From an uncultured Bacilli bacterium (GTDB lineage: Bacteria > Bacillota_I > Bacilli_A > RF39 > UBA660): a DNA stretch of 64,000 bases. The translations under genes and the position numbers were made by a program. This document shows positions 1 through 64,000 of this stretch, in pieces. Each line of letters begins with the position of its first letter. Within the stretch, counting starts at the first letter, position 1. Below the pieces are notes generated by a model. The model was not told the DNA's origin. It was given only the letters and a program-made list of their open reading frames with translations, and did no database searches. Where the stretch lies: NCBI GenBank assembly GCA_947629375.1, contig CANRDN010000003.1, positions 1 through 64,000 of the forward strand. The letters run 5' to 3'.

Positions 1-507
<507 letters not shown>

Positions 508-722
508 AGGAGTATAAATTCCTGTATCTGACTTAATGATAAGTTTTGCTTGGTTTTGAGAGATCATTTGATTTCTCAGAAATAGTTCTTTGAAAACTAG
601 ATAATGTGTGTTATATTTTCTCAAACGAGCGAGAAATATAACGTTGTAATATGATTGCTTATCAATTTGCAATCATATATTAAGATCTCATCAAATAGGA
701 TATTAAATTATCTTAACAAATG
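508..722 (+). other. 16S-23S internal transcribed spacer without tRNA
   Basis: The spacer holds no cloverleaf, so no tRNA is encoded. It contains a boxA-like TTCTTTGAAAACTAGATAA stretch at 586-604, a hairpin at about 612-640, and a perfect 10-bp inverted repeat (ATATGATTGC, 649-658, with 669-678). Segments 586-609 and 680-697 are complementary to sequence after the 23S (3674-3698 and 3652-3669), which would form the long processing stem that releases the 23S precursor. Confidence 0.85.
680..697 (+). repeat. 23S processing stem, 5' strand
   Basis: TTAAGATCTCATCAAATA is complementary, apart from two positions, to TATTTGATTAGATCTAAT at 3652-3669 on the far side of the 23S. The pairing continues at TTAACAAAT (713-721) with ATTTGTTA (3642-3649). 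Such stems are the usual RNase III-type processing substrate; the enzyme is not in this window. Confidence 0.75.
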
Positions 723-3640
<2,918 letters not shown>

Positions 3641-3651
3641 ATATTTGTTAT

Positions 3652-3698
3652 TATTTGATTAGATCTAATAAAAACACATTATCTAAGTTTTCAGAGAA
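3652..3698 (+). repeat. 23S-5S spacer, 3' strand of the precursor stems
   Basis: This short spacer holds the partners of two spacer-1 segments. Positions 3652-3669 pair with 680-697, and 3674-3698 (ACACATTATCTAAGTTTTCA and following bases) pairs with the boxA-like segment at 586-609. The same TTCTTTGAAAACTAGATAA / TTATCTAGTTTTCAAAGAA symmetry is familiar from Bacilli rRNA operons. Confidence 0.7.
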
Positions 3699-3715
3699 TT
3701 ATTTCTCTAAATATT

Positions 3716-3822
3716 TATTGGTAACGATAGCTAAGAGGATACACCTGTTCCCATCCCGAACACAGAAGTTAAGCTCTTAAACGCCGACGATAGTGAATGC
3801 GAAAATAGGAAGTTGCCAATAT
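3716..3822 (+). rRNA. rrf: 5S ribosomal RNA (short form)
   Basis: The conserved core CCATCCCGAACACAGAAGTT is at about 3752-3771 and the terminal stem pairs TTGGTAAC with GTTGCCAA. The molecule is only about 107 nt, against about 116 nt in Bacillus. The missing bases are in helix IV, where the usual GC-rich arm is replaced by the short stretch AGTGAATGCGAAAATAGGA. Shortened 5S rRNAs are a known Mollicutes trait. Exact ends are estimated. Confidence 0.9.
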
Positions 3823-3843
3823 TTTTTTTTGCTTAAATTTATG

Positions 3844-3875
3844 AGGACTATTAATTTAAATAGTTCTTTTTTATT
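3844..3875 (+). terminator. rRNA operon terminator
   Basis: The stem AGGACTATT (3844-3852) pairs with AATAGTTCT (3859-3867, one G-U) around a 6-nt loop and is followed by a run of T. A T9 run directly behind the 5S (about 3823-3831) may assist. Confidence 0.8.
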
Positions 3876-3908
3876 TACATCTTTTTTTGTAAAAAGAATC
3901 TTAAAGTA

Positions 3909-3938
3909 TTGAGGTAGCTTTGCTTATTTTGTTATAAT
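3909..3938 (+). promoter_or_regulatory. Promoter of the tsa operon
   Basis: A -35-like TTGAGG (3909-3914), an 18-bp spacer and a perfect extended -10 (TGt TATAAT, box at 3933-3938). The start codon follows 16 nt after the -10 box, so the mRNA leader would be only about 10 nt. Confidence 0.65.
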
Positions 3939-3954
3939 AATTTTGGTGATTAGA

Positions 3955-4407
3955 ATGGATTATAGAGTTACAACAAGAGACGAAAGAGAAACTATTCAAA
4001 TAGCACAAAATCTCGAGTCTGAAAAATTTGAAAATATGATTATATGCTTGGAGGGAGATTTAGGAAGTGGTAAAACAATTTTTACTAAAGGATTTGCTCA
4101 AGCATTAGGAATAGAAGAAAATATTACTTCTCCGACTTTTAACATAATTAAAGAATATTTAAATGGTGAAATGCCTTTATATCATATGGATGTTTATCGT
4201 TTAGATGGTAAAGTTGATGGCATAGGTCTTGAAGATTACTTTAAGAAAGGTGGAGTAGTTATTATCGAATGGTCTGATTTGATTAAGGACTACTTACCAG
4301 AAGAAAGACTTGATATAAGATTTAAAATTGTCGACGAAGAAACAAGAACTTTAATTTTTTATCCACATGGTCAAAAATATGAAGAAATTTGTGAGGCTGT
4401 ACTATGA
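3955..4407 (+). CDS. tsaE: TsaE, tRNA t6A synthesis ATPase
   Basis: This is the small P-loop ATPase of the TsaB-TsaD-TsaE complex that makes N6-threonylcarbamoyladenosine at position 37 of ANN-decoding tRNAs in the cytoplasm. The product is 150 aa, the usual length. Walker A is GDLGSGKT at residues 34-41, followed by the family's SPTF motif and a Walker-B-like VVIIEWSD near residue 104. I chose ATG 3955, preceded by GGTG, over the in-frame TTG at 3943. Its last codons overlap tsaB as ATGA, which suggests translational coupling in a tsaE-tsaB-rimI-tsaD operon. Confidence 0.95.
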   Translation: MDYRVTTRDERETIQIAQNLESEKFENMIICLEGDLGSGKTIFTKGFAQALGIEENITSPTFNIIKEYLNGEMPLYHMDVYRLDGKVDGIGLEDYFKKGGVVIIEWSDLIKDYLPEERLDIRFKIVDEETRTLIFYPHGQKYEEICEAVL

Positions 4408-5051
4408 AAATATTGTATCTAGATACTACATCTAGTTTTTTGTACACTGCTATTTTAGAAGATAACAAGGTTATTGCTGAAGTAAAAGAAGAACTAGGAA
4501 ACAATTTATCCGATTATACTTTACCAAGAATTGAGGGAATGATGAAAATAAAAAACATTTCTGTCGATGAAATTGGTAAAATAATCGCTGTTAATGGACC
4601 TGGATCTTTTACTGGTATCAGAATTGGTTTAACTATTGCCAAGACAATGGCGTGGGCTAAAAATATTCCAATTATTCCAATTTCAAGTTTAGAAGCTATG
4701 GCTTTATCAAGTGATGCAAACTACGACTATGTAGTACCAGCAATAGATGCAAGAAGAAATTACTTGTATGCTTCTATTTATGATGCAAAGAACAACAACT
4801 TTGTAATGAATGAGCAGTACATAAATGCCGACACTTTAAATATTGCTTTAGAAAATTTAAGTAAAGACAGCATTACATTTATTTCAAATGATAAAATAAA
4901 TGTTAATTACGATGTTCAGCCATATGACCCTAAAATTGAAAAGATTGTAGGAATTGTTAAAGATAGAGAACCAGTAAACCCACATTCAATTGATGCTAAC
5001 TATTTGAAGATGACTGAAGCAGAAGAAAAACAAAAAGAAGAATTAAATTAA
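4404..5051 (+). CDS. tsaB: TsaB, tRNA t6A synthesis scaffold protein
   Basis: TsaB is the inactive ASKHA-fold partner of TsaD; it bridges TsaD and TsaE in t6A synthesis. The 215-aa product starts with the phosphate-1 segment LDTTSSF and has the family signature NGPGSFTGIRIGL at about residues 64-76. A later DARRNYLYASIY stretch is also typical. The start overlaps the tsaE stop (ATGA) and the gene is followed 13 nt later by rimI, so the cluster is co-transcribed. Confidence 0.95.
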   Translation: MKILYLDTTSSFLYTAILEDNKVIAEVKEELGNNLSDYTLPRIEGMMKIKNISVDEIGKIIAVNGPGSFTGIRIGLTIAKTMAWAKNIPIIPISSLEAMALSSDANYDYVVPAIDARRNYLYASIYDAKNNNFVMNEQYINADTLNIALENLSKDSITFISNDKINVNYDVQPYDPKIEKIVGIVKDREPVNPHSIDANYLKMTEAEEKQKEELN

Positions 5052-5064
5052 ATGAGGAATAAAG

Positions 5065-5493
5065 ATGATAATCGAGTTAGATAAAGAAAATCAAACACTA
5101 ATTGAGCAACTTGAGGATTCTTTTCCTCATTATTTTTTAAAAAACCCCATAAATAAGGATTTTGAGCAAAATATTTTTACTAAATACTTTATTTATCAAG
5201 AAAAAAGTAATATAATAGGCTTCGTAAATTACTATGATTTATATGAGCGTTATGAGATATCGTACATTGAAGTAAAAGAAGAATATCGAAACCAAAAAGT
5301 AGGTTCTAAAATGCTTGATTATCTAATTGAAGAAGCAAAGAAAAAAAATATTGAAAACATTACTTTAGAAGTGAATGTTCAAAATGAAAATGCTATTAAA
5401 CTATATGAAAAATACAATTTTAAAAAGGTAGCAATAAGAGAGAAATACTACGACGGGGTCGATGGTTATTTAATGGAAAGAAAGATGATGTAG
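5065..5493 (+). CDS. rimI: RimI-like GNAT N-acetyltransferase
   Basis: This is a 142-aa GNAT-fold acetyltransferase. The acetyl-CoA pyrophosphate loop is RNQKVGS (residues 75-81), and VNVQNENAIKLYEKYNFK (about 103-120) is the typical C-terminal half. Genes of this type between tsaB and tsaD are normally named rimI, after the enzyme that acetylates the N-terminus of ribosomal protein bS18. The substrate here is inferred from position only. The N-terminal 45 residues are poorly conserved. The stop codon directly abuts the ATG of tsaD. Confidence 0.85.
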   Translation: MIIELDKENQTLIEQLEDSFPHYFLKNPINKDFEQNIFTKYFIYQEKSNIIGFVNYYDLYERYEISYIEVKEEYRNQKVGSKMLDYLIEEAKKKNIENITLEVNVQNENAIKLYEKYNFKKVAIREKYYDGVDGYLMERKMM

Positions 5494-6498
5494 ATGAAAG
5501 ATATGTATATACTTGCAATTGAAAGTAGTTGTGATGAAACAAGTTGTGCAATCGTAAAGAATGGTTGTGAAGATATTGCCACTGTAATTCTTTCTCAAAT
5601 AGATATACATACAAATTTTGGGGGAGTTGTTCCAGAAATTGCGAGTAGACATCATTTAAAAAATATCACGATGGTAATTGAAGAGTGCCTAAAAAAATCT
5701 AAACTTACAATGGATGAGATTGATGCGATTGCTGTTACTTATGGACCAGGCTTAATTGGGTCACTCCTTGTTGGTGTAGAAGCAGCTAAAACACTTGCTA
5801 TGGTTTATAATAAACCACTAATACCAGTTCATCATATAGCAGGTCATATCTATGCGAATAATTTGACTAAGAAGATGGAATACCCTCTACTTGCTCTTGT
5901 AGTAAGTGGTGGACATACTGAACTCGTGTATATGAAAGATGAATATCAGTTTGAAAAGCTTGGCGAAACTCTTGATGATGCGATTGGTGAAACCTACGAT
6001 AAAGTTGCAAGAGTAATCGGCGTTGGCTATCCTGGTGGTCCAGTTATCGACAAAATGGCTCAAGAAGGTGTTCACGAATACAACTTACCATTACCATTAA
6101 ATGACAACAGCTACAACTTTAGTTTTAGTGGACTAAAGAGTGCTGTTATAAATCTTGCTCATAACTACGAACAAAGGGACGTAGAATTAAATAAAGCTAA
6201 TCTTGCTAAATCTTTTCAAGATGTTGTAATAGAAACAATAACTAAAAAGACATTAAAAGCCTTGAAAGATAACGACATAAAAAGAATGATTATATCTGGT
6301 GGAGTTGCCGCTAATAAATCATTACGAGAAGGACTTAAAAAAGTCTGTGAAGAAAATGGAATTGAATGTAGTTATCCTGATTTAAAGTATTGTACTGATA
6401 ATGCTACTATGATTGGAGCAGCAGGATATTTTGCATACAAAAAAGGTATAACGGCAGATAGTAACTTAAATGCCAAATCAAGTTTAAGTTTAGTATAG
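5494..6498 (+). CDS. tsaD: TsaD, tRNA threonylcarbamoyltransferase
   Basis: TsaD is the catalytic subunit that transfers threonylcarbamoyl from threonylcarbamoyl-AMP to A37 of tRNA. The 334-aa product has the N-terminal ESSCDETS motif (residues 10-17), the metal-binding HxxxH in HHIAGHIYA (H114, H118) and the C-terminal GGVAANKSLR. The start at 5494 follows the rimI stop with no gap. An in-frame ATG at 5503 gives the more standard N-terminus and is possible. With tsaE and tsaB, only the TsaC/Sua5 step is not in this window. Confidence 0.96.
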   Translation: MKDMYILAIESSCDETSCAIVKNGCEDIATVILSQIDIHTNFGGVVPEIASRHHLKNITMVIEECLKKSKLTMDEIDAIAVTYGPGLIGSLLVGVEAAKTLAMVYNKPLIPVHHIAGHIYANNLTKKMEYPLLALVVSGGHTELVYMKDEYQFEKLGETLDDAIGETYDKVARVIGVGYPGGPVIDKMAQEGVHEYNLPLPLNDNSYNFSFSGLKSAVINLAHNYEQRDVELNKANLAKSFQDVVIETITKKTLKALKDNDIKRMIISGGVAANKSLREGLKKVCEENGIECSYPDLKYCTDNATMIGAAGYFAYKKGITADSNLNAKSSLSLV

Positions 6499-6508
6499 GA
6501 GTGATAAT

Positions 6509-7642
6509 ATGGATGAGAAAAAAGAAACTACTTCTAAAAAAATAAATTTAAAAAATAAAAAAGCAGCTACTAAAGCATTGTCCAAAACTAAAACTCAAAA
6601 GACTAAAACAACTAAAAAGACACAAGCAAAGAAAAAGACTGCTCCTAAAAAAACTACAGTCAAAGAATCTTTAACTAAAGAAACATTAACTAAAGGAAAA
6701 ACTACTAAAAAAGTAGAAAAGAAAACTACCGATAAAAAAGTAACAAAAACTAAAAAGACTACTAAAGCAAAACCAAAAAAGAAAGCACCAGAAGAAAAAG
6801 CAAAACTAGTATTACCTAAAGAATGGGAAAAGGTAAATAAAACAAAAGAAAACAAACAACTTGAAGCTACAACAAAAATAGGTGGAAAAATAAAAAACTC
6901 TATTTTTGAAGAAGTAGATGAAAAGACGTTTATTATCAATAAAGAAAAAGAAAAAAGACAATTAAAGAAATATTTAATTACCATAGCAGTTGTTGTCATT
7001 GTAATCGCTTTATCTATCTTTGTATTCATAAAGTATGATGAACACGTTCGTGAAAGTTTAATGGTTTACGAAGAATACTTTATCGGTGATAAAGTAGAAC
7101 TTAAAGATGGATCTACTTGGTATGTTATAAAAAACACTGATAAAACAGAAAAAGAAGTAAAATTATTAAAAGAGAATGTTATAGATACCAATGGTGACAA
7201 TATTGTGGATGCTAAAGATAGAAAAAAATATAATAGCAAAGGATATGCTGAGTATGATGATTCGGTAGATGATAGTGTTGCTAAATATTTAAAGGAAACT
7301 TATGCTGTAGAATTAGAAAATTCAGTTGGTGGAATCAATGAAGTATCACTTTTGACATCTCAAGAGTATGTTAAAATAAGAGAAAAAATGGGATTCGGAT
7401 ACGAATGGAAAGAAGGAAATTTCCTTGCTAGTAAATCTATTGGTAACTGGTGGGTTATTTCAGAACAAAATAATAAAGTGTATGCAGTAACTGCCACAGG
7501 TCTTTATAAATTATGTGAAGCTGATACTTTAAACTATGTAAGACCAACAATTGTAATAGATAAAGATAAAGTAAAAAAATATAAAGAAAAAGAAGAGACA
7601 AAAGAAGATACAGAAGAAAAAACAACAGAAAACAAAAAATAA
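6509..7642 (+). CDS. Lys/Thr-rich membrane-anchored protein
   Basis: A 377-aa protein with three parts. Residues 1 to about 120 are a Lys/Thr/Ala-rich, histone-H1-like tail. Residues 154-175 are one hydrophobic segment. About 190-360 is a probably extracellular domain that ends in YVRPTIVID, the ending usual for DUF6273-type surface domains. The segment DTNGDNIVDAKD (226-237) resembles a dockerin or EF-hand calcium loop. The tail is very basic, so the cytoplasmic part may bind nucleic acid or membrane; that is a guess. It lies 10 nt after tsaD and may share its transcript, ending at the terminator that follows. Function unknown. Confidence 0.8.
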   Translation: MDEKKETTSKKINLKNKKAATKALSKTKTQKTKTTKKTQAKKKTAPKKTTVKESLTKETLTKGKTTKKVEKKTTDKKVTKTKKTTKAKPKKKAPEEKAKLVLPKEWEKVNKTKENKQLEATTKIGGKIKNSIFEEVDEKTFIINKEKEKRQLKKYLITIAVVVIVIALSIFVFIKYDEHVRESLMVYEEYFIGDKVELKDGSTWYVIKNTDKTEKEVKLLKENVIDTNGDNIVDAKDRKKYNSKGYAEYDDSVDDSVAKYLKETYAVELENSVGGINEVSLLTSQEYVKIREKMGFGYEWKEGNFLASKSIGNWWVISEQNNKVYAVTATGLYKLCEADTLNYVRPTIVIDKDKVKKYKEKEETKEDTEEKTTENKK

Positions 7643-7668
7643 GACTAGACAAATCTAGTCTTTTATTG
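7641..7668 (+). terminator. Terminator after the tsa operon
   Basis: An 8-bp perfect stem AGACTAGA (7642-7649) / TCTAGTCT (7654-7661) with a 4-nt loop and a T-rich tail. The stem begins inside the stop codon of the preceding gene. Confidence 0.85.
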
Positions 7669-7713
7669 TATATTTTTTATTGACGTTTTATTTTGCTTAT
7701 ATTTTTAATTTAT

Positions 7714-7737
7714 GCGAACCATTTTGTTCGCCTTTTT
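7714..7737 (+). terminator. Terminator-like hairpin in the helD leader
   Basis: GCGAAC (7714-7719) and GTTCGC (7726-7731) form a perfect 6-bp stem with a 6-nt loop, followed by CTTTTT. It lies only 25-48 bases before the helD start, downstream of a weak extended -10 (TGcTTATAT, 7694-7702). It could be a second terminator for the upstream operon or an attenuator for helD. Confidence 0.55.
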
Positions 7738-7761
7738 GCAGTTTAAAGAAGGGAGGAATAT

Positions 7762-9810
7762 ATGAATTTAACAGAAAAAGAAATTACACAAGAAAAAGAA
7801 TATCTTTCTAATTGTTTAGAAATAGTTAGAAAGAAAATATCAGAGCTAGGTCAATCACTCTACGATAGGGAAGAGAAAGTCCTTGAATTTAAGAAATTTA
7901 TCTGGGATTCAAGGGCAGATATGGATCCTACTGAGATGAAAACACTTATTAATGCTAGTGACCTAGAAGTAACTCTTATGGGTTACAAAGGTGATTACTT
8001 ACAGAAACTTTATCGTATCCAGAATAATCCTTACTTTGGGTCAATAACCTTTAAGGATGATAAAAGTGAAAACAAAATATATATCGGTATTACCCACGTT
8101 GAAGATGAAGAAAACGATAAATATTTAGTTCACGACTGGAGAGCTCCAATCTGTTCAATGTTTTATGATTATGAACTTGGTAAGGCTCAGTACTTGGCAC
8201 CTGAAGGATTAATCAAAGGTGAAATAACTAACAAAAGACAATTTACAATTAAAGACGGTAAGTTAGTAAGAGTGTTTGATAACAACATTAATATTGACGA
8301 TGAACTTCTTCAAGAAGTGTTAACAGAAGAATCAAATGACAAAATGAAAAATATTGTTAACACGATTCAACAAGAACAAAATGCTATTATTAGAAATGTA
8401 AGTGACCCTAATCTGATTGTTCAAGGAATTGCAGGAAGTGGAAAAACATCAGTGGCACTTCACCGTATCGCATTTTTACTTTATAAAATTAAAAATTTAA
8501 CTTCAAACAATGTATTAATTTTCTCGCCTAACCAAATATTTACCGAGTATATCTCAAATGTTCTACCAGAACTTGGTGAATCTAACACACTTCAAACTAC
8601 TTTCAACAGCTTTCTAGAAACCAATCTTCAGGAGTTCAATAAAGTAGAGTCCTTCACGGAATTTGTTGAAAGGTACTACAAATATCAAGAAAAAAATACT
8701 AAACTAGTTAAATATAAACAGAGTAATGAAATAATAGAAGCTATCGAAAAATATATCAATAGATTCTTAAATAATTTATTCTTTGTAAGTGATATAACGA
8801 CAAGAGACTTTGAAATTTCCAAAGGTGAACTTAACTACTTGTTAAAAGATAGATATTCCAAACTTTTATTGCTCGATAGAATCGATAAGATTGCCGAAAA
8901 GATATGTAATGACTATTACAAGGGTAGAATGGGTAACAAAAAGAAAATAATTTCTCTATTAACTAAGAATTTAAATTATAAATTAAACTACAAAGAAATA
9001 TTTAAAGACTTCTTTAAAAGTGAAGAGTTTCTTAACACTTACGATGGCCCAATAAGTGAAAATGAAATTAAACAGGCAGTAAGTACTAAGACAATTAAAT
9101 ATGAAGATGCCTGTATCTTTGTCTACATTAAAGGTTTACTTGAAGGCTTTAACTATCGTGGTCAAATAGAGGAAATCGTTATCGATGAAGCTCAAGACTA
9201 TAATATTTTGCAATATAAACTAATAAGAAAAATCTTTAGAAAAAGTAATTTTACTATTCTTGGAGATATAAATCAGACAGTTAACCCCTATTACAAATAT
9301 AATTCTTTAGAAGAATTAAAAGATATTTTCGAGGGAAGCGTATACCTAGAACTTAGTAAAACTTATCGTTCTTCACCAGAAATAATAGAGCATACCAATA
9401 AAATACTTGGACTTACTCACGTATCTGCAATTAGAAGAGATAACAATAGACCAGTAATAAAAAGAGATGAAACCAAAGATTTAAAAGAACAACTTATCAA
9501 GGATATAAAAGAAGCAACTGATAATAATTTCACAATTGCAATAATTACTAAGACCGATGAAGAAGCAGTGAAGATATATAATCTTTTAAAGGATGAAGAA
9601 AAAGATATTAACTTACTTTTATCGACAACTAAGGAATTTAACAAAAGGAAAGTAATAATTCCATCATATATTGCTAAAGGTCTCGAGTTCGACGAAACAA
9701 TTATTTATACAGCCAAAGATAATAAATACACAAAGGAAGAGAAGTATTTATATTATGTAGCGTGTACAAGAGCACAACATCAACTAATAATTTATAACCA
9801 AGAGAATTAA
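7762..9810 (+). CDS. helD: HelD-like RNA polymerase-recycling ATPase (UvrD/Rep family)
   Basis: A 682-aa SF1 helicase-like protein of the HelD group, which removes stalled RNA polymerase from DNA and rescues it from inhibitors in Gram-positive bacteria. The N-terminal region (1-60) is a coiled coil of the type that enters the polymerase secondary channel. HDWRAPI (124-130) and NKRQFTIKDGKL (157-168) are HelD-specific. The helicase motifs are Walker A GIAGSGKT (222-229), IDEAQD (about 474-479), the TYRSS motif, KGLEFDE and VACTRAQHQL (about 667-676). The length is close to B. subtilis HelD. It has a GGGAGG ribosome-binding site. It could instead be annotated as DNA helicase IV or UvrD-like, but the DWRAP block favours HelD. 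Confidence 0.92.
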   Translation: MNLTEKEITQEKEYLSNCLEIVRKKISELGQSLYDREEKVLEFKKFIWDSRADMDPTEMKTLINASDLEVTLMGYKGDYLQKLYRIQNNPYFGSITFKDDKSENKIYIGITHVEDEENDKYLVHDWRAPICSMFYDYELGKAQYLAPEGLIKGEITNKRQFTIKDGKLVRVFDNNINIDDELLQEVLTEESNDKMKNIVNTIQQEQNAIIRNVSDPNLIVQGIAGSGKTSVALHRIAFLLYKIKNLTSNNVLIFSPNQIFTEYISNVLPELGESNTLQTTFNSFLETNLQEFNKVESFTEFVERYYKYQEKNTKLVKYKQSNEIIEAIEKYINRFLNNLFFVSDITTRDFEISKGELNYLLKDRYSKLLLLDRIDKIAEKICNDYYKGRMGNKKKIISLLTKNLNYKLNYKEIFKDFFKSEEFLNTYDGPISENEIKQAVSTKTIKYEDACIFVYIKGLLEGFNYRGQIEEIVIDEAQDYNILQYKLIRKIFRKSNFTILGDINQTVNPYYKYNSLEELKDIFEGSVYLELSKTYRSSPEIIEHTNKILGLTHVSAIRRDNNRPVIKRDETKDLKEQLIKDIKEATDNNFTIAIITKTDEEAVKIYNLLKDEEKDINLLLSTTKEFNKRKVIIPSYIAKGLEFDETIIYTAKDNKYTKEEKYLYYVACTRAQHQLIIYNQEN

Positions 9811-9875
9811 CTTCTCTTTTCTTTTTTTCTTTACATTTTTTTCACACATTTTTCATCATCAAAGAGTACTCTTAT

Positions 9876-9883
9876 GGTATACT
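9876..9883 (+). promoter_or_regulatory. Extended -10 promoter of the abi-htrA pair
   Basis: TGg TATACT with the -10 box at 9878-9883, and no convincing -35. The ATG at 9899 follows 15 nt after the box, with GGTG as the ribosome-binding site. Confidence 0.55.
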
Positions 9884-9898
9884 TATTATGGTGATAGT

Positions 9899-10852
9899 AT
9901 GAGAGATAAACAGTTCAAAAATCTTGATGAACAAATTGAAATATTTAAATATAAAGGACTTGTTATTCAAGATGAAGAATATGCCAAAGAAGTATTATTA
10001 AGAGAAAACTATTTCTTCTTAAGTGGTTACCGTCATTTATTTATGCAAAGAGATAATCCTAAATTTTATCTTGAAGGAACTACATTTGAAGAACTTTACA
10101 GCTTGTTTCTCTTCGATCGACAATTTAGAAATCTAATATTTAAGAATCTATTAATTGTGGAGAATAATGCTAAATCTATTTTTTCATATCAATTATCTAA
10201 AAAGTATGGTTATAAAGAAAGTGATTATTTAAAGCCATCTAATTTTGATATGTCACCAGAAAAAAGTAGGCAAGTAAATGACCTTATTAAGAAAATGAAA
10301 AGACAAGTAAGGGTAAATGGTTATCAACATTCTGCTACGATGCACTACTTAAATAATTATGGCTATATACCTTTGTGGGTACTAGTTAAAGTATTGTCAT
10401 TTGGTATAATAAGTGAATTTTATTCCATATTAAAAAATGATGATAAAGTAGCTATTTCTAAGATTTATAACATCGATGTTGAAGATTTAACTAACTATTT
10501 ATCTATTCTTGCAAATTATAGAAACGTATGTGCTCACGAGGATATTTTATATGAAAATAAAACTCAAAGAGAAATAAACAATACAGTTTATCATATGCTT
10601 CTTAAAATACCTAAAAGAGATGGAGAATACATTAAAGGTAAGAATGATTTATTTGCATTAATTATTATCTTAAGACAAATTCTATCTAATGAAGATGTAA
10701 AAAACTTAATCTTAGAACTTGATAAACTAATTGAAAATTTAGAGATGAATTTACATACAATTACTATAGATAAAGTCTTGGATAGAATGGGATTTCCAAT
10801 CAATTGGAAGGAAATTGCTAATATAGAAAAGAGGCCTTATAGTGAAGAATAA
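9899..10852 (+). CDS. Abi-family (AbiD/AbiF-like) HEPN protein
   Basis: A 317-aa protein matching the Abi_2 family of lactococcal abortive-infection proteins. The N-terminal half carries the typical LLRENYFFLSGYRHLF and LYSLFLFDRQFRNLIF blocks. The C-terminal half has the HEPN-type RNase signature RNVCAH (R208-x4-H213) after LANY. The family is thought to be a toxin-like RNase that shuts down phage-infected cells. Activity here is inferred. No antitoxin is adjacent; instead its last 11 nt overlap an HtrA protease gene, so the two are translated together. Confidence 0.85.
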   Translation: MRDKQFKNLDEQIEIFKYKGLVIQDEEYAKEVLLRENYFFLSGYRHLFMQRDNPKFYLEGTTFEELYSLFLFDRQFRNLIFKNLLIVENNAKSIFSYQLSKKYGYKESDYLKPSNFDMSPEKSRQVNDLIKKMKRQVRVNGYQHSATMHYLNNYGYIPLWVLVKVLSFGIISEFYSILKNDDKVAISKIYNIDVEDLTNYLSILANYRNVCAHEDILYENKTQREINNTVYHMLLKIPKRDGEYIKGKNDLFALIIILRQILSNEDVKNLILELDKLIENLEMNLHTITIDKVLDRMGFPINWKEIANIEKRPYSEE

Positions 10853-11957
10853 GATATTAACAATTATTGCAGTTGCTTTAGCATTCCTAGCAGGAGGAGA
10901 GTTTACCTATATTTGGTTTAATAGCGATGATGAGGTAGCTCAAAATGGATCTGAAAAATCGATGGTTTACAACAGTTGTTCTAATTGTATGACAGGAACG
11001 ATGGTTGTCGAAAATGGTGGAATAAGAGAAACAGTTAAGAAGTCATATGACTCAGTAGTAATGATTAAAAATACTTTAAAGAATGGTTCTGCTGCATCAG
11101 GAAGTGGATTTGTTTACAAAGTAGATGATGACTATGGATACATTATGACTAACCAACACGTTGTCGATGGTGCTGCTAAAATAACTGTTAAGTTTGCAAG
11201 TGACGAAGAAGTTGAAGGAACAGTTTTAGGTGGAGATAAATACATTGATATTGCGGTCGTTCGTGTACCAGTTAAATATGTTATCTCAATTGCTAAAATT
11301 GGATCAACTGAAGATTTACAAATTGGTGAGACAGTTGTTGCTATTGGAACACCAGTTGGAGAAGAGTACTATAACACAGTAACAGGTGGTTATATTTCTG
11401 GACTTAATAGAAAAGTAACAGTAAGTGTCGATTCTCAAAATGACTGGGTTCAAGATGTACTTCAAATCGATGCATCAATAAATCCAGGTAACAGTGGTGG
11501 TGTTTTACTTAATGTAAACGGTGAGGTAATCGGAGTAACTTCCTTAAAACTTGTAAATGACAGTATCGAAGGAATGGGCTTTGCCATAAAGATTGAAGAC
11601 GCAATGAAACATATCGACAGTATGGAAAAAGGTAAAAAAATTGAAAGACCACTTTTAGGAATTACTAATATAAATGTCACTGAGACAGCTTACTTAAAAA
11701 GATATGGAATAACACTTGATGACAGTATCGAAGAAGGTATCGTTGTCTTAGAAGTTGAAAAAGATTCAATCTGTGATGAAGCAGGAATTAAAAAAGGCGA
11801 CGTAATAGTAAAACTTGATGGAGATAAAGTAACTAATACAGCATACTTAAAATATCTTTTATATCAACATAATATCGGTGATACAATCAAGCTAACTTAT
11901 ATTAGAGGAACACAAGAAAAAGTAGTTCAACTTACATTATCTCAAGCTGCAGACTAA
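10842..11957 (+). CDS. HtrA/DegP-like membrane serine protease
   Basis: A 371-aa trypsin-like S1C protease with a PDZ domain, acting in envelope protein quality control. One N-terminal membrane segment (5-25) anchors it. The catalytic triad is H106 (TNQHVVDG), D136 (YIDIAVV) and S218 (NPGNSGG). The PDZ domain covers about 290-365. The start is GTG 10842 with GAGG seven nt upstream, inside the end of the Abi gene. Low-GC Gram-positives usually have one or more such proteases (HtrA, HtrB, YyxA); which one this is cannot be told. A terminator follows. Confidence 0.93.
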   Translation: MKNKILTIIAVALAFLAGGEFTYIWFNSDDEVAQNGSEKSMVYNSCSNCMTGTMVVENGGIRETVKKSYDSVVMIKNTLKNGSAASGSGFVYKVDDDYGYIMTNQHVVDGAAKITVKFASDEEVEGTVLGGDKYIDIAVVRVPVKYVISIAKIGSTEDLQIGETVVAIGTPVGEEYYNTVTGGYISGLNRKVTVSVDSQNDWVQDVLQIDASINPGNSGGVLLNVNGEVIGVTSLKLVNDSIEGMGFAIKIEDAMKHIDSMEKGKKIERPLLGITNINVTETAYLKRYGITLDDSIEEGIVVLEVEKDSICDEAGIKKGDVIVKLDGDKVTNTAYLKYLLYQHNIGDTIKLTYIRGTQEKVVQLTLSQAAD

Positions 11958-11958
11958 T

Positions 11959-11980
11959 AGGAACTTCGGTTCCTTTTTCT
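11959..11980 (+). terminator. Terminator after htrA
   Basis: AGGAAC (11959-11964), a TTCG tetraloop and GTTCCT (11969-11974), followed by TTTT. Confidence 0.9.
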
Positions 11981-12047
11981 TTTGAATAAAAATCTCTAAA
12001 AAGAATATATTAATTAATAAAGATATAACCTTTTTGGAGATGAAAAA

Positions 12048-13322
12048 ATGGAGTTTGTCGAACTTACTGATAAAGAATATCAAGACTTTGTCTCTCATCA
12101 CGAGCAAGAAAACTATATGCAAACACTGGAATTAAAAAGATTCAAAGAAAAGAATAATTTAAAATGTTATTTAGTGGGAGTAAAAGATAACAATAAAGTA
12201 GTAGCAGCATCTTTACTATATTCCTTAGGAACTTTTTTGCACAAGGAAAAGTTTTATTCTTCTCGAGGATTCATTCTTGATTACAATGATAAAAAGTTAT
12301 TAACATTTTTTGTGGATAATTTAAAAAAATTTATTAAAGATAAAAACGGAATGTCGATTACTATTGATCCGAATGTTATTTATCGTATTAGAACAAGTGA
12401 GGGAAATTTAATTGATGATAACAAAAACGATAAAGTTATAAATACCTTAAAATCTTTAGGATTCAAACATTTCGGATTTAATAGGTACTTTGAAACGAAA
12501 CAAGTAAGATGGGTATATCGTCTCGAATTAAAGGATACTTATGAAAGTTTAAAAACAAAATTCTTAAAGTCGACGAGAAAAAATATCGAAGCAACTCACA
12601 ATAATGGTGTAAAAATAAGAATAGGTAAAAAAGAAGATATTAAAAGCCTATTCAAAATCTTTAAAGAGACGGCTGAAAGAGATCAATTTAATACCAAAAG
12701 TTATGATTATTACAAGTCTATGTTTGAAAATATGCCACATCAAATAAAAGTCTATATGGCATATATCGATACAAAATTACATTTAAATCTAACAAAGAAA
12801 AAACTAGAAGAAGAACTATCAAATAATAAAGTTCTAGAAGAAAAAATGAAAGTAGACAAAGTTGGTAATAAATTAAGAAATAAAAAAGAAATATCTGATA
12901 ATTTAATTTCTAAGTATTATGAAGAAATAAAAGAAGCAGAGGATATGGTAAGAGAAAATCCAAATGGTATAGATATTGGTGCTCTTATTTCGATGAAGTC
13001 TGGAACTGACTATATTTCCTTGAGCAGTGGCACATTAACTAATTATAAGAAGTTTTATCCTAAGTATGCCTTATATGAAGCTCATATCGAAGATGCTTAT
13101 AAAATGGGATTTAAATATGCAAATTTTTATGGAATAGCAGGCGACTTCAATAAAGATAATAAGTATTATGGTATTTACGAATTCAAAAAGGGATTCAATG
13201 GTAATATTGTCGAGTATATCGGAGAATTTACTTTGGGTATTGGGTTTACTTACAAGCTCTTTACTTCTTTAAAAAATATGAAAGAAAGATTAATTTCTAA
13301 AAGAAAAAAGATTGCTCTTTAA
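12048..13322 (+). CDS. FemABX-family peptidoglycan bridge aminoacyltransferase (copy 1)
   Basis: A 424-aa FemABX protein. These enzymes use aminoacyl-tRNA to add amino acids to the lysine side chain of lipid II, building the peptidoglycan interpeptide bridge at the inner face of the membrane. The order is typical: first GNAT-like half, the KSTRKNIEAT block, a coiled-coil arm (about 245-300), then the ISMKSGTDYISLSSG and GIYEFKKGFNG blocks. An SD-like GGAG precedes the start. It faces two paralogues on the other strand (13336-15842) and converges with them. Which residue it adds cannot be read from sequence. Confidence 0.9.
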   Translation: MEFVELTDKEYQDFVSHHEQENYMQTLELKRFKEKNNLKCYLVGVKDNNKVVAASLLYSLGTFLHKEKFYSSRGFILDYNDKKLLTFFVDNLKKFIKDKNGMSITIDPNVIYRIRTSEGNLIDDNKNDKVINTLKSLGFKHFGFNRYFETKQVRWVYRLELKDTYESLKTKFLKSTRKNIEATHNNGVKIRIGKKEDIKSLFKIFKETAERDQFNTKSYDYYKSMFENMPHQIKVYMAYIDTKLHLNLTKKKLEEELSNNKVLEEKMKVDKVGNKLRNKKEISDNLISKYYEEIKEAEDMVRENPNGIDIGALISMKSGTDYISLSSGTLTNYKKFYPKYALYEAHIEDAYKMGFKYANFYGIAGDFNKDNKYYGIYEFKKGFNGNIVEYIGEFTLGIGFTYKLFTSLKNMKERLISKRKKIAL

Positions 13323-13335
13323 CTATCAGCAATCT

Positions 13336-14550
13336 TTATTTTGTTTTCTTATATCCCCAAAGCATAAGTTTATATAACTTGTATTTAGCTTTAGAAAGTA
13401 TCAAATCAAACTCACCAATTAATTCGACAACTCTTCCGTTAAAGCCTCTTTTAAATTCATAAACTCCATACATATCATTATTTTCTTTTTCAAAATTTCC
13501 ACTTATTCCATAGAAGTTATAAGTGTCACAACCTCTTTTCATCGCATCTTTTATTGTTACCCATTTAATTAAATATTGAGCATCAAATTTCATATATTCG
13601 TCATAGGCACCACCGAAAAGATTCAAATATTCTTTTCCACATACGATTGATAAAGTACCTGCTAGAGGAATTTTACTTCCGTGTTCTTCTTTAAGTTTTT
13701 CATAATCTTTAATTTTATTTTTATACTCTTCAATTTCTTGTAAATGGTGATCTTTAATATCTTGATAATTTTCTATAGTCTTAATTTCTTCTTTAAAAGT
13801 TTTAATTCCTAAATCGATATCAAGATAACAAATATTTATAATTAAATCATCACCTAAAGCATTATACATATTTTCATAGTAAGAATAAGGTCTATCGACA
13901 AATCCTCTTCTAGAACTTGTGTGTTCCATAATGCTTTTATATTCATTAAGTTTATCTATACCAACTTGTTCTACGACTAGACCAGTTTTTTCTGTTTTTC
14001 TTATGTACTTTCTATAGTGTTTAGTAAATCCTGAAAAGATTTCTTCTTCAGTTTTATCTTTTAAATCTAAAACAAACATCCATCTAGGTTGTAACTCTTT
14101 TGTTATATCTTTATTAAATCCATAATGGTCAAATCCATACTCTTTTAAAAATGTAACAAGATTAGAATTATCGATTCCACCTTCTACTTCTTTACCATCA
14201 ATATCTCTTTCTTTGTGTTGAACATAAGGATCAATCTTTAACATAAATCCTTTTTCTTTTAGAACATATTCTTTTAATCCATCTAGAAACTCTTTTAAAA
14301 GTTTTCTATCATCATAATCGATTAAGACACCTCTAGGAGCATAAAATAATTTTAAACCAAAGGGAAACTTCTTAAATAATAATAGTGTAGCAGCAACAAC
14401 CTTATTGTCTTTTTTCATTCCTACTAATTTGTAGCCCCAGCCATTTTTTTCTTTTAGTTTTCCCCAGTATTCTTTTTGATAAAATGTTAGATATTTATTT
14501 TTACTAGCAAATTTATCATATTCTTTACTATTTAATTCTTCTATTTTCAT
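13336..14550 (-). CDS. FemABX-family peptidoglycan bridge aminoacyltransferase (copy 2)
   Basis: A 404-aa paralogue of its neighbours with the same layout: N-terminal half with PFGLKLFYAPRGVLIDYDD, the KHYRKYIRKTEKTGL block, a helical coiled-coil arm near 225-265, then KEYLNLFGG and YGVYEFKRGFNG. ATG 14550 is preferred because GAGGTGG lies just upstream; a GTG nine nt earlier is in frame. It is 17 nt downstream of copy 3 and clearly in the same operon. Tandem FemABX genes usually add successive residues of the bridge; that role is inferred. Confidence 0.9.
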   Translation of the reverse strand: MKIEELNSKEYDKFASKNKYLTFYQKEYWGKLKEKNGWGYKLVGMKKDNKVVAATLLLFKKFPFGLKLFYAPRGVLIDYDDRKLLKEFLDGLKEYVLKEKGFMLKIDPYVQHKERDIDGKEVEGGIDNSNLVTFLKEYGFDHYGFNKDITKELQPRWMFVLDLKDKTEEEIFSGFTKHYRKYIRKTEKTGLVVEQVGIDKLNEYKSIMEHTSSRRGFVDRPYSYYENMYNALGDDLIINICYLDIDLGIKTFKEEIKTIENYQDIKDHHLQEIEEYKNKIKDYEKLKEEHGSKIPLAGTLSIVCGKEYLNLFGGAYDEYMKFDAQYLIKWVTIKDAMKRGCDTYNFYGISGNFEKENNDMYGVYEFKRGFNGRVVELIGEFDLILSKAKYKLYKLMLWGYKKTK

Positions 14551-14567
14551 TGTTACCACCTCTAATA

Positions 14568-15842
14568 TTATTTGTTTTCTTTTTTACTTTTCTTTTTTGA
14601 TAATTTTCTATGTATTGGAATTAAAACATTAAAGATTTTATAGACAAACTTTTTAAATACATAATCAAATTCTCCAATAAACTCTGTATATTCTCCTCCA
14701 AGTCTTTTCTTAAATAGCCATATACCATATTCTGGATCATCTTGACTAGGGTTATATGAAGTTCCAAAAAAATCAATTGTCTTATATCCTTCGTTTACTG
14801 CATCTTTAATTATTTCAAAATACATCAAGTAATTTGAATTTAATGTTCTTAAGGAAGAATGATTACCACCGTGTACTGTCCAAACTTTATCCCCATATTT
14901 AGCTGTTATCATTGATGATAAAGGAAGTCTATCTTCTTTAACTTCTTTTATCTCGTCGATTACTTTTGTAAGTCTATTCGCTTGATTCAACATTTCTTTT
15001 TTCTTATTTTCACTTTTCTTATTGTTTTCTTTTTCTAAATCTTCAATTACTTTATTAACTTCTTTTAAGTTTGAATTCAATAAGTTTAAAGTTTTCTTTT
15101 TATTTAAATAGACAACATATATATCACTATGGTTTTCTTTATGCAATTCTTTATAGAAATTTGTGTAATATTTTTTAGAATAAATTGAAATGTCGTTTCG
15201 TTCTGCAGTATCTTGCATTGTTTTATAAAAGTCATCGATACTATTTTCATCGTTTTTAACTATTTCAAGTTCATATTGATTTCCTCTTCCAACGACATTT
15301 CTAGTTGTCGAATGACAATTGTTTTTAATTGATTCAATTCCTTGAGTTAAATCAAGTCTAAAAGTATATCTTGGTTGATTATGTTCAAAAGCTTTATTGA
15401 ATCCTAGATGTTTATAACCTATCTTCTGTAAAAATTTAAGAAGCTCAAAATTATCGATGCCTTCAACTTTATTACCATCAAGGTCTAATGTTTGAAGTTT
15501 GATATCAGGATCTATTTTTAAAAATAGAGCTTTCTTACTTTTAGCAAACTCTTTAATTTTATTAGTAAATTCTTCTATTATTTCGTGATTGTTATAGTCA
15601 CAGACAAATCCACGAGGACTATAGAAGTAAGAATAACCTAGATAAAGCTTTCTTTCTAGTAAAAGAGCAGTTGCCACTAATTTTTCTTTATCGTCTACAA
15701 GACCAACATAATAGGGAGTAACATTCTTATTTTCTTTAGAAAATTCTCCCCATACATAACTTTGTAAAAAATGAGATTTACTCTTGTGATTTAATACAAA
15801 TTTTTCATATTTTGTTTTTTCTACATTGTCAATAAATTTCAT
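14568..15842 (-). CDS. FemABX-family peptidoglycan bridge aminoacyltransferase (copy 3)
   Basis: A 424-aa FemABX protein with SYFYSPRGFVCDY in the first half, the STTRNVVGRG block, a long charged coiled coil (about 220-275) and the C-terminal EYGIWLFKKRLGGEYTEFIG block. The start is ATG 15842 with GAGG nine nt upstream; an in-frame upstream extension to 15863 lacks a ribosome-binding site. It is the first gene of a two-gene minus-strand operon with a good promoter (TTGACT-N17-TATACT) behind it. Confidence 0.9.
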   Translation of the reverse strand: MKFIDNVEKTKYEKFVLNHKSKSHFLQSYVWGEFSKENKNVTPYYVGLVDDKEKLVATALLLERKLYLGYSYFYSPRGFVCDYNNHEIIEEFTNKIKEFAKSKKALFLKIDPDIKLQTLDLDGNKVEGIDNFELLKFLQKIGYKHLGFNKAFEHNQPRYTFRLDLTQGIESIKNNCHSTTRNVVGRGNQYELEIVKNDENSIDDFYKTMQDTAERNDISIYSKKYYTNFYKELHKENHSDIYVVYLNKKKTLNLLNSNLKEVNKVIEDLEKENNKKSENKKKEMLNQANRLTKVIDEIKEVKEDRLPLSSMITAKYGDKVWTVHGGNHSSLRTLNSNYLMYFEIIKDAVNEGYKTIDFFGTSYNPSQDDPEYGIWLFKKRLGGEYTEFIGEFDYVFKKFVYKIFNVLIPIHRKLSKKKSKKENK

Positions 15843-15864
15843 AGTTATCATCCTCAATAACAAA

Positions 15865-15893
15865 AGTATAATATTTTAAATAATAAAAGTCAA
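15865..15893 (-). promoter_or_regulatory. Promoter of the minus-strand femX operon
   Basis: On the minus strand, TTGACT (15893-15888), a 17-bp spacer and TATACT (15870-15865). It is back to back with the rightward promoter at 15896-15926, so the two operons share a 100-bp control region. Confidence 0.7.
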
Positions 15894-15895
15894 AC

Positions 15896-15926
15896 TTGAT
15901 ACATTGTGAAAATTTTGTGATATAAT
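15896..15926 (+). promoter_or_regulatory. Promoter of the coiled-coil / deacetylase pair
   Basis: TTGATA (15896-15901), a 19-bp spacer and an extended -10 TGa TATAAT (box 15921-15926), 20 nt before the start codon at 15947. Confidence 0.6.
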
Positions 15927-15946
15927 TGTTATCGTTGGAGTAAGAT

Positions 15947-16219
15947 ATGAAGAAAGTTATATTAAATTTAATTCTTGTAATTTTATTTATTGGGTCTATT
16001 ATTTGTGTGGCCAATGCTTTTTCAAAATATCAAGAATACAAAAACACTAAAGAAAGCAGAACCAATATTAAAGAAATAGAAAATAAAATTGAAGAAGTAG
16101 AAAAAGAAATAGAAGATAGCAAAGAAGAGATTGAAAAAATAAAAGAAGAACAAAAAGATAAAATAAAGTTGGTAGAAGAATGGAAAGCCAAAATAGAAAA
16201 AATAAAATCATATATGTAA
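15947..16219 (+). CDS. Small membrane protein with coiled coil
   Basis: A 90-aa protein with one N-terminal membrane segment (about 5-25) and a charged heptad-like helix from about 35 to the end, rich in Glu, Lys and Ile. The shape recalls FtsL/DivIC-type division proteins or a small periplasmic-side coiled-coil adaptor, but no family is recognised. GGAG lies upstream. Its last 40 nt overlap the polysaccharide deacetylase gene, so the two are probably translated as a coupled pair in the envelope block. Confidence 0.75.
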   Translation: MKKVILNLILVILFIGSIICVANAFSKYQEYKNTKESRTNIKEIENKIEEVEKEIEDSKEEIEKIKEEQKDKIKLVEEWKAKIEKIKSYM

Positions 16220-17121
16220 TTACTTTATTAATTCTTTTAATTATCTCATCTGGTTCTATATTTCTTTATTATTACTTCGACGAAAAAACAAAAATTAAAA
16301 TAAAATTTAATAAAACTGAAGAAGAAAAATATCAAATAAGAGAAGCATTATATTATGATAAGTTAGATGAACTTTCTAAGGTTCAAGATGAAAAGAAAGA
16401 GTATGATAATTTAGATAACCAAATTGAAATTTTAAGAAATGATTATTTTAAATCAATTAAAGCTTTAGAAGATGCGATTAAAAGTGGTAAATCAAAAGCT
16501 AAGATTGCTTATTTAACTTTTGATGATGGACCTTATTATAATACTTATAAAGTTTTGGATATTTTAGATAAATATAACGTTAAAGCAACGTTCTTCACAA
16601 CTAACATAAATGGAGAAAAATGTTTCGATGATAGATCTAAAGAGTGTTATCCACTATATAAAGAATATGTAAAAAGAGGGCATACAATTGCTAATCATAC
16701 TTATACTCATGGAATTTGGAAAGGTCTTTATAGTAGTGTTGACTCATTTATGACTGCTGTTATAAAGCAAGAAGATTTAGTAAAAAGAGAAACTGGTGGA
16801 TATGTTACAAAGATTGTAAGGTTTCCTGGTGGAAGCCCAACGGCTGGAAAATTGAAAAACGGAATAATAGAAAAATTAAGAGCAAGAGGTTACGGCTGGG
16901 TTGACTGGTCTGCTCAAGATGGAGATGGTGGAGGCTTAAAATCTAAAGAAGAAGCTCGAGCTAACTTTAAAGCATCTATTAATCAAAATATAGAAGTAGT
17001 ACTTTTCCACGATTACAATAATATTACGACATCTCTATTGCCAGAGTTTATTGAGTATTTACAAAAAAATGGTTATATTTTACTTCCGTTATTTTACGAA
17101 AGCAGTGTCATAAACAAATAA
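16180..17121 (+). CDS. Membrane-anchored polysaccharide (peptidoglycan) deacetylase
   Basis: A 313-aa NodB-domain deacetylase, probably acting on cell-wall or capsular N-acetylglucosamine outside the cell. An N-terminal membrane anchor (about 10-30) and a coiled-coil linker precede the catalytic domain. Motif 1 is TFDDGP (113-118, with the D115/D116 pair), the metal-binding histidines are H173 and H177 in NHTYTH, motif 3 is RFPGG (214-218) and motif 5 contains LFHD (275-278). All catalytic motifs are present. PgdA is the nearest well-known enzyme. It overlaps the preceding small coiled-coil gene. Confidence 0.9.
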   Translation: MESQNRKNKIIYVITLLILLIISSGSIFLYYYFDEKTKIKIKFNKTEEEKYQIREALYYDKLDELSKVQDEKKEYDNLDNQIEILRNDYFKSIKALEDAIKSGKSKAKIAYLTFDDGPYYNTYKVLDILDKYNVKATFFTTNINGEKCFDDRSKECYPLYKEYVKRGHTIANHTYTHGIWKGLYSSVDSFMTAVIKQEDLVKRETGGYVTKIVRFPGGSPTAGKLKNGIIEKLRARGYGWVDWSAQDGDGGGLKSKEEARANFKASINQNIEVVLFHDYNNITTSLLPEFIEYLQKNGYILLPLFYESSVINK

Positions 17122-17149
17122 AAAGCGTTAAAGATATTTATCCTAACGC
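17119..17149 (-). terminator. Terminator of the ZIP transporter gene
   Basis: On the minus strand, GCGTTA / TAACGC (17149-17144 with 17130-17125) around a 13-nt loop that includes the stop codon, followed by CTTTTTATTT. It may work weakly for the facing deacetylase gene too. Confidence 0.6.
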
Positions 17150-17932
17150 AATATCAAGCACCATCATAACAGCAAAACCAAAAAGACTGAATAGGGCCAT
17201 TAGGTCCTTTTTTTCATTTGATTGACTAGCAGGAATTAACTCTTGGATTACAACATAGATCATTGCACCCGCAGCAAAAGAAAGAAGAAACGGCAAAATT
17301 AATCTAACTTTTAAGACTAAGAGAGCTCCGATAACTCCTGATATTGGTTCTACAAAACCACTTAATTGTCCAAAGAAAAATGCTTTTTTACAAGAAAGGC
17401 CTTCTCTTCTTAAAGGAACACTTACGGCAGTTCCTTCAGGAAAGTTTTGAAGACCGATTCCTAAAGCTAAGACACAGGCACTACCAAGAGTTGCACCATC
17501 AAGACCATAGAAGATAGAACCGAAAGCTACTCCTACTGCTAATCCTTCGGGAATGTTGTGAAGTGTAATTGATAAAACAAGCATAATTACTCTTTTAACA
17601 CTACTAGAGTTTTTATTGTTTTCATAGAGTCTTTCAAAAACTTTATCACCAATAAAAAGAAACAAACCTCCAAAGAAAAAACCTAAAGTAGTAACAAGCC
17701 ATATTGTCATATGTAGATTTTCAGCCATATCGATTGCAGGTGATAAAAGAGAAAAGAAGGAAGCTGCAATCATAATACCAGCAGCAAACCCTAACATCCC
17801 ATCCATTAAATTTTTATTAACACTTTTAAAGAAAAAAACTAAAGCAGCACCTAAAAGAGTAATTAACCAAGTAAATATTGTTGCAAATAGTGCTTGAATA
17901 ACTGGATTTAATTCCACAAAAAAATTAATCAT
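17138..17932 (-). CDS. ZIP-family metal transporter (ZupT/GufA-like)
   Basis: A 264-aa integral membrane protein with about eight hydrophobic segments. The two metal-site helices are clear: LHNIPEGLAVG and LQNFPEGTAVS, the HNxPEG and NxPEG signatures of ZIP zinc/iron importers. I chose ATG 17932, with AGGTG just upstream; a longer in-frame start at 17995 would add 21 residues without a ribosome-binding site. It is transcribed alone, divergent from the zinc-ribbon genes that follow at 18049, and the nearby zinc-rich proteins are suggestive but not proof of a link. Confidence 0.92.
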   Translation of the reverse strand: MINFFVELNPVIQALFATIFTWLITLLGAALVFFFKSVNKNLMDGMLGFAAGIMIAASFFSLLSPAIDMAENLHMTIWLVTTLGFFFGGLFLFIGDKVFERLYENNKNSSSVKRVIMLVLSITLHNIPEGLAVGVAFGSIFYGLDGATLGSACVLALGIGLQNFPEGTAVSVPLRREGLSCKKAFFFGQLSGFVEPISGVIGALLVLKVRLILPFLLSFAAGAMIYVVIQELIPASQSNEKKDLMALFSLFGFAVMMVLDIALG

Positions 17933-18009
17933 TTTTTCACCTAAAGTATTATATGAAAAATGAATTTTTATGCATCTAAAAAGTAATAATAACAATAAAT
18001 TTAAATATA

Positions 18010-18018
18010 TGTTATAAT
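18010..18018 (+). promoter_or_regulatory. Extended -10 promoter of the zinc-ribbon genes
   Basis: TGt TATAAT with the box at 18013-18018; no clear -35 is seen. The start codon is at 18049. Confidence 0.5.
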
Positions 18019-18048
18019 AATTATAGAGTAAAGAAAGAAGTGGTTAGT

Positions 18049-18651
18049 ATGTATTGTTCTAAATGTGGAAAGAAAAAGAAAGACTGTAATTGCAGTAACA
18101 AAGAAAAGAAAACACCTGTATCTGCAATTATAAGTGTCATTTTATTAACATTAATTATTTTAGGTGGATGTTTTTTACTAGTATACTTTAAAGATAATGA
18201 AATTTTAAGTGATGTCTTTGAAAAAGAAGAAAATGTAGAAAGTAAAGAAAAAGGTAATAGTAATAAAACAAATCAAAAAAATAAACAGGATAAAACTGAT
18301 AAAGTAGAAAACGAGGACAAAAAAGATAAAGATGACGAAGTAACTGAAGAACAAACTAAATATGTTACATCAGTTAAAGAATATGTAAGTACCGTCGATG
18401 GTTCAACAAACTTTATATTGTATCCTGATGGAACTGTTAAAGGAAAGCGTAATTTTTGTGAAGGTTTTGTCGATTATACTGGAACATATGAATTAGATGG
18501 TGATAAAGTAACATTATTTATTACAGAACCTTGGAGTGGAGAAACAATAAAAGAAGTATTTAAAATTGGTTCCGATGATGTAGCAACTCACTATTCAGGT
18601 GATGATTATTTACCTATCTGTTGTGGCCCAGATTTTAAATTGAAAAAGTAG
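18049..18651 (+). CDS. Zinc-ribbon membrane protein
   Basis: A 200-aa protein: an N-terminal short zinc ribbon (MYCSKCG with a second CNC pair), one membrane segment at about 25-46, a Lys/Asn/Asp-rich linker to about 105, and a C-terminal domain of about 90 residues with VDYTGTYELDGDKVTL, the pattern of a small beta-rich domain that reads like a lipocalin or META-type fold. The C-terminal part also has four cysteines. ATG 18049 is preferred to GTG 18040. It sits 15 nt before the eleven-ribbon protein and is co-transcribed with it. Function unknown. Confidence 0.75.
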   Translation: MYCSKCGKKKKDCNCSNKEKKTPVSAIISVILLTLIILGGCFLLVYFKDNEILSDVFEKEENVESKEKGNSNKTNQKNKQDKTDKVENEDKKDKDDEVTEEQTKYVTSVKEYVSTVDGSTNFILYPDGTVKGKRNFCEGFVDYTGTYELDGDKVTLFITEPWSGETIKEVFKIGSDDVATHYSGDDYLPICCGPDFKLKK

Positions 18652-18666
18652 TAAGGAGGAGTAACA

Positions 18667-20721
18667 ATGGCTTTAATTAAATGTCCAGAATGTGGAAAAG
18701 AAGTAAGTTCTAAAGCAAAAGCGTGTCCTTATTGTGGTAATCCAGTTGCAGAAGAACTAAAAAAAGAAGAACAAAAAAATTATATTAGATGTCCTGAATG
18801 TGATTACCCAAACAAAGATGATTCAATCTATTGTGAGAAATGTGGTTATCCACTTAAAAAGAATAATTATGAAGATAGTGACAATATTTGCGAAGAGTGT
18901 GGAGCACACAATGCTGAAGATGCTGTTTTTTGTGAAAAGTGTGGCAGTGTTTTACAACCAAAAAATAATACTTTAGATGAAGTAGATGATGGCAACAAAT
19001 TATACTGTAGTGAATGTGGTTATGGAAATGAACCTGAATCATCATTCTGTGAAAGATGTGGAGCAGAGTTAGTTGTATCTTATCAAGATGTCGAAGATAA
19101 ATTAGAAGGAAACTCAATCGTTTGCCCTGATTGTGGTAGAGAAAATGATGTAAACGCACTTTTTTGTGAAGTATGTGGTTATAGATTACAAGGTGCTGAA
19201 ATAGAAGACAATAAAGTAATGAATGAAGATGAAATCTATTCTGAATGTCCAAACTGTGGATATCCAAATGAAGTTGGATCAGTCTTCTGTGAAAAGTGTG
19301 GAGTAGAACTAGAAGTTGCTTCTACTGAAATGGAAGAAGAAAAAGAATTAGATTCTAGCAAGTACACTGAATGTCCAAATTGTGGATACTTGAATGATTT
19401 AAATTCTAGTTTTTGTGAAAAGTGTGGAGCAGAATTAGAACTTCCAGTCGAAGGAGTTGAAGAAGTAGAAGAGACTCACGATGATGAGAATTATATTGAA
19501 TGTAGTGCTTGTGGCTATAAAAATGAAGAAGGTTCAAGATTCTGTGAAAAATGTGGAAATCCTTTTGAAGAAGATGTAGAACCAACAGAAGAAGTGGAAG
19601 CTCCTGTTGAAGTAGAAGAGGAACAAGAACAAGAAGAACTTTCAGTTGAAGAAGTAGAAGAATCCGAAAAACTTGTTTGTGCTTCTTGTGGAACAGAAAA
19701 TAAAGAAGGATCATTATTCTGTGAAAACTGTGGAGCATCTTTAAAAGAAAAGGAAGAGGAAGAAAAAGAGGAAAAAGAAGGGTATATTCTTTGTCCAAAA
19801 TGTAATTATAAAAATGATGTAGATGCTAAATTTTGTGAGAACTGTGGAGTAAATTTTATAGTAGAAGAAGATTATCAAGCTGAAGAAGTAGAAGAACCTA
19901 AGAAAGAAAAAACAAAAAAGAAAAAAGAAGAAAGCTCAAAGAATGAAGAAGAAAGTCTTGAAACAGTATACTGTGAAATGTGTGGTACTAAAAACAGTTT
20001 AAGTGCTAAAAGATGTTCTAAGTGTTCAGCAAGAATTAAAAAATCTAGTAGAATAAGAATTGCTAGTCCATTAGTTACATTATTCTTTATCCTTGCAATG
20101 GTAGCTGGAACAATGTTATTTGCAAGTACTGATTTACTTGATAGATTAACGGAATATAAAATGTTTAATAATATCTTATTTGATAATATCTTCTTAGGAT
20201 GTGTATCATTTTGTTTAGGTTTAATAGTCCTTTTACATATGTTTATTATGGATGGTTTCTCAATTAAGAACGACTTAAAATACTTAGCAAAATTAAAGTT
20301 ATCTAAATTTCATACAGCAGTTATCTTTATCGTATGTGGTTTCTTACTTGTATTAAATGTAGGATTCAACACTTGTGATGTAAATACTTATTATGTAATT
20401 GGATTAACATTACTAGTTTCCGTTTGTGCCCTATTTGGATTATTTATCTTAAAGAACTGGGGCAAATTTGGAACTCTTTACAAATTATTAGTCTTATTAT
20501 TAAGTCTTTCATCTTTTGGGGTATCTGCTTGGTCATTTATTGAAGGAACAAATCTTAATAGTGATGTTTCAAATAAATTTAAAAGCTTATTTGATTCTAG
20601 TATAACTAATCCAGGTGATAACTATTACTATCTTGGATTTATTATGATAGGTATCGGATTACTACTACTTTTATCATTTGTAACGATGTTAGGTAGCAAT
20701 AAGAAGAAAAATAATGCTTAA
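18667..20721 (+). CDS. Multi-zinc-ribbon protein with six membrane segments
   Basis: A 684-aa protein of unusual design. Residues 6 to about 454 hold eleven CxxC-x(10-12)-CxxC zinc ribbons (first CPECGKEV, last CEMCGTKN) joined by Glu-rich linkers. Residues about 465-680 hold six hydrophobic segments. The ribbons differ enough from each other to be old duplications. GGAGG lies just before the ATG. Zinc-ribbon proteins of this sort often head membrane proteins in Firmicutes, but usually with one or two ribbons. A role in zinc storage, or as a multivalent scaffold at the membrane, is a guess. Confidence 0.85.
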   Translation: MALIKCPECGKEVSSKAKACPYCGNPVAEELKKEEQKNYIRCPECDYPNKDDSIYCEKCGYPLKKNNYEDSDNICEECGAHNAEDAVFCEKCGSVLQPKNNTLDEVDDGNKLYCSECGYGNEPESSFCERCGAELVVSYQDVEDKLEGNSIVCPDCGRENDVNALFCEVCGYRLQGAEIEDNKVMNEDEIYSECPNCGYPNEVGSVFCEKCGVELEVASTEMEEEKELDSSKYTECPNCGYLNDLNSSFCEKCGAELELPVEGVEEVEETHDDENYIECSACGYKNEEGSRFCEKCGNPFEEDVEPTEEVEAPVEVEEEQEQEELSVEEVEESEKLVCASCGTENKEGSLFCENCGASLKEKEEEEKEEKEGYILCPKCNYKNDVDAKFCENCGVNFIVEEDYQAEEVEEPKKEKTKKKKEESSKNEEESLETVYCEMCGTKNSLSAKRCSKCSARIKKSSRIRIASPLVTLFFILAMVAGTMLFASTDLLDRLTEYKMFNNILFDNIFLGCVSFCLGLIVLLHMFIMDGFSIKNDLKYLAKLKLSKFHTAVIFIVCGFLLVLNVGFNTCDVNTYYVIGLTLLVSVCALFGLFILKNWGKFGTLYKLLVLLLSLSSFGVSAWSFIEGTNLNSDVSNKFKSLFDSSITNPGDNYYYLGFIMIGIGLLLLLSFVTMLGSNKKKNNA

Positions 20722-20754
20722 GAATAGAAATTTCTATTCTTTTTTAATTTTTTC
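20721..20754 (+). terminator. Terminator after the zinc-ribbon genes
   Basis: AGAATAG / CTATTCT (20721-20727 with 20734-20740) with a short AAATTT loop and a long T-rich tail. Confidence 0.85.
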
Positions 20755-20804
20755 TTCCTCGAACAAACGTTTTGTGATATGATATATAAAGAGGTGACAT
20801 CATT

Positions 20805-22124
20805 ATGGAACAATCTTCACTATTTGAAATAAATGAACAAGAACCCCTTGCATCTCGTATGAGACCAAGAAACTTAGATGAATTTGTAGGACAAACTCAT
20901 TTACTTGGGGAAAATAAAATCTTAAGAAAAATGATTGAAAGTGACAACATTACTTCAATGATTTTTTGGGGTCCACCTGGTGTTGGGAAAACTACTCTTG
21001 CTCATATTATTGCTAAAAAAACTAAATCAGTATTTATTACATTTTCTGCTGTTACATCTGGGATAAAAGAAATAAAACAAGTAATGGAAGATGCTCATCA
21101 AAATAAAAAACAAGGTATTAGAACGATTGTCTTTGTCGATGAAATACATAGATTTAATAAAGCTCAGCAGGATGCTTTCTTACCCTTTGTCGAAAGAGGG
21201 TCTATCGTTTTAATCGGAGCAACTACAGAAAATCCATCTTTTGAAGTTAATAATGCCTTACTTTCACGATGCAAAGTCTTTGTCTTAAAAGAATTAACAA
21301 GTGACGATATTATTACTCTTTTGAAAAGAGCCTTGACAAGTAAAAATGGCTTTGGTGACAAAAAGGTCAACATAAGTGATGAAAACTTGAAAGTTATTGC
21401 AGACTTTGCCAATGGGGATGCAAGAAGCGCTTTAGCAACTTTCGATATGATTGTAACTAATGGTGATGTTTTAGAAGATGAGTCAATTAATATTACAGAT
21501 GAAACAATAAAAGAATGTCTTACTAAAAAAACATTGATGTATGATAAAAATGGAGAAGAACACTATAATATTATTTCTGCTTTGCACAAATCGATGAGAA
21601 ACTCTGACCCTGATGCTGCTGTTTACTGGCTTGCTAGAATGTTAGAAGCAGGGGAAGATCCTATTTATGTTGCAAGAAGAATTGCTAGATTTGCATCAGA
21701 AGATATTGGTCTTGCTGATACCAATGCTTTAAATGTAGCTATTAATGTTTATAATGCCTGTCATTTTATTGGAATGCCAGAGTGTAATGTTCATTTAGCA
21801 GAGGCAGTAATCTATATGTCTTTAGCACCTAAATCCAATGCTTGTTATGTCGCTTACAACAAAGCAAGTGAAGACGCTAAAAAAATGTTATCAGAACCAG
21901 TTCCACTCGTTATAAGAAATGCTCCAACAAAATTAATGAAAGAACTTAACTATGGAAAAGGATATCAATATGCTCACGATAGTGAAGATAAATTAACTAA
22001 TATGGAGTGTCTACCTCCATCCCTTAAAGGAAAAGAGTATTACATACCAGTAAATCAAGGTAATGAAATAAAATATAAAGAAAGACTTAATCAAATAAAA
22101 AAATGGAAACAAGAACATCAATAA
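20805..22124 (+). CDS. rarA: RarA/MgsA replication-associated recombination ATPase
   Basis: A 439-aa AAA+ ATPase related to clamp loaders that acts at stalled replication forks. Walker A is GPPGVGKT (56-63), Walker B with the family signature DEIHRFNKAQQDAFLP starts at about 112, and sensor-1 GATTENP and the arginine-finger region SRCKVF follow. The C-terminal part carries the MgsA tetramerisation domain (AEAVIYMSLAPKSNACY). Length is standard. An extended -10 (TGa TATGAT, box 20778-20783) lies about 20 nt before the start. Confidence 0.96.
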   Translation: MEQSSLFEINEQEPLASRMRPRNLDEFVGQTHLLGENKILRKMIESDNITSMIFWGPPGVGKTTLAHIIAKKTKSVFITFSAVTSGIKEIKQVMEDAHQNKKQGIRTIVFVDEIHRFNKAQQDAFLPFVERGSIVLIGATTENPSFEVNNALLSRCKVFVLKELTSDDIITLLKRALTSKNGFGDKKVNISDENLKVIADFANGDARSALATFDMIVTNGDVLEDESINITDETIKECLTKKTLMYDKNGEEHYNIISALHKSMRNSDPDAAVYWLARMLEAGEDPIYVARRIARFASEDIGLADTNALNVAINVYNACHFIGMPECNVHLAEAVIYMSLAPKSNACYVAYNKASEDAKKMLSEPVPLVIRNAPTKLMKELNYGKGYQYAHDSEDKLTNMECLPPSLKGKEYYIPVNQGNEIKYKERLNQIKKWKQEHQ

Positions 22125-22175
22125 TCTGATACTTATTAGTTAAAAAGTTGTATAATATTACTAGGAGGAAAAAAT

Positions 22176-22598
22176 ATGAAGAAATTTTTAATGGTAGCAC
22201 TTTGCTTTGTGTTTGTTTTAGGCTTAACTGGATGTGGAGGAAGCAAATTTGAATACACAGAAGCAATGATTGAACTAAGAGCACATAATATCGGTTTACT
22301 TGGAGAACCTACTGTCGGTGATTACCTAGATTACTGCATTATGGATCCTGAATGGAGTGAAACTGATAACTATATGAGTGATAAGGGAACTGGTGCAATT
22401 TACCTTAAAGGAAAAGATAAAGAAACTGGTAAATCTATCGAAATAAGATGGATAAAGAATCTTACTTGTGGAACTTGTTTAACAAGTATGGATGAATTTA
22501 AAATGGATGGAGAAAGTTTAGGCTACTCATCATATTTAAGCTATTTAGCTGATTACAAAGAAGAAGTTAAAAAGGTTTATGCTGAAAAGGAAGATTAA
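22176..22598 (+). CDS. Small lipoprotein
   Basis: A 140-aa protein with a type II signal peptide and lipobox LTGC (cysteine at about residue 20). The mature part has no recognised domain; it includes two close cysteines (LTCGTCLT) that could form a disulfide or bind metal, and a C-terminal acidic helix. TATAAT (22151-22156) is 19 nt before the ATG, and AGGAGG precedes the start, so it has its own promoter. A terminator follows directly. Function unknown. Confidence 0.8.
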   Translation: MKKFLMVALCFVFVLGLTGCGGSKFEYTEAMIELRAHNIGLLGEPTVGDYLDYCIMDPEWSETDNYMSDKGTGAIYLKGKDKETGKSIEIRWIKNLTCGTCLTSMDEFKMDGESLGYSSYLSYLADYKEEVKKVYAEKED

Positions 22599-22609
22599 CT
22601 TCTTTTTTT
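22587..22609 (+). terminator. Terminator after the small lipoprotein
   Basis: AAGGAAG (22587-22593) pairs with CTTCTTT (22599-22605, one G-U) and is followed by T. The stem spans the stop codon. Confidence 0.8.
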
Positions 22610-22673
22610 CTTTAATAAAACATTGATAAAAAATATAAAATATATTATTATAAACGATTAAGAGAGGTAATTT

Positions 22674-23555
22674 ATGGAAGATAAAGTTGTATTTAAAGAC
22701 AAAATAGAATCACTAAATTTAAATTACATTACAAGACTTTTAAGTATTTTGACAAAAAACGAGGACATTGAAGATTTTGAGATTGAAGAAGCAATAAACG
22801 GACAAAAATTTAAGATTCAAAAAAAGAAAAATAGTCTTACAGTTTCAAGTGAAGACGGAAGAGCAATGACACTAGATATCAGTGTTCACGAAGGAGAAGA
22901 GGGTTACGAATATTATAAAGAAACAATATATTCTTTATATGCTTCAATGGATTATTTACTACCAAATAATGGAAAACTAAATGTTTCACAGCTATTAGAA
23001 GATCACACTAGTAGCCAGCCTTCTTTAAAAGAAAAGAATTTATCATTAGAAGAAGAAAAAATTGATGTTTCATACTTAAATGATGAAAATAAGAGTCACG
23101 CTACAATTTGGTTACAAAGACCTGAGTTTTATTTACAAGGTAAAGATAGATGTGATGTTACACAAACAGAAGATGGTATCGAAATATGCTTTAAAGATAC
23201 AAATAATGAACATTATAAAGTTGATGTTAAAGATGGCAAAGTAAAAGTAGTAATGCAAGAAGAAGAGAAAGATACAAAAGATGTGTCCTCACTAATTGAT
23301 TCCTATAGTAAGCACCTACCAACTTGCAAAGAAGCTTTAAATGTTTATAAGTACTTATATAAAGATTTAGATTACATCGTATTTTCTAAACAAGAACTTT
23401 TAAATGTAATAATCTTCTTGGAAGAAAAAATAAAAATGATTAACGATTATAAGGCTAGTGAAAGAGGAAAGTTTGATTCCGTAGTTAAAGAACTATCCGA
23501 TGAAGAATATCTAGTATTAAAGAAAGTATTAAAAAGATTTGGTCAGTTTATATAG
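22674..23555 (+). CDS. Uncharacterised acidic protein
   Basis: A 293-aa soluble protein with no signal peptide or membrane segment and no family I recognise. The first 75 residues are helical then beta-like, a middle beta-rich region (about 135-190, with TIWLQRPEFYLQGKD) looks like a small separate domain, and the last 80 residues are helical and charged. It is a single-gene unit between two terminators. GAGAGG lies upstream. Confidence 0.7.
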   Translation: MEDKVVFKDKIESLNLNYITRLLSILTKNEDIEDFEIEEAINGQKFKIQKKKNSLTVSSEDGRAMTLDISVHEGEEGYEYYKETIYSLYASMDYLLPNNGKLNVSQLLEDHTSSQPSLKEKNLSLEEEKIDVSYLNDENKSHATIWLQRPEFYLQGKDRCDVTQTEDGIEICFKDTNNEHYKVDVKDGKVKVVMQEEEKDTKDVSSLIDSYSKHLPTCKEALNVYKYLYKDLDYIVFSKQELLNVIIFLEEKIKMINDYKASERGKFDSVVKELSDEEYLVLKKVLKRFGQFI

Positions 23556-23568
23556 ACTGACTTTTTTC
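23542..23568 (+). terminator. Terminator before the GH10-PHP gene
   Basis: GTCAGT (23542-23547) / ACTGAC (23556-23561) with an 8-nt loop and a T6 tail. Confidence 0.88.
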
Positions 23569-23569
23569 T

Positions 23570-23597
23570 TTGAAAAATAATATGCAAGTGCTATAAT
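23570..23597 (+). promoter_or_regulatory. Promoter of the GH10-PHP fusion gene
   Basis: TTGAAA (23570-23575), a 16-bp spacer and an extended -10 TGc TATAAT (box 23592-23597). Confidence 0.65.
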
Positions 23598-23630
23598 AAG
23601 TTTATAGTAGGATACTTGTGAGGTGTAACT

Positions 23631-26600
23631 ATGCCCGAAAAAGAGTTAGTTATAAAACTTTATATTAAAGAAGCTATTAACAAACTAAAAACTGCAGGGA
23701 TAATATTGTCTCAAGCTCAGGTTGATAACGCTCTTAATGAATATCTTGCAAGTAATGAAAGTTTAGATAGAATAAAAGAAGACATCGATAGAAAAGTTGC
23801 TGAATTAATAGAGATTACATCTTTACAAAGAGAAAAAACCAAATCGAAAGACATAAGAACATTACCACTTAATAACATCGGTATAACTTTAAACAATCAA
23901 GACATAGATTTACTTTTAATTGCCAGTTCTAAAAATAAAGAACAACTTCAAAGTGCTATAGCAAAAATAACTAATCTTAAAGGAATAAAATTTGATTATT
24001 CGATGGACTTTTTAGATTTAAGAGAAGAGGTTTTTAAAACATATTTAGAAATATTAACTCCTAAGGAAGAATATTTTAGAAACAAGGAAATATTATTAAC
24101 AAAAAAAATTGAGTATTTACAAAAAAACAATGTCTTATCTGATGAAGAAATTAGCTTTATTTATAATTTACTTTTGAACCCTTTAACGAAGAAAGAAAGA
24201 ATAGAAAAAATTAGAGAACATTTTGATAGTGAAACTGTAAGTAAAATTTTTAAAACTTTGAGAAATTTTTCTCCTATCGAAAAGTCAGGTATAAAAGATA
24301 CGTCACTGGAGGCATATCAAAACTTAACTGATTTGTTAACATCATTTAATTCTATTACTATCGATGAAGAAGTAAAGTACGGAAGTGTTGTTTTAGAAGA
24401 TGATACTTTTGATTTTAGTCACTTGAAAAAAAGTTTAGATTTTGTAAGGTCGATGGATGGTAAGAAAGCAAGATTAAATAGTTTATTCTTTTATATGGAT
24501 TGTCCAAAAGACTTAGAAAATTTAGAGCCAACTCCTGAAAATAAAAAAATTGTTAAAGATAAACTTATAAGATATGTCGATGAAGTAACTAAATTTATTA
24601 AAGAAAATGGTTATACTGATACAGTAAGAAGTATAGATGTCTTTAACGAATTACTTAATAGATTTCCAATGGATGGTGATACTCCTTATTTATATCGAGG
24701 AGATATTAACGCAAAAACTTTTGATGATAACACCGCATCTGGATGGTTTAAATTCCTTACAATTGAAGATTTATGTGATGTTGCAGTTGTTGCAAGAAGT
24801 AATTTAGGGGGAATAGAGTTTACCTTTAACGATGATAACTTGATTGACTCAAGAAAAGTGGACGCTAATATAAAATTAATTCAAAGAATAAAAAAATATG
24901 AGATGGAACATAATGTTAAACTTATAGATACTATTGGAACTCAAATGCATATCAACAATAGTGTTACTAAAGAAGATTTCATAAAGATGTTTAAATCTCT
25001 TTCTCTTTTAGGGTATCCAATAGAAGTTACAGAATTTGATTTAGCAATGAATAGTAATCTTTCTGGATTAACAGATTCTCAAATAGAACAATTGAAAGAA
25101 AGAAAAATAAATGAATTATATGAAGTAATTGAAAATTTGAAAGATGAATGTAACATTAAAGGGTTTACGATATGGAGTAAAACCGATAAACAAAATTTTC
25201 AATTAAGTTTAGAAAACGAAAAAAGATTGAAAATGGGATTGGAACCTCTTAAAACATTACATGGCGGTATGTATAAAGAAAATATGCGCCCTAAAAATGA
25301 AACTTTTACAAAAGACTCTAGTCCACTTTATAATTACCACACACATACTAAAAGATGTGGTCATGCATCTTTCGTTAATGATTTAGATTATGTCAAAGCA
25401 GCAAGGCTTGCAGGAATAACTTCTCTTGGATTTTCTGACCATATTCCAAATTCATCATATGAAGTACCAAGTATTAACTCGCGAATGTTTAATAGTGAAA
25501 TTGACGAATACATTGAAAGTGTAAGAAAGCTTCAAGAAGATAATAAAGATATGAATATTCTTTGTGGATTTGAAGCTGAATACTCTAAAGATAAAGAAGG
25601 ATATTTAGGCGACATCAGAAAAAAAGTTGACTATTTAATTTTAGGGCAACACTTCATCAAGAGCGGTCTACATAACGTACAAAAAAACAACAATCCTAAC
25701 TATCCTTTAGAGTATGCTAAAGCAGTATGCCAAGCAATGGATAGTGGCTTATTCGATATAGTTGTACACCCAGATATATTTATGATGTATCGTGATACTT
25801 TAGAAACAGAAGAAGGAAAGAAAACTTTTTTAAAAAATGCTGTTACTGCAAGTACTATGATTGGTGAAAAAGCAAAAGAGTTAAATATTCCACTAGAAAT
25901 CAATTTTGGGAAAATAAATACTAATACTTTCTTAAGTGATGAAGAATATAGTTATCCTCATTCGATATTTTGGAAAGTAATAGAAGAATTAAATGCTCCA
26001 GTTATATATGGAGTAGATGCTCACCATCCAAAGAATATCTTAGATAGAGAAAGAAGTAGACAGAAAATAGCAGATATACTTAAAACATCTAGATTAAACT
26101 TTGTACCTATTAACTACAATCCTGTAGTAGCAAGAAAGAAAAACAAAAAACTTCAAGACTTACTAGCAAATAATCAAATGAACGCATTGTGTTATGAAGC
26201 AAGTTATGTAAGTGCAGCACTTGACTCAATTCTTCCAAAGATATCTAACTCTGCAGATTCCAATATGATTGTCGAACTTTTAAATAGACTGGTAGATTCT
26301 AAGAAACAAGCACTATTATCTAGGTCTAATATTCAAGATGAAACAATAATAAAAGAATTTGAAAAAATATCCCAAGATCAAAGTTTAAATCAAGATGAAA
26401 AAAAATATAAATTAGGTAGATTAAAACTAAGTTTAAGTGAAGTAAATAACTCTATGGGTAAACATAGTGCATTACTAGAAACCCTTAAAAATGTTATAAA
26501 TTCATCAAAAGAAATGAACTGTTCAAATAAACAAGAATACAAAGAAATGATTGTAAATCAAGTAGAAGCTATCTATGAAACTAATCCTCAAAAGAAATCA

Positions 26601-26819
26601 GCAGCAGTTTTAAAAATAAATAACTTTAAAGAAAGTAAAATAAATGCTAAAACTCAAAATGTAGAAAAACCAAAAACATTGAAACTACAAAATACTAATA
26701 AGCCTAATAATTCAAATTCTTCAAATAGAGGATTTATCAAAGGTATTTCAATTATGTTTATATTATCTGGTTTCTTTGGTATAGTTTATGGAATTTATTT
26801 ATTTATAGTAACTTTATAA
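23631..26819 (+). CDS. GH10-like / PHP-phosphoesterase fusion with C-terminal membrane anchor
   Basis: A 1062-aa protein. Residues 1 to about 250 are helical and unrecognised. About 260-550 reads like a GH10 xylanase TIM barrel: IDVFNELLNRF (acid/base-type E340), IGTQMHI (435-441), EVTEFDL (nucleophile-type E468) and FTIWSKTD. About 565-830 is a PHP domain of the histidinol-phosphatase type, with YHTHT (H570, H572), SDH (602-604), E648, H674, HPD (713-715) and DAHHP (796-800) as metal ligands. A lysine-rich helical tail ends in one membrane segment (about 1037-1058). There is no signal peptide, so the enzyme domains would face the cytoplasm unless exported otherwise. The GH10 call rests on motifs only. 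Confidence 0.8.
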   Translation: MPEKELVIKLYIKEAINKLKTAGIILSQAQVDNALNEYLASNESLDRIKEDIDRKVAELIEITSLQREKTKSKDIRTLPLNNIGITLNNQDIDLLLIASSKNKEQLQSAIAKITNLKGIKFDYSMDFLDLREEVFKTYLEILTPKEEYFRNKEILLTKKIEYLQKNNVLSDEEISFIYNLLLNPLTKKERIEKIREHFDSETVSKIFKTLRNFSPIEKSGIKDTSLEAYQNLTDLLTSFNSITIDEEVKYGSVVLEDDTFDFSHLKKSLDFVRSMDGKKARLNSLFFYMDCPKDLENLEPTPENKKIVKDKLIRYVDEVTKFIKENGYTDTVRSIDVFNELLNRFPMDGDTPYLYRGDINAKTFDDNTASGWFKFLTIEDLCDVAVVARSNLGGIEFTFNDDNLIDSRKVDANIKLIQRIKKYEMEHNVKLIDTIGTQMHINNSVTKEDFIKMFKSLSLLGYPIEVTEFDLAMNSNLSGLTDSQIEQLKERKINELYEVIENLKDECNIKGFTIWSKTDKQNFQLSLENEKRLKMGLEPLKTLHGGMYKENMRPKNETFTKDSSPLYNYHTHTKRCGHASFVNDLDYVKAARLAGITSLGFSDHIPNSSYEVPSINSRMFNSEIDEYIESVRKLQEDNKDMNILCGFEAEYSKDKEGYLGDIRKKVDYLILGQHFIKSGLHNVQKNNNPNYPLEYAKAVCQAMDSGLFDIVVHPDIFMMYRDTLETEEGKKTFLKNAVTASTMIGEKAKELNIPLEINFGKINTNTFLSDEEYSYPHSIFWKVIEELNAPVIYGVDAHHPKNILDRERSRQKIADILKTSRLNFVPINYNPVVARKKNKKLQDLLANNQMNALCYEASYVSAALDSILPKISNSADSNMIVELLNRLVDSKKQALLSRSNIQDETIIKEFEKISQDQSLNQDEKKYKLGRLKLSLSEVNNSMGKHSALLETLKNVINSSKEMNCSNKQEYKEMIVNQVEAIYETNPQKKSAAVLKINNFKESKINAKTQNVEKPKTLKLQNTNKPNNSNSSNRGFIKGISIMFILSGFFGIVYGIYLFIVTL

Positions 26820-26840
26820 GTGTCTTTTTAGACACTTTTT
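26818..26840 (+). terminator. Terminator after the GH10-PHP gene
   Basis: AAGTGTCT / AGACACTT (26818-26825 with 26830-26837), a T4 loop and TTT. The next promoter's -10 (26843-26848, TGt TATAAT) begins within a few bases. Confidence 0.85.
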
Positions 26841-26873
26841 GTTATAATATAATACCAAAAGGAGATAATCTAT

Positions 26874-27371
26874 ATGGAAGTCAAAGGATATAAAGCTTTT
26901 AATAGTGATATGACTAATAATTATGGAGAAAAGTTTGAAGAAGGTAAAACTTATCACATCGATGGACCAATTTCTTTTGGAGTTCACGGTAATGGCTTTC
27001 ATATGTGTAAGAGAATAGAAGATACTTTTAGATATGTCGATCCAGTTGGAGTTAAAGTAGCCAAAGTAGTAGGGTTCGGTGATATAGGTGAAGGTTACGA
27101 TGAATATAATGGCTACTTTGATATGTATTCAGTAAGTGATATAAAAATAGAAAAGATAATGAGTAGAGAAGAAATAATAACAGAAGTACTTAAAGGTGGA
27201 AGACAAAGTGCAGTAAGATTCATAATTACAGGATTTACTCTTACTAGTGAAGAAGTAGAACAAATAAGAAATCACTTTGATAATCCAATTGTCGATACTT
27301 ACATAAAATATTATATTGATAATGACAAAGAAGCCTTTAAGAAAGAATTGATAAAAAGGAATAAAATTTAA
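26874..27371 (+). CDS. Uncharacterised protein with YKAFN...GFHMC motif
   Basis: A 165-aa soluble protein. The pattern KGYKAFN near the start, then KFEEGKTYHIDG, then GNGFHMCKRIEDTFRYVD is shared with small proteins often found in phages and mobile DNA (DUF7666-like). The function of that family is not known to me. The C-terminal half (ILTEVL-type helix, then TSEEVEQIRNHFDNP) is helical. It has its own extended -10 promoter (box 26843-26848) and a GGAG site. Family assignment is tentative. Confidence 0.7.
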   Translation: MEVKGYKAFNSDMTNNYGEKFEEGKTYHIDGPISFGVHGNGFHMCKRIEDTFRYVDPVGVKVAKVVGFGDIGEGYDEYNGYFDMYSVSDIKIEKIMSREEIITEVLKGGRQSAVRFIITGFTLTSEEVEQIRNHFDNPIVDTYIKYYIDNDKEAFKKELIKRNKI

Positions 27372-27459
27372 CGCTAATTATGTAAACTCCTTATTAAATT
27401 TAACAATATCATAGAAAAAAGAGAATTTAATGAGTTAAAATATAATAGGAGGTATACAT

Positions 27460-28347
27460 ATGAATAATGAAATGTATCAAATCGTAAAAAATAATAAAGG
27501 CTTTATAGCAGCACTAGATCAAAGTGGTGGAAGTAGTGCTAAAACTTTAGCTATTTATGGAATAGGTGAAGATAAATATAATACTGAAGAAGAAATGTTT
27601 GATTTAATTCATAAGATGAGAGAAAGAGTTTTCACAAGTAAGGTCTTTACAAATGAACATATTCTTGGAACTATTCTTTTTGAAAAGACAATGAATTCAA
27701 AAGTTGGAGATAAATTTACTGCAGATTATCTATGGGATAATAAAAGAATTGTATCTTTCTTAAAAATTGATAAAGGTTTAGATGAACAAATAAACGGAGT
27801 AAAACTAATGAAGGAAATACCTGGATTAGTAGAAACTTTATCTCTTGCTAAAGAAAGACATATCTTCGGTACTAAAATGAGATCCGTAATCTATGAAGCA
27901 AATGAAGAAGGAATAAAAGAAGTAGTTAATCAACAATTTGAATTTGCTAAAACAATATGTGAAAATGGTCTTGTACCAATAATAGAACCAGAAGTTGATA
28001 TTAATTCTAAAGATAAAGAACTTTGTGAAACATTATTAAAACAAGAAATAATAAAACATCTAAATAATTGGAATAGTGAACATAAAATAATGTTTAAATT
28101 TACTATACCAACTGTACCTAATTTCTATTTAGATTTATATAATTATGATTTCGTAGTTAGAATAGTTGCCTTATCAGGTGGTTACTCTAACGAAGTAGCT
28201 TGTGCTTTACTTGCTCTTAACAATAGAATGATTGCAAGTTTCTCAAGAGCACTTCTAGAAGGATTGAAAGTAGACCAAACAGAAGAAGAATTTGAACACA
28301 AATTACAAGACTCAATATTAAAAATATATGAAGCTTCAACAACATAA
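27460..28347 (+). CDS. fda: Class I fructose-bisphosphate aldolase
   Basis: A 295-aa Schiff-base aldolase that splits fructose 1,6-bisphosphate in glycolysis. The N-terminal AALDQSGGSSAKTL block is typical, as are GTKMRS, PIIEPEVDI, KFTIPT (with the predicted Schiff-base lysine) and LSGGYS near the C-terminus, the last part of the phosphate site. It resembles the short FbaB/Fda enzymes of staphylococci and lactobacilli. AGGAGG is well placed, and it forms a single-gene unit ending at a strong hairpin. Confidence 0.93.
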   Translation: MNNEMYQIVKNNKGFIAALDQSGGSSAKTLAIYGIGEDKYNTEEEMFDLIHKMRERVFTSKVFTNEHILGTILFEKTMNSKVGDKFTADYLWDNKRIVSFLKIDKGLDEQINGVKLMKEIPGLVETLSLAKERHIFGTKMRSVIYEANEEGIKEVVNQQFEFAKTICENGLVPIIEPEVDINSKDKELCETLLKQEIIKHLNNWNSEHKIMFKFTIPTVPNFYLDLYNYDFVVRIVALSGGYSNEVACALLALNNRMIASFSRALLEGLKVDQTEEEFEHKLQDSILKIYEASTT

Positions 28348-28358
28348 TATTTACATAG

Positions 28359-28390
28359 AAAAAGAAGATTTTTGATGTATTCTTCTTTTT
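28359..28390 (+). terminator. Terminator after the aldolase gene
   Basis: AAAAAGAAGA (28359-28368) / TCTTCTTTTT (28381-28390) with a 12-nt loop. Confidence 0.8.
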
Positions 28391-28444
28391 AACTTTTAAA
28401 AAGTGTTATGTAATTACATTAAAATTAATTAACGGAGGTATTTG

Positions 28445-28633
28445 ATGAAAAAAGTAAAACTAAATGACAAATATATCTATATTGACGATTCTAATGTCGA
28501 TGAAAAAGAAACAGGAGTATTTATAAAAAAAGAAGAAAATAAAGACTTAGAAAAAACTCAAGAGATTAAGATAGAAAAGAAAAGTAGTTTAGATGATACT
28601 CTTACGAATGTATGGGGTAGTGAAAATGAATAA
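28445..28633 (+). CDS. Small charged protein
   Basis: A 62-aa very charged protein (Lys/Asp/Glu) with no signal or membrane segment. The start is ATG 28445, six nt after a perfect GGAGGT. Its last eight bases overlap the next gene (ATGAATAA), so the two are translationally coupled and their products probably act together. Function unknown. Confidence 0.75.
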   Translation: MKKVKLNDKYIYIDDSNVDEKETGVFIKKEENKDLEKTQEIKIEKKSSLDDTLTNVWGSENE

Positions 28634-30032
28634 AATAATATATGATAATCCAAGAAAAAATGAAATGACTGCTTTTTTAAGATACTTATACGATATTAAA
28701 AAAAGTAATCCTGAGTTATATATAAATAAATCTATGGTCTATCACGAACTTTGTAGATCAGGACTAGAAGAAAAGGAAATGGGTCCAGATAGAGAGCTAA
28801 TAGATAATAGAAATCTTTTTGATACTTGGTTTAATAGGTATAGAAATGCTGATGATGTTCTTGCCTATTGTGACCCTAATTGGAATTACTTCTTTCAGTT
28901 TAGAAGATGGAATGATGAAGAAAATAAAGATGAATTTATCAAACTATATATTCCAATAAAGAAAAATTCTTTATATAACGGAGTTAATCAAATCATTGAT
29001 TTTATTAGAAGCTTAGGAGTACAACATTGTTCTAAAGTATCATCTAAAATAAGAAGTGATAACTTTATTGTAAGATTAAAAAAAGGTGATTATGATACTG
29101 CATATAAAATCATAAACTTTATAAAAAATAATGCTTATTTACAAGATGGACTTAATGAAACTAATCCGTTTGTACCTACTGTAGATGGAATAGGTATTAT
29201 GGAAGAAACAGGAATTTCTTATAATTCTGAAATGGCAAATTTGATTTCTAACTATATAGATGACTGTTACAAAAAGGGTGTTACAAATGTAGATATAAAT
29301 TCATTCAGTGCTTGGATGAAAGATAATTGCTATGATTTAGAAGTTAGAGAAGTATTTAATAATGCTATAGGAGAAACAAGAGAAGAGAAAAAAGAACTTT
29401 CAGTAGAACAAAAGATAGGACTAATAATAGATTCCTTAGTTGCAACATTTCACAAATATGATAGTGTTCAAGCAGAAGCAGCTCTTAGAAATGCTCTAAA
29501 AGGAGATTACAGCTATTTTACTAATGGAACAGAAAATAGTATTAAATATAGAGATTTATTACGAAAGAGTGTATCTCCGGAGACGATAAAGAATGTTGTC
29601 TATGGAACATTAGAGCGCGTAATGGGATTTGATGCGAGAACAATGGATATCGATACGGCAGCAGCAGAATATTGTGATTTTCTTTTCTCAAGTAGTTTAT
29701 CTAGAAGATTAGAAGATATAAGCAATGTAACAATTGAAAAAGGTGGAATAGCGCAATGTGTCTTTGCCATAAAAAGATATCTAAATGAAAATGATCCCAA
29801 AGGATTCTCCAGATTCAAAAAGAGTGATATAGAAATGTCTCATAATTATAGAGATGACTTAAGTATATTTAACAAGAATCGACTTGTACTTTCGATGCGG
29901 AGATCATTACAAATAAGAGGAATTAACCCAAGTGGACTTTCAATAGATGAATTAATAACAACTTATTCTAACGAACTAGGTAAAGCAATGATTCCTGATG
30001 AAGAAATTGGGCAACAAATGAGTAGACGATAA
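28626..30032 (+). CDS. Uncharacterised 468-aa protein
   Basis: A mostly helical, soluble protein without recognised motifs. The N-terminal 190 residues include YLYDIKK, WFNRYRNADDVLAYCDPNWNYFFQF and IKLYIPIKK, which look like one compact domain; the rest is a series of helices. It starts at ATG 28626, overlapping the stop of the small charged gene, with GGGGT upstream; a longer in-frame start at 28593 has no support. It ends in a terminator. No function can be proposed. Confidence 0.75.
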   Translation: MNKIIYDNPRKNEMTAFLRYLYDIKKSNPELYINKSMVYHELCRSGLEEKEMGPDRELIDNRNLFDTWFNRYRNADDVLAYCDPNWNYFFQFRRWNDEENKDEFIKLYIPIKKNSLYNGVNQIIDFIRSLGVQHCSKVSSKIRSDNFIVRLKKGDYDTAYKIINFIKNNAYLQDGLNETNPFVPTVDGIGIMEETGISYNSEMANLISNYIDDCYKKGVTNVDINSFSAWMKDNCYDLEVREVFNNAIGETREEKKELSVEQKIGLIIDSLVATFHKYDSVQAEAALRNALKGDYSYFTNGTENSIKYRDLLRKSVSPETIKNVVYGTLERVMGFDARTMDIDTAAAEYCDFLFSSSLSRRLEDISNVTIEKGGIAQCVFAIKRYLNENDPKGFSRFKKSDIEMSHNYRDDLSIFNKNRLVLSMRRSLQIRGINPSGLSIDELITTYSNELGKAMIPDEEIGQQMSRR

Positions 30033-30050
30033 AAGTCTACTTTTTAATTT
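30021..30050 (+). terminator. Terminator
   Basis: AGTAGAC (30021-30027) / GTCTACT (30035-30041) with a 7-nt loop and a T-rich tail, starting inside the last codons of the 468-aa gene. Confidence 0.88.
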
Positions 30051-30154
30051 TTACATAAATATGTATTTTAAAAGAAAATTTGACTTAATTAACGATGTCT
30101 TCTTGTAAAATCTCGTTTAAAATGGTATCATAATTATGATAGAGGTGAAGGCGA

Positions 30155-30664
30155 ATGTTCATACTAGAATTTTTTAGAGATACTCTAAGTGGTTTTGTTT
30201 ATGTTATATATTTAATTGTATGCATTTTTGCATTATTTTACCTTATGGGATTAGTTGCAGATAGAAAAAGAAAAGCAATTAATAAAAAATTAAAAGATAA
30301 GAAAACATACGATATTGAGTCTGGTAGAGAAGCTGCTATTGCTGCCTTGGAAACAAAACAAATATTGGATGTAGATGATAATAATCTTAATAAAAGGTAT
30401 GAAGAAACTATCAATGCTTCTATGGGACAATATGCTACTAAACCTGATATTCACGACCCTAATGCCCAAAAAGAAGAAGTACCAAGTGTTATGGTTTTAA
30501 GTTCTGATTCAAGTAGTGCTCCTACTGAAAATAAAGAAGCACCAAAAGTTGAAGAACCAAAACAAGAAGAACAACAGGATAATGGACCACTTGTAATAGA
30601 TACAGGATCTATAAAGATTGATAGTAGTTCTATAAAGATTGATTCAAGTTCTATAAAACAATAA
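30155..30664 (+). CDS. Membrane protein upstream of cdaA
   Basis: A 169-aa protein with one membrane helix at about 15-35, a basic stretch behind it (ADRKRKAINKKLKDKK) that should lie in the cytoplasm, and a long acidic, Ser/Glu-rich tail. The tail ends in three copies of a seven-residue unit (IKIDSSS, IKIDSSS, IKQ), encoded by 21-nt direct repeats. It lies 11 nt before cdaA and is in the same operon, so a link to c-di-AMP signalling is possible but not shown. No family recognised. Confidence 0.75.
   Translation: MFILEFFRDTLSGFVYVIYLIVCIFALFYLMGLVADRKRKAINKKLKDKKTYDIESGREAAIAALETKQILDVDDNNLNKRYEETINASMGQYATKPDIHDPNAQKEEVPSVMVLSSDSSSAPTENKEAPKVEEPKQEEQQDNGPLVIDTGSIKIDSSSIKIDSSSIKQ
30608..30661 (+). 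repeat. 21-nt tandem repeat
   Basis: About 2.6 copies of a 21-nt unit beginning TCTATAAAGATTGAT, starting at 30608, 30629 and 30650. It encodes the repeated IKIDSSS tail of the protein upstream of cdaA, so the copy number could vary by slippage without a frameshift. Confidence 0.8.
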
Positions 30665-30675
30665 GAGGAGGATAT

Positions 30676-31506
30676 ATGACAATTTCATTAGATTCAATTT
30701 TATCCATTTTAAATAAAGTAGTAGATATCCTACTTGTATGGTTATTGTTCTACTATATATTAAAAAATATTAAAAATAATGTTAAACTTTCCCTATTATT
30801 TAAGGGAGTTCTAATAATGGTTGTGTTAAAGATAGTAAGTGATGTCTTTAACTTAGTTACTATCGGATGGTTACTAGAGTACATCCTTATGTGGGGACCT
30901 TTAGCGTTAATAATAATTTTCCAACCAGAAATAAGGGCGGTACTAGAACAGATTGGGCGTAGCCAGTTACTTGGAAGACATAAAGTTTTGACTGTCGATG
31001 AAAGAGAAAAGTTAGTATACGAAATAGTACAAGCTATGGATTATTTAAGAAAAGCTAAGATTGGAGCTTTGATTGTTATTGAGCGCGATGTAAGTTTAAG
31101 TGACTATATTGCGAAAGCAAAACCAATTTATGGAGATTTAACAAGTGATTTATTAATTTCTTTATTTTTCCCAAATAACCCAATGCACGATGGTGGAGTA
31201 ATTATTCAAGGAAACAGAATAAGCTGTGGTGGAGCAGTATTCCCAACTAGTGGAAGCGATAAAATTAATAAGAGATTAGGAACAAGACATAGAGCAGCTT
31301 TAGGTATAAGTGAAGAAACTGATTGTCTATCTTTAATTGTATCTGAAGAAACAGGAAGATTATCTATTGCTATTAAAGGTGAATTATTCTATAACTTATC
31401 ATTAGATGATGTTAGAATGATGTTAATTGATGAATTAAGACCAAAGAAAGATGCTGACTTAGGCGACGAGATAGATGAGGAAGAGATTTATGAAGAAAAT
31501 AAGTAG
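30676..31506 (+). CDS. cdaA: CdaA diadenylate cyclase
   Basis: A 276-aa membrane enzyme that makes c-di-AMP from two ATP, the signal controlling potassium and osmolyte balance and cell-wall integrity. Three membrane segments occupy residues 10-85. The DisA_N catalytic domain has MHDGG (170-174) and GTRHRAA (202-208), both complete. It is followed by the YbbR-domain regulator with a 17-nt overlap, the usual cdaA-cdaR arrangement. glmM, normally third, is absent here. Confidence 0.96.
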   Translation: MTISLDSILSILNKVVDILLVWLLFYYILKNIKNNVKLSLLFKGVLIMVVLKIVSDVFNLVTIGWLLEYILMWGPLALIIIFQPEIRAVLEQIGRSQLLGRHKVLTVDEREKLVYEIVQAMDYLRKAKIGALIVIERDVSLSDYIAKAKPIYGDLTSDLLISLFFPNNPMHDGGVIIQGNRISCGGAVFPTSGSDKINKRLGTRHRAALGISEETDCLSLIVSEETGRLSIAIKGELFYNLSLDDVRMMLIDELRPKKDADLGDEIDEEEIYEENK

Positions 31507-32842
31507 AGCAATAATTAAATTTTTTAGAGCAATAGCAAGATTCTTTGATAGATGGTTAATTACACCAATTACAAAAGCCTTTGTAACAGTAAGAGATTTC
31601 TTTAGTAGTAAAGGAACAAAATTTGAAAAAATATTAGTTAATAGACAATCACTTGTAATAATATCGTTATTATTCGCCTTGGTATGCTTTTATGCAATAG
31701 ACCAAAAACATATTTCTTTAATTGATAATTCAGCAGAAGTATTAAACAATCAAAAAGTAAGTGTTAATTATAATGAAGCATTATATGTTGTTGAGGGTGT
31801 ACCTGATGAAGTAGATGTTACTTTAATAGGAAGAAAGATGGATGTATATCTAGCAAAACAATATCCATTAAATGAAGTAACTCTTGATTTAACAGGTTAT
31901 ACACCTGGAAGTTATTCAGTAGACTTTAAATACAAACAAGCAGTATCATCAGTAGAATACAAAGTATATCCTTCATCTGTAAATATAAGAATATATGATA
32001 AAATCACTGTAACAAAAGAAGTTTCAACTGATTTAATTCATAAAGATAATCTAGATTCTAAATTAAGTATCGATAGTATCGTTTTAGATAACGATAAAGT
32101 AGCAGTTAAAGGAGCAGCTCATCAACTTGATAAAGTAGCAATTGTAAAAGCTAATATCGATGTTGATAGATTAAGTAACGAAAAAGTTGGTACAACTTCT
32201 TTAACAGATATACCCCTAATCGCTTACGATGATAAAGGAAATAAACTTGATGTAGAAATTGTTCCTGCTAAGGTAAATGCTACATTAAAGATATCTTCTC
32301 CAAGTAAACAAATACCTATAAAATTAATTGTCGAAGGAGAAACAACAGGAGTAGCTGTTAAATCTCTAACTTCTTCAGTTAATACGGTAACTGTTTATGG
32401 TAACCAAGAAACAATTGATACTATTGAATATTTACCTGTAACAGTAGATATAAATGGTGTTAAAGAAGATAAAACTTACAGTATCAATTTAGCAAAACCA
32501 ACAGGAATAAGAGATATAAGTGTTAAAACTATAACAGTAACTTTAAAAGTTGGAGAAATTGAGTCTCGTGATATTCCATCTGTTAGAATTGATGCAATTA
32601 ACTTAAATAGTGCATATTCACTAAAAGTCATTGGAGAAGAAAATACAACTGCAACAGTAATAGTAAATGGTTCTAAAGATATAATCGATAAGATAGATGC
32701 TACATCAATCAGGGCATACATTGATCTTGAAGGCTTAGGAGTAGGTGAACACACTGTACTCGTTCACGTTGAAGGTGAAAATACTTTAGTAACATATGCT
32801 CCAAGAGTTAAAGAAATAAAAGTAAGTATAATAAAGAAATAA
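31490..32842 (+). CDS. cdaR: CdaR, YbbR-domain regulator of CdaA
   Basis: A 450-aa protein with one N-terminal membrane helix (about 42-60) and four extracytoplasmic YbbR-type repeats, beginning near residues 80, 165, 255 and 350. CdaR-type proteins bind CdaA and modulate c-di-AMP output. ATG 31490 with GAGGAAG upstream is preferred to the in-frame ATG at 31475. The gene overlaps cdaA and is followed by a terminator, then by a shorter YbbR paralogue. Confidence 0.9.
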   Translation: MKKISRAIIKFFRAIARFFDRWLITPITKAFVTVRDFFSSKGTKFEKILVNRQSLVIISLLFALVCFYAIDQKHISLIDNSAEVLNNQKVSVNYNEALYVVEGVPDEVDVTLIGRKMDVYLAKQYPLNEVTLDLTGYTPGSYSVDFKYKQAVSSVEYKVYPSSVNIRIYDKITVTKEVSTDLIHKDNLDSKLSIDSIVLDNDKVAVKGAAHQLDKVAIVKANIDVDRLSNEKVGTTSLTDIPLIAYDDKGNKLDVEIVPAKVNATLKISSPSKQIPIKLIVEGETTGVAVKSLTSSVNTVTVYGNQETIDTIEYLPVTVDINGVKEDKTYSINLAKPTGIRDISVKTITVTLKVGEIESRDIPSVRIDAINLNSAYSLKVIGEENTTATVIVNGSKDIIDKIDATSIRAYIDLEGLGVGEHTVLVHVEGENTLVTYAPRVKEIKVSIIKK

Positions 32843-32865
32843 AGGGAACTAAGGTTTCCTTTTTA
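32842..32865 (+). terminator. Terminator between the two YbbR genes
   Basis: AAGGGAAC (32842-32849) / GTTTCCTT (32854-32861, one G-U), a 4-nt loop and TTTT. It would limit expression of the second YbbR gene from the cdaA promoter. Confidence 0.75.
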
Positions 32866-32876
32866 AGGTGTTGAAA

Positions 32877-33530
32877 ATGAATAAGAAAAGTGGAATGATT
32901 TTAGGAATAATTATATCAGTTCTTTTAACAGTAGCATTTGTTACAATAGTTGCTTTAAAAATGAATAATGATAAAAAATATGAAGAAACAATTATTGTGG
33001 ATAAAATAAATGTTATCTATAATGAAGAACTATACGTAGTAAAAGGTATTCCAAACGAAATAAAAATAACAATGAGTGGTAAAGAAGAGGATGTTTTAAA
33101 AGCTAAGAAACAAATTAAAGAAATAACTTTTGATTTATCAAACAAAGAAAGTGGCAAGTATACTTTAGATGTAGAAATAGATAAGGTATCTTCAGTAGAT
33201 TATGAGATTTCTCCTAAAAAAGTTGAATTAACTATAGAAGCCATAATTTCAAGAGTCTTTGATAATATAAGAATAGAAGCAATTAATTTAGCTGAAGGTT
33301 ATAATGCTTCTCTTGTTATACCAAATGGAGTATTATCAGTACTTGTCAGAGGACCTAGTGATGATATAAATAATTTAACTTCTTCTGATATAAGAGTGTA
33401 TGTCGATTTAAAGGATATAACAACTATAGGTAATCACGCTTTAGAAATTAAATGTGAATGTAATAATAAAAATATTACTATCCATCCATCATTTATAGAA
33501 ATACTTGTTAATATAAGCAAAAAGAACTGA
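32877..33530 (+). CDS. Short YbbR-domain membrane protein
   Basis: A 217-aa protein with one membrane helix (about 7-28) and two YbbR-like repeats. The first (VIYNEELYVVKGIPNEI) resembles repeat 1 of the CdaR in front of it (VNYNEALYVVEGVPDEV), and the second (RIEAINLAEGYNASLVI) resembles its repeat 4 (RIDAINLNSAYSLKVIG). It therefore looks like a CdaR copy that lost the two middle repeats. ATG 32877 is preferred over GTG 32868. It may tune CdaA, or act elsewhere. Confidence 0.8.
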   Translation: MNKKSGMILGIIISVLLTVAFVTIVALKMNNDKKYEETIIVDKINVIYNEELYVVKGIPNEIKITMSGKEEDVLKAKKQIKEITFDLSNKESGKYTLDVEIDKVSSVDYEISPKKVELTIEAIISRVFDNIRIEAINLAEGYNASLVIPNGVLSVLVRGPSDDINNLTSSDIRVYVDLKDITTIGNHALEIKCECNNKNITIHPSFIEILVNISKKN

Positions 33531-33550
33531 AAATTTTATCAGTTCTTTTT
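33519..33550. terminator. Bidirectional terminator
   Basis: A 12-bp perfect stem AAAAAGAACTGA (33519-33530) / TCAGTTCTTTTT (33539-33550) with an 8-nt loop. It serves both the rightward YbbR gene and the leftward DUF378 gene. Confidence 0.9.
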
Positions 33551-33751
33551 GTTATCATTTATCGGCTCAAATAACCACATAATATTTATAATTCCAGCTA
33601 GTGCAATAATTGTATATATTATTCTTGATATTACAGAGTCACTACCATTAAATAAAGTTGCTACTAAATCTATTTGAAATAGTCCTACCATTCCCCAGTT
33701 TAAAGCTCCTACTATTGTTAAAAATAGAGCTATTTTTTGTACAATTTTCAT
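33539..33751 (-). CDS. DUF378 small membrane protein
   Basis: A 70-aa protein with two membrane segments and the family pattern LTIVGALNWGMVGLF and ALAGIINIMWLF, as in B. subtilis YuzA. The function of the family is unknown. It is read leftward and ends in the bidirectional terminator. GGAGG lies upstream of the start. Confidence 0.88.
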   Translation of the reverse strand: MKIVQKIALFLTIVGALNWGMVGLFQIDLVATLFNGSDSVISRIIYTIIALAGIINIMWLFEPINDNKKN

Positions 33752-33848
33752 AAATCCTCCTTTATTAATATGTTATCCACAATTTTGTTAATTATTCGTA
33801 ATATTAATTTATTAAACAAATATAATTAATTGAGAAAAGGAGTTAAAG

Positions 33849-34139
33849 ATGAAAAAGAAATTAATATTTTTATTATTAATGTGTTTAACATTTGCTGGAT
33901 GTTCATTTGGTAGTAAAAAGGATGCAGTAGATCTATTAAATGATAAGATTTCTAATTTGGATTCTTATAGTATTGAAGGAGTATTATCAATTTCTAATAA
34001 TGAAGATACTTATAATTATGATGTTACAGTGGCATACAAAGAAAAAGATAATTACAGAGTTAGTTTAGTAAATAAGTCTAATGGTCACGAACAAATAATT
34101 TTAAAAAGCAACGACGAAGTTTATGTTATAACTCACTAA
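33849..34139 (+). pseudogene. LolA-like/DUF4367-type lipoprotein, 5' half interrupted by a mobile element
   Basis: This is the first 90 codons of a lipoprotein gene (signal peptide with lipobox FAGC at about residue 18) followed by element sequence. After GAC GAA GTT TAT GTT AT the frame runs into ACT CAC TAA, giving a 96-aa stump. The second half is at 42510-43238 in the same frame, where the text continues ACT CCA GCC CTA AAT AAA. The N-terminal part (LNDKISNLDSYSIEGVLSI) is typical of LolA-like envelope lipoproteins. GGAG lies upstream. Confidence 0.93.
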
Positions 34140-34142
34140 AGT
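34119..34142 (+). other. attL, left junction of the mobile element
   Basis: The core GTTTATGTTATaACTC (34119-34134) recurs at the right end as GTTTATGTTATtACTC (42510-42525), 15 of 16 identical. Element sequence begins in or just after the core; the outer arm ACTCACTAAAGT (34131-34142) is nearly the inverse of ACTTTGGTGAGT at the right end (42500-42511). Confidence 0.88.
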
Positions 34143-34160
34143 ACGCAACAAAATATATTA

Positions 34161-34194
34161 AAAAGGAATATGAAAAAAGACTCATATTCCTTTT
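34161..34194 (+). terminator. Hairpin H1 at the left end of the element
   Basis: AAAAGGAATATGA (34161-34173) / TCATATTCCTTTT (34182-34194), a 13-bp stem, followed by GTTTTT. It stops host transcription entering the element. The same stem recurs at 35777-35815. Confidence 0.85.
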
Positions 34195-34200
34195 GTTTTT

Positions 34201-34218
34201 ATCTTATAACATACAATT
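34201..34218 (+). repeat. Recombination-site-like repeat R1
   Basis: ATCTTATAACATACAATT directly behind hairpin H1. It is the inverse of R2 (34315-34332, 17 of 18) and similar to R3 and R4 around the tyrosine recombinase. Confidence 0.75.
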
Positions 34219-34314
34219 TAACGATAACTCAAACTAATTAAATTATAGCACAAGCAAATAAATTATTGAATATTTTAGTAAAAAATAACTAAAAAAGTAT
34301 AAAAAATATCTAAT

Positions 34315-34332
34315 AATTGTATGTTATACGAT
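34315..34332 (-). repeat. Recombination-site-like repeat R2
   Basis: AATTGTATGTTATACGAT, inverse of R1, lying 28 nt before the 60-aa gene. The sequence after it (ATAATTTTTGAGAAAGGAGTG) resembles that after R4, which also precedes a gene. About 96 bases separate R1 and R2 and hold nothing I can name. Confidence 0.75.
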
Positions 34333-34359
34333 AATTTTTGAGAAAGGAGTGAATTTTGT

Positions 34360-34542
34360 ATGGGAAAGAAATATGTTTTAAATGTTAAAACAAAAACATA
34401 TCACATCATCGATGGATGTCATCATTCTAGACAATATCCAAAAAATGATCATAATTTCGAAGAGTATTCAACTGAAGATCAAATAATAAAAAAATATCAA
34501 CATTATGTTAGCAAATGTAAAATTTGTTTTAAAAACAAATAA
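34360..34542 (+). CDS. Small Cys/His protein (Ada-type zinc-finger-like)
   Basis: A 60-aa protein: KKYVLNVKTKTYHIIDGCHH in the first half and KCKICF at the end. This YVLN-x-KTxxxH-x3-C...CxxC layout recalls the metal-binding domain of Ada and similar small zinc fingers. It has a good site (GAAAGGAGTG) and follows repeat R2. Role on the element unknown; binding of DNA or metal is a guess. Confidence 0.75.
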   Translation: MGKKYVLNVKTKTYHIIDGCHHSRQYPKNDHNFEEYSTEDQIIKKYQHYVSKCKICFKNK

Positions 34543-34657
34543 TAGTCTAATAAACAATTAAAATATTGTATTTAAAATTAAATAATAAATTATATTTATT
34601 AGGAAATTTACGTATAGAAATATTGCAATAATTTTAGAAAATATACGGAGGTAAATT

Positions 34658-35770
34658 ATGTTAGTGATAATAATGGTAATTATCGTAATACTAAATTCGA
34701 TTAATCAATTGCAAGACGAGAAAAGACAAGAACAGGAATTAAGAATAAAAGAACAAGAAAAGATTGAAAAAGAAAATGCTGAAATTAATCGAAGTATAGA
34801 GATATATAAAAAATGTCAAGAAAATGGATATGATAGCAGTGATTCGGAAAAAAACGAAATACTTAGTAAATCTTTAAACTTATCACCATTAGAATTAAAA
34901 AAGCTTTATTTAAAGGGCGAAAAAACTGTTAAATTACAAGAAAAACAATTGTTTTTAAGTTATAGAAAACAAGAACAGGATTTTTTTGATGGTGAAAAAG
35001 CAAAAACAGCTATATATGGAAAAAGTAAATATTTAGAATTTTTAAATAAAAAATTAAATGCATTTAAAGCAGTATCGGCAATATCAGAGTTATCCGAAAA
35101 AATAGCTTTAAATAATGCGTATTCAGCAACACATCCGTCTAAATCAGATCCATATGTTTGGGCAGGAATGGCAAATGGTATAGCTGGACCTGTTGCTGCT
35201 CTTGCTACCGCAAATGACATTCAAAGAGAAAATGAGGAGTCAAGGCTAAGAGGAGAAATTAGTGCTCAAAAATCATTAAGGGATGTTGCTGATTGTTCTG
35301 CAAGGAAATCTCGTTCAGATAAATTGGTTGAGATAATACAAAATATGATGTTGAAAGTAACCGATGCATTAATAATTTTGGATACAAATAAATTAAAAAA
35401 CAAAATTAATTATGACAAAATAACCTATAGTGTTACAAGTACAAAAAACATAGAAGTTAATGTTAAATATACTTTATCAGATATAAAAGTATTAAAAAAG
35501 GATGGAATTTTGGATGGTAGTTTAAAAGTTACTGTATTTGATAATGATAATAAGATTATTGCCGAAGGTTATTATAATTGTAAAAATATCGAAATGGATG
35601 AAAGCCAAAATAGAACCGTTATTAATCCAGAAAATATTGGATTTAAAGATAAAGGCCAATTTAATGTTTTATGTGTTGTCAATAATTACAAAACAGTTAG
35701 AGATAAAAAAGACATTAGTCGTGTTGAAATTGAACCAATAAATTTATGGATAATTGAAAAATTTTACTAA
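34658..35770 (+). CDS. Membrane-anchored coiled-coil protein on the element
   Basis: A 370-aa protein with one N-terminal membrane helix (1-15), a long charged coiled coil to about residue 65, a middle part with the less charged stretch YVWAGMANGIAGPVAALATA (about 167-186), and a beta-rich C-terminal domain (about 255-370). No family recognised. It follows the 60-aa gene by 115 bases, with GGAGG before its ATG, and ends directly before hairpin H2. It and the 60-aa gene form the cassette between repeats R2 and R3. Confidence 0.75.
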   Translation: MLVIIMVIIVILNSINQLQDEKRQEQELRIKEQEKIEKENAEINRSIEIYKKCQENGYDSSDSEKNEILSKSLNLSPLELKKLYLKGEKTVKLQEKQLFLSYRKQEQDFFDGEKAKTAIYGKSKYLEFLNKKLNAFKAVSAISELSEKIALNNAYSATHPSKSDPYVWAGMANGIAGPVAALATANDIQRENEESRLRGEISAQKSLRDVADCSARKSRSDKLVEIIQNMMLKVTDALIILDTNKLKNKINYDKITYSVTSTKNIEVNVKYTLSDIKVLKKDGILDGSLKVTVFDNDNKIIAEGYYNCKNIEMDESQNRTVINPENIGFKDKGQFNVLCVVNNYKTVRDKKDISRVEIEPINLWIIEKFY

Positions 35771-35776
35771 AATTTA

Positions 35777-35815
35777 AAAAAGGAATATGAAGAGAAAATG
35801 CTCATATTCCTTTTT
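35777..35815 (+). terminator. Hairpin H2, copy of H1
   Basis: AAAAAGGAATATGA (35777-35790) / TCATATTCCTTTTT (35802-35815), a 14-bp stem with a T run. The stem matches H1 at 34161-34194, and repeat R3 follows it in the same way that R1 follows H1. Confidence 0.88.
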
Positions 35816-35817
35816 TT

Positions 35818-35837
35818 ATCGTATAACTTATAATTAT
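35818..35837 (+). repeat. Recombination-site-like repeat R3
   Basis: ATCGTATAACTTATAATTAT, a perfect 20-bp inverse of R4 (36883-36902). The pair frames the tyrosine recombinase gene. Confidence 0.85.
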
Positions 35838-35952
35838 GCGTCTTTTTTTATCAAACTTATTATAACAAACATTAGTAAAAATTGAAATATATTTAAAAAC
35901 ATTATTTTTAGGATATTTTTAGAATTAAAATACTAAGTTTGGAGGTGTAAGA

Positions 35953-36876
35953 ATGAAAAAAAATATAACTTACAATTATATCTTACAATTATGGTTAGAT
36001 AGTAAAAATAATTTAAAAATGCAGTCAAAGCTAAACTATGAATATTTGATTACGCAATACATAAAAAATTCTATTGGTGAAATTTCAATTTGTAAGATAA
36101 ACAAAATCAATATTAATAATCTATTTAATTCTTTAAAATCAAATGTGGCAATATCTACCCAAAAGAAACTTCTTTATATTATTAAGTCAAGTTTATCTTT
36201 TGCATATGATAATAATTACTGCAATTATATAAATTTGAGTAGTATTTGCTTAAAAAAAGAAAAGCATAATATTTTTATATTATCTAAAGATGAGCAAAGT
36301 CTACTAGAGAGTATATTAAAAGAAAAAATTAATATTAGAAAAATATGTATATTGTTATGTCTATACACTGGTCTTCGTGTTGGAGAAATAAGTGGTCTTA
36401 AATGGGAAGATATTGATTTTAGCAAGAAATCTTTAACAATTAAAAGAACAATTATAAGAGTTAGAGACAAGGAAAATCAAAACAATTCTAAAACTACTTT
36501 AATTGAAAGTACTCCTAAAAGTGAAACTTCTAAAAGAATAATTCCAATTCCCAATTTTCTTATTGAATTATTAAAAAAATTTAAAAGCAATGATAATTAT
36601 TTTATTTTATCAAATAGTGAAAGACTATATGATCCAAGATATTTAGAAACTTTTTATAAAAGAATATTAAAAAAATGCAATATTAGAAATAATAAGTTTC
36701 ATACTTTAAGACATACATTTGCAACTCGTTCTATTGAATCAAAGATGGATGTCAAAACTTTAAGCGAAATATTAGGTCATTCATCAGTTGAAATAACTTT
36801 AAAATTATATGTTCATCCAACATACGATATGAAAAAAGCGTCACTAGAAAAGTTAGTAGAATTTATGTCAATTTAG
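35953..36876 (+). CDS. Tyrosine recombinase (phage-integrase family)
   Basis: A 307-aa integrase. The N-terminal core-binding domain covers about 1-95 and the catalytic domain about 110-305. All catalytic residues are present: R142 (TGLRVGE), H250 and R253 (HTLRHTF), H276 (LGHSS) and the nucleophile Y286 (LKLYVHP). There is no arm-binding domain, so it is closer to XerC/D-like or cassette recombinases than to lambda Int. GGAGGTG precedes the ATG. It lies between the perfect inverted repeats R3 and R4, which are its likely sites. Confidence 0.93.
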   Translation: MKKNITYNYILQLWLDSKNNLKMQSKLNYEYLITQYIKNSIGEISICKINKININNLFNSLKSNVAISTQKKLLYIIKSSLSFAYDNNYCNYINLSSICLKKEKHNIFILSKDEQSLLESILKEKINIRKICILLCLYTGLRVGEISGLKWEDIDFSKKSLTIKRTIIRVRDKENQNNSKTTLIESTPKSETSKRIIPIPNFLIELLKKFKSNDNYFILSNSERLYDPRYLETFYKRILKKCNIRNNKFHTLRHTFATRSIESKMDVKTLSEILGHSSVEITLKLYVHPTYDMKKASLEKLVEFMSI

Positions 36877-36882
36877 TATCGG

Positions 36883-36902
36883 ATAATTATAAGTTATACG
36901 AT
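36883..36902 (-). repeat. Recombination-site-like repeat R4
   Basis: ATAATTATAAGTTATACGAT, exact inverse of R3, starting 6 nt after the recombinase stop. The leader GGAAAGGAGT and the next gene follow, as after R2. Confidence 0.85.
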
Positions 36903-36933
36903 ATTTTTTGTTGGAAAGGAGTATGAAATTAGT

Positions 36934-37179
36934 ATGAATGATGCAGTTGTAGCTGTAATTATTTTTGTGGTAATACCACTTGTTCTTATTGAGAGAATAT
37001 TAATTGCAAGTGAATTTTATAGGGTAGCCTGTATGAAGGGACACGGTGAAATGAAATACTATGCATTTGTATTATTATTTGGTATTACAGGATGTCTTTT
37101 AGTAACAGCTTTACCAAATGTGAATGAATATACAACAAAAATTAATAATAAAAAAATAAATAATTTACCAGAATTATAG
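36934..37179 (+). CDS. Small two-helix membrane protein
   Basis: An 81-aa protein with membrane helices at about 4-24 and 42-60 and a short polar tail. The loop contains FYRVACMKGH. GGAAAGGAG lies upstream, right behind repeat R4. Ten bases separate it from the 603-aa gene, so the two are co-transcribed. No family recognised. Confidence 0.7.
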   Translation: MNDAVVAVIIFVVIPLVLIERILIASEFYRVACMKGHGEMKYYAFVLLFGITGCLLVTALPNVNEYTTKINNKKINNLPEL

Positions 37180-37188
37180 GAGTGAAGT

Positions 37189-39000
37189 ATGGAGAAGTAT
37201 TCAAGAGTATTTTATTTTAATAATTGTTTATATTTGGAAAATAGTCCCATTGTAGTTTTAGCTGGAGCTATATTAAAAGATAATATTACAAATGATATTG
37301 TTGGACAACTTAAATTAAAAAATGTTAGTGAAAAAACAATAAAATCTATTGAATTTGAACTGGATTTATATGATTCAGCAGGTGAACCACAAGAAGAAAA
37401 AGTAAATAGTGAGTTTTTGGATTTAGACATTCAAAGTGATATGGTATTTGGTTCGGATTTAGCAATTGATTTACCATATAATAATACGAGATCCTTCAAA
37501 GTAAAAATAAATAAGGTTGTTTTCGTAAATGGAGAAACTTGGAACAATAAGAAAGAATTTGTCCGATTAGAAAAACAAAAACTTTTTTCAATTTTAGATT
37601 ATAATGAACTAGATTTTTTTTATAAAAAAATTGGGAATAATAATTCAAAATATGTTCCAATTGAAAAAAAAGACATTTGGATATGTTCTTGTGGTAATGT
37701 TAATTTGGCAAATGAAAAAGTATGTACTTGTTGTTATTTAGAAAAAAATGTAATTTTAAATATAAATTTTGATAAGTTGAAAAAAGAATCAAAAAAAGAA
37801 TTGTATGATATATCAAAATATTACTTGGAAGAAACATCAAATATTGATGATATAAGGACAGCAAAAGAAAATTTTTTGTATTTAGAAAATTATAAAGACT
37901 CAGATAAAAAAGTTGAAGAATGTACACAAAAAATAAAAAAGATTGAAAAAGAGAAAAAGGAAAAAACAAAGAAGATTAAAAAAATTTTAATTTTTTCTAT
38001 TTCAATAATATTGATTGTTGGAGCATATTTTTTAATAACAATGGTTATGATACCATTTAAAAATTATTACGATGCATTAACATATATGAAGCAAGAAAAA
38101 TATGAAGAAGCAGTTGAAAAGCTAAAAACCCTTCCTGAATATTTCGGTGATGCTAAAAAATTAATAAATAGTTGGTATTATAGTTATGCAAACAAACTTT
38201 TTGATGAAAAACAATATGAAAAAGCATATATGTTTTATAGAGAGTCAAGTTTAGACATAAACGATGAAAGAATGATTGAATGTACATATTTGTATGCAAG
38301 TGATCTTTTCGAACAAAAAGAATATGAAGAGGCATATGATAAGTTTAATAAATATCCAGACTATAAAGATTCAAAAAATAAGGAAAAAGAATCTGCATTA
38401 TATGTTGGAAATGACTATATGAACTTAGAAGAGTATAGTAAAGCCAAAGAATGGTATAAAAAAATTCCGGATGAAAAAAAGATTACTCAAGTTAATGAAA
38501 AAATGTATTCATATGTTAAATCTCACAATAACGATAAGGATGAAAAGACTTATGATTACCTAGCGTCATTGATTGAAGATAAATATAAAGAAGAAGATGC
38601 AATTAATATGTACAATGATTTGTACAAAACAAGATGTATAATAGTAACTAATAATGAAAAGGATAATACATTAGATGTTCAAAGTAGCATTAGTAGAAAA
38701 GAGAGATTGTATGCACATTTTAAGATACTTGATAGTAATATTCCAAAAGAAAAGATAAAATTATATGAGCAAATTGAGGGTAATAATTACGGAGATCACT
38801 TTAAAGAAAGATTCAATAAAGTTTATGGATATTCTGAATACAATTTCTCAAGAGATGATTGGGAGTTGGCGGAATATCGTCTTAACAAGTCTTTATCAGA
38901 CTCAGACTATATGTATATAAGCTATATGCATATAAGGCTTTTTGATGCAGTCACAGGAAAGGAATTATGTTATAGGGTTGTATCTTTATACTATGATTGA
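37189..39000 (+). CDS. Membrane protein with zinc ribbon and TPR-like repeats
   Basis: A 603-aa protein. Residues about 10-130 form a beta-rich domain with LENSPIVVLAGAILKDN and VKINKVVFVNGETW. A zinc ribbon follows (CSCGNVNLANEKVCTCC, about 165-181), then a charged coiled coil, one membrane helix (about 266-288), and four to five TPR-like helical hairpins with the repeat Y-x2-A-x4-K-x-LPEY / YEEAYDKFNKYPDYKDS (about 295-430). The C-terminal 150 residues are mixed. Proteins of this layout occur in Firmicutes chromosomes; the function is unknown. Confidence 0.8.
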   Translation: MEKYSRVFYFNNCLYLENSPIVVLAGAILKDNITNDIVGQLKLKNVSEKTIKSIEFELDLYDSAGEPQEEKVNSEFLDLDIQSDMVFGSDLAIDLPYNNTRSFKVKINKVVFVNGETWNNKKEFVRLEKQKLFSILDYNELDFFYKKIGNNNSKYVPIEKKDIWICSCGNVNLANEKVCTCCYLEKNVILNINFDKLKKESKKELYDISKYYLEETSNIDDIRTAKENFLYLENYKDSDKKVEECTQKIKKIEKEKKEKTKKIKKILIFSISIILIVGAYFLITMVMIPFKNYYDALTYMKQEKYEEAVEKLKTLPEYFGDAKKLINSWYYSYANKLFDEKQYEKAYMFYRESSLDINDERMIECTYLYASDLFEQKEYEEAYDKFNKYPDYKDSKNKEKESALYVGNDYMNLEEYSKAKEWYKKIPDEKKITQVNEKMYSYVKSHNNDKDEKTYDYLASLIEDKYKEEDAINMYNDLYKTRCIIVTNNEKDNTLDVQSSISRKERLYAHFKILDSNIPKEKIKLYEQIEGNNYGDHFKERFNKVYGYSEYNFSRDDWELAEYRLNKSLSDSDYMYISYMHIRLFDAVTGKELCYRVVSLYYD

Positions 39001-39340
39001 AACTGAGAATTTACAAATAGGTTGTTGCAAGCCACTATTAGCAGATGATAAATCCTGTTTTATAGTGTTGAATATAAAAAATTTAAAGCATAAAGATTCT
39101 TGCTTTGATAAAGTGGTTTTTAACAATGTTAAATTTATTGAAGGAAAAAATATAATAACTGGTGGTATTGATAATGGTATATATGCACACATATCTGATA
39201 AAGATGGATGTTGTAGATTTTCTATATGTTTTACAAATAATTATGACTATTTTATTTTCAATATTAGAATTAATGATATTGATGTTGGTAGATTTAAAGT
39301 TGATTTAGGAAAATACACAATATCTATGTGTCGCAAATAA
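38993..39340 (+). CDS. Uncharacterised small protein
   Basis: A 115-aa beta-rich protein with no signal or membrane segment, containing four cysteine-bearing strands (GCCKPL, DGCCRF). The start is uncertain. ATG 38993 overlaps the stop of the 603-aa gene and suggests translational coupling; an in-frame TTG at 38942 would add 17 residues inside that gene. No family recognised. Confidence 0.55.
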   Translation: MIETENLQIGCCKPLLADDKSCFIVLNIKNLKHKDSCFDKVVFNNVKFIEGKNIITGGIDNGIYAHISDKDGCCRFSICFTNNYDYFIFNIRINDIDVGRFKVDLGKYTISMCRK

Positions 39341-39424
39341 ATACATAATATATGGTATAAAAGGAAAATATTTTTTTATAAATTAATTTCGTTATTAGGG
39401 CATATACATTTATAGAGGTGTCCT

Positions 39425-39559
39425 ATGAAAGATAAATATAAAGTAAATAGTATATACAAAAATGAAGGTGTTGCATTAAATGAAGTAATGAACACCTTTT
39501 TAATTTCTTTTCTAGATAGAGAGTTTAATAATATAGGTATTTTTAGATATGATAACTGA
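39425..39559 (+). CDS. 44-aa protein overlapping the serine recombinase gene
   Basis: A short gene with a good GAGGTG site seven nt before its ATG. The product has LNEVMNTFLISFLDREF, an amphipathic helix that could bind a partner. It overlaps the recombinase start by 11 nt (ATGATAACTGA), so translation is coupled. A size and position like this would suit an accessory factor for the recombinase (directionality or stability). That is an inference. Confidence 0.6.
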   Translation: MKDKYKVNSIYKNEGVALNEVMNTFLISFLDREFNNIGIFRYDN

Positions 39560-41138
39560 TACATATAAAGTAGGTATTTATTTAAGATTATCTAGAGAAG
39601 ATGAAAGATTAGGAGAAAGTGGAAGTATTTCTACTCAAAGAGATTTATTGCTAAATTACATAAAGGATAACAATTTAACATATGTTGATGAATATGTAGA
39701 TGATGGGGTCTCAGGAACAACTTTTGATAGAGCTGGTTTTAACCGTATGATCAAAGATTGTGAAGAAAAAAAGATAAATATGATTATTACAAAAGACACA
39801 TCAAGACTTGGTCGTGATCATATTGAATTTGGTTATTATGTTGAAAGGTATTTTCCTGAACATAACATTAGGTATGTAGCAGTAAATGATGGAGTAGATA
39901 CTTTTAATAGAAATAATTCTGCTAATGATATGTTGGTGTTTAAAAGTGCTTTTAATGATATGTATGTTAAAGATATATCTAATAAACTAAGAAGTTCACT
40001 TTATACGAAGAAACGAAATGGCTTGTTTGTAGGGTGTTATGCTCCTTTTGGTTATAAGAAAAAAGACGATGATAAACACAAACTTGAAATAGATGAAGTA
40101 CAAGCAAATGTCGTTAGAAGAATATTCGATATGTTTATTGATGGTTATAGCCTAACGCAAATATGTGACATTTTAACAAGAGAGCATATTAAAACACCAA
40201 GTATGTATAAGAATATGAAATTAGGTCAAGATAATGTTCATTACGGAGTATGGTCACCAAGAACTGTGGATAATATTTTAAGAAATCCAACTTATATTGG
40301 AAATTTAACGCAATGTCGTAATAGAAAAGTAAGTTATAAATCTAAAAAGGTAGTTCATACGAGTCCTGATGATTGGGTAATTGCTTACAATGCTGTAGAA
40401 TCAATTATTGATAAAGAAACATTTGAATTAGCTGAAAAAATGTTTAAAAGTAATAAAAATCACGGAACCAAAGGAAATGGCATAACCGATAAGCTTTTAT
40501 TGAGAGGGTTAATTTATTGTAGGGAATGTCATCATACGATAGGGTTTAGAGATCATCCACAAAAAACAGACAAATATGGATTAGTTCATAGAATTTATGG
40601 TAATTGTAATTATTGGTCTAAAAGAAAAAAACAAAATGTATGCACACCTCATTCAATAAAATATAGTGATGTAGAAGATAAAGTTTTAGAAGATTTAAAA
40701 GAAAATATAAAAAGATATTATGATAAAGACAATGTCGAAAATATAATTATGAATTCCCAAAGATTAGAAAAGAAAATAAACAATATAAAATGTGAAATTA
40801 ATAAACTTAAAAATAATATTGAATCTTGTAATAAAAAGATAGAAGCTTGTTACAATGATAAATTAGAAGGAAATATTACTTTAGAAATATATAAAAGAAT
40901 CTTTGACAATCTAACATTAGAAATAGATAGTGATAATAAGAAAATAAAGGAAGAAGAAAAACTCTTGGATGATTTAGAAAACAATAAGTCTAGGTTTAAA
41001 GATTTATATTTAAAAAAAATAAAAGAACTTTTGGATATGAAAATTTTATCTCGTTCATTAATTTGTTCTTTGATTGAAAAAATAGAGATTGATGAAAATA
41101 AAAATATTAATATATTTTATAAATTTGGAGTAATTTAA
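39549..41138 (+). CDS. Large serine recombinase
   Basis: A 529-aa site-specific recombinase, probably the integrase of the element. The N-terminal resolvase domain has the catalytic serine S15 (YLRLSRED) and TKDTSRLGRDHIEFGYY. The recombinase domain contains YAPFGYKK and the ARRIFDMFIDGYS-like VRRIFDMFIDGY. The zinc ribbon starts CREC (324-327) and continues with GNCNYW and VCTPH. A coiled coil at about 400-480 is typical of this family and controls directionality. It is translated from inside the 44-aa gene. GC content is similar to its neighbours. Confidence 0.95.
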   Translation: MITDTYKVGIYLRLSREDERLGESGSISTQRDLLLNYIKDNNLTYVDEYVDDGVSGTTFDRAGFNRMIKDCEEKKINMIITKDTSRLGRDHIEFGYYVERYFPEHNIRYVAVNDGVDTFNRNNSANDMLVFKSAFNDMYVKDISNKLRSSLYTKKRNGLFVGCYAPFGYKKKDDDKHKLEIDEVQANVVRRIFDMFIDGYSLTQICDILTREHIKTPSMYKNMKLGQDNVHYGVWSPRTVDNILRNPTYIGNLTQCRNRKVSYKSKKVVHTSPDDWVIAYNAVESIIDKETFELAEKMFKSNKNHGTKGNGITDKLLLRGLIYCRECHHTIGFRDHPQKTDKYGLVHRIYGNCNYWSKRKKQNVCTPHSIKYSDVEDKVLEDLKENIKRYYDKDNVENIIMNSQRLEKKINNIKCEINKLKNNIESCNKKIEACYNDKLEGNITLEIYKRIFDNLTLEIDSDNKKIKEEEKLLDDLENNKSRFKDLYLKKIKELLDMKILSRSLICSLIEKIEIDENKNINIFYKFGVI

Positions 41139-41143
41139 GATGT

Positions 41144-41172
41144 TTGACAACTATATGTGGATATGCTAATAT
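41144..41172 (+). promoter_or_regulatory. Strong promoter of the M20 peptidase leader
   Basis: A consensus TTGACA (41144-41149), exactly 17 bp, then TAATAT (41167-41172) with the TGc extension. It is the best sigma-A-type promoter in the window. It starts 5 bp behind the recombinase stop. Confidence 0.88.
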
Positions 41173-41211
41173 AAAGCCATCAATGAGAATTTGAGAAAGG
41201 ATGTTATTTAT

Positions 41212-41274
41212 ATGAAAAAGATTATAAACAATAAAACTTGGCGTCATATGGGTAACACTTATACAAATCGATAA
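41212..41274 (+). CDS. 20-aa leader peptide of an attenuator
   Basis: A 21-codon frame, MKKIINNKTWRHMGNTYTNR, with AAAGGA upstream. Its last third overlaps the first strand of hairpin 1-2. The product is not expected to have a function of its own; stalling of the ribosome on it should decide which hairpin forms downstream. The peptide resembles the short leaders before ribosome-protection and ABC-F resistance genes in kind, but I cannot assign it to a known one. Confidence 0.75.
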   Translation: MKKIINNKTWRHMGNTYTNR

Positions 41275-41321
41275 CAATTTCGATTATAGGTATAAGTGGA
41301 TTTTTGCATTGCTTATACCTG
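41255..41321 (+). promoter_or_regulatory. Mutually exclusive leader hairpins
   Basis: CACTTATAC (41256-41264) pairs with GTATAAGTG (41290-41298), with an inner stem AATCGA / TCGATT. The second strand can instead pair further down: AGGTATAAG (41288-41296) with CTTATACCT (41312-41320). The two folds share bases and cannot both form. Ribosome position on the leader frame (41212-41274) would select between them. Confidence 0.78.
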
Positions 41322-41346
41322 TATGAAAAATAAATAAAAGAACTTA

Positions 41347-41389
41347 GAGGAGTACAGGTTTAAAACTATAACTTGTATTCCTTTTTTAT
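41347..41389 (+). terminator. Intrinsic terminator in the leader of the M20 peptidase
   Basis: AGGAGTACAGGTT (41348-41360) pairs with AACTTGTATTCCT (41370-41382, two G-U pairs), then a T run. It stops transcription before the peptidase unless it is overridden. The gene begins about 65 bases later. Confidence 0.85.
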
Positions 41390-41452
41390 AGAGATAGTGT
41401 TTTCAAAGGGTAAAGCAATGTAGTAAAAAAATGAAAAAGGAAGGAAAATACT

Positions 41453-42490
41453 ATGGATGTAAAAGAAATATTAAAAAAATTAGTTAGTTATAATACAATC
41501 AAAGACAATCAAAACAAAGAGATTATGGATTTTATTGAGAATTATTTAAAAAATTATAATTTTACTATTACAAGAATTAATAAATGTTTAGTTGCTTATA
41601 ATAGTGAAACACCTAATATTGGCTTCATTGGGCATACTGATACAGTTGATTATGAATCGTGGGATGGTAATCCATTCATACTTCAGGAAAAGAAAGACAA
41701 GTTAATTGGTCTTGGAGCTTGTGATATGAAAGGCGGTTTAGCGGCAATACTATCTACTATTTCAAAAATAGATTTGACTAAAAATAAACTAGCACTATAT
41801 TTTACAAATGATGAAGAAATTAGTTTTGAAGGAATAAAAACTATAAAAGGATATATTATTCCTGAAAATATTATTATTGGAGAACCTACCAACAACATAC
41901 CTATTTATGGTACTAAAGGAGTTTTAGAATTAAAAATAGAATTTTATGGAATTAAGTGTCACTCTTCAACTCCAGAGAAAGGTGTTAATGCTATTTATGA
42001 AAGCATTAAGTTTATTGAAACTATTCAAAATTATTATGAAAAGGAAATAAAGAAAGAAATAGTAAAAGATTTTGAAGTTCCTTATACAACGATGAATATA
42101 GGAATGATTAAAGGTGGAGAGTCCGTTAACTCTGTAGCAGGAAAATGTGAGATTAGTATAGACTTTAGAATTGCAAAGAGTGAACAAATAGAAAGAATAA
42201 CTAAAAAGATTAAAGACTTATTAAAACAATACAATTCTAAATTAACGATAAAACAAAATATTCCACCAAAGATAAATAAAACTGATATAGGATTCTTAGA
42301 AGAAATTTCTTCTAAAAAAGAAACTAAGTGTTATTTAACAGAGGGATCATATATTGATAAAAACTTTATTATATTAGGTCCTGGACCAGATACATCTCAT
42401 CAAAAAAATGAATATGTTAATTTAAGTTCACTAGAAGAAACAGAAAAACTATATAAAAAAATAATAGAATTTTATAATGGGTTAAAATAG
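41453..42490 (+). CDS. M20 metallopeptidase/deacylase (ArgE/DapE family)
   Basis: A 345-aa di-zinc amidohydrolase cutting an N-acyl or peptide bond. Metal and catalytic residues are in place: H61 (GHTDTV, with D63), D91 (GACDMKGG), E121 and E122 (NDEE), E144 (EPTN) and H316 (TSHQ), with the dimerisation domain (about 170-280, HSSTPEKGVNA) between. The true substrate is unknown. It is the only gene behind a strong attenuated promoter, placed as cargo at the right end of a mobile element, which suggests removal of a toxic compound rather than lysine or arginine synthesis. AAGGAAGG precedes the ATG. Confidence 0.92.
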   Translation: MDVKEILKKLVSYNTIKDNQNKEIMDFIENYLKNYNFTITRINKCLVAYNSETPNIGFIGHTDTVDYESWDGNPFILQEKKDKLIGLGACDMKGGLAAILSTISKIDLTKNKLALYFTNDEEISFEGIKTIKGYIIPENIIIGEPTNNIPIYGTKGVLELKIEFYGIKCHSSTPEKGVNAIYESIKFIETIQNYYEKEIKKEIVKDFEVPYTTMNIGMIKGGESVNSVAGKCEISIDFRIAKSEQIERITKKIKDLLKQYNSKLTIKQNIPPKINKTDIGFLEEISSKKETKCYLTEGSYIDKNFIILGPGPDTSHQKNEYVNLSSLEETEKLYKKIIEFYNGLK

Positions 42491-42499
42491 AAGTTTAAA

Positions 42500-42525
42500 A
42501 CTTTGGTGAGTTTATGTTATTACTC
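42500..42525 (+). other. attR, right junction of the mobile element
   Basis: Element arm ACTTTGGTGAGT (42500-42511) runs into the core GTTTATGTTAT (42510-42520). Host sequence resumes as ACT CCA GCC CTA, in frame with the 5' half of the lipoprotein gene. Confidence 0.88.
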
Positions 42526-43238
42526 CAGCCCTAAATAAAAGTTTCAAGTTTCAAAGTAACTGGCCATTAAATAATTCACAGATTTATATCCTAGAATCAA
42601 TTTTAAACGATGTTAATTCAGATAGTAACAGAAAAGTAAAAGAAGTATCTGGTGGATATGAAATAACAACAAAAGTTAATTATCCTAATAATATTGGTTT
42701 AATTAATCAAAAAATCTACTTAGATGAAGATGCTAATATTAAGAAAATAGAAGTTTATAATGACAAAGGCATAACAGAAATGTTAATGACATTTAATAAA
42801 ATAAATGAAAAGCCTACATTCGATTCTGATTTCTTTGATTTAGATAGTATTATTTCAGATATTGATGTAGAAGAAAAAGACGAAGAAACAACTGGTTCTA
42901 TCGACAATATAATTTATCCACTATATGTTCCAAGTGGTACAGTATTAACTAATGAAGAAAAAGTAAGCAAAGATAAAGGAGAAAGAATTATTCTAACTTT
43001 TGATGGAGAAAAACCTTTCTTATTAGTAGAAGAAACAGCAAATGTGGAAAAAGATTTCTCTATAGTACCAATATTTGGTGAACCATCATTTTTAAATGAT
43101 ACTGTTGGTGCGATAACTGAAAACTCACTTAGTTGGACTAGTGGAGGAATTGATTACTATTTAGTATCAGATGTTATGGGAACAGCAGAACTTATTGAGA
43201 TTGCTAATTCTATAAGTGTTATACCGATAATGAAATAG
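42510..43238 (+). pseudogene. LolA-like/DUF4367-type lipoprotein, 3' half
   Basis: An open frame of 242 codons plus stop, without its own start near the junction, encoding PALNKSFKFQSNWPLNNSQI and a domain ending GTAELIEIANSISVIP that is typical of DUF4367. Joined at the core to 33849-34118 it gives one 332-aa lipoprotein. Internal ATG 42780 could yield a 152-aa fragment but has no good ribosome-binding site. An intrinsic terminator follows. Confidence 0.93.
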
Positions 43239-43256
43239 GGCTCTGCTCTTTTTTTC
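43237..43256 (+). terminator. Terminator after the lipoprotein gene
   Basis: AGGGC / GCTCT (43237-43241 with 43245-43249, one G-U), a 3-nt loop and a T7 tail. Confidence 0.75.
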
Positions 43257-43294
43257 TTTTCTAAATTATCTTATAATATAGCTAAGGTGGTACT

Positions 43295-44254
43295 ATGGAT
43301 ATTGTAGAAATGATTAATGAATGCAATACTGATGAAGAACTTAAAGCTTTAGCAAGAGAAACCATCGAAGGATTTAGTAATCTTGCTCAAAAAGAAAATT
43401 ACAATCGTAAATATATAGGTGCAGATTTAGATATAAATCCTCGTGACTATCATTTAGCAGAACCCAATTTAAAAACAAGAGAGAAGTTTGACTTTAATTA
43501 TTTATGGACGGGATATATCCCTTTAGGAACAAAAGTTGTTTATGGTTATTGTTGTTCACCAACTACTAAAACATCTTTTCATAGTGGTTATTATTTCTAT
43601 GTGGATGACGATAGTTATGTCTACGAGTTTTTTAAATACCTTAAAGGAAAAGATATAGAAACTGAATTTGATATTATCTTTTTAGCTTATATCTTTGTTA
43701 TGAACTGGCTTAATAAAAAGAGAGTTAACTTTAATGGAAGAGAAAGGGAAGATATTGATAGACTCCTTATAAAAGATGATGACTTTTTTTATAGACCTAC
43801 TAAAGAACATAGTATTAAAGACTTTTACTTTAATGGAAGCGCAATGTGCAGTGAAATTTCTCTTTTAGCAGAAAACTTAATGAGTATATTTGGACTAGAT
43901 GTTATGTATGTTGTAGATAAAAATCACGTCTATAATATTTATATTGATCATTATGATCCAGAAGATTTAGAAAAAATAAGATCATATATAGTGGATTTTT
44001 CTGGATGGGTCGACTGTATAAATGAAAAGTTTGAAGTTGTTGGAATATCTCCTTTCATAACGGAAATTGAAAATGGTAACCAATCTTTATTAAAAGAAAT
44101 GGTTGAAGATGGAAAAAGAATAGAAGTAAACGAGTATATAGTTTTCAACATCAATGGGGAAAATTATGAGTTATCTTTAAATAAAAAAAGAGAATATGGG
44201 ATAGATTATAATAAGAATAGTGAAAAGAAACTTACTTTAAATAAAGCATTATAA
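43295..44254 (+). CDS. Transglutaminase-like cysteine protein
   Basis: A 319-aa soluble protein. The segments SAMCSEIS (C185), KNHVYNIYI (H211) and VDFSGW (D234) make a Cys-His-Asp triad in the order and spacing of the transglutaminase/papain-like superfamily. The N-terminal 140 residues include NYLWTGYIPLGTKVVYGYCC. There is no signal peptide, so it would act in the cytoplasm, as a protease, amidase or acyl-transfer enzyme; which one cannot be read. It has its own promoter (TATAAT 43272-43277). The family call rests on three motifs. Confidence 0.7.
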   Translation: MDIVEMINECNTDEELKALARETIEGFSNLAQKENYNRKYIGADLDINPRDYHLAEPNLKTREKFDFNYLWTGYIPLGTKVVYGYCCSPTTKTSFHSGYYFYVDDDSYVYEFFKYLKGKDIETEFDIIFLAYIFVMNWLNKKRVNFNGREREDIDRLLIKDDDFFYRPTKEHSIKDFYFNGSAMCSEISLLAENLMSIFGLDVMYVVDKNHVYNIYIDHYDPEDLEKIRSYIVDFSGWVDCINEKFEVVGISPFITEIENGNQSLLKEMVEDGKRIEVNEYIVFNINGENYELSLNKKREYGIDYNKNSEKKLTLNKAL

Positions 44255-44286
44255 AATTTGTTTTTGTTTTCTTTTTAAATATATCG

Positions 44287-44295
44287 TGTTATAAT
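44287..44295 (+). promoter_or_regulatory. Extended -10 promoter
   Basis: TGt TATAAT with the box at 44290-44295, sixteen nt before ATG 44312. No clear -35. Confidence 0.6.
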
Positions 44296-44311
44296 TTTCT
44301 TGGTGATTGGT

Positions 44312-44824
44312 ATGAGTAAAAAAAGAAAAAAAGTCAATGTGAATAGTTATTCAAGTGATTCTGATGAAATGATTAGAATGCTTAAAGTTCTAGGATTAGT
44401 AGTTTTAGCACTTGTTTTGTTTTACCTTGTATTTGCAATTGCAAATGGAGAAATAAAGTTTGGTAAAGATAAATATGAAAAAGTTCCAGATGAAATTCAA
44501 AATGTAGAAATACTTGCAGGATCAACTTTTAATAGACAAGAAGAAAGCTATTATGTATTGTTTTATAATTTTGATAATCCTAATTCTATAGGTTATGCTA
44601 ATGCGTATGACTTATATATGAACATGGGAGAAGATAAAATGTTCTTAGTAGATACAAATAAAGGATTTAACAAAAACTATTTAATAGATGATAAAACAAA
44701 AATAAATATTTCAGGAATTGATACATTAAAAGTAGTAGATGGTACTCTAATACGTGTTGAAAAAGGAAAAGGTGTATCATATAAAGTTGGACTTGAAGAA
44801 ATTAATAAGACATTATTTGACTAA
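44312..44824 (+). CDS. Membrane-anchored thioredoxin-like protein
   Basis: A 170-aa protein with a basic N-terminus, one membrane helix (about 26-45) and an external domain with YYVLFYNFD, then LYMNMGEDKMFLVDTNKG and DTLKVVDGTLIRVEKGKG. That order fits a thioredoxin fold, but the CxxC active site is missing, so it should not be a disulfide enzyme. ATG 44312 follows GGTGATTG; the upstream in-frame TTG 44300 is rejected. A strong terminator follows. Family assignment is tentative. Confidence 0.7.
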   Translation: MSKKRKKVNVNSYSSDSDEMIRMLKVLGLVVLALVLFYLVFAIANGEIKFGKDKYEKVPDEIQNVEILAGSTFNRQEESYYVLFYNFDNPNSIGYANAYDLYMNMGEDKMFLVDTNKGFNKNYLIDDKTKINISGIDTLKVVDGTLIRVEKGKGVSYKVGLEEINKTLFD

Positions 44825-44830
44825 TAATAG

Positions 44831-44859
44831 AGCAAAATTAAAGTAATTTTGCTTTTTTC
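44831..44859 (+). terminator. Terminator
   Basis: AGCAAAATTA (44831-44840) / TAATTTTGCT (44844-44853), a 10-bp stem with a 3-nt loop and a T tail. Confidence 0.88.
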
Positions 44860-44900
44860 TTGTTTTTATGTGTTAAAATGATAATAGAGGTGAACTTTTA

Positions 44901-46214
44901 ATGGAAGAAGAAGTTAAAAACAAAAATAAAACTCATCCTAGAAAAACATTGAAAAAGAAAAAAGAAGAAACAAAAAAAGTAGAAGAGAAGAAAGTTGAAG
45001 AGGTTAAAACAGTCGAAGAAAAGAAAGAGAGAAAAATAGAGCCTAAAGATAAAGCAAATCCTCCTTGTGAATTCAGAAACATTGTTGTTATCTTATTGGT
45101 TGCATCTTTACTTGGAGCATTTATTGGTAGTTATGTTACTTATAAATGGTACGATGATAAGTTGGATGAAGAAAAAGGAAATAAAACTGAACTAGAAATA
45201 GTCTATGATGATATTAAAAGCAATTATTATGGAGATTTAAATCTAGATAAGTTGTCTTCAGATTCTTTAAAGGGAATGGTTGAAGGATTAAATGATCGTT
45301 ATGGTCAATTTATGGATAAAGAAACTACTTTATCTTACAATGAAGACTTAAATGGATTCTTTACAGGAATTGGGGTAGAAGTAAGTTCAGAAGGTGAAGA
45401 ATATCAAACTATAGTAACAGTTTTTGAAGATAGTCCTGCTGCTAAGAGTGGTCTTAAAGTAGGAGACCATATGGTTAGTATGGATGGTATTGCATATACA
45501 AAAGATCAAATACCTGAAATGACTTATGCTATTAAATCTTCAAAAATTGGAGATAAAAAGACTTTTGGAATATTAAGAGATGGAGAAATGTTAACTCTTG
45601 AAATAACTTTAGAGAAAATAACAACAACATCAGTATATTCTTCAGTAATTGAAGAAGATGGAAAAACTATTGGAAGATTAGATGTTACTAATTTCTCAGC
45701 AAATACTTATAAACAATTCCAAGATGAATATAAAAAATTAAAAGAACAAGGAATAAGTGCTATAATTATCGATTTAAGAAATAATCAAGGTGGCTACTTA
45801 TCAGGAGCTACAGACATTGCTTCAATGTTCTTAGATAAAGGTGATGTTATTTACCAACAGAAAGATAATAAAAAGACAACAAAAGTTACTAACAAAAAAG
45901 AAAAAGAAATTGATTTACCAGTAGTGTTAATTGTTAATCAATGCTCTGCTTCAAGTGCTGAAATGTTAGCATCTACTTTAAATGAAAATTTAGGTGCAGA
46001 AGTAATTGGAGAAACAACATATGGTAAAGGTTCAATTCAAAAATATATGGTATTAAATGGTGGATCATCTATAAAATATACAGTTGGTGAAATATTAACT
46101 TCTAAAGGAAAGACTATTGAACAGGTTGGAGTTGTACCAACTTACCAAGTAGAATGGACTGAAGAAAGTGATAGTCAACTTCAAAAGGCTATAGAAGTAC
46201 TTCTAGCAAAATAG
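44901..46214 (+). CDS. CtpA-type S41 carboxyl-terminal processing protease
   Basis: A 437-aa serine protease. A Lys/Glu-rich cytoplasmic tail (1-50) precedes one membrane helix (about 56-79). A PDZ domain is at about 150-235 (GIGVEVSSEG and PAAKSGLKVGDH). The catalytic serine lies in NQCSASSAEML (about 347-356) and the catalytic lysine is K376 (TYGKGSIQ), the S41 Ser-Lys dyad. Such proteases trim envelope proteins, including cell-wall hydrolases. The promoter has an extended -10 (TGt TAAAAT, 44874-44879). Confidence 0.93.
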   Translation: MEEEVKNKNKTHPRKTLKKKKEETKKVEEKKVEEVKTVEEKKERKIEPKDKANPPCEFRNIVVILLVASLLGAFIGSYVTYKWYDDKLDEEKGNKTELEIVYDDIKSNYYGDLNLDKLSSDSLKGMVEGLNDRYGQFMDKETTLSYNEDLNGFFTGIGVEVSSEGEEYQTIVTVFEDSPAAKSGLKVGDHMVSMDGIAYTKDQIPEMTYAIKSSKIGDKKTFGILRDGEMLTLEITLEKITTTSVYSSVIEEDGKTIGRLDVTNFSANTYKQFQDEYKKLKEQGISAIIIDLRNNQGGYLSGATDIASMFLDKGDVIYQQKDNKKTTKVTNKKEKEIDLPVVLIVNQCSASSAEMLASTLNENLGAEVIGETTYGKGSIQKYMVLNGGSSIKYTVGEILTSKGKTIEQVGVVPTYQVEWTEESDSQLQKAIEVLLAK

Positions 46215-46250
46215 ATAGAAAGGAATCAATTATTTGATTAAACATATTTT

Positions 46251-46823
46251 ATGGAGAAGAAAAATGGTTTTACATTAATTGAAGTTTTAACAGTTATAAT
46301 CATTATTGGAATAATTATGATGGTTGCTGTACCAGCAGTATCCGAGTACATTTTAAGAAGTGATGATGCATCATATGCATCTGATGTTAAGGCTTTTATT
46401 GAAGATATTAAGTCAGCATATCAAATGAAAGAATATGGTGAACTTGTAAAAAGCGATGAGGTAATGATTGTTCCAATTGAAAATGTTGAATTTGAAAAAG
46501 GAAATAGTGAAGAAAGCCCTTATGGAAAGTATATAAAGTCAAAAAGTTATATTATAATAATTCCAGAAAATAATGGATATCATTTCTATGCTAATATCGT
46601 TGATGAGTCAGGAACTGGTGTTGTTATGAAACAGGACAATGAACTTAATAAGGAAGCTGTAGAAAAAAATATAACAAGTAAAATTAACAATTGGGAATCA
46701 TATATTGAAGCTAGTAATGTATTTAATTACAAAGGAAAGAATTATTCAATGTGTGAATTAAGAGATATTGAAACTCTTGAGATGACACGCGAAGATGCAA
46801 TACTTGTATTATGTCAAAAGTAG
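46251..46823 (+). CDS. Type IV prepilin-like protein
   Basis: A 190-aa protein with a class III signal: KKNGFTLIEVLTVIIIIGII, the prepilin-peptidase site G-FTLIE, with the usual E5 of the mature protein. The rest of the protein is a soluble domain with two cysteines near the C-terminus. No other pilus, prepilin peptidase or secretion ATPase gene is nearby. It follows ctpA by 36 nt and may share its transcript. It could be a pseudopilin of a com-type DNA-uptake system encoded elsewhere. Confidence 0.85.
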   Translation: MEKKNGFTLIEVLTVIIIIGIIMMVAVPAVSEYILRSDDASYASDVKAFIEDIKSAYQMKEYGELVKSDEVMIVPIENVEFEKGNSEESPYGKYIKSKSYIIIIPENNGYHFYANIVDESGTGVVMKQDNELNKEAVEKNITSKINNWESYIEASNVFNYKGKNYSMCELRDIETLEMTREDAILVLCQK

Positions 46824-46848
46824 GAAGCCAGGATTGGTTTCCTTTTAT
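46822..46848 (+). terminator. Terminator after the prepilin gene
   Basis: AGGAAGCC (46822-46829) / GGTTTCCT (46836-46843, one G-U) and a TTT tail. Confidence 0.85.
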
Positions 46849-46953
46849 TATTGCTAAAATATAAAAAAGATTAAATTTTTATTCATTTTTTGTCATTTTT
46901 TTCATCGAGTGAAATAAAAAAATATAAAAAATATAAAAAACTTTAAAAAGTCC

Positions 46954-46982
46954 TTGATTTTAAAGGGGATTGATGATATACT
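46954..46982 (+). promoter_or_regulatory. Promoter of the S10-spc-alpha operon
   Basis: TTGATT (46954-46959), 17 bp, then the extended -10 TGa TATACT (box 46977-46982). Transcription would start near 46989, giving a leader of about 117 nt before rpsJ. Confidence 0.75.
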
Positions 46983-46988
46983 TTTAAA

Positions 46989-47105
46989 CGTGTGGCTGCT
47001 TAGATGTGTGAGGTTGCTGATACGCCAGGCAAAGTTGCAAGGTAAAAATCGGGTTATTTACACGGAGCAAGTCTATACGAGATATAGGCGAAGGGAGGAT
47101 TTAAT
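46989..47105 (+). promoter_or_regulatory. Structured leader of the ribosomal protein operon
   Basis: The leader holds GTGTGGCTGCTTAGATGTGT and then GAGGTTGCTGATACGCC, a stretch that recurs before S10 operons of Bacilli and reads like an autoregulatory ribosomal-protein leader RNA. It is folded and GC-richer than the flanks. GAGGGAGG-type sequence before the ATG is the ribosome-binding site. The ligand protein is not deduced. Confidence 0.55.
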
Positions 47106-47411
47106 ATGTCAAATATAGTTCGTATTAAATTAAAAGCATATGATCATAGAATTCTTGATAATGCTGCTACAAAGATAGTTGAAACTATCAAAAGAAATGG
47201 TGGAGTTGTAAGTGGACCTGTTCCTCTTCCAACAGAAATCGAAAAAATAACTATCTTAAGAGCTGTTCACAAAGATAAAGATTCTCGTGAACAATTCGAA
47301 ATGCGTACGCATAAAAGACTTATTGATGTTAAAAATCCAAACAAGGAAGTAATTGCTGCATTAGCACATTTAGATCTTCCAAGTGGTGTTGACATTCAAA
47401 TCAAACAATAA
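47106..47411 (+). CDS. rpsJ: 30S ribosomal protein uS10
   Basis: The 101-aa first protein of the S10 operon, a small-subunit head protein that also serves as NusE in transcription antitermination. The order [17 protein letters not shown]-like at the N-terminus (residues 5-20) is diagnostic. It has a GGGAGG site and a structured leader upstream. Confidence 0.98.
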
Positions 47412-47438
47412 TTACTAAAAAGATTATAGGAGGAAAAT

Positions 47439-48200
47439 ATGAAAGGAATCTTAGGTAAAAAAGTAGGAATGACTCAAGTTTTTACTAAGGACGGAAAATT
47501 AATTCCTGTAACTGTTATCGAAGTTGAACCTAATGTTGTAACTCAAATCAAAACAGTTGAAAAAGACGGTTATGACGCTATTCAATTAGGAACTGAAACA
47601 GTTAAAGAAAAAAGTTCTAACAAAGCAAAAATTGGTCATGCAAAAAAAGCAAATACTGCTCCTAAGCGCTTCTTAAAAGAACTTAGAGGAGTAAACGTTA
47701 ATGACTATACTTTAGGTCAAGAAATTAACATCGACATTTTCAAAGAAGGAGAAGTTGTTGACGTTAGTGGAATAAGTAAAGGAAAAGGATATCAAGGTGT
47801 TATCAAACGTTGGAATCAAAGTCGTGGACCTATGGGACACGGTTCTCAATACCATAGAGGTGTAGGATCTCTTGGTACATTGCTTCCAATGCACGTATTA
47901 AAAGGAAAGAAAATGCCAGGTCATATGGGTAGTGAAGCAACAACTATTCAAAACTTGGAAGTTGTATCAGTTGATTTAGAAAATAATGTTATCTTAGTTA
48001 AAGGTAATGTTCCAGGTCCAAAGAAATCTTTAGTTATGATTAAAACTGCTGTTAAAGCACCAGATAAAGTAAATGCTGCTAAAGAATTAGTTGTTTATGA
48101 AGTTGCAGAACCTGCTAAAGAAGCAGAAGAAACTGCTAACGAAGTAGAAGAAACTAATGAAAACAGCGAAGAAACTAAAGAAGAAAACGTTGGAGAATAA
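47439..48200 (+). CDS. rplC: 50S ribosomal protein uL3 with acidic tail
   Basis: uL3 helps form the peptidyl-transferase centre. [10 protein letters not shown], the conserved loop region, is at about residues 155-164. At 253 aa it is about 45 residues longer than usual; the extra C-terminal part is an acidic run of [12 protein letters not shown] type with no known role. It follows rpsJ by 27 nt. Confidence 0.97.
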
Positions 48201-48254
48201 TCATTATAATAAATTATTAAAAAATTATATTATGATGAAAGGAGGAATTTAAAG

Positions 48255-48875
48255 ATGACAAAGGTTACACTTTTAAATTTAAAAGGTGAAAAAATAGAGG
48301 ACATTAAATTAAATGAAGAAGTATTTGGGATAACTCCAAATAAGAATGTTTTATATGATGCTATCATTTTAGCACGTGCATCATTAAGACAAGGAACACA
48401 TGATACAAAAACTCGTAGTGAGGTAAGCGGCGGAGGTCGTAAACCTTGGAGACAAAAAGGAACAGGACATGCTCGTCAAGGTTCTATTAGAGCTGTTCAA
48501 TGGAGAGGTGGAGGAATTGCATTTGGTCCAACTCCTAGAGATTACAGCAAAAAACAAAATCGTAAAGAAAGAAGACTTGCTTTACAAAGCGCAGTTGTTA
48601 GTAAACTAGAAGATTTTGTTGTAGTAGATGAATTAAAAGTTGCTACTCCAAAAACTAAAGAAATGCAAAACATTTTAAACGGATTAAAACTTGATAATGT
48701 TAACACTTTAGTAGTTGTTAAAGAATTAGATGAAAATTTAATCTTAGCATCTAGAAACATTTCTAACATCTTATTAATAGAAGTAAGTGAATTAAATGTA
48801 TTAGATTTAGTTGCTGCTACAAAGGTTTTAGTAACTAAAGATGCATTAAAAGCAATAGAGGAGGTGCTAAAATAA
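48255..48875 (+). CDS. rplD: 50S ribosomal protein uL4
   Basis: A 206-aa tunnel-wall protein. The internal loop that lines the exit tunnel contains [18 protein letters not shown], the classic signature. In other bacteria uL4 is the autoregulator of the S10 operon. It begins 54 nt after rplC, the widest gap in this part of the operon, with a weak hairpin between. Confidence 0.98.
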
Positions 48876-48876
48876 T

Positions 48877-49161
48877 ATGAATACAAAATATTTAGATGTA
48901 ATTAAAGCACCAGTTGTTACAGAAAAAGGAACTCATCTTGCACAAGAAGAAGGAAAATACTTATTTAAAGTAGATTCTAAAGCTACAAAAGATGAAATTA
49001 AAGAAGCTGTAGAAAAAATATTTAAAGTAAAAGTTGAAAGTATATCTACAATCAACGTTAAACCTAAGAAGAAAAGAGTAGGACGTTATGCTGGTATGAG
49101 TAATAAATACAAAAAAGCAATTGTTAAACTAGCAGAAGGTCAAACTATAGATCTAGGTTAG
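48877..49161 (+). CDS. rplW: 50S ribosomal protein uL23
   Basis: A 94-aa protein at the tunnel exit, docking site for trigger factor and SRP. The stretch [13 protein letters not shown] at the start and [14 protein letters not shown] at about 65-78 are typical. It starts one base after the rplD stop, so translation is coupled. Confidence 0.97.
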
Positions 49162-49174
49162 AGGGAGGTAAGTT

Positions 49175-50005
49175 ATGGCAATTAGAAGTTTTAAACCAAC
49201 AACTAATGCTAGACGTAGAATGAGTACTCTTGTAAATGAAGAAATTACTACTTCTACACCAGAGAAAAGTCTATTAGTTAGTTTAGGAAAAAATGGTGGT
49301 CGTAATAACCAAGGTAAAATCACTGTAAGACATCACGGTGGTGGAGTTAAAAGAAAATATAGAATTATTGATTTCAAAAGAGATAAAAGAGATATTCTAG
49401 GAAAAGTTGCAACAATTGAATACGATCCAAATAGAAGTGCAAATATAGCTTTAATAAACTATGTAGATGGTGAAAAAAGATATATTATCGCACCAAAGGA
49501 TTTAAAAGTTGGTATGTCAGTTGTTTCTGGAGAAAATGTTGATATTAAAGTTGGTAATGCTTTACCACTTAAGAACATTCCAGTTGGTACAACAGTTCAC
49601 AATATTGAACTTAAACCAGGTAAGGGTGCTGAACTTGCAAGAAGTGCAGGATCAAGTGCTCAGATATTAGGTAGAGAAGGAAATTATGTAATGCTTCGTC
49701 TATCAAGTGGTGAACAAAGAATGGTTCTTGGAACTTGCTATGCTACAGTTGGTGTAGTTGGTAACGAGGATTATGAACTTGTTAAATTAGGAAAAGCAGG
49801 AAGAACACGTCACTTAGGAATTAAACCTACAGTTCGTGGATCTGTTATGAACCCTAATGATCACCCACATGGTGGTGGTGAAGGTCGTGCTCCAGTTGGA
49901 CGTAGTGGACCAGTTACTCCTTGGGGTAAACCAGCACTAGGATACAAAACTAGAAAGAAGAAGGCGTCTGATAAAATGATCGTACGTCGTCGTAATAGCA
50001 AGTAG
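49175..50005 (+). CDS. rplB: 50S ribosomal protein uL2
   Basis: A 276-aa conserved protein needed for subunit joining and peptidyl transfer. The highly conserved C-terminal motif [18 protein letters not shown] contains the functional histidine. Full length. GGGAGG precedes the ATG. Confidence 0.98.
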
Positions 50006-50018
50006 GAGGATATAGAAT

Positions 50019-50291
50019 ATGGCAAGAAGTCTTAAAAAAGGTCCTTATGTATTTGAAAGATTATTAAAGAGAGTAAAAGAATTAAATAAAACTGGAAAGA
50101 AAGAAGTTATTAAAACTTGGTCTCGTCGTTCTACAATCTATCCTGATTTTATAGGACACACATTTGCTGTTCACAATGGAAAAGAATTTATCCCAGTTTA
50201 TGTTACAGAAGATATGGTTGGACATAAATTAGGTGAGTTTGCATTAACTCGTAAATTCGGTGGACATGGTGAAAACAAGGAAACTAAATAA
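50019..50291 (+). CDS. rpsS: 30S ribosomal protein uS19
   Basis: A 90-aa head protein with [20 protein letters not shown] at the start and [26 protein letters not shown] is upstream. Confidence 0.98.
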
Positions 50292-50311
50292 TGACTAGGG
50301 AGGAAGAAAAG

Positions 50312-50644
50312 ATGGAAGGAAAAGCAGTAGCTAAATCAGTTAGAATTTCTCCAATTAAAGCAAGATTAGTAATTGATTTAATTCGTGGAAAAAAAGCTGA
50401 TGAAGCAGTAACAATACTTGAAAACAGAAACAAAAAATCTAGTGGAATCGTCTTAAAAGTTTTAAATTCTGCTATTGCTAACGCAGTTAACAATTTCAGT
50501 TTAGATCAAAATAAACTTTATGTTAAAGAAGCTAGAGTAGATGCAGGTCCTGTTATGAAGAGAGTTATGTTTGATTCTCGTAGTCATATTGGACACAAAG
50601 ATAGAAGAACTAGTCACATAGTTGTAGTTGTGGCAGAGAAATAA
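50312..50644 (+). CDS. rplV: 50S ribosomal protein uL22
   Basis: A 110-aa protein with RISPIKARLVIDLIRGKKAD at the start and, at the end, the SHIGHKDRRTSHI region of the tunnel loop. ATG 50312 follows GGGAGG; an in-frame ATG at 50291 overlapping the uS19 stop would add seven residues and is less likely. Confidence 0.97.
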   Translation: MEGKAVAKSVRISPIKARLVIDLIRGKKADEAVTILENRNKKSSGIVLKVLNSAIANAVNNFSLDQNKLYVKEARVDAGPVMKRVMFDSRSHIGHKDRRTSHIVVVVAEK

Positions 50645-50662
50645 TCTTTAAAGGAGGTTAAT

Positions 50663-51316
50663 ATGGGACAGAAAGTTAGTCCAGTTGGACTTAGAATTGG
50701 AATCAATAGAGGCTGGGAAGCAAACTGGTATGCTAATAAAAGTGATTTTAGTAAATACCTTGAAAACGATTTAAAGATTCGTAAATTTTTAGAAAAGAAA
50801 TTAGACAATGCTGGAGTAAGCACTATTGAAATCGAAAGAAATGCAAAAAGATGTGAAGTTATAATTCATACATCTCGTCCAGGTGTAATCATTGGAAAAG
50901 ATGGAAAAGAAGTAGAAAACTTAAAGAAAGAAATCTCTAAGTTAGTTAATGAAGAAATTCAAATTTCAATCGTTGACATTAAAAAACCAGACTTAGATGC
51001 TAAGTTAGTTGCTGATTCAATAGCACAACAAATTGAAAATAGAGCATCATTTAGAATGGCACAAAAGAAAGCAATCAGAAATGTTATGAAAGCTGGTGCT
51101 AAAGGAGTTAAAACTTTAGTTTCAGGAAGACTTAACGGTGCTGATATTGCAAGAAGTGAAGGATACTCAGAAGGAACAATTCCTCTACATACATTAAGAG
51201 CAGATGTTGATTACGCTTTATCTGAAGCAGATACAACTTTTGGAAAAATTGGTGTAAAAGTATGGATTTATAAAGGAGAAATTCTTCAAGAAAAAAAGAC
51301 TAAGGGAGGTAATTAA
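50663..51316 (+). CDS. rpsC: 30S ribosomal protein uS3
   Basis: A 217-aa protein at the mRNA entry site. The KH domain has [20 protein letters not shown] (residues about 73-92), and the conserved C-terminal [12 protein letters not shown] is present. GGAGG is well placed. Confidence 0.98.
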
Positions 51317-51318
51317 TT

Positions 51319-51753
51319 ATGTTGATACCATCAAGAACTAAATATCGTCGTGTACACAGATTACCTTACGAAGGTCATGCCAAAGGTAATACTGAATTAC
51401 ATTATGGTACATATGGTCTAATGGCTTGCGAAGGTGCTTGGGTTACAGCAAACCAAATCGAAGCAGCTCGTGTAGCTATGACTCGTTATATGAAACGTGG
51501 TGGAAAAGTATATATAAATATTTTCCCACATATGCCTTTAACCAAGAAACCACTTGGTACTCGTCAAGGAAAAGGTAAAGGAAATGTTGAAGAATGGGTA
51601 GCAGTTGTTAAAACTGGAAAAATTATGTTCGAAGTAAAAGAAGTTTCTGAAGAAATAGCAAGAGAAGCTTTAAGACTTGCTTCACATAAATTACCTATGA
51701 AAACTAAATTCGTTAAGAAAGAAGAAAATGGTGGTGATATAAATGAAGGTTAA
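51319..51753 (+). CDS. rplP: 50S ribosomal protein uL16
   Basis: A 144-aa protein near the A-site tRNA. It begins [14 protein letters not shown], the usual MLxPKRxKYRRxHRG with some changes, and has the [19 protein letters not shown] block. It overlaps rpmC by 11 nt. Confidence 0.97.
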
Positions 51754-51952
51754 TGAAATAAGAAATCTAACCACTGAAGAAATTGTCACTAAAATAAAAG
51801 AGACAAAGGAAGAACTATTTAACTTACGTTTCCAACAAGCAACTGGAAACCTAGACAAACCTTCAAAAATCAAAGATTTAAGACACACTGTCGCAAGACT
51901 TAAAACTGTTCTTCGTGAAAGAGAATTAGAAGAAGCAGGAAAGGCTGAATAG
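51743..51952 (+). CDS. rpmC: 50S ribosomal protein uL29
   Basis: A 69-aa two-helix protein at the exit tunnel; [19 protein letters not shown] is the family core. The start lies within the rplP end, with GGTGGTGAT as ribosome-binding site. Confidence 0.96.
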
Positions 51953-51963
51953 GAGGGTTGTAT

Positions 51964-52221
51964 ATGGAAAAAACAAATAGAGAATTAGTTGGAAAAGTTG
52001 TTAGTTCTGTTAATAATAAAACTATAACTGTATTAGTTGAGACTTATAAGAAACATCCATTATATGGAAAACGTGTTAAGTCATCAAAGAAATATGCAGT
52101 TCATGATGAAACTAATAAAGCTAAAGTAGGAGATGTAGTTAGAATAGTTGAAACAAAACCTATTTCAAAGACTAAGAGATTCTACTTAAAAGAAATAGTA
52201 AAGGAAGCAGTTATTTTATAA
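51964..52221 (+). CDS. rpsQ: 30S ribosomal protein uS17
   Basis: An 85-aa early-binding 16S protein, with [19 protein letters not shown] and [22 protein letters not shown] 51964 is chosen; a TTG two codons earlier is in frame. GGAGGG is seven nt upstream. Confidence 0.96.
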
Positions 52222-52248
52222 TAACTATTAGGTGAAGGAGGATTATAT

Positions 52249-52617
52249 ATGATTCAACAAGAGAGTCGTTTAAAAGTTGCTGATAACTCTGGTGCAAGAG
52301 AACTTCTAGTTATTCGTGTACTTGGTGGAAGCAAAGTTAAAACTGGTAATATCGGTGACATAGTTGTTGGTACAGTTAAGAATGCCACACCTAATGGAAC
52401 TGTTGCAAAAGGAAAAGTTGTTAAAGCAGTTATTGTTAGAACTACATTCGGATTAAGAAGAGAAGATGGTTCTTACATTAAATTTGATGACAACGCATGT
52501 GTAATAATCAGGGATGATAAGAGTCCTATCGGAACTCGTATTTTCGGACCTGTTGCTAGAGAACTTCGTGATAAAGATTTCATGAAAATTGTATCTTTAG
52601 CTAAAGAAGTACTATAG
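52249..52617 (+). CDS. rplN: 50S ribosomal protein uL14
   Basis: A 122-aa protein, the standard length, at the interface where translational factors bind. [20 protein letters not shown] is diagnostic. GGAGG upstream. Confidence 0.98.
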
Positions 52618-52626
52618 GAGGTTATT

Positions 52627-52932
52627 ATGAACTTAAAAGTTGGAGATAAAGTTGTAGTAATTGCCGGATCTAGTAAAGGAAAAGAAGGTAAAATCACTAA
52701 AACATTAAAAAGTGAAAACCGTGTTATAGTTGAAGGAGTTAACATTGTTAAAAAACATAGAAAAGGAAATGGACAAGAAACTGGTGGAATTCTTGAAGTA
52801 GAAGCACCAATCCATGCCTCTAATGTAATGTTAATCGATCCAAAGACTAAGAAAAGAACTAGAGTTGGTCATACTATAGAAAAAGATAAAAAAGTAAGAG
52901 TCGCTAAAAAATCTGGCGAGAAGATTGATTAG
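52627..52932 (+). CDS. rplX: 50S ribosomal protein uL24
   Basis: A 101-aa assembly-initiator protein with the KOW motif [18 protein letters not shown] at about residues 6-23. AGGAGG overlaps the rplN stop, so translation is coupled. Confidence 0.97.
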
Positions 52933-52951
52933 TGGAAGGAGGAATTGATTT

Positions 52952-53491
52952 ATGAACCGCCTAAAAGAGAAATATGTAAATGAAATCGTTCCAAGCTTAA
53001 TTAAAAAACATAATTATACTACTATTATGGAAGTTCCAAAACTTGAGAAAATCGTTATTAATATGGGTGTAGGAGATGCTACTGGAAACTCTAAGTTAAT
53101 AGAAGCAGCTGCTAAAGACCTAGAATTAATTTCTGGTCAAAAACCTGTAATCACAAGAGCTAGAAAATCAATTGCAGGATTCAAAGTAAGAGAAGGTCAA
53201 GCTATTGGATGCAAAGTTACATTAAGAGGAAACAATATGTATAACTTTATGGATAAGTTAGTATCAATCGGACTTCCTCGTGTTCGTGACTTTAGAGGAG
53301 TTTCTCCTAAAGCATTTGATGGTCGTGGAAACTATACACTTGGAATTAAAGAGCAATTAATATTTTCTGAAATAGAATATGACAATGTTGTTAAAGTACG
53401 TGGAATGGATATCGTATTCGTAACAACTGCTAAATCTAATGAAGAAGCTTACGATTTATTAAGTGAACTTGGAATTCCATTTAGAAAGTAA
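52952..53491 (+). CDS. rplE: 50S ribosomal protein uL5
   Basis: A 179-aa protein that binds 5S rRNA in the central protuberance. [14 protein letters not shown] and the C-terminal [17 protein letters not shown] are typical. Since the 5S of this genome is shortened in helix IV rather than in the uL5-binding loop, no compensating change is expected, and none is obvious. Confidence 0.98.
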
Positions 53492-53505
53492 TTGGAGGGT
53501 AAATA

Positions 53506-53691
53506 ATGGCAAAAAAAAGTATGATTGTTAAAGCTAATAGAAAGCAAAAATATAAAGTACGTGAATATACACGTTGCAAAAGATGTGGAAGACCTCACGC
53601 AGTTTTAAGTAAATTTGGAATATGCCGTATTTGCTTTAGAGAATTAGCTTATAAAGGACAAATACCAGGTGTTAAAAAGTCAAGCTGGTAA
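53506..53691 (+). CDS. rpsZ: 30S ribosomal protein uS14, zinc form
   Basis: A 61-aa type Z uS14. The zinc site is CKRCGRPH and CRICF, so this is the cysteine-containing (C+) form. No zinc-free paralogue is in the window. Confidence 0.97.
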
Positions 53692-53711
53692 TTGGGAAGG
53701 AGGATTTTAAA

Positions 53712-54113
53712 ATGGCTGTAGTAACTGATACAATTGCTGATATGTTAACACGTATCCGTAATGCAAATTCAATGGGTTACGAAGAAGTAACCGTTCCTGC
53801 TTCTAAATTAAAAGAAGAACTTTCTAGAATTTTAAAAGAAGAAGGATTCATAAAAGATTATAAAGTTGTAAGTGAAGATACTCATAAAAATATTGTATTA
53901 ACACTTAAATATGGAAATAAGAAAGAAAGAGTAATTACTGGACTTAAACGCATTTCTAAACCAGGACTTAGAGTTTATGTTAAAAGTGATGAAGTTCCAA
54001 AAGTTCTAAATGGACTAGGAATAGCAATCATCTCTACTTCTAAAGGTATTATGACTGATAAAGAAGCTAGAAAACAAAATCTTGGTGGAGAAGTTTTAGC
54101 GTATGTTTGGTAA
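53712..54113 (+). CDS. rpsH: 30S ribosomal protein uS8
   Basis: A 133-aa central-domain protein with [14 protein letters not shown] near the start and the C-terminal [20 protein letters not shown]. In other bacteria it represses the spc operon. GGAGG upstream. Confidence 0.98.
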
Positions 54114-54139
54114 TCTAAAGTGTAAGGAGGCCTAGGGAA

Positions 54140-54670
54140 ATGAGTCGTATTGGAAATAGAAAACTTGTAATACCTGCTGGTGTTACAGTTACAGAAGAAA
54201 ACGGAACTGTTAAAGTTACAGGACCTAAAGGTGAACTTACTACTACTTTAGTAACTGGAATAAGCGTAAAAGTAGAAGGAAACACTTTAGAAGTTTTAAG
54301 AGAAAATGATAATTACAAACCAATGCACGGAACAATTAACGCTAACATTCATAATATGATTGAAGGTGTAACAAATGGGTTCCAAAAAGAACTTGAAATC
54401 GTTGGTGTAGGTTATCGTTTCGCTTTAAAAGGAAATGTAATCGTTATAAGCGCTGGATATTCTCATCCAGTAGAATTAGAAGTTCCAACAGGAATTACTG
54501 TTGAATGCCCAAGTAATACTGAGTTAACTATTAAAGGAATTGACAAAGAATTAGTTGGAGAATTCGCAGCAAATGTTAGAAAAGTTAGACAACCTGAACC
54601 TTATAAAGGAAAAGGTATTCGTTATAAAGACGAACACATTATTCGTAAGGAAGGTAAGAAAGCTGCTTAA
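54140..54670 (+). CDS. rplF: 50S ribosomal protein uL6
   Basis: A 176-aa protein of two similar domains, with MSRIGNRKLVIPAGVTV at the start and PEPYKGKGIRYKDEHI at the end. AAGGAGG upstream. Confidence 0.98.
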   Translation: MSRIGNRKLVIPAGVTVTEENGTVKVTGPKGELTTTLVTGISVKVEGNTLEVLRENDNYKPMHGTINANIHNMIEGVTNGFQKELEIVGVGYRFALKGNVIVISAGYSHPVELEVPTGITVECPSNTELTIKGIDKELVGEFAANVRKVRQPEPYKGKGIRYKDEHIIRKEGKKAA

Positions 54671-54695
54671 AATATAAGATAAGGAGAAGTTACTT

Positions 54696-55058
54696 ATGAT
54701 TAGAAAAGAATCAAGAAATGCTATGCGTGTTGAAAGACACAAAAGAGTAAGAAAAGATGTACATGGTACAAGTGCTGTTCCAAGACTTAATGTGTTTAGA
54801 TCAAATTCAAATATTTTTGCACAAATTATTGATGATGAAGAAGGTAAGACATTAGTTAGTGCTTCATCTCTTGATAAAGATCTAAAATTAACTAATGGAA
54901 GTAATGTAGAAGCTGCAACGAAAGTTGGAGAAAAAATTGCTAAATTAGCAGTTAAAGCAAATATTAAAAAAGTTGTATTTGATAGAGGCGGATATCTATA
55001 CCATGGTCGTGTAGAAGCATTAGCAACTGCTGCACGTGAAAATGGTTTAGAGTTCTAG
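54696..55058 (+). CDS. rplR: 50S ribosomal protein uL18
   Basis: A 120-aa 5S-binding protein with [20 protein letters not shown] and the C-terminal [16 protein letters not shown]. Confidence 0.97.
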
Positions 55059-55075
55059 AAGAAGGAGGGTAATTT

Positions 55076-55585
55076 ATGCAAAACAGAAAAGAAGACCCAA
55101 AAGCAAAAACTTTAGAAGAACAAGTTGTTGAAATCAAAAGTGTCGTTAAAGTTAACAAAGGTGGTAGACAAAGAAGATTTTCTGCTACTGTTGTAGTTGG
55201 GGACAGACATGGACAAGTTGGACTTGGTATGGGAAAAGCTAACGAAGTACCAGACGCAATTAAAAAAGCTATTCAAGATGCAAACAAGAACCTTGTTAAA
55301 GTATCTTTAATAGAAGACAGAACAATTGCTTATGAAGTAATTGGATCTAAAGGAGCTGCTAGAGTAATGTTAAAACCAGCTGCTGCCGGAACTGGTGTCA
55401 TTGCAGGAGGTGCAGTAAGAGCTGTACTTGAATTAGCAGGAATTCGTGACATTTTATCTAAATCACTTGGAGCAAGAACTAAAAATAATATGGCTAATGC
55501 AACACTTGATGCATTAAAACAATTAAAAACACCTGAACATATTGCTGAATTAAGAGGAAAAACTAAAGAGGAGATTTTAGGATAA
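55076..55585 (+). CDS. rpsE: 30S ribosomal protein uS5
   Basis: A 169-aa protein needed for decoding accuracy. It has [20 protein letters not shown] and the later [19 protein letters not shown]. Its stop overlaps the rplO start by one base (TAATG). rpmD (uL30), normally between rpsE and rplO, is absent. Confidence 0.98.
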
Positions 55586-56028
55586 TGAAGTTAAATGAAT
55601 TAGAAAAAAATTTAAATGCTACTCACAGAAGAAAAATAGTTGGACGTGGTAGAGGTTCAGGTTTAGGTAAAACAAGTGGTAAAGGTCACAAAGGTCAAAA
55701 TGCAAGAAGTGGTGGAGGAGTAAGAGCTGTATTCGAAGGAGGACAAACTCCATTATATAGACGTCTTCCAAAGAGAGGATTCAGTAACTATGAATTCAAA
55801 ACTACTTATGCAACAATTAATGTTAGCGATCTAAATAGATTTGACAACGGTACAGTTGTAACACCTGCTTTATTAAAAGAAGTAGGACTTGTTAAAAATC
55901 AATTAGATGGTATAAAAGTTTTAGGAAATGGAAACTTAGAAAAGAAATTAACTGTTCAAGCTCATAAATTTTCTAAAACAGCAGTAGAAAAGATTGAAAA
56001 GTCAGGAAGTAAAATAGAGGTGATGTAA
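55585..56028 (+). CDS. rplO: 50S ribosomal protein uL15
   Basis: A 147-aa assembly protein with [20 protein letters not shown] and [15 protein letters not shown]. It begins with the last base of the rpsE stop, and secY starts one base after its own stop. Confidence 0.97.
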
Positions 56029-56029
56029 T

Positions 56030-57289
56030 ATGTTTCAAGCATTGAAACAATTATCTGCACCTACAAACAAAGATTTAAGAGCAAGAATATATTTTACGTT
56101 AGGTGTATTAGCCCTATTCATAATAGGAACTTATGTACAAATACCTGGTACTCCTAATTTGGATATTGATTCAACAGTACTTGGAACACTTAATTCCTTT
56201 ACTGGTGGAGCTATGCAAAAGTTCTCAATATTTTCCTTAGGAGTAACGCCATATATCACTGCGTCTATCATAGTTCAATTACTTCAGATGGATATTATTC
56301 CATACTTTAGTGAACTTAAAGATGAAGGACCAACAGGTCGTCAAAAAATAAATAAGATAACAAGATATATGGGAATTATATTTGCTTTTATTGAAGGTTT
56401 CATATTTGCAATTGCATTCCTTGGTAAGAAATCTACTATGGATTATATGTATGTTGCAACTGTTATAACAGCTGGAACGGCATTCTTATTATGGCTTGGG
56501 GATCAAATAACTCAAAAAGGTATAGGAAATGGTGTGTCATTAATAATTATGGCAGGTATTATTGCGACACTTCCATCAACATTCGTGACAGTTTTCGAAG
56601 AACTAGTATTAAGTGGTAGTTATGCTAACTGGCTTGGTATACTTATGTTTGTTCTATTTGTAATAGTTTACTTCGCTGTAGTAATCGGAGTAATCTTTAT
56701 GGAGGAAGCTGAAAGACGAATTCAAATTCAATATGCAAATAAATCTACATTTGGTAATAATCAATCATATATGCCAATAAAGATTAATACTGCCGGAGTA
56801 ATCCCAGTAATATTTGCATCAAGTTTATTAACAATTCCTGCAGTTATTGCACAATTTGTTAAAAATGAAGGATTTATAAATTTTGTAAATGAATATTTAA
56901 ATTATACTAAACCAGTAGGTTTTGCATTATTTGTAGTATTCATATACTTCTTTGCATACTTCTATACATTTATTCAATTAAGACCAGAGGAACTTGCAAA
57001 GAATTTAAAAGAAAATGGTGGATTTATTCCAGGAGTAAGACCTGGTAAAGACACTGAAGATTATATTTCAAAAACATTATCAAGACTTACAGTTTTTGGA
57101 GCATTATTCTTAGTAGTAATTGCATCTCTTCCAATTTTATTCTCTACTTTAACTGATCTTCCACCTGAAGTTTCAATTGGAGGAACTAGCTTACTAATCG
57201 TTGTAGGTGTTGCACTTGAAACTTATAGACAATTAGAGGGAAGTTTGGTTACAAGAAATTATAAGAAAGGATATACGGGAAGAAGATGA
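56030..57289 (+). CDS. secY: SecY, protein translocase channel
   Basis: A 419-aa polytopic membrane protein with ten segments, the core of the Sec export channel. ASIIVQLLQMDIIP (segment 2) and the C-terminal LVTRNYKKGYTGRR are recognisable. It overlaps the adenylate kinase gene by four bases (ATGA). Confidence 0.98.
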   Translation: MFQALKQLSAPTNKDLRARIYFTLGVLALFIIGTYVQIPGTPNLDIDSTVLGTLNSFTGGAMQKFSIFSLGVTPYITASIIVQLLQMDIIPYFSELKDEGPTGRQKINKITRYMGIIFAFIEGFIFAIAFLGKKSTMDYMYVATVITAGTAFLLWLGDQITQKGIGNGVSLIIMAGIIATLPSTFVTVFEELVLSGSYANWLGILMFVLFVIVYFAVVIGVIFMEEAERRIQIQYANKSTFGNNQSYMPIKINTAGVIPVIFASSLLTIPAVIAQFVKNEGFINFVNEYLNYTKPVGFALFVVFIYFFAYFYTFIQLRPEELAKNLKENGGFIPGVRPGKDTEDYISKTLSRLTVFGALFLVVIASLPILFSTLTDLPPEVSIGGTSLLIVVGVALETYRQLEGSLVTRNYKKGYTGRR

Positions 57290-57954
57290 AAAATTTAATT
57301 TTATTAGCAGTGCAAGGTGCTGGAAAAGGTACACTTGCTAAAATGCTTAAAGAAAGATATGGATATGTTCATATCTCTATGGGAGACATTTTAAGAGAAA
57401 GAGCAGCAGTTCAAGATGAATTAGGAAATCAAATAAAGAATATGATCGATAATGGTATATTTGTTCCTAATGATATAATCTTTGAAGCTATCGAATACAA
57501 GATTACAAGTGATGAATGTAAGAATGGTTATATATTAGATGGTTTCCCAAGAAACTTAGAGCAAGCTAAAGGTTACGATGATTTACTTAAAAAGTTAAAT
57601 AAAGATTTAGGGGTAGTTATCAATATGACAATACCTAATGATTTATTGACTCAAAGAATTATCGGAAGAAGACAATGTAGAGATTGTGGTGCTATATACA
57701 ATGTGTATAGTGATAAAATGAAACCACAAAAAGATGGTGTATGTGATAAGTGTGGTGGAGAGTTATATCAAAGAGATGATGATAACGAAGAAGCTATGAA
57801 AACAAGAGTAGATACATACTTTAAAGTAACTGCACCAATTATTGATTACTACAAAGACAAAGGCGTTTTATATGAAGTAGAATCTATTGATTCTTCAAAG
57901 ACATTTGAAGAAGTAGTTGAGATATTAAGATCTCTAGGTGACAAAGTTGATTAA
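57286..57954 (+). CDS. adk: Adenylate kinase with altered P-loop
   Basis: A 222-aa enzyme catalysing ATP + AMP = 2 ADP. The lid carries a zinc site (CRDCG and CDKCG). DGFPRNLEQA and HISMGDILRE are intact. The P-loop reads AVQGAGKGT (8-16) where the family has GxPGAGKGT: the first glycine is alanine and the conserved proline is glutamine. The lysine K14 and the last glycines are kept, so activity is likely but not certain. The lid between the zinc pairs and the length fit long-type bacterial enzymes. Confidence 0.95.
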   Translation: MKNLILLAVQGAGKGTLAKMLKERYGYVHISMGDILRERAAVQDELGNQIKNMIDNGIFVPNDIIFEAIEYKITSDECKNGYILDGFPRNLEQAKGYDDLLKKLNKDLGVVINMTIPNDLLTQRIIGRRQCRDCGAIYNVYSDKMKPQKDGVCDKCGGELYQRDDDNEEAMKTRVDTYFKVTAPIIDYYKDKGVLYEVESIDSSKTFEEVVEILRSLGDKVD

Positions 57955-58696
57955 CATAAAAAGTGATCATGAAATAGAATTATTAAGGATTGCTGGTAGA
58001 ATTGTTTATGAGACACACCAATATTTGAAACCTTATATAAAAGAAGGAATTACAACTTTAGAGCTAGATAGATTAGCTGAAGACTTCATAAGAAGTAAAG
58101 GAGCAACTCCTTCTTGCAAAGGTTATCATGGTTTTCCAGCAACACTTTGTACAAGTATCAATGATGAAGTTGTACACGGAATTCCAAGTAAGCGCAAATT
58201 GAAAAATGGTGATATAATAACTCTCGATATTTGTGCTTGTTATAAAGGATATCACGGAGATTCTGCTTGGACATATAAAGTAGGAGAAGTATCAAAAGAA
58301 GTTTCTAAATTGATGGAAGGAACTCATGAAGCTTTGTTTGCAGGACTTGCAATGGTAAAGCCTGGAAACAGAATTGGGGATATTTCAAATGCTGTAGAAA
58401 CTGTTGCAAACAAATATCATCTTGGAGTAGTTCGTGAACTTTGTGGACACGGTGTTGGACACGAGTTGCATGAGGACCCAGACATACCTAATTATGGAAA
58501 ACCTGCTCGTGGACCACTTATTAAAGAGGGTATGGTATTTGCAGTAGAACCAATGTTGAATTTAGGTTCAAGAGATGTGTGTATGTTAGATGATGGTTGG
58601 ACAATTGTTACATACGATGAAAAACCTTCAGCTCACTTTGAACACACGGTTCTTGTTACTAAAGATGGATATGAAATATTGACGACTGGAGAGTGA
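57947..58696 (+). CDS. map: Methionine aminopeptidase, type I
   Basis: Removes the initiator methionine from new proteins. Metal ligands are in [16 protein letters not shown] (two Asp), [12 protein letters not shown] (His), then a Glu in AVEPM and another near the end (HFEHTVLVT). About 250 aa. TTG 57947 gives the family N-terminus [11 protein letters not shown] and has AGGTG upstream; the in-frame GTG 57938 is the alternative. It overlaps the adk stop. Confidence 0.95.
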
Positions 58697-58700
58697 TGAT

Positions 58701-58919
58701 ATGGCAAAAGAAGATACAATCGAAATAGAAGGTAAAGTTCTAGAAATCATTCCGGGTGGAAAATTTAAAGTTCAACTTGAGAATGGTCACATTGTGGAAG
58801 CTCACGTTTCTGGTAAAATCCGTATGAATTACATCCGCATTTTACCGGGAGATACCGTAATGTTAGAACTATCACCTTATGACTTAACACGTGGGCGTAT
58901 TACCTATAGAAAACCATAG
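58701..58919 (+). CDS. infA: Translation initiation factor IF-1
   Basis: A 72-aa S1-like OB-fold protein. It has [20 protein letters not shown] and [13 protein letters not shown]. It is translated right behind map. Confidence 0.98.
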
Positions 58920-58930
58920 GAGGGATAAAA

Positions 58931-59044
58931 ATGAAAGTTAAAGCATCAGTTAAAAAGATGTGCGAAAAATGTAAAATCGTTAAACGTAAAGGTAAAGTAA
59001 TGGTTATTTGTGAAAATCCAAAACACAAACAAAAACAAGGATAA
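58931..59044 (+). CDS. rpmJ: 50S ribosomal protein bL36
   Basis: A 37-aa protein with the zinc ligands of the C+ form: MCEKCK, then [13 protein letters not shown]. It starts 11 nt after the infA stop with AGGAGGG upstream, a standard position. Confidence 0.97.
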
Positions 59045-59061
59045 TGGAAGGAGAGTAATTT

Positions 59062-59427
59062 ATGGCTCGTATTAAAGGTGTAGATATTCCTAATGATAAG
59101 CAAGTTGAGACTTCAATAACTTATATTTATGGAATAGGTAGAAACTTAGCAAAAACTATTGTTACTAATGCAAAAGTTGATGGTAGCAAAAGAGTAAAAG
59201 ATTTAGATAACGATGAATTAACTAGATTACGTGATGAAATATCTAAGTATGTAGTTGAGGGAGATTTAAGACGTGAAGTTAATATGAACATTAAAACTAA
59301 AATGGAAATCAACTCATACCAAGGAACTCGTCATAAAAAAGGATTACCTGTTAGAGGACAAAGCACTAGAAGTAATGCTAGAACTCGTAAAGGAAAAGGT
59401 AAGACTATAGCTAATAAAAAGAAATAA
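59062..59427 (+). CDS. rpsM: 30S ribosomal protein uS13
   Basis: A 121-aa head protein, with [20 protein letters not shown] and the C-terminal [25 protein letters not shown] upstream. Confidence 0.98.
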
Positions 59428-59448
59428 TAGTTAAAGGAGGATAAAGAT

Positions 59449-59832
59449 ATGGCTTACAAAACTAGAAAGAAAAAAGTCAAGAAAAATGTTCCTGAAGGTG
59501 TAGCACATATTCATTCAACATTTAATAATACAATAACTACAATAACTGATAAAGATGGTCAAGTAGTATCTTGGTCTAGTAGTGGAGCAATCGGTTACAA
59601 AGGTAGTAAAAAATCAACTCCATTTGCTGCAGGAATGGCTGCTGAAGCTGCAGGAAAAACAGCATACGATTTAGGTATGAGAAAAATAGAAGTTAATGTT
59701 AAAGGTTTAGGACCTGGAAGAGAAACTGCTATAAGATCACTTCAAACAGCAGGACTTGAGATAACTTCTATAACAGATGTAACACCAATACCACATAATG
59801 GATGTCGTCCACCAAAACGTCCTCGTGGTTAG
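59449..59832 (+). CDS. rpsK: 30S ribosomal protein uS11
   Basis: A 127-aa platform protein with [16 protein letters not shown] near the start and the C-terminal [21 protein letters not shown] upstream. Confidence 0.98.
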
Positions 59833-59859
59833 TGATAAAGGAAAAAAGGAGGTAGTTTC

Positions 59860-60810
59860 ATGATTGAATTTGAAAAACCAAACTATAAAATTACAGATTA
59901 TGTAGAAAGTAATTTTTATGGAAAATTTGAAATCGAACCACTTGAAAGAGGATTCGGTACAACTTTAGGAAACGCATTAAGACGTGTAATGTTATCAAGC
60001 CTTCCAGGAAGTGCTTTAAGTAGTGTTAAAATAGAAGGAGTTTTACACGAATTTCAAACTATTGAAGGTGTAGTAGAAGATGTTACTACAATAATATTAA
60101 ATTTAAAACAAGTAGTAATTAAGAATCATTCTAATGAAGGAAAAGTAGTTAAAATAAACGCTACAAATGAAGGACCTGTAACAGCAGGTGACATTGAACA
60201 CGATGCAGATATCGAAATTGTTAATCCAGATTTAGTAATTGCAAATGTTGCTAAGGGTGGAAAACTTATAATGGAAATGACTGTATCAAACGGAAGAGGA
60301 TATGTTAGAAGCGAAGAAAACAAAAAACTTCTTGATATTAAGAAAGTTGGAGTTATTGCTATCGACTCATTATTCTCACCAATAGAAAGAATTTCATATG
60401 ATGTTGAACCAGCTCGTGTTGGTCAAAATGAAACTTATGACAAGTTAATATTAAATGTTTGGACAAATGGTTCTATGAAACCAGAAGAAGCAATTGCACT
60501 TGCTTCAAGAATTTTAATTGAACATTTCAATATTCTTACTAATTTAAGTAACATTGCTGATATGACTGGAATGATGATTGAAAAAACTGAAGATCCAAAA
60601 GTTAAAGCATTAGAAACTACTATTGAAGATTTAGATTTCTCAGTAAGAGCTTATAATTGCTTAAAGAGAGCAAATATACATACATTACAAGATTTAGTTA
60701 ATATGAGTGAAAGTGATATGATGAAGATTCGTAATTTAGGTAAGAAATCACTTAAAGAGGTATTAGATAAAGTTCGTGACCTTGGACTTGTATTACGTAA
60801 TGACGATTAG
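59860..60810 (+). CDS. rpoA: RNA polymerase alpha subunit
   Basis: A 316-aa subunit. The N-terminal assembly domain has [16 protein letters not shown], and the C-terminal domain has [18 protein letters not shown] and [14 protein letters not shown], the DNA- and activator-contact region. Full length. Confidence 0.98.
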
Positions 60811-60824
60811 TAAGGAGGATACGT

Positions 60825-61169
60825 ATGGCATATAGAAAATTAGGAGTAGATACAAAACATAGAAGAAGTATGCTTGCTAATTTAACAAAAGAAGTTATTA
60901 TGAATGGTAAAATTACTACTACTGAAACTAGAGCTAAAGAAGTTCGTAAGTTTGTTGATAAAATGATTACTTATGGAAAAAATGGTGATTTAGTATCTAG
61001 AAGAAAAGCACTTGCTTTCCTACAAAATGATACAGAAGTAGTTAAAAAAGTTTTTGATGAATTAGCTGTTAAGTATGCTACTAGAAATGGTGGATATACA
61101 AAAGTATTAAAACTTGATGAAAGACGTGGAGATAACGCTTTAATGGCAGTATTATCTCTAGTAGATTAA
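60825..61169 (+). CDS. rplQ: 50S ribosomal protein bL17
   Basis: A 114-aa protein at the tunnel exit, the last gene of the long operon, followed directly by a terminator. [20 protein letters not shown] is typical of the family. Confidence 0.98.
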
Positions 61170-61191
61170 GGCTTGGAAACAAGTCTTTTTT
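61169..61191 (+). terminator. Terminator of the ribosomal protein operon
   Basis: AGGCTTG (61169-61175) / CAAGTCT (61180-61186, one G-U), a GAAA tetraloop and a T tail. Confidence 0.92.
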
Positions 61192-61241
61192 ATTGTAAAA
61201 AAAATTGTAATGTGTATAATTATAATTAGCGAGGTGAACAT

Positions 61242-62606
61242 ATGAAAAAGGGATTGTTAGTAGGGGGTATTTCAACGGTTGCAGTTTTATTTATTGCACT
61301 GGGTACATTTTTTATAATGAATGGTGGTTCTGAAAAAGTAAATGTTACATCTGGTACCAAAGCATTAGAATATGCAATGAACAGGGTATTAGATGACGAC
61401 AACAGCTTTAGCTTTTTACCATTCGATGGTGCTACATTTACTGATGAGTCAATGATTTATGTTACAACGGACACGACTATAGGTGATAACTATATTAAAG
61501 GAGATTTAGCCTTTAAATTAGATAATAGTGAAATCTACTTTAATGGCAATATGAGTAGTAGTAATAATTCACTTGAAAATACACTCCTTTATTTAACAGA
61601 TGAAAATGTATATGTTAAAAAAGATGGTAGTGTACTTGTAAGAATTCCTACAGAAGATTATATTGAAAACATTGGAGAAGGACCAATAAAAAATTTAAAA
61701 AACATTTTTAGATCATTAATAATGGTAATAAGAATGTTAAATAACGCACCATCAGAAAGACTAGGAGATTTATTTAATGAATCAATTGAAGAAACAGTTA
61801 AAGAATCTTTATTTAATGAATCAAAGGTTGATATAGAATTAGGTGAAAAAGTATACAGTACAACAAAATGGGAACTAGATATTAATGAAAAATTAGTATA
61901 TGAAATTTTATACAATTTTATTGGAAAGATACAAAAAGATGATGAGGCTTTAAATGATATAGAAAATATCTACGATGAATTAGTAGATATATTTGGAATG
62001 TTTGACTATGACTTTGATGATGTAGATGTTAAAGAATTAATTAAGAATTTTGATACTAGCAAGCCAGTAGAAGCATCAAATGAATCTTTTGGAACTTTAG
62101 TATTTTATGGAAGCGGTGGGGATTTAGTTCGCACAGAACTTAATATAAAAAATGACGGACAGTTTGTAGGTATTGCTCTAAATCACTATGAAAATTCTAA
62201 AAAATATGATAATTATGAAGTTGTTTTATTATCTGGAACAATGGAAGTTATGAAGATTAAGTTAGTAGGAACAGGTTATAACAAATATGACTATGATGTA
62301 ACTGCTGTAGGGCAAAAACTATTATCTGGAACACTTGTAAATACCAATAAGCAGTTTAAATTAACGGCAAAATATTCTCAAGATGGTAATGGCTTTAATA
62401 TAGAATACACAAGAGAAGTAGTAAAAGATAATAAAGAAGAAAAAGTAACGATAAAAGGAACTTTTGAAGAAGACGGAGAACAAGAGGTACTGGACTCAAA
62501 AAGCACAATTTATGTAGATAAAAAAGTAGATCAAAAACAATTTGAAAAGAGTAAACTTTATACTGATTTAACTGAAAAAGAAAAAGAAGATTTTGCAAAT
62601 TTTTAA
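61242..62606 (+). CDS. Membrane-anchored surface protein, paralogue 1
   Basis: A 454-aa protein with an N-terminal membrane anchor (about 3-27) and a large external domain, not lipidated. After the anchor comes TSGTKALEYAMNRVL, shared with the next gene (MTGTKALEMAMGNLS), so the two are tandem duplicates. The rest shows beta-strand repeats with turns such as VKKDGSVLVRI. No family recognised. GAGGTG precedes the ATG, and a -10 (TATAAT, 61215-61220) is 21 nt upstream. Confidence 0.8.
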   Translation: MKKGLLVGGISTVAVLFIALGTFFIMNGGSEKVNVTSGTKALEYAMNRVLDDDNSFSFLPFDGATFTDESMIYVTTDTTIGDNYIKGDLAFKLDNSEIYFNGNMSSSNNSLENTLLYLTDENVYVKKDGSVLVRIPTEDYIENIGEGPIKNLKNIFRSLIMVIRMLNNAPSERLGDLFNESIEETVKESLFNESKVDIELGEKVYSTTKWELDINEKLVYEILYNFIGKIQKDDEALNDIENIYDELVDIFGMFDYDFDDVDVKELIKNFDTSKPVEASNESFGTLVFYGSGGDLVRTELNIKNDGQFVGIALNHYENSKKYDNYEVVLLSGTMEVMKIKLVGTGYNKYDYDVTAVGQKLLSGTLVNTNKQFKLTAKYSQDGNGFNIEYTREVVKDNKEEKVTIKGTFEEDGEQEVLDSKSTIYVDKKVDQKQFEKSKLYTDLTEKEKEDFANF

Positions 62607-62670
62607 AGATTTGATAATTTTATTACTATGAAGAGAAAAATGTATTATAATATAATATAGAGGTGGTTGT

Positions 62671-64000
62671 ATGAAGAAGAAAACATTAGCGTGCATAATT
62701 ACTTTAGTTGCTGTCGTATGCATTGCTGTAGGAGCTTTCCTATTATTTAATAAGGAAACAATGACAGGAACTAAAGCATTAGAAATGGCTATGGGTAACT
62801 TAAGCTCAGATGTTAGATCCGTTAGAGACAATTTTTCTCCAACTAATCGTTTAGCATTTGATAAGACAAAAAAATATAATGTTGTTATGAATCTTAAAAC
62901 TGAAGGAACAGATGCTGACTCTGATTTAAATCTTGATATGTATTATGATTCAACTAACAATTTAGCATTATTAAACGAAGAGGGAGTTGCTGATGGAGAA
63001 AGTGGGAAGGCTTCTCTATACTTTGAAAACAATAAGTTATATTACAAAAAAGGTGATGCTTCTCAATATCTTTATATTGATTTAAATGAAGCTGGAGAAT
63101 TAGAAGGACTTGATTTACCAATTGATTTTGATTCTCTTGATCAATTACTTGATCCAAACTACAGTCTATTAGATAACGAACAAATTAAAACAATTAAAAA
63201 ATATTTGAAGAAAGCTATATTAGATAATGTTAAAGATGATGATTTCAAAGAAGAAACAAAAGATTTAACATTAGGTGGTGCAAAACATAGTGCAAAGAAA
63301 TACACTTTAAAAGTAACTCAAAAAATGTTTAAAAATATTCTTGTGTCATTCTTAGAAAACATTAAGAAAGATAAAGAATTAGTTAAGAACATTGGTGAAG
63401 GATTCTTTAATGATTTAATGAATGCTATTACTAATGTAGAGTTAGATGATACTGATTTTGCTGCATTACCAATGGCTAATGAAACAACTGATGAAGTAAA
63501 CAATTTTGAAATCGTATTAGACCAATTAATCGATGCTCTTAAGAGTGAAGAAGCAACAAATGATAAAATATTTGACTTTATAATGTATGTAGAAGATGAA
63601 GATTTAATTAGATATGAAATATCTGTTACTTCCGATGAACAAACTTTTGGAATTATCTTCAGTAATTATGAAAATAAATCTGGATTCAATAATAAAGAAA
63701 TGTCTTTAGTAAGCAGTGGAAGTGAATTATTAAGTTTAAAAATACTTGGAACCAGCAAGACAAGTAGTAGTATTGAAGTTATTGCAATGGGAACAAGTTT
63801 AATAACAGGAACTTCTACAAAAACTGATACTAAATATGAAGTTAAATTAAGTACTGGTGAATTAGAAGGAAACAAACTTGATTTCAACTACACAAATGAA
63901 TATGATAAGAATACTAAAGAAGAAAAAATAAACTTCTCTATGAGTGTTTCTACTGAAAGTGAAGAAGGAACAGAGAATTATGAAATGACTGCTGAAGCTA
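62671..64000 (+). CDS. Membrane-anchored surface protein, paralogue 2 (partial)
   Basis: An open frame of 443 codons that runs off the window. The N-terminal anchor (about 5-28) is followed by MTGTKALEMAMGNL, as in paralogue 1, then a large external beta-rich domain. A -10 (TATAAT 62651-62656) lies 14 nt before the start and AGGTGG precedes it. The reading frame is free of stops to 64000. The C-terminus is not seen. Confidence 0.85.
   Translation, partial: MKKKTLACIITLVAVVCIAVGAFLLFNKETMTGTKALEMAMGNLSSDVRSVRDNFSPTNRLAFDKTKKYNVVMNLKTEGTDADSDLNLDMYYDSTNNLALLNEEGVADGESGKASLYFENNKLYYKKGDASQYLYIDLNEAGELEGLDLPIDFDSLDQLLDPNYSLLDNEQIKTIKKYLKKAILDNVKDDDFKEETKDLTLGGAKHSAKKYTLKVTQKMFKNILVSFLENIKKDKELVKNIGEGFFNDLMNAITNVELDDTDFAALPMANETTDEVNNFEIVLDQLIDALKSEEATNDKIFDFIMYVEDEDLIRYEISVTSDEQTFGIIFSNYENKSGFNNKEMSLVSSGSELLSLKILGTSKTSSSIEVIAMGTSLITGTSTKTDTKYEVKLSTGELEGNKLDFNYTNEYDKNTKEEKINFSMSVSTESEEGTENYEMTAEA

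Follow-up and report, generated by a model that had tools for sequence, protein, structure and literature searches.

Background

IMEs with a serine recombinase have very short direct repeats and disrupt dispensable genes; in Tn4451, the crossover is 2 bp long, and TndX works without a directionality factor (PMC5704250). The island described here lies in a stretch of 64,000 nucleotides (the window; positions 1-64,000 of contig CANRDN010000003.1, assembly GCA_947629375.1, uncultured Bacilli bacterium (RF39; UBA660)) and resembles the Tn4451-type IMEs of Firmicutes in its single large serine recombinase, the 2 bp shared by its junctions, and the apparently dispensable gene that is hit (PMC5704250). 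The Mob_Pre relaxase of these IMEs recurs in fuller relatives of the island, whereas the window copy is without a relaxase, its target is a lipoprotein codon, and its mobility is argued from relatives.

Hin is a serine invertase whose gene lies inside the segment that it inverts, together with an outward-firing promoter. One of two candidate invertible segments of the island, inverton 2, is built alike, with a recombinase within its own segment and an outward promoter-like site, but the recombinase is of the tyrosine class, and a second segment with only a promoter-like site lies nearby. Bacteroidales ICEs carry invertible promoters, among which are two neighbouring invertible regions that may share one invertase (PMC8748976). 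Among them, IP-ARG-2 is like the island in that a mobile-element invertase apparently serves two neighbouring invertible promoters, but it differs in its invertible regions downstream of the invertase gene, its Bacteroidales hosts, and its resistance or glycan cargo (PMC8748976). In Mycoplasma systems of the Xer1/HvsR type, a tyrosine recombinase likewise stands beside loci switched by inversion; these are surface-protein gene families (PMC2268961), whereas the arrangement found here is island-borne and has the recombinase gene inside the putatively invertible segment.

Each half of the finding, IME-type insertion and invertible promoters on a mobile element, has precedent. Judged by the searchable literature, what appears to be new is the combination, the docking codon, and the occurrence in this group of a self-inverting cassette of the tyrosine type. 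The best explanation of the whole, a serine-recombinase island that is a relaxase-less relative of an IME family of uncultured gut Bacilli and that carries an inverting cassette, two switched operons, and an attenuated M20 gene, is regarded as highly probable. With moderate confidence, we further propose that one lipoprotein codon serves one family of mobile islands as its docking site in many genera of uncultured gut Bacilli, and that the self-inverting tyrosine-recombinase cassette of the window island switches two cargo operons together. If true, a horizontally acquired module would arrive with its own phase variation, which suggests that mobile cargo can come with an on/off switch of its own. 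A single gene codon is a recurrent docking site in this group, which is without cultured reference systems and in which the island is resolved to the base pair, and the predicted attP/attB pairs lend themselves to tests of a new set of serine integrases.

The split lipoprotein gene

33849-34139, plus strand: 5' half of the interrupted lipoprotein gene (its host codons end at 34118, and the frame then runs into the element to a stop)
42510-43238, plus strand: 3' half of the split lipoprotein gene

As the preliminary description had stated, positions 33849-34118 and 42510-43238 are in the same frame, and their join is a stop-free lipoprotein of 332 aa that reads NDEVYVIT-PALNKSFKF. It had also noted that insertion would be doubtful if no intact homologue existed or if related genomes carried the halves as separate genes. 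When the joined protein was searched against 12 genomes of the genus, intact homologues were found: the lipoprotein was uninterrupted in 9 of 11 congeners, at 69-76% identity and (near) full length. In the remaining two (G004 and G007), the interruption falls at the same codon, and the inserts are different and smaller (~4.0 kb and ~3.1 kb, respectively), with other cargo than the window's and, as their last gene, a serine recombinase 67% or 63% identical to that of the window. The dN/dS of the window halves against congeners resembles values between intact congeners, which fits a recent or reversible insertion, and the target gene appears to be dispensable. A family-wide search returned two lipoprotein matches in many genomes, among which split genes were indistinguishable from split alignments.

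Junctions and predicted attachment sites

34113-34142, plus strand: attL, composed of host arm, crossover GT (34125-34126), and element arm TATAACTCACTAAAGT
42500-42528, plus strand: attR, composed of element arm ACTTTGGTGAGTTTAT, crossover GT (42516-42517), and host arm

The repeat at the junctions, GTTTATGTTATAACTC (34119-34134) and GTTTATGTTATTACTC (42510-42525), had been described as a duplicated 16-bp core. As a repeat it stands, with a shared run of 12 nt (15/16 with one mismatch), and a search that allowed 2 mismatches found no match in the window beyond these two copies; however, at least two matches at this laxness were obtained in 13 of 100 shuffles, so that the junction repeat alone is modest evidence. 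As a crossover, the 16-bp core was rejected. GT was the sole position common to all attL/attR pairs of 12 complete elements with both junctions, and the identity run, 12 nt in the window, was 2 nt in five of the 12; the apparent core is therefore read as a 2-bp crossover plus chance likeness in the window copy. From GT to GT, the element measures 8,391 bp. Its element-side arms, when joined, give a palindromic attP (ACTTTGGTGAGTTTAT-GT-TATAACTCACTAAAGT in the window copy), and the attP arms of the 12 elements agree at 9-16 of 16 positions, a level that was reached by 0-62 of 5000 shuffles. The predicted sequence of the circle junction is ACTTTGGTGAGTTTATGTTATAACTCACTAAAGT.

The serine recombinase would join this palindromic attP to attB at the Tyr-Val codons TAT-GTT, near lipoprotein residue 93, with the 2-bp GT as crossover; the site is given by the comparison of elements, and the chemistry and any excision are presumed.

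The serine recombinase and its relatives

39549-41138, plus strand: large serine recombinase, putative integrase (Resolvase, Recombinase, zinc ribbon)

With Pfam matches to Resolvase (1.8e-21) and Recombinase (6.9e-25) and a zinc ribbon, the protein has the domain set of a large serine integrase, and a 2-bp crossover between distinct attP and attB, as predicted from GT in the 12 elements, is likewise characteristic of this class. The catalytic-region residues are invariant across nine relatives. The same split gene is present in family members whose serine recombinase is 64-80% identical. In named genomes, 37 loci with a serine recombinase 55-86% identical to the window's were found, at 35 of which the recombinase has half of the lipoprotein gene next to it on one or both sides (at 30 the 3' half follows it, and five more have the 5' half); at the other two, the contigs end near the recombinase. 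All 37 are from MAGs whose labels are Bacilli or similar names, Candidatus Onthousia, Faecimonas, and Aphodocola among them, and several are the same MAGs as genomes with a G number (e.g., L145/G004 and L160/G007).

From these data, we infer that the large serine recombinase was the enzyme of the insert's entry. Site-specific insertion into the lipoprotein gene, as claimed in the preliminary description, is strongly supported: the recombinase tracks the site, and the decisive evidence is comparative, namely the intact homologues of the congeners and the two congeners split at the same codon.

Cargo and candidate invertible segments

34161-34194, scored on both strands: terminator-like hairpin, opposite the promoter-like site of inverton 1
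34200-34333: inverton 1 (~96 bp between the inverted repeats 34200-34218 and 34315-34333)
34242-34250, minus strand: extended -10 of inverton 1 (TGCTATAAT), leftward and away from the gene at 34360 (OFF as assembled), called from sequence only
34360-34542, plus strand: 60-aa Cys/His-rich small protein, without Pfam match; a 71% identical relative occurs in other same-site elements
34658-35770, plus strand: 370-aa protein with an apparent N-terminal membrane segment, without family match
35776-35816, plus strand: terminator-like hairpin (z = -4.5), adjoining inverton 2 at its left repeat
35817-36903: inverton 2 (repeats 35817-35840 and 36880-36903, 23/24 complementary), with the tyrosine recombinase gene inside
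35859-35867, minus strand: outward extended -10 of inverton 2 (TGTTATAAT), leftward, OFF for the gene at 36934 as assembled
35953-36876, plus strand: tyrosine recombinase, putative invertase of both invertons
36934-37179, plus strand: 81-aa membrane-type protein, presumably the first gene switched by inverton 2; a 34% relative occurs in the same order in L106
37189-39000, plus strand: 603-aa protein with zinc-ribbon-like cysteines, one membrane segment, and TPR repeats
38942-39340, plus strand: 132-aa ORF, start overlapping the preceding gene
39425-39559, plus strand: small ORF of 44 aa that precedes the integrase gene; the 51-aa ORF at the same place in other elements is 52% identical

That the element carries two recombinases of different classes, as described earlier, agrees with the Phage_integrase match of this second enzyme (E 8.5e-27) against the Resolvase and Recombinase matches of the first. 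The repeats of invertons 1 and 2 have the same motif, and inverton 1 holds only a promoter-like site. Homologues of the tyrosine recombinase in other genera (44-73% identity) are mostly repeat-flanked: a narrow repeat test found flanking inverted repeats in the window and at 15 of 21 homologous loci, a score reached by 0 of 40 shuffles, and among the 6 of 22 recombinase loci without a flanking repeat, one is cut by the contig end and one has repeats further out. Most homologues have an outward -10-like site in the interval from the upstream repeat to the recombinase gene; in many, a terminator hairpin adjoins one repeat, and past the other repeat there is a ribosome-binding site. Sigma-70-like matches in this region did not exceed the level in shuffled sequence, and it is by position and recurrence that the promoters are called. 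With inverted repeats that bound a segment with an outward promoter, the latter judged from the letters of the DNA, the anatomy is that of an inverton. A five-gene operon (50-69% identity) lies to the right of the recombinase in L100, on contig 31 of the window's own genome (G000), and to the left in L123 and L124, which implies inversion, as seen across different species and not within one strain.

By this anatomy, the tyrosine recombinase is probably an invertase and not an integrase. It would be cargo that flips its own gene segment and probably also the nearby 0.13-kb segment, an inversion argued from homologues in both arrangements. Depending on the inversion, the outward promoter would face either a terminator (OFF, the assembled state) or the operon (ON), and a single island would switch two cargo operons. 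In the assembled state, a terminator hairpin stands opposite each of the two promoter-like sites, so both operons are probably OFF. The genome assembly shows a single state of both segments, which would also suit regulatory operators or decayed sites that no longer invert; this reading is unlikely, given the almost perfectly matched inverted repeats, the intact reading frame of the tyrosine recombinase, and the homologues in both arrangements, and inversion is preferred.

The L100 locus, adjoined by the five-gene operon, would give the window's genome another recombinase cassette of the self-inverting kind. Further invertible sites were sought elsewhere in this genome and rejected, two one-mismatch hits looking like chance matches in coding sequence. 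A promoter-sized pair of inverted repeats resembling inverton 1 lies ~1.9 kb upstream of a recombinase homologue at L121:3827-3980. On contig 18 of G249 (L099, L116), a tyrosine recombinase homologue lies between two inverted 0.63-kb copies of a sugar transferase-like gene, which suggests a surface polysaccharide operon switched by inversion.

Kind of element

No relaxase or transfer genes were found in the element by Pfam search and a remnant search of the window copy. The earlier statement that transfer genes are lacking thus holds for the window copy; it does not extend to fuller same-site relatives, which have a near-complete Mob_Pre relaxase inside attL (L131, L146, L149, L150, L158, and L167; E 6.3e-27) or Mob_Pre relaxase fragments only (L132 and L143). 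Of the features of an IME, the comparison supports site-specific integration by the element's own recombinase, and the relaxase or other mobilization function is lacking in the window copy. Because the fuller relatives carry Mob_Pre, the window island is best read as a relaxase-less relative of IMEs, and because no relaxase remnant is detectable in it, the past mobility of this copy is deduced from the relatives. Cargo varies between elements at the lipoprotein site; the interval from the recombinase to attR is often occupied by a variable gene, Bro-N or Fic elsewhere and M20 in the window.

Other element classes fitted less well. The serine recombinase reached 114.9 bits against CcrB of SCC (family cutoff 900). 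A prophage was rejected, as the best viral-contig identity was 38%, phage structural genes were not recognised in the element by Pfam, and close relatives were absent from the viral contig collection searched. The Rfam search gave no match and the PADLOC search no defence match.

A developmentally or conditionally excised element that interrupts a gene, like skin or the fdxN element, with the lipoprotein restored by excision, would agree with the open frames kept by both lipoprotein halves and with their dN/dS, and the serine recombinase does score against XisF. That score, 106.7 bits, is below the family cutoff of 375 for the fdxN type; intact halves are expected equally from recent insertion, cargo is different in every element, relatives carry a relaxase, and the insert is simply absent from most congeners, so that this explanation is quite improbable and a mobile island is preferred. 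Insertion by the tyrosine recombinase, with the serine recombinase as passenger, is scarcely credible even though tyrosine integrases are the commoner type in islands and the 12-nt run of the window copy would fit a tyrosine-type overlap: the serine recombinase tracks the insertion site in every close relative with enough contig, whereas the two congener elements and the 19 other recombinase-bearing regions examined lack the tyrosine recombinase, whose homologues lie at other loci between inverted repeats, as befits an invertase.

Beyond the first element, L146 has a second Mob_Pre relaxase gene at the same site (L146:1037-15737), which suggests tandem accretion. The elements of two congeners (L022:792-2962 and L023:769-1992) carry cargo that reads as type VII secretion-like (WXG/LXG-type), its two large proteins having no Pfam match.

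The M20 gene and its leader

41196-41452, plus strand: structured attenuator-like leader, with leader peptide at 41212-41274 (MKKIINNKTWRHMGNTYTNR)
41453-42490, plus strand: M20-family deacylase or dipeptidase (ArgE/DapE-like), last gene of the element

The M20 gene would be a further cargo gene under a transcription attenuator of the amino-acid type. Its leader is strongly structured (z = -6.8) and is conserved in five other genera, upstream of M20 genes with 69-84% identity. An antibiotic-resistance gene with a tet(M)- or erm-like leader was considered and dropped, because the leader had no plasmid match and a covariance model related it to histidine attenuators. Like histidine-operon attenuators, the predicted leader combines a leader peptide with mutually exclusive hairpins; unlike their His-rich peptides, that of the window has a single His codon, and the amino acid sensed is uncertain. 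A likely role of the M20 gene is amino-acid salvage under starvation control. The covariance model gave ten weaker matches with His-rich leader peptides (such as NHHHNSLHLLIRH), several of which precede genes that read like HisZ/HisS and HisG (named by sequence reading). In G291, a covariance-matched leader precedes an operon with an M20 protein of 49% identity among its products.
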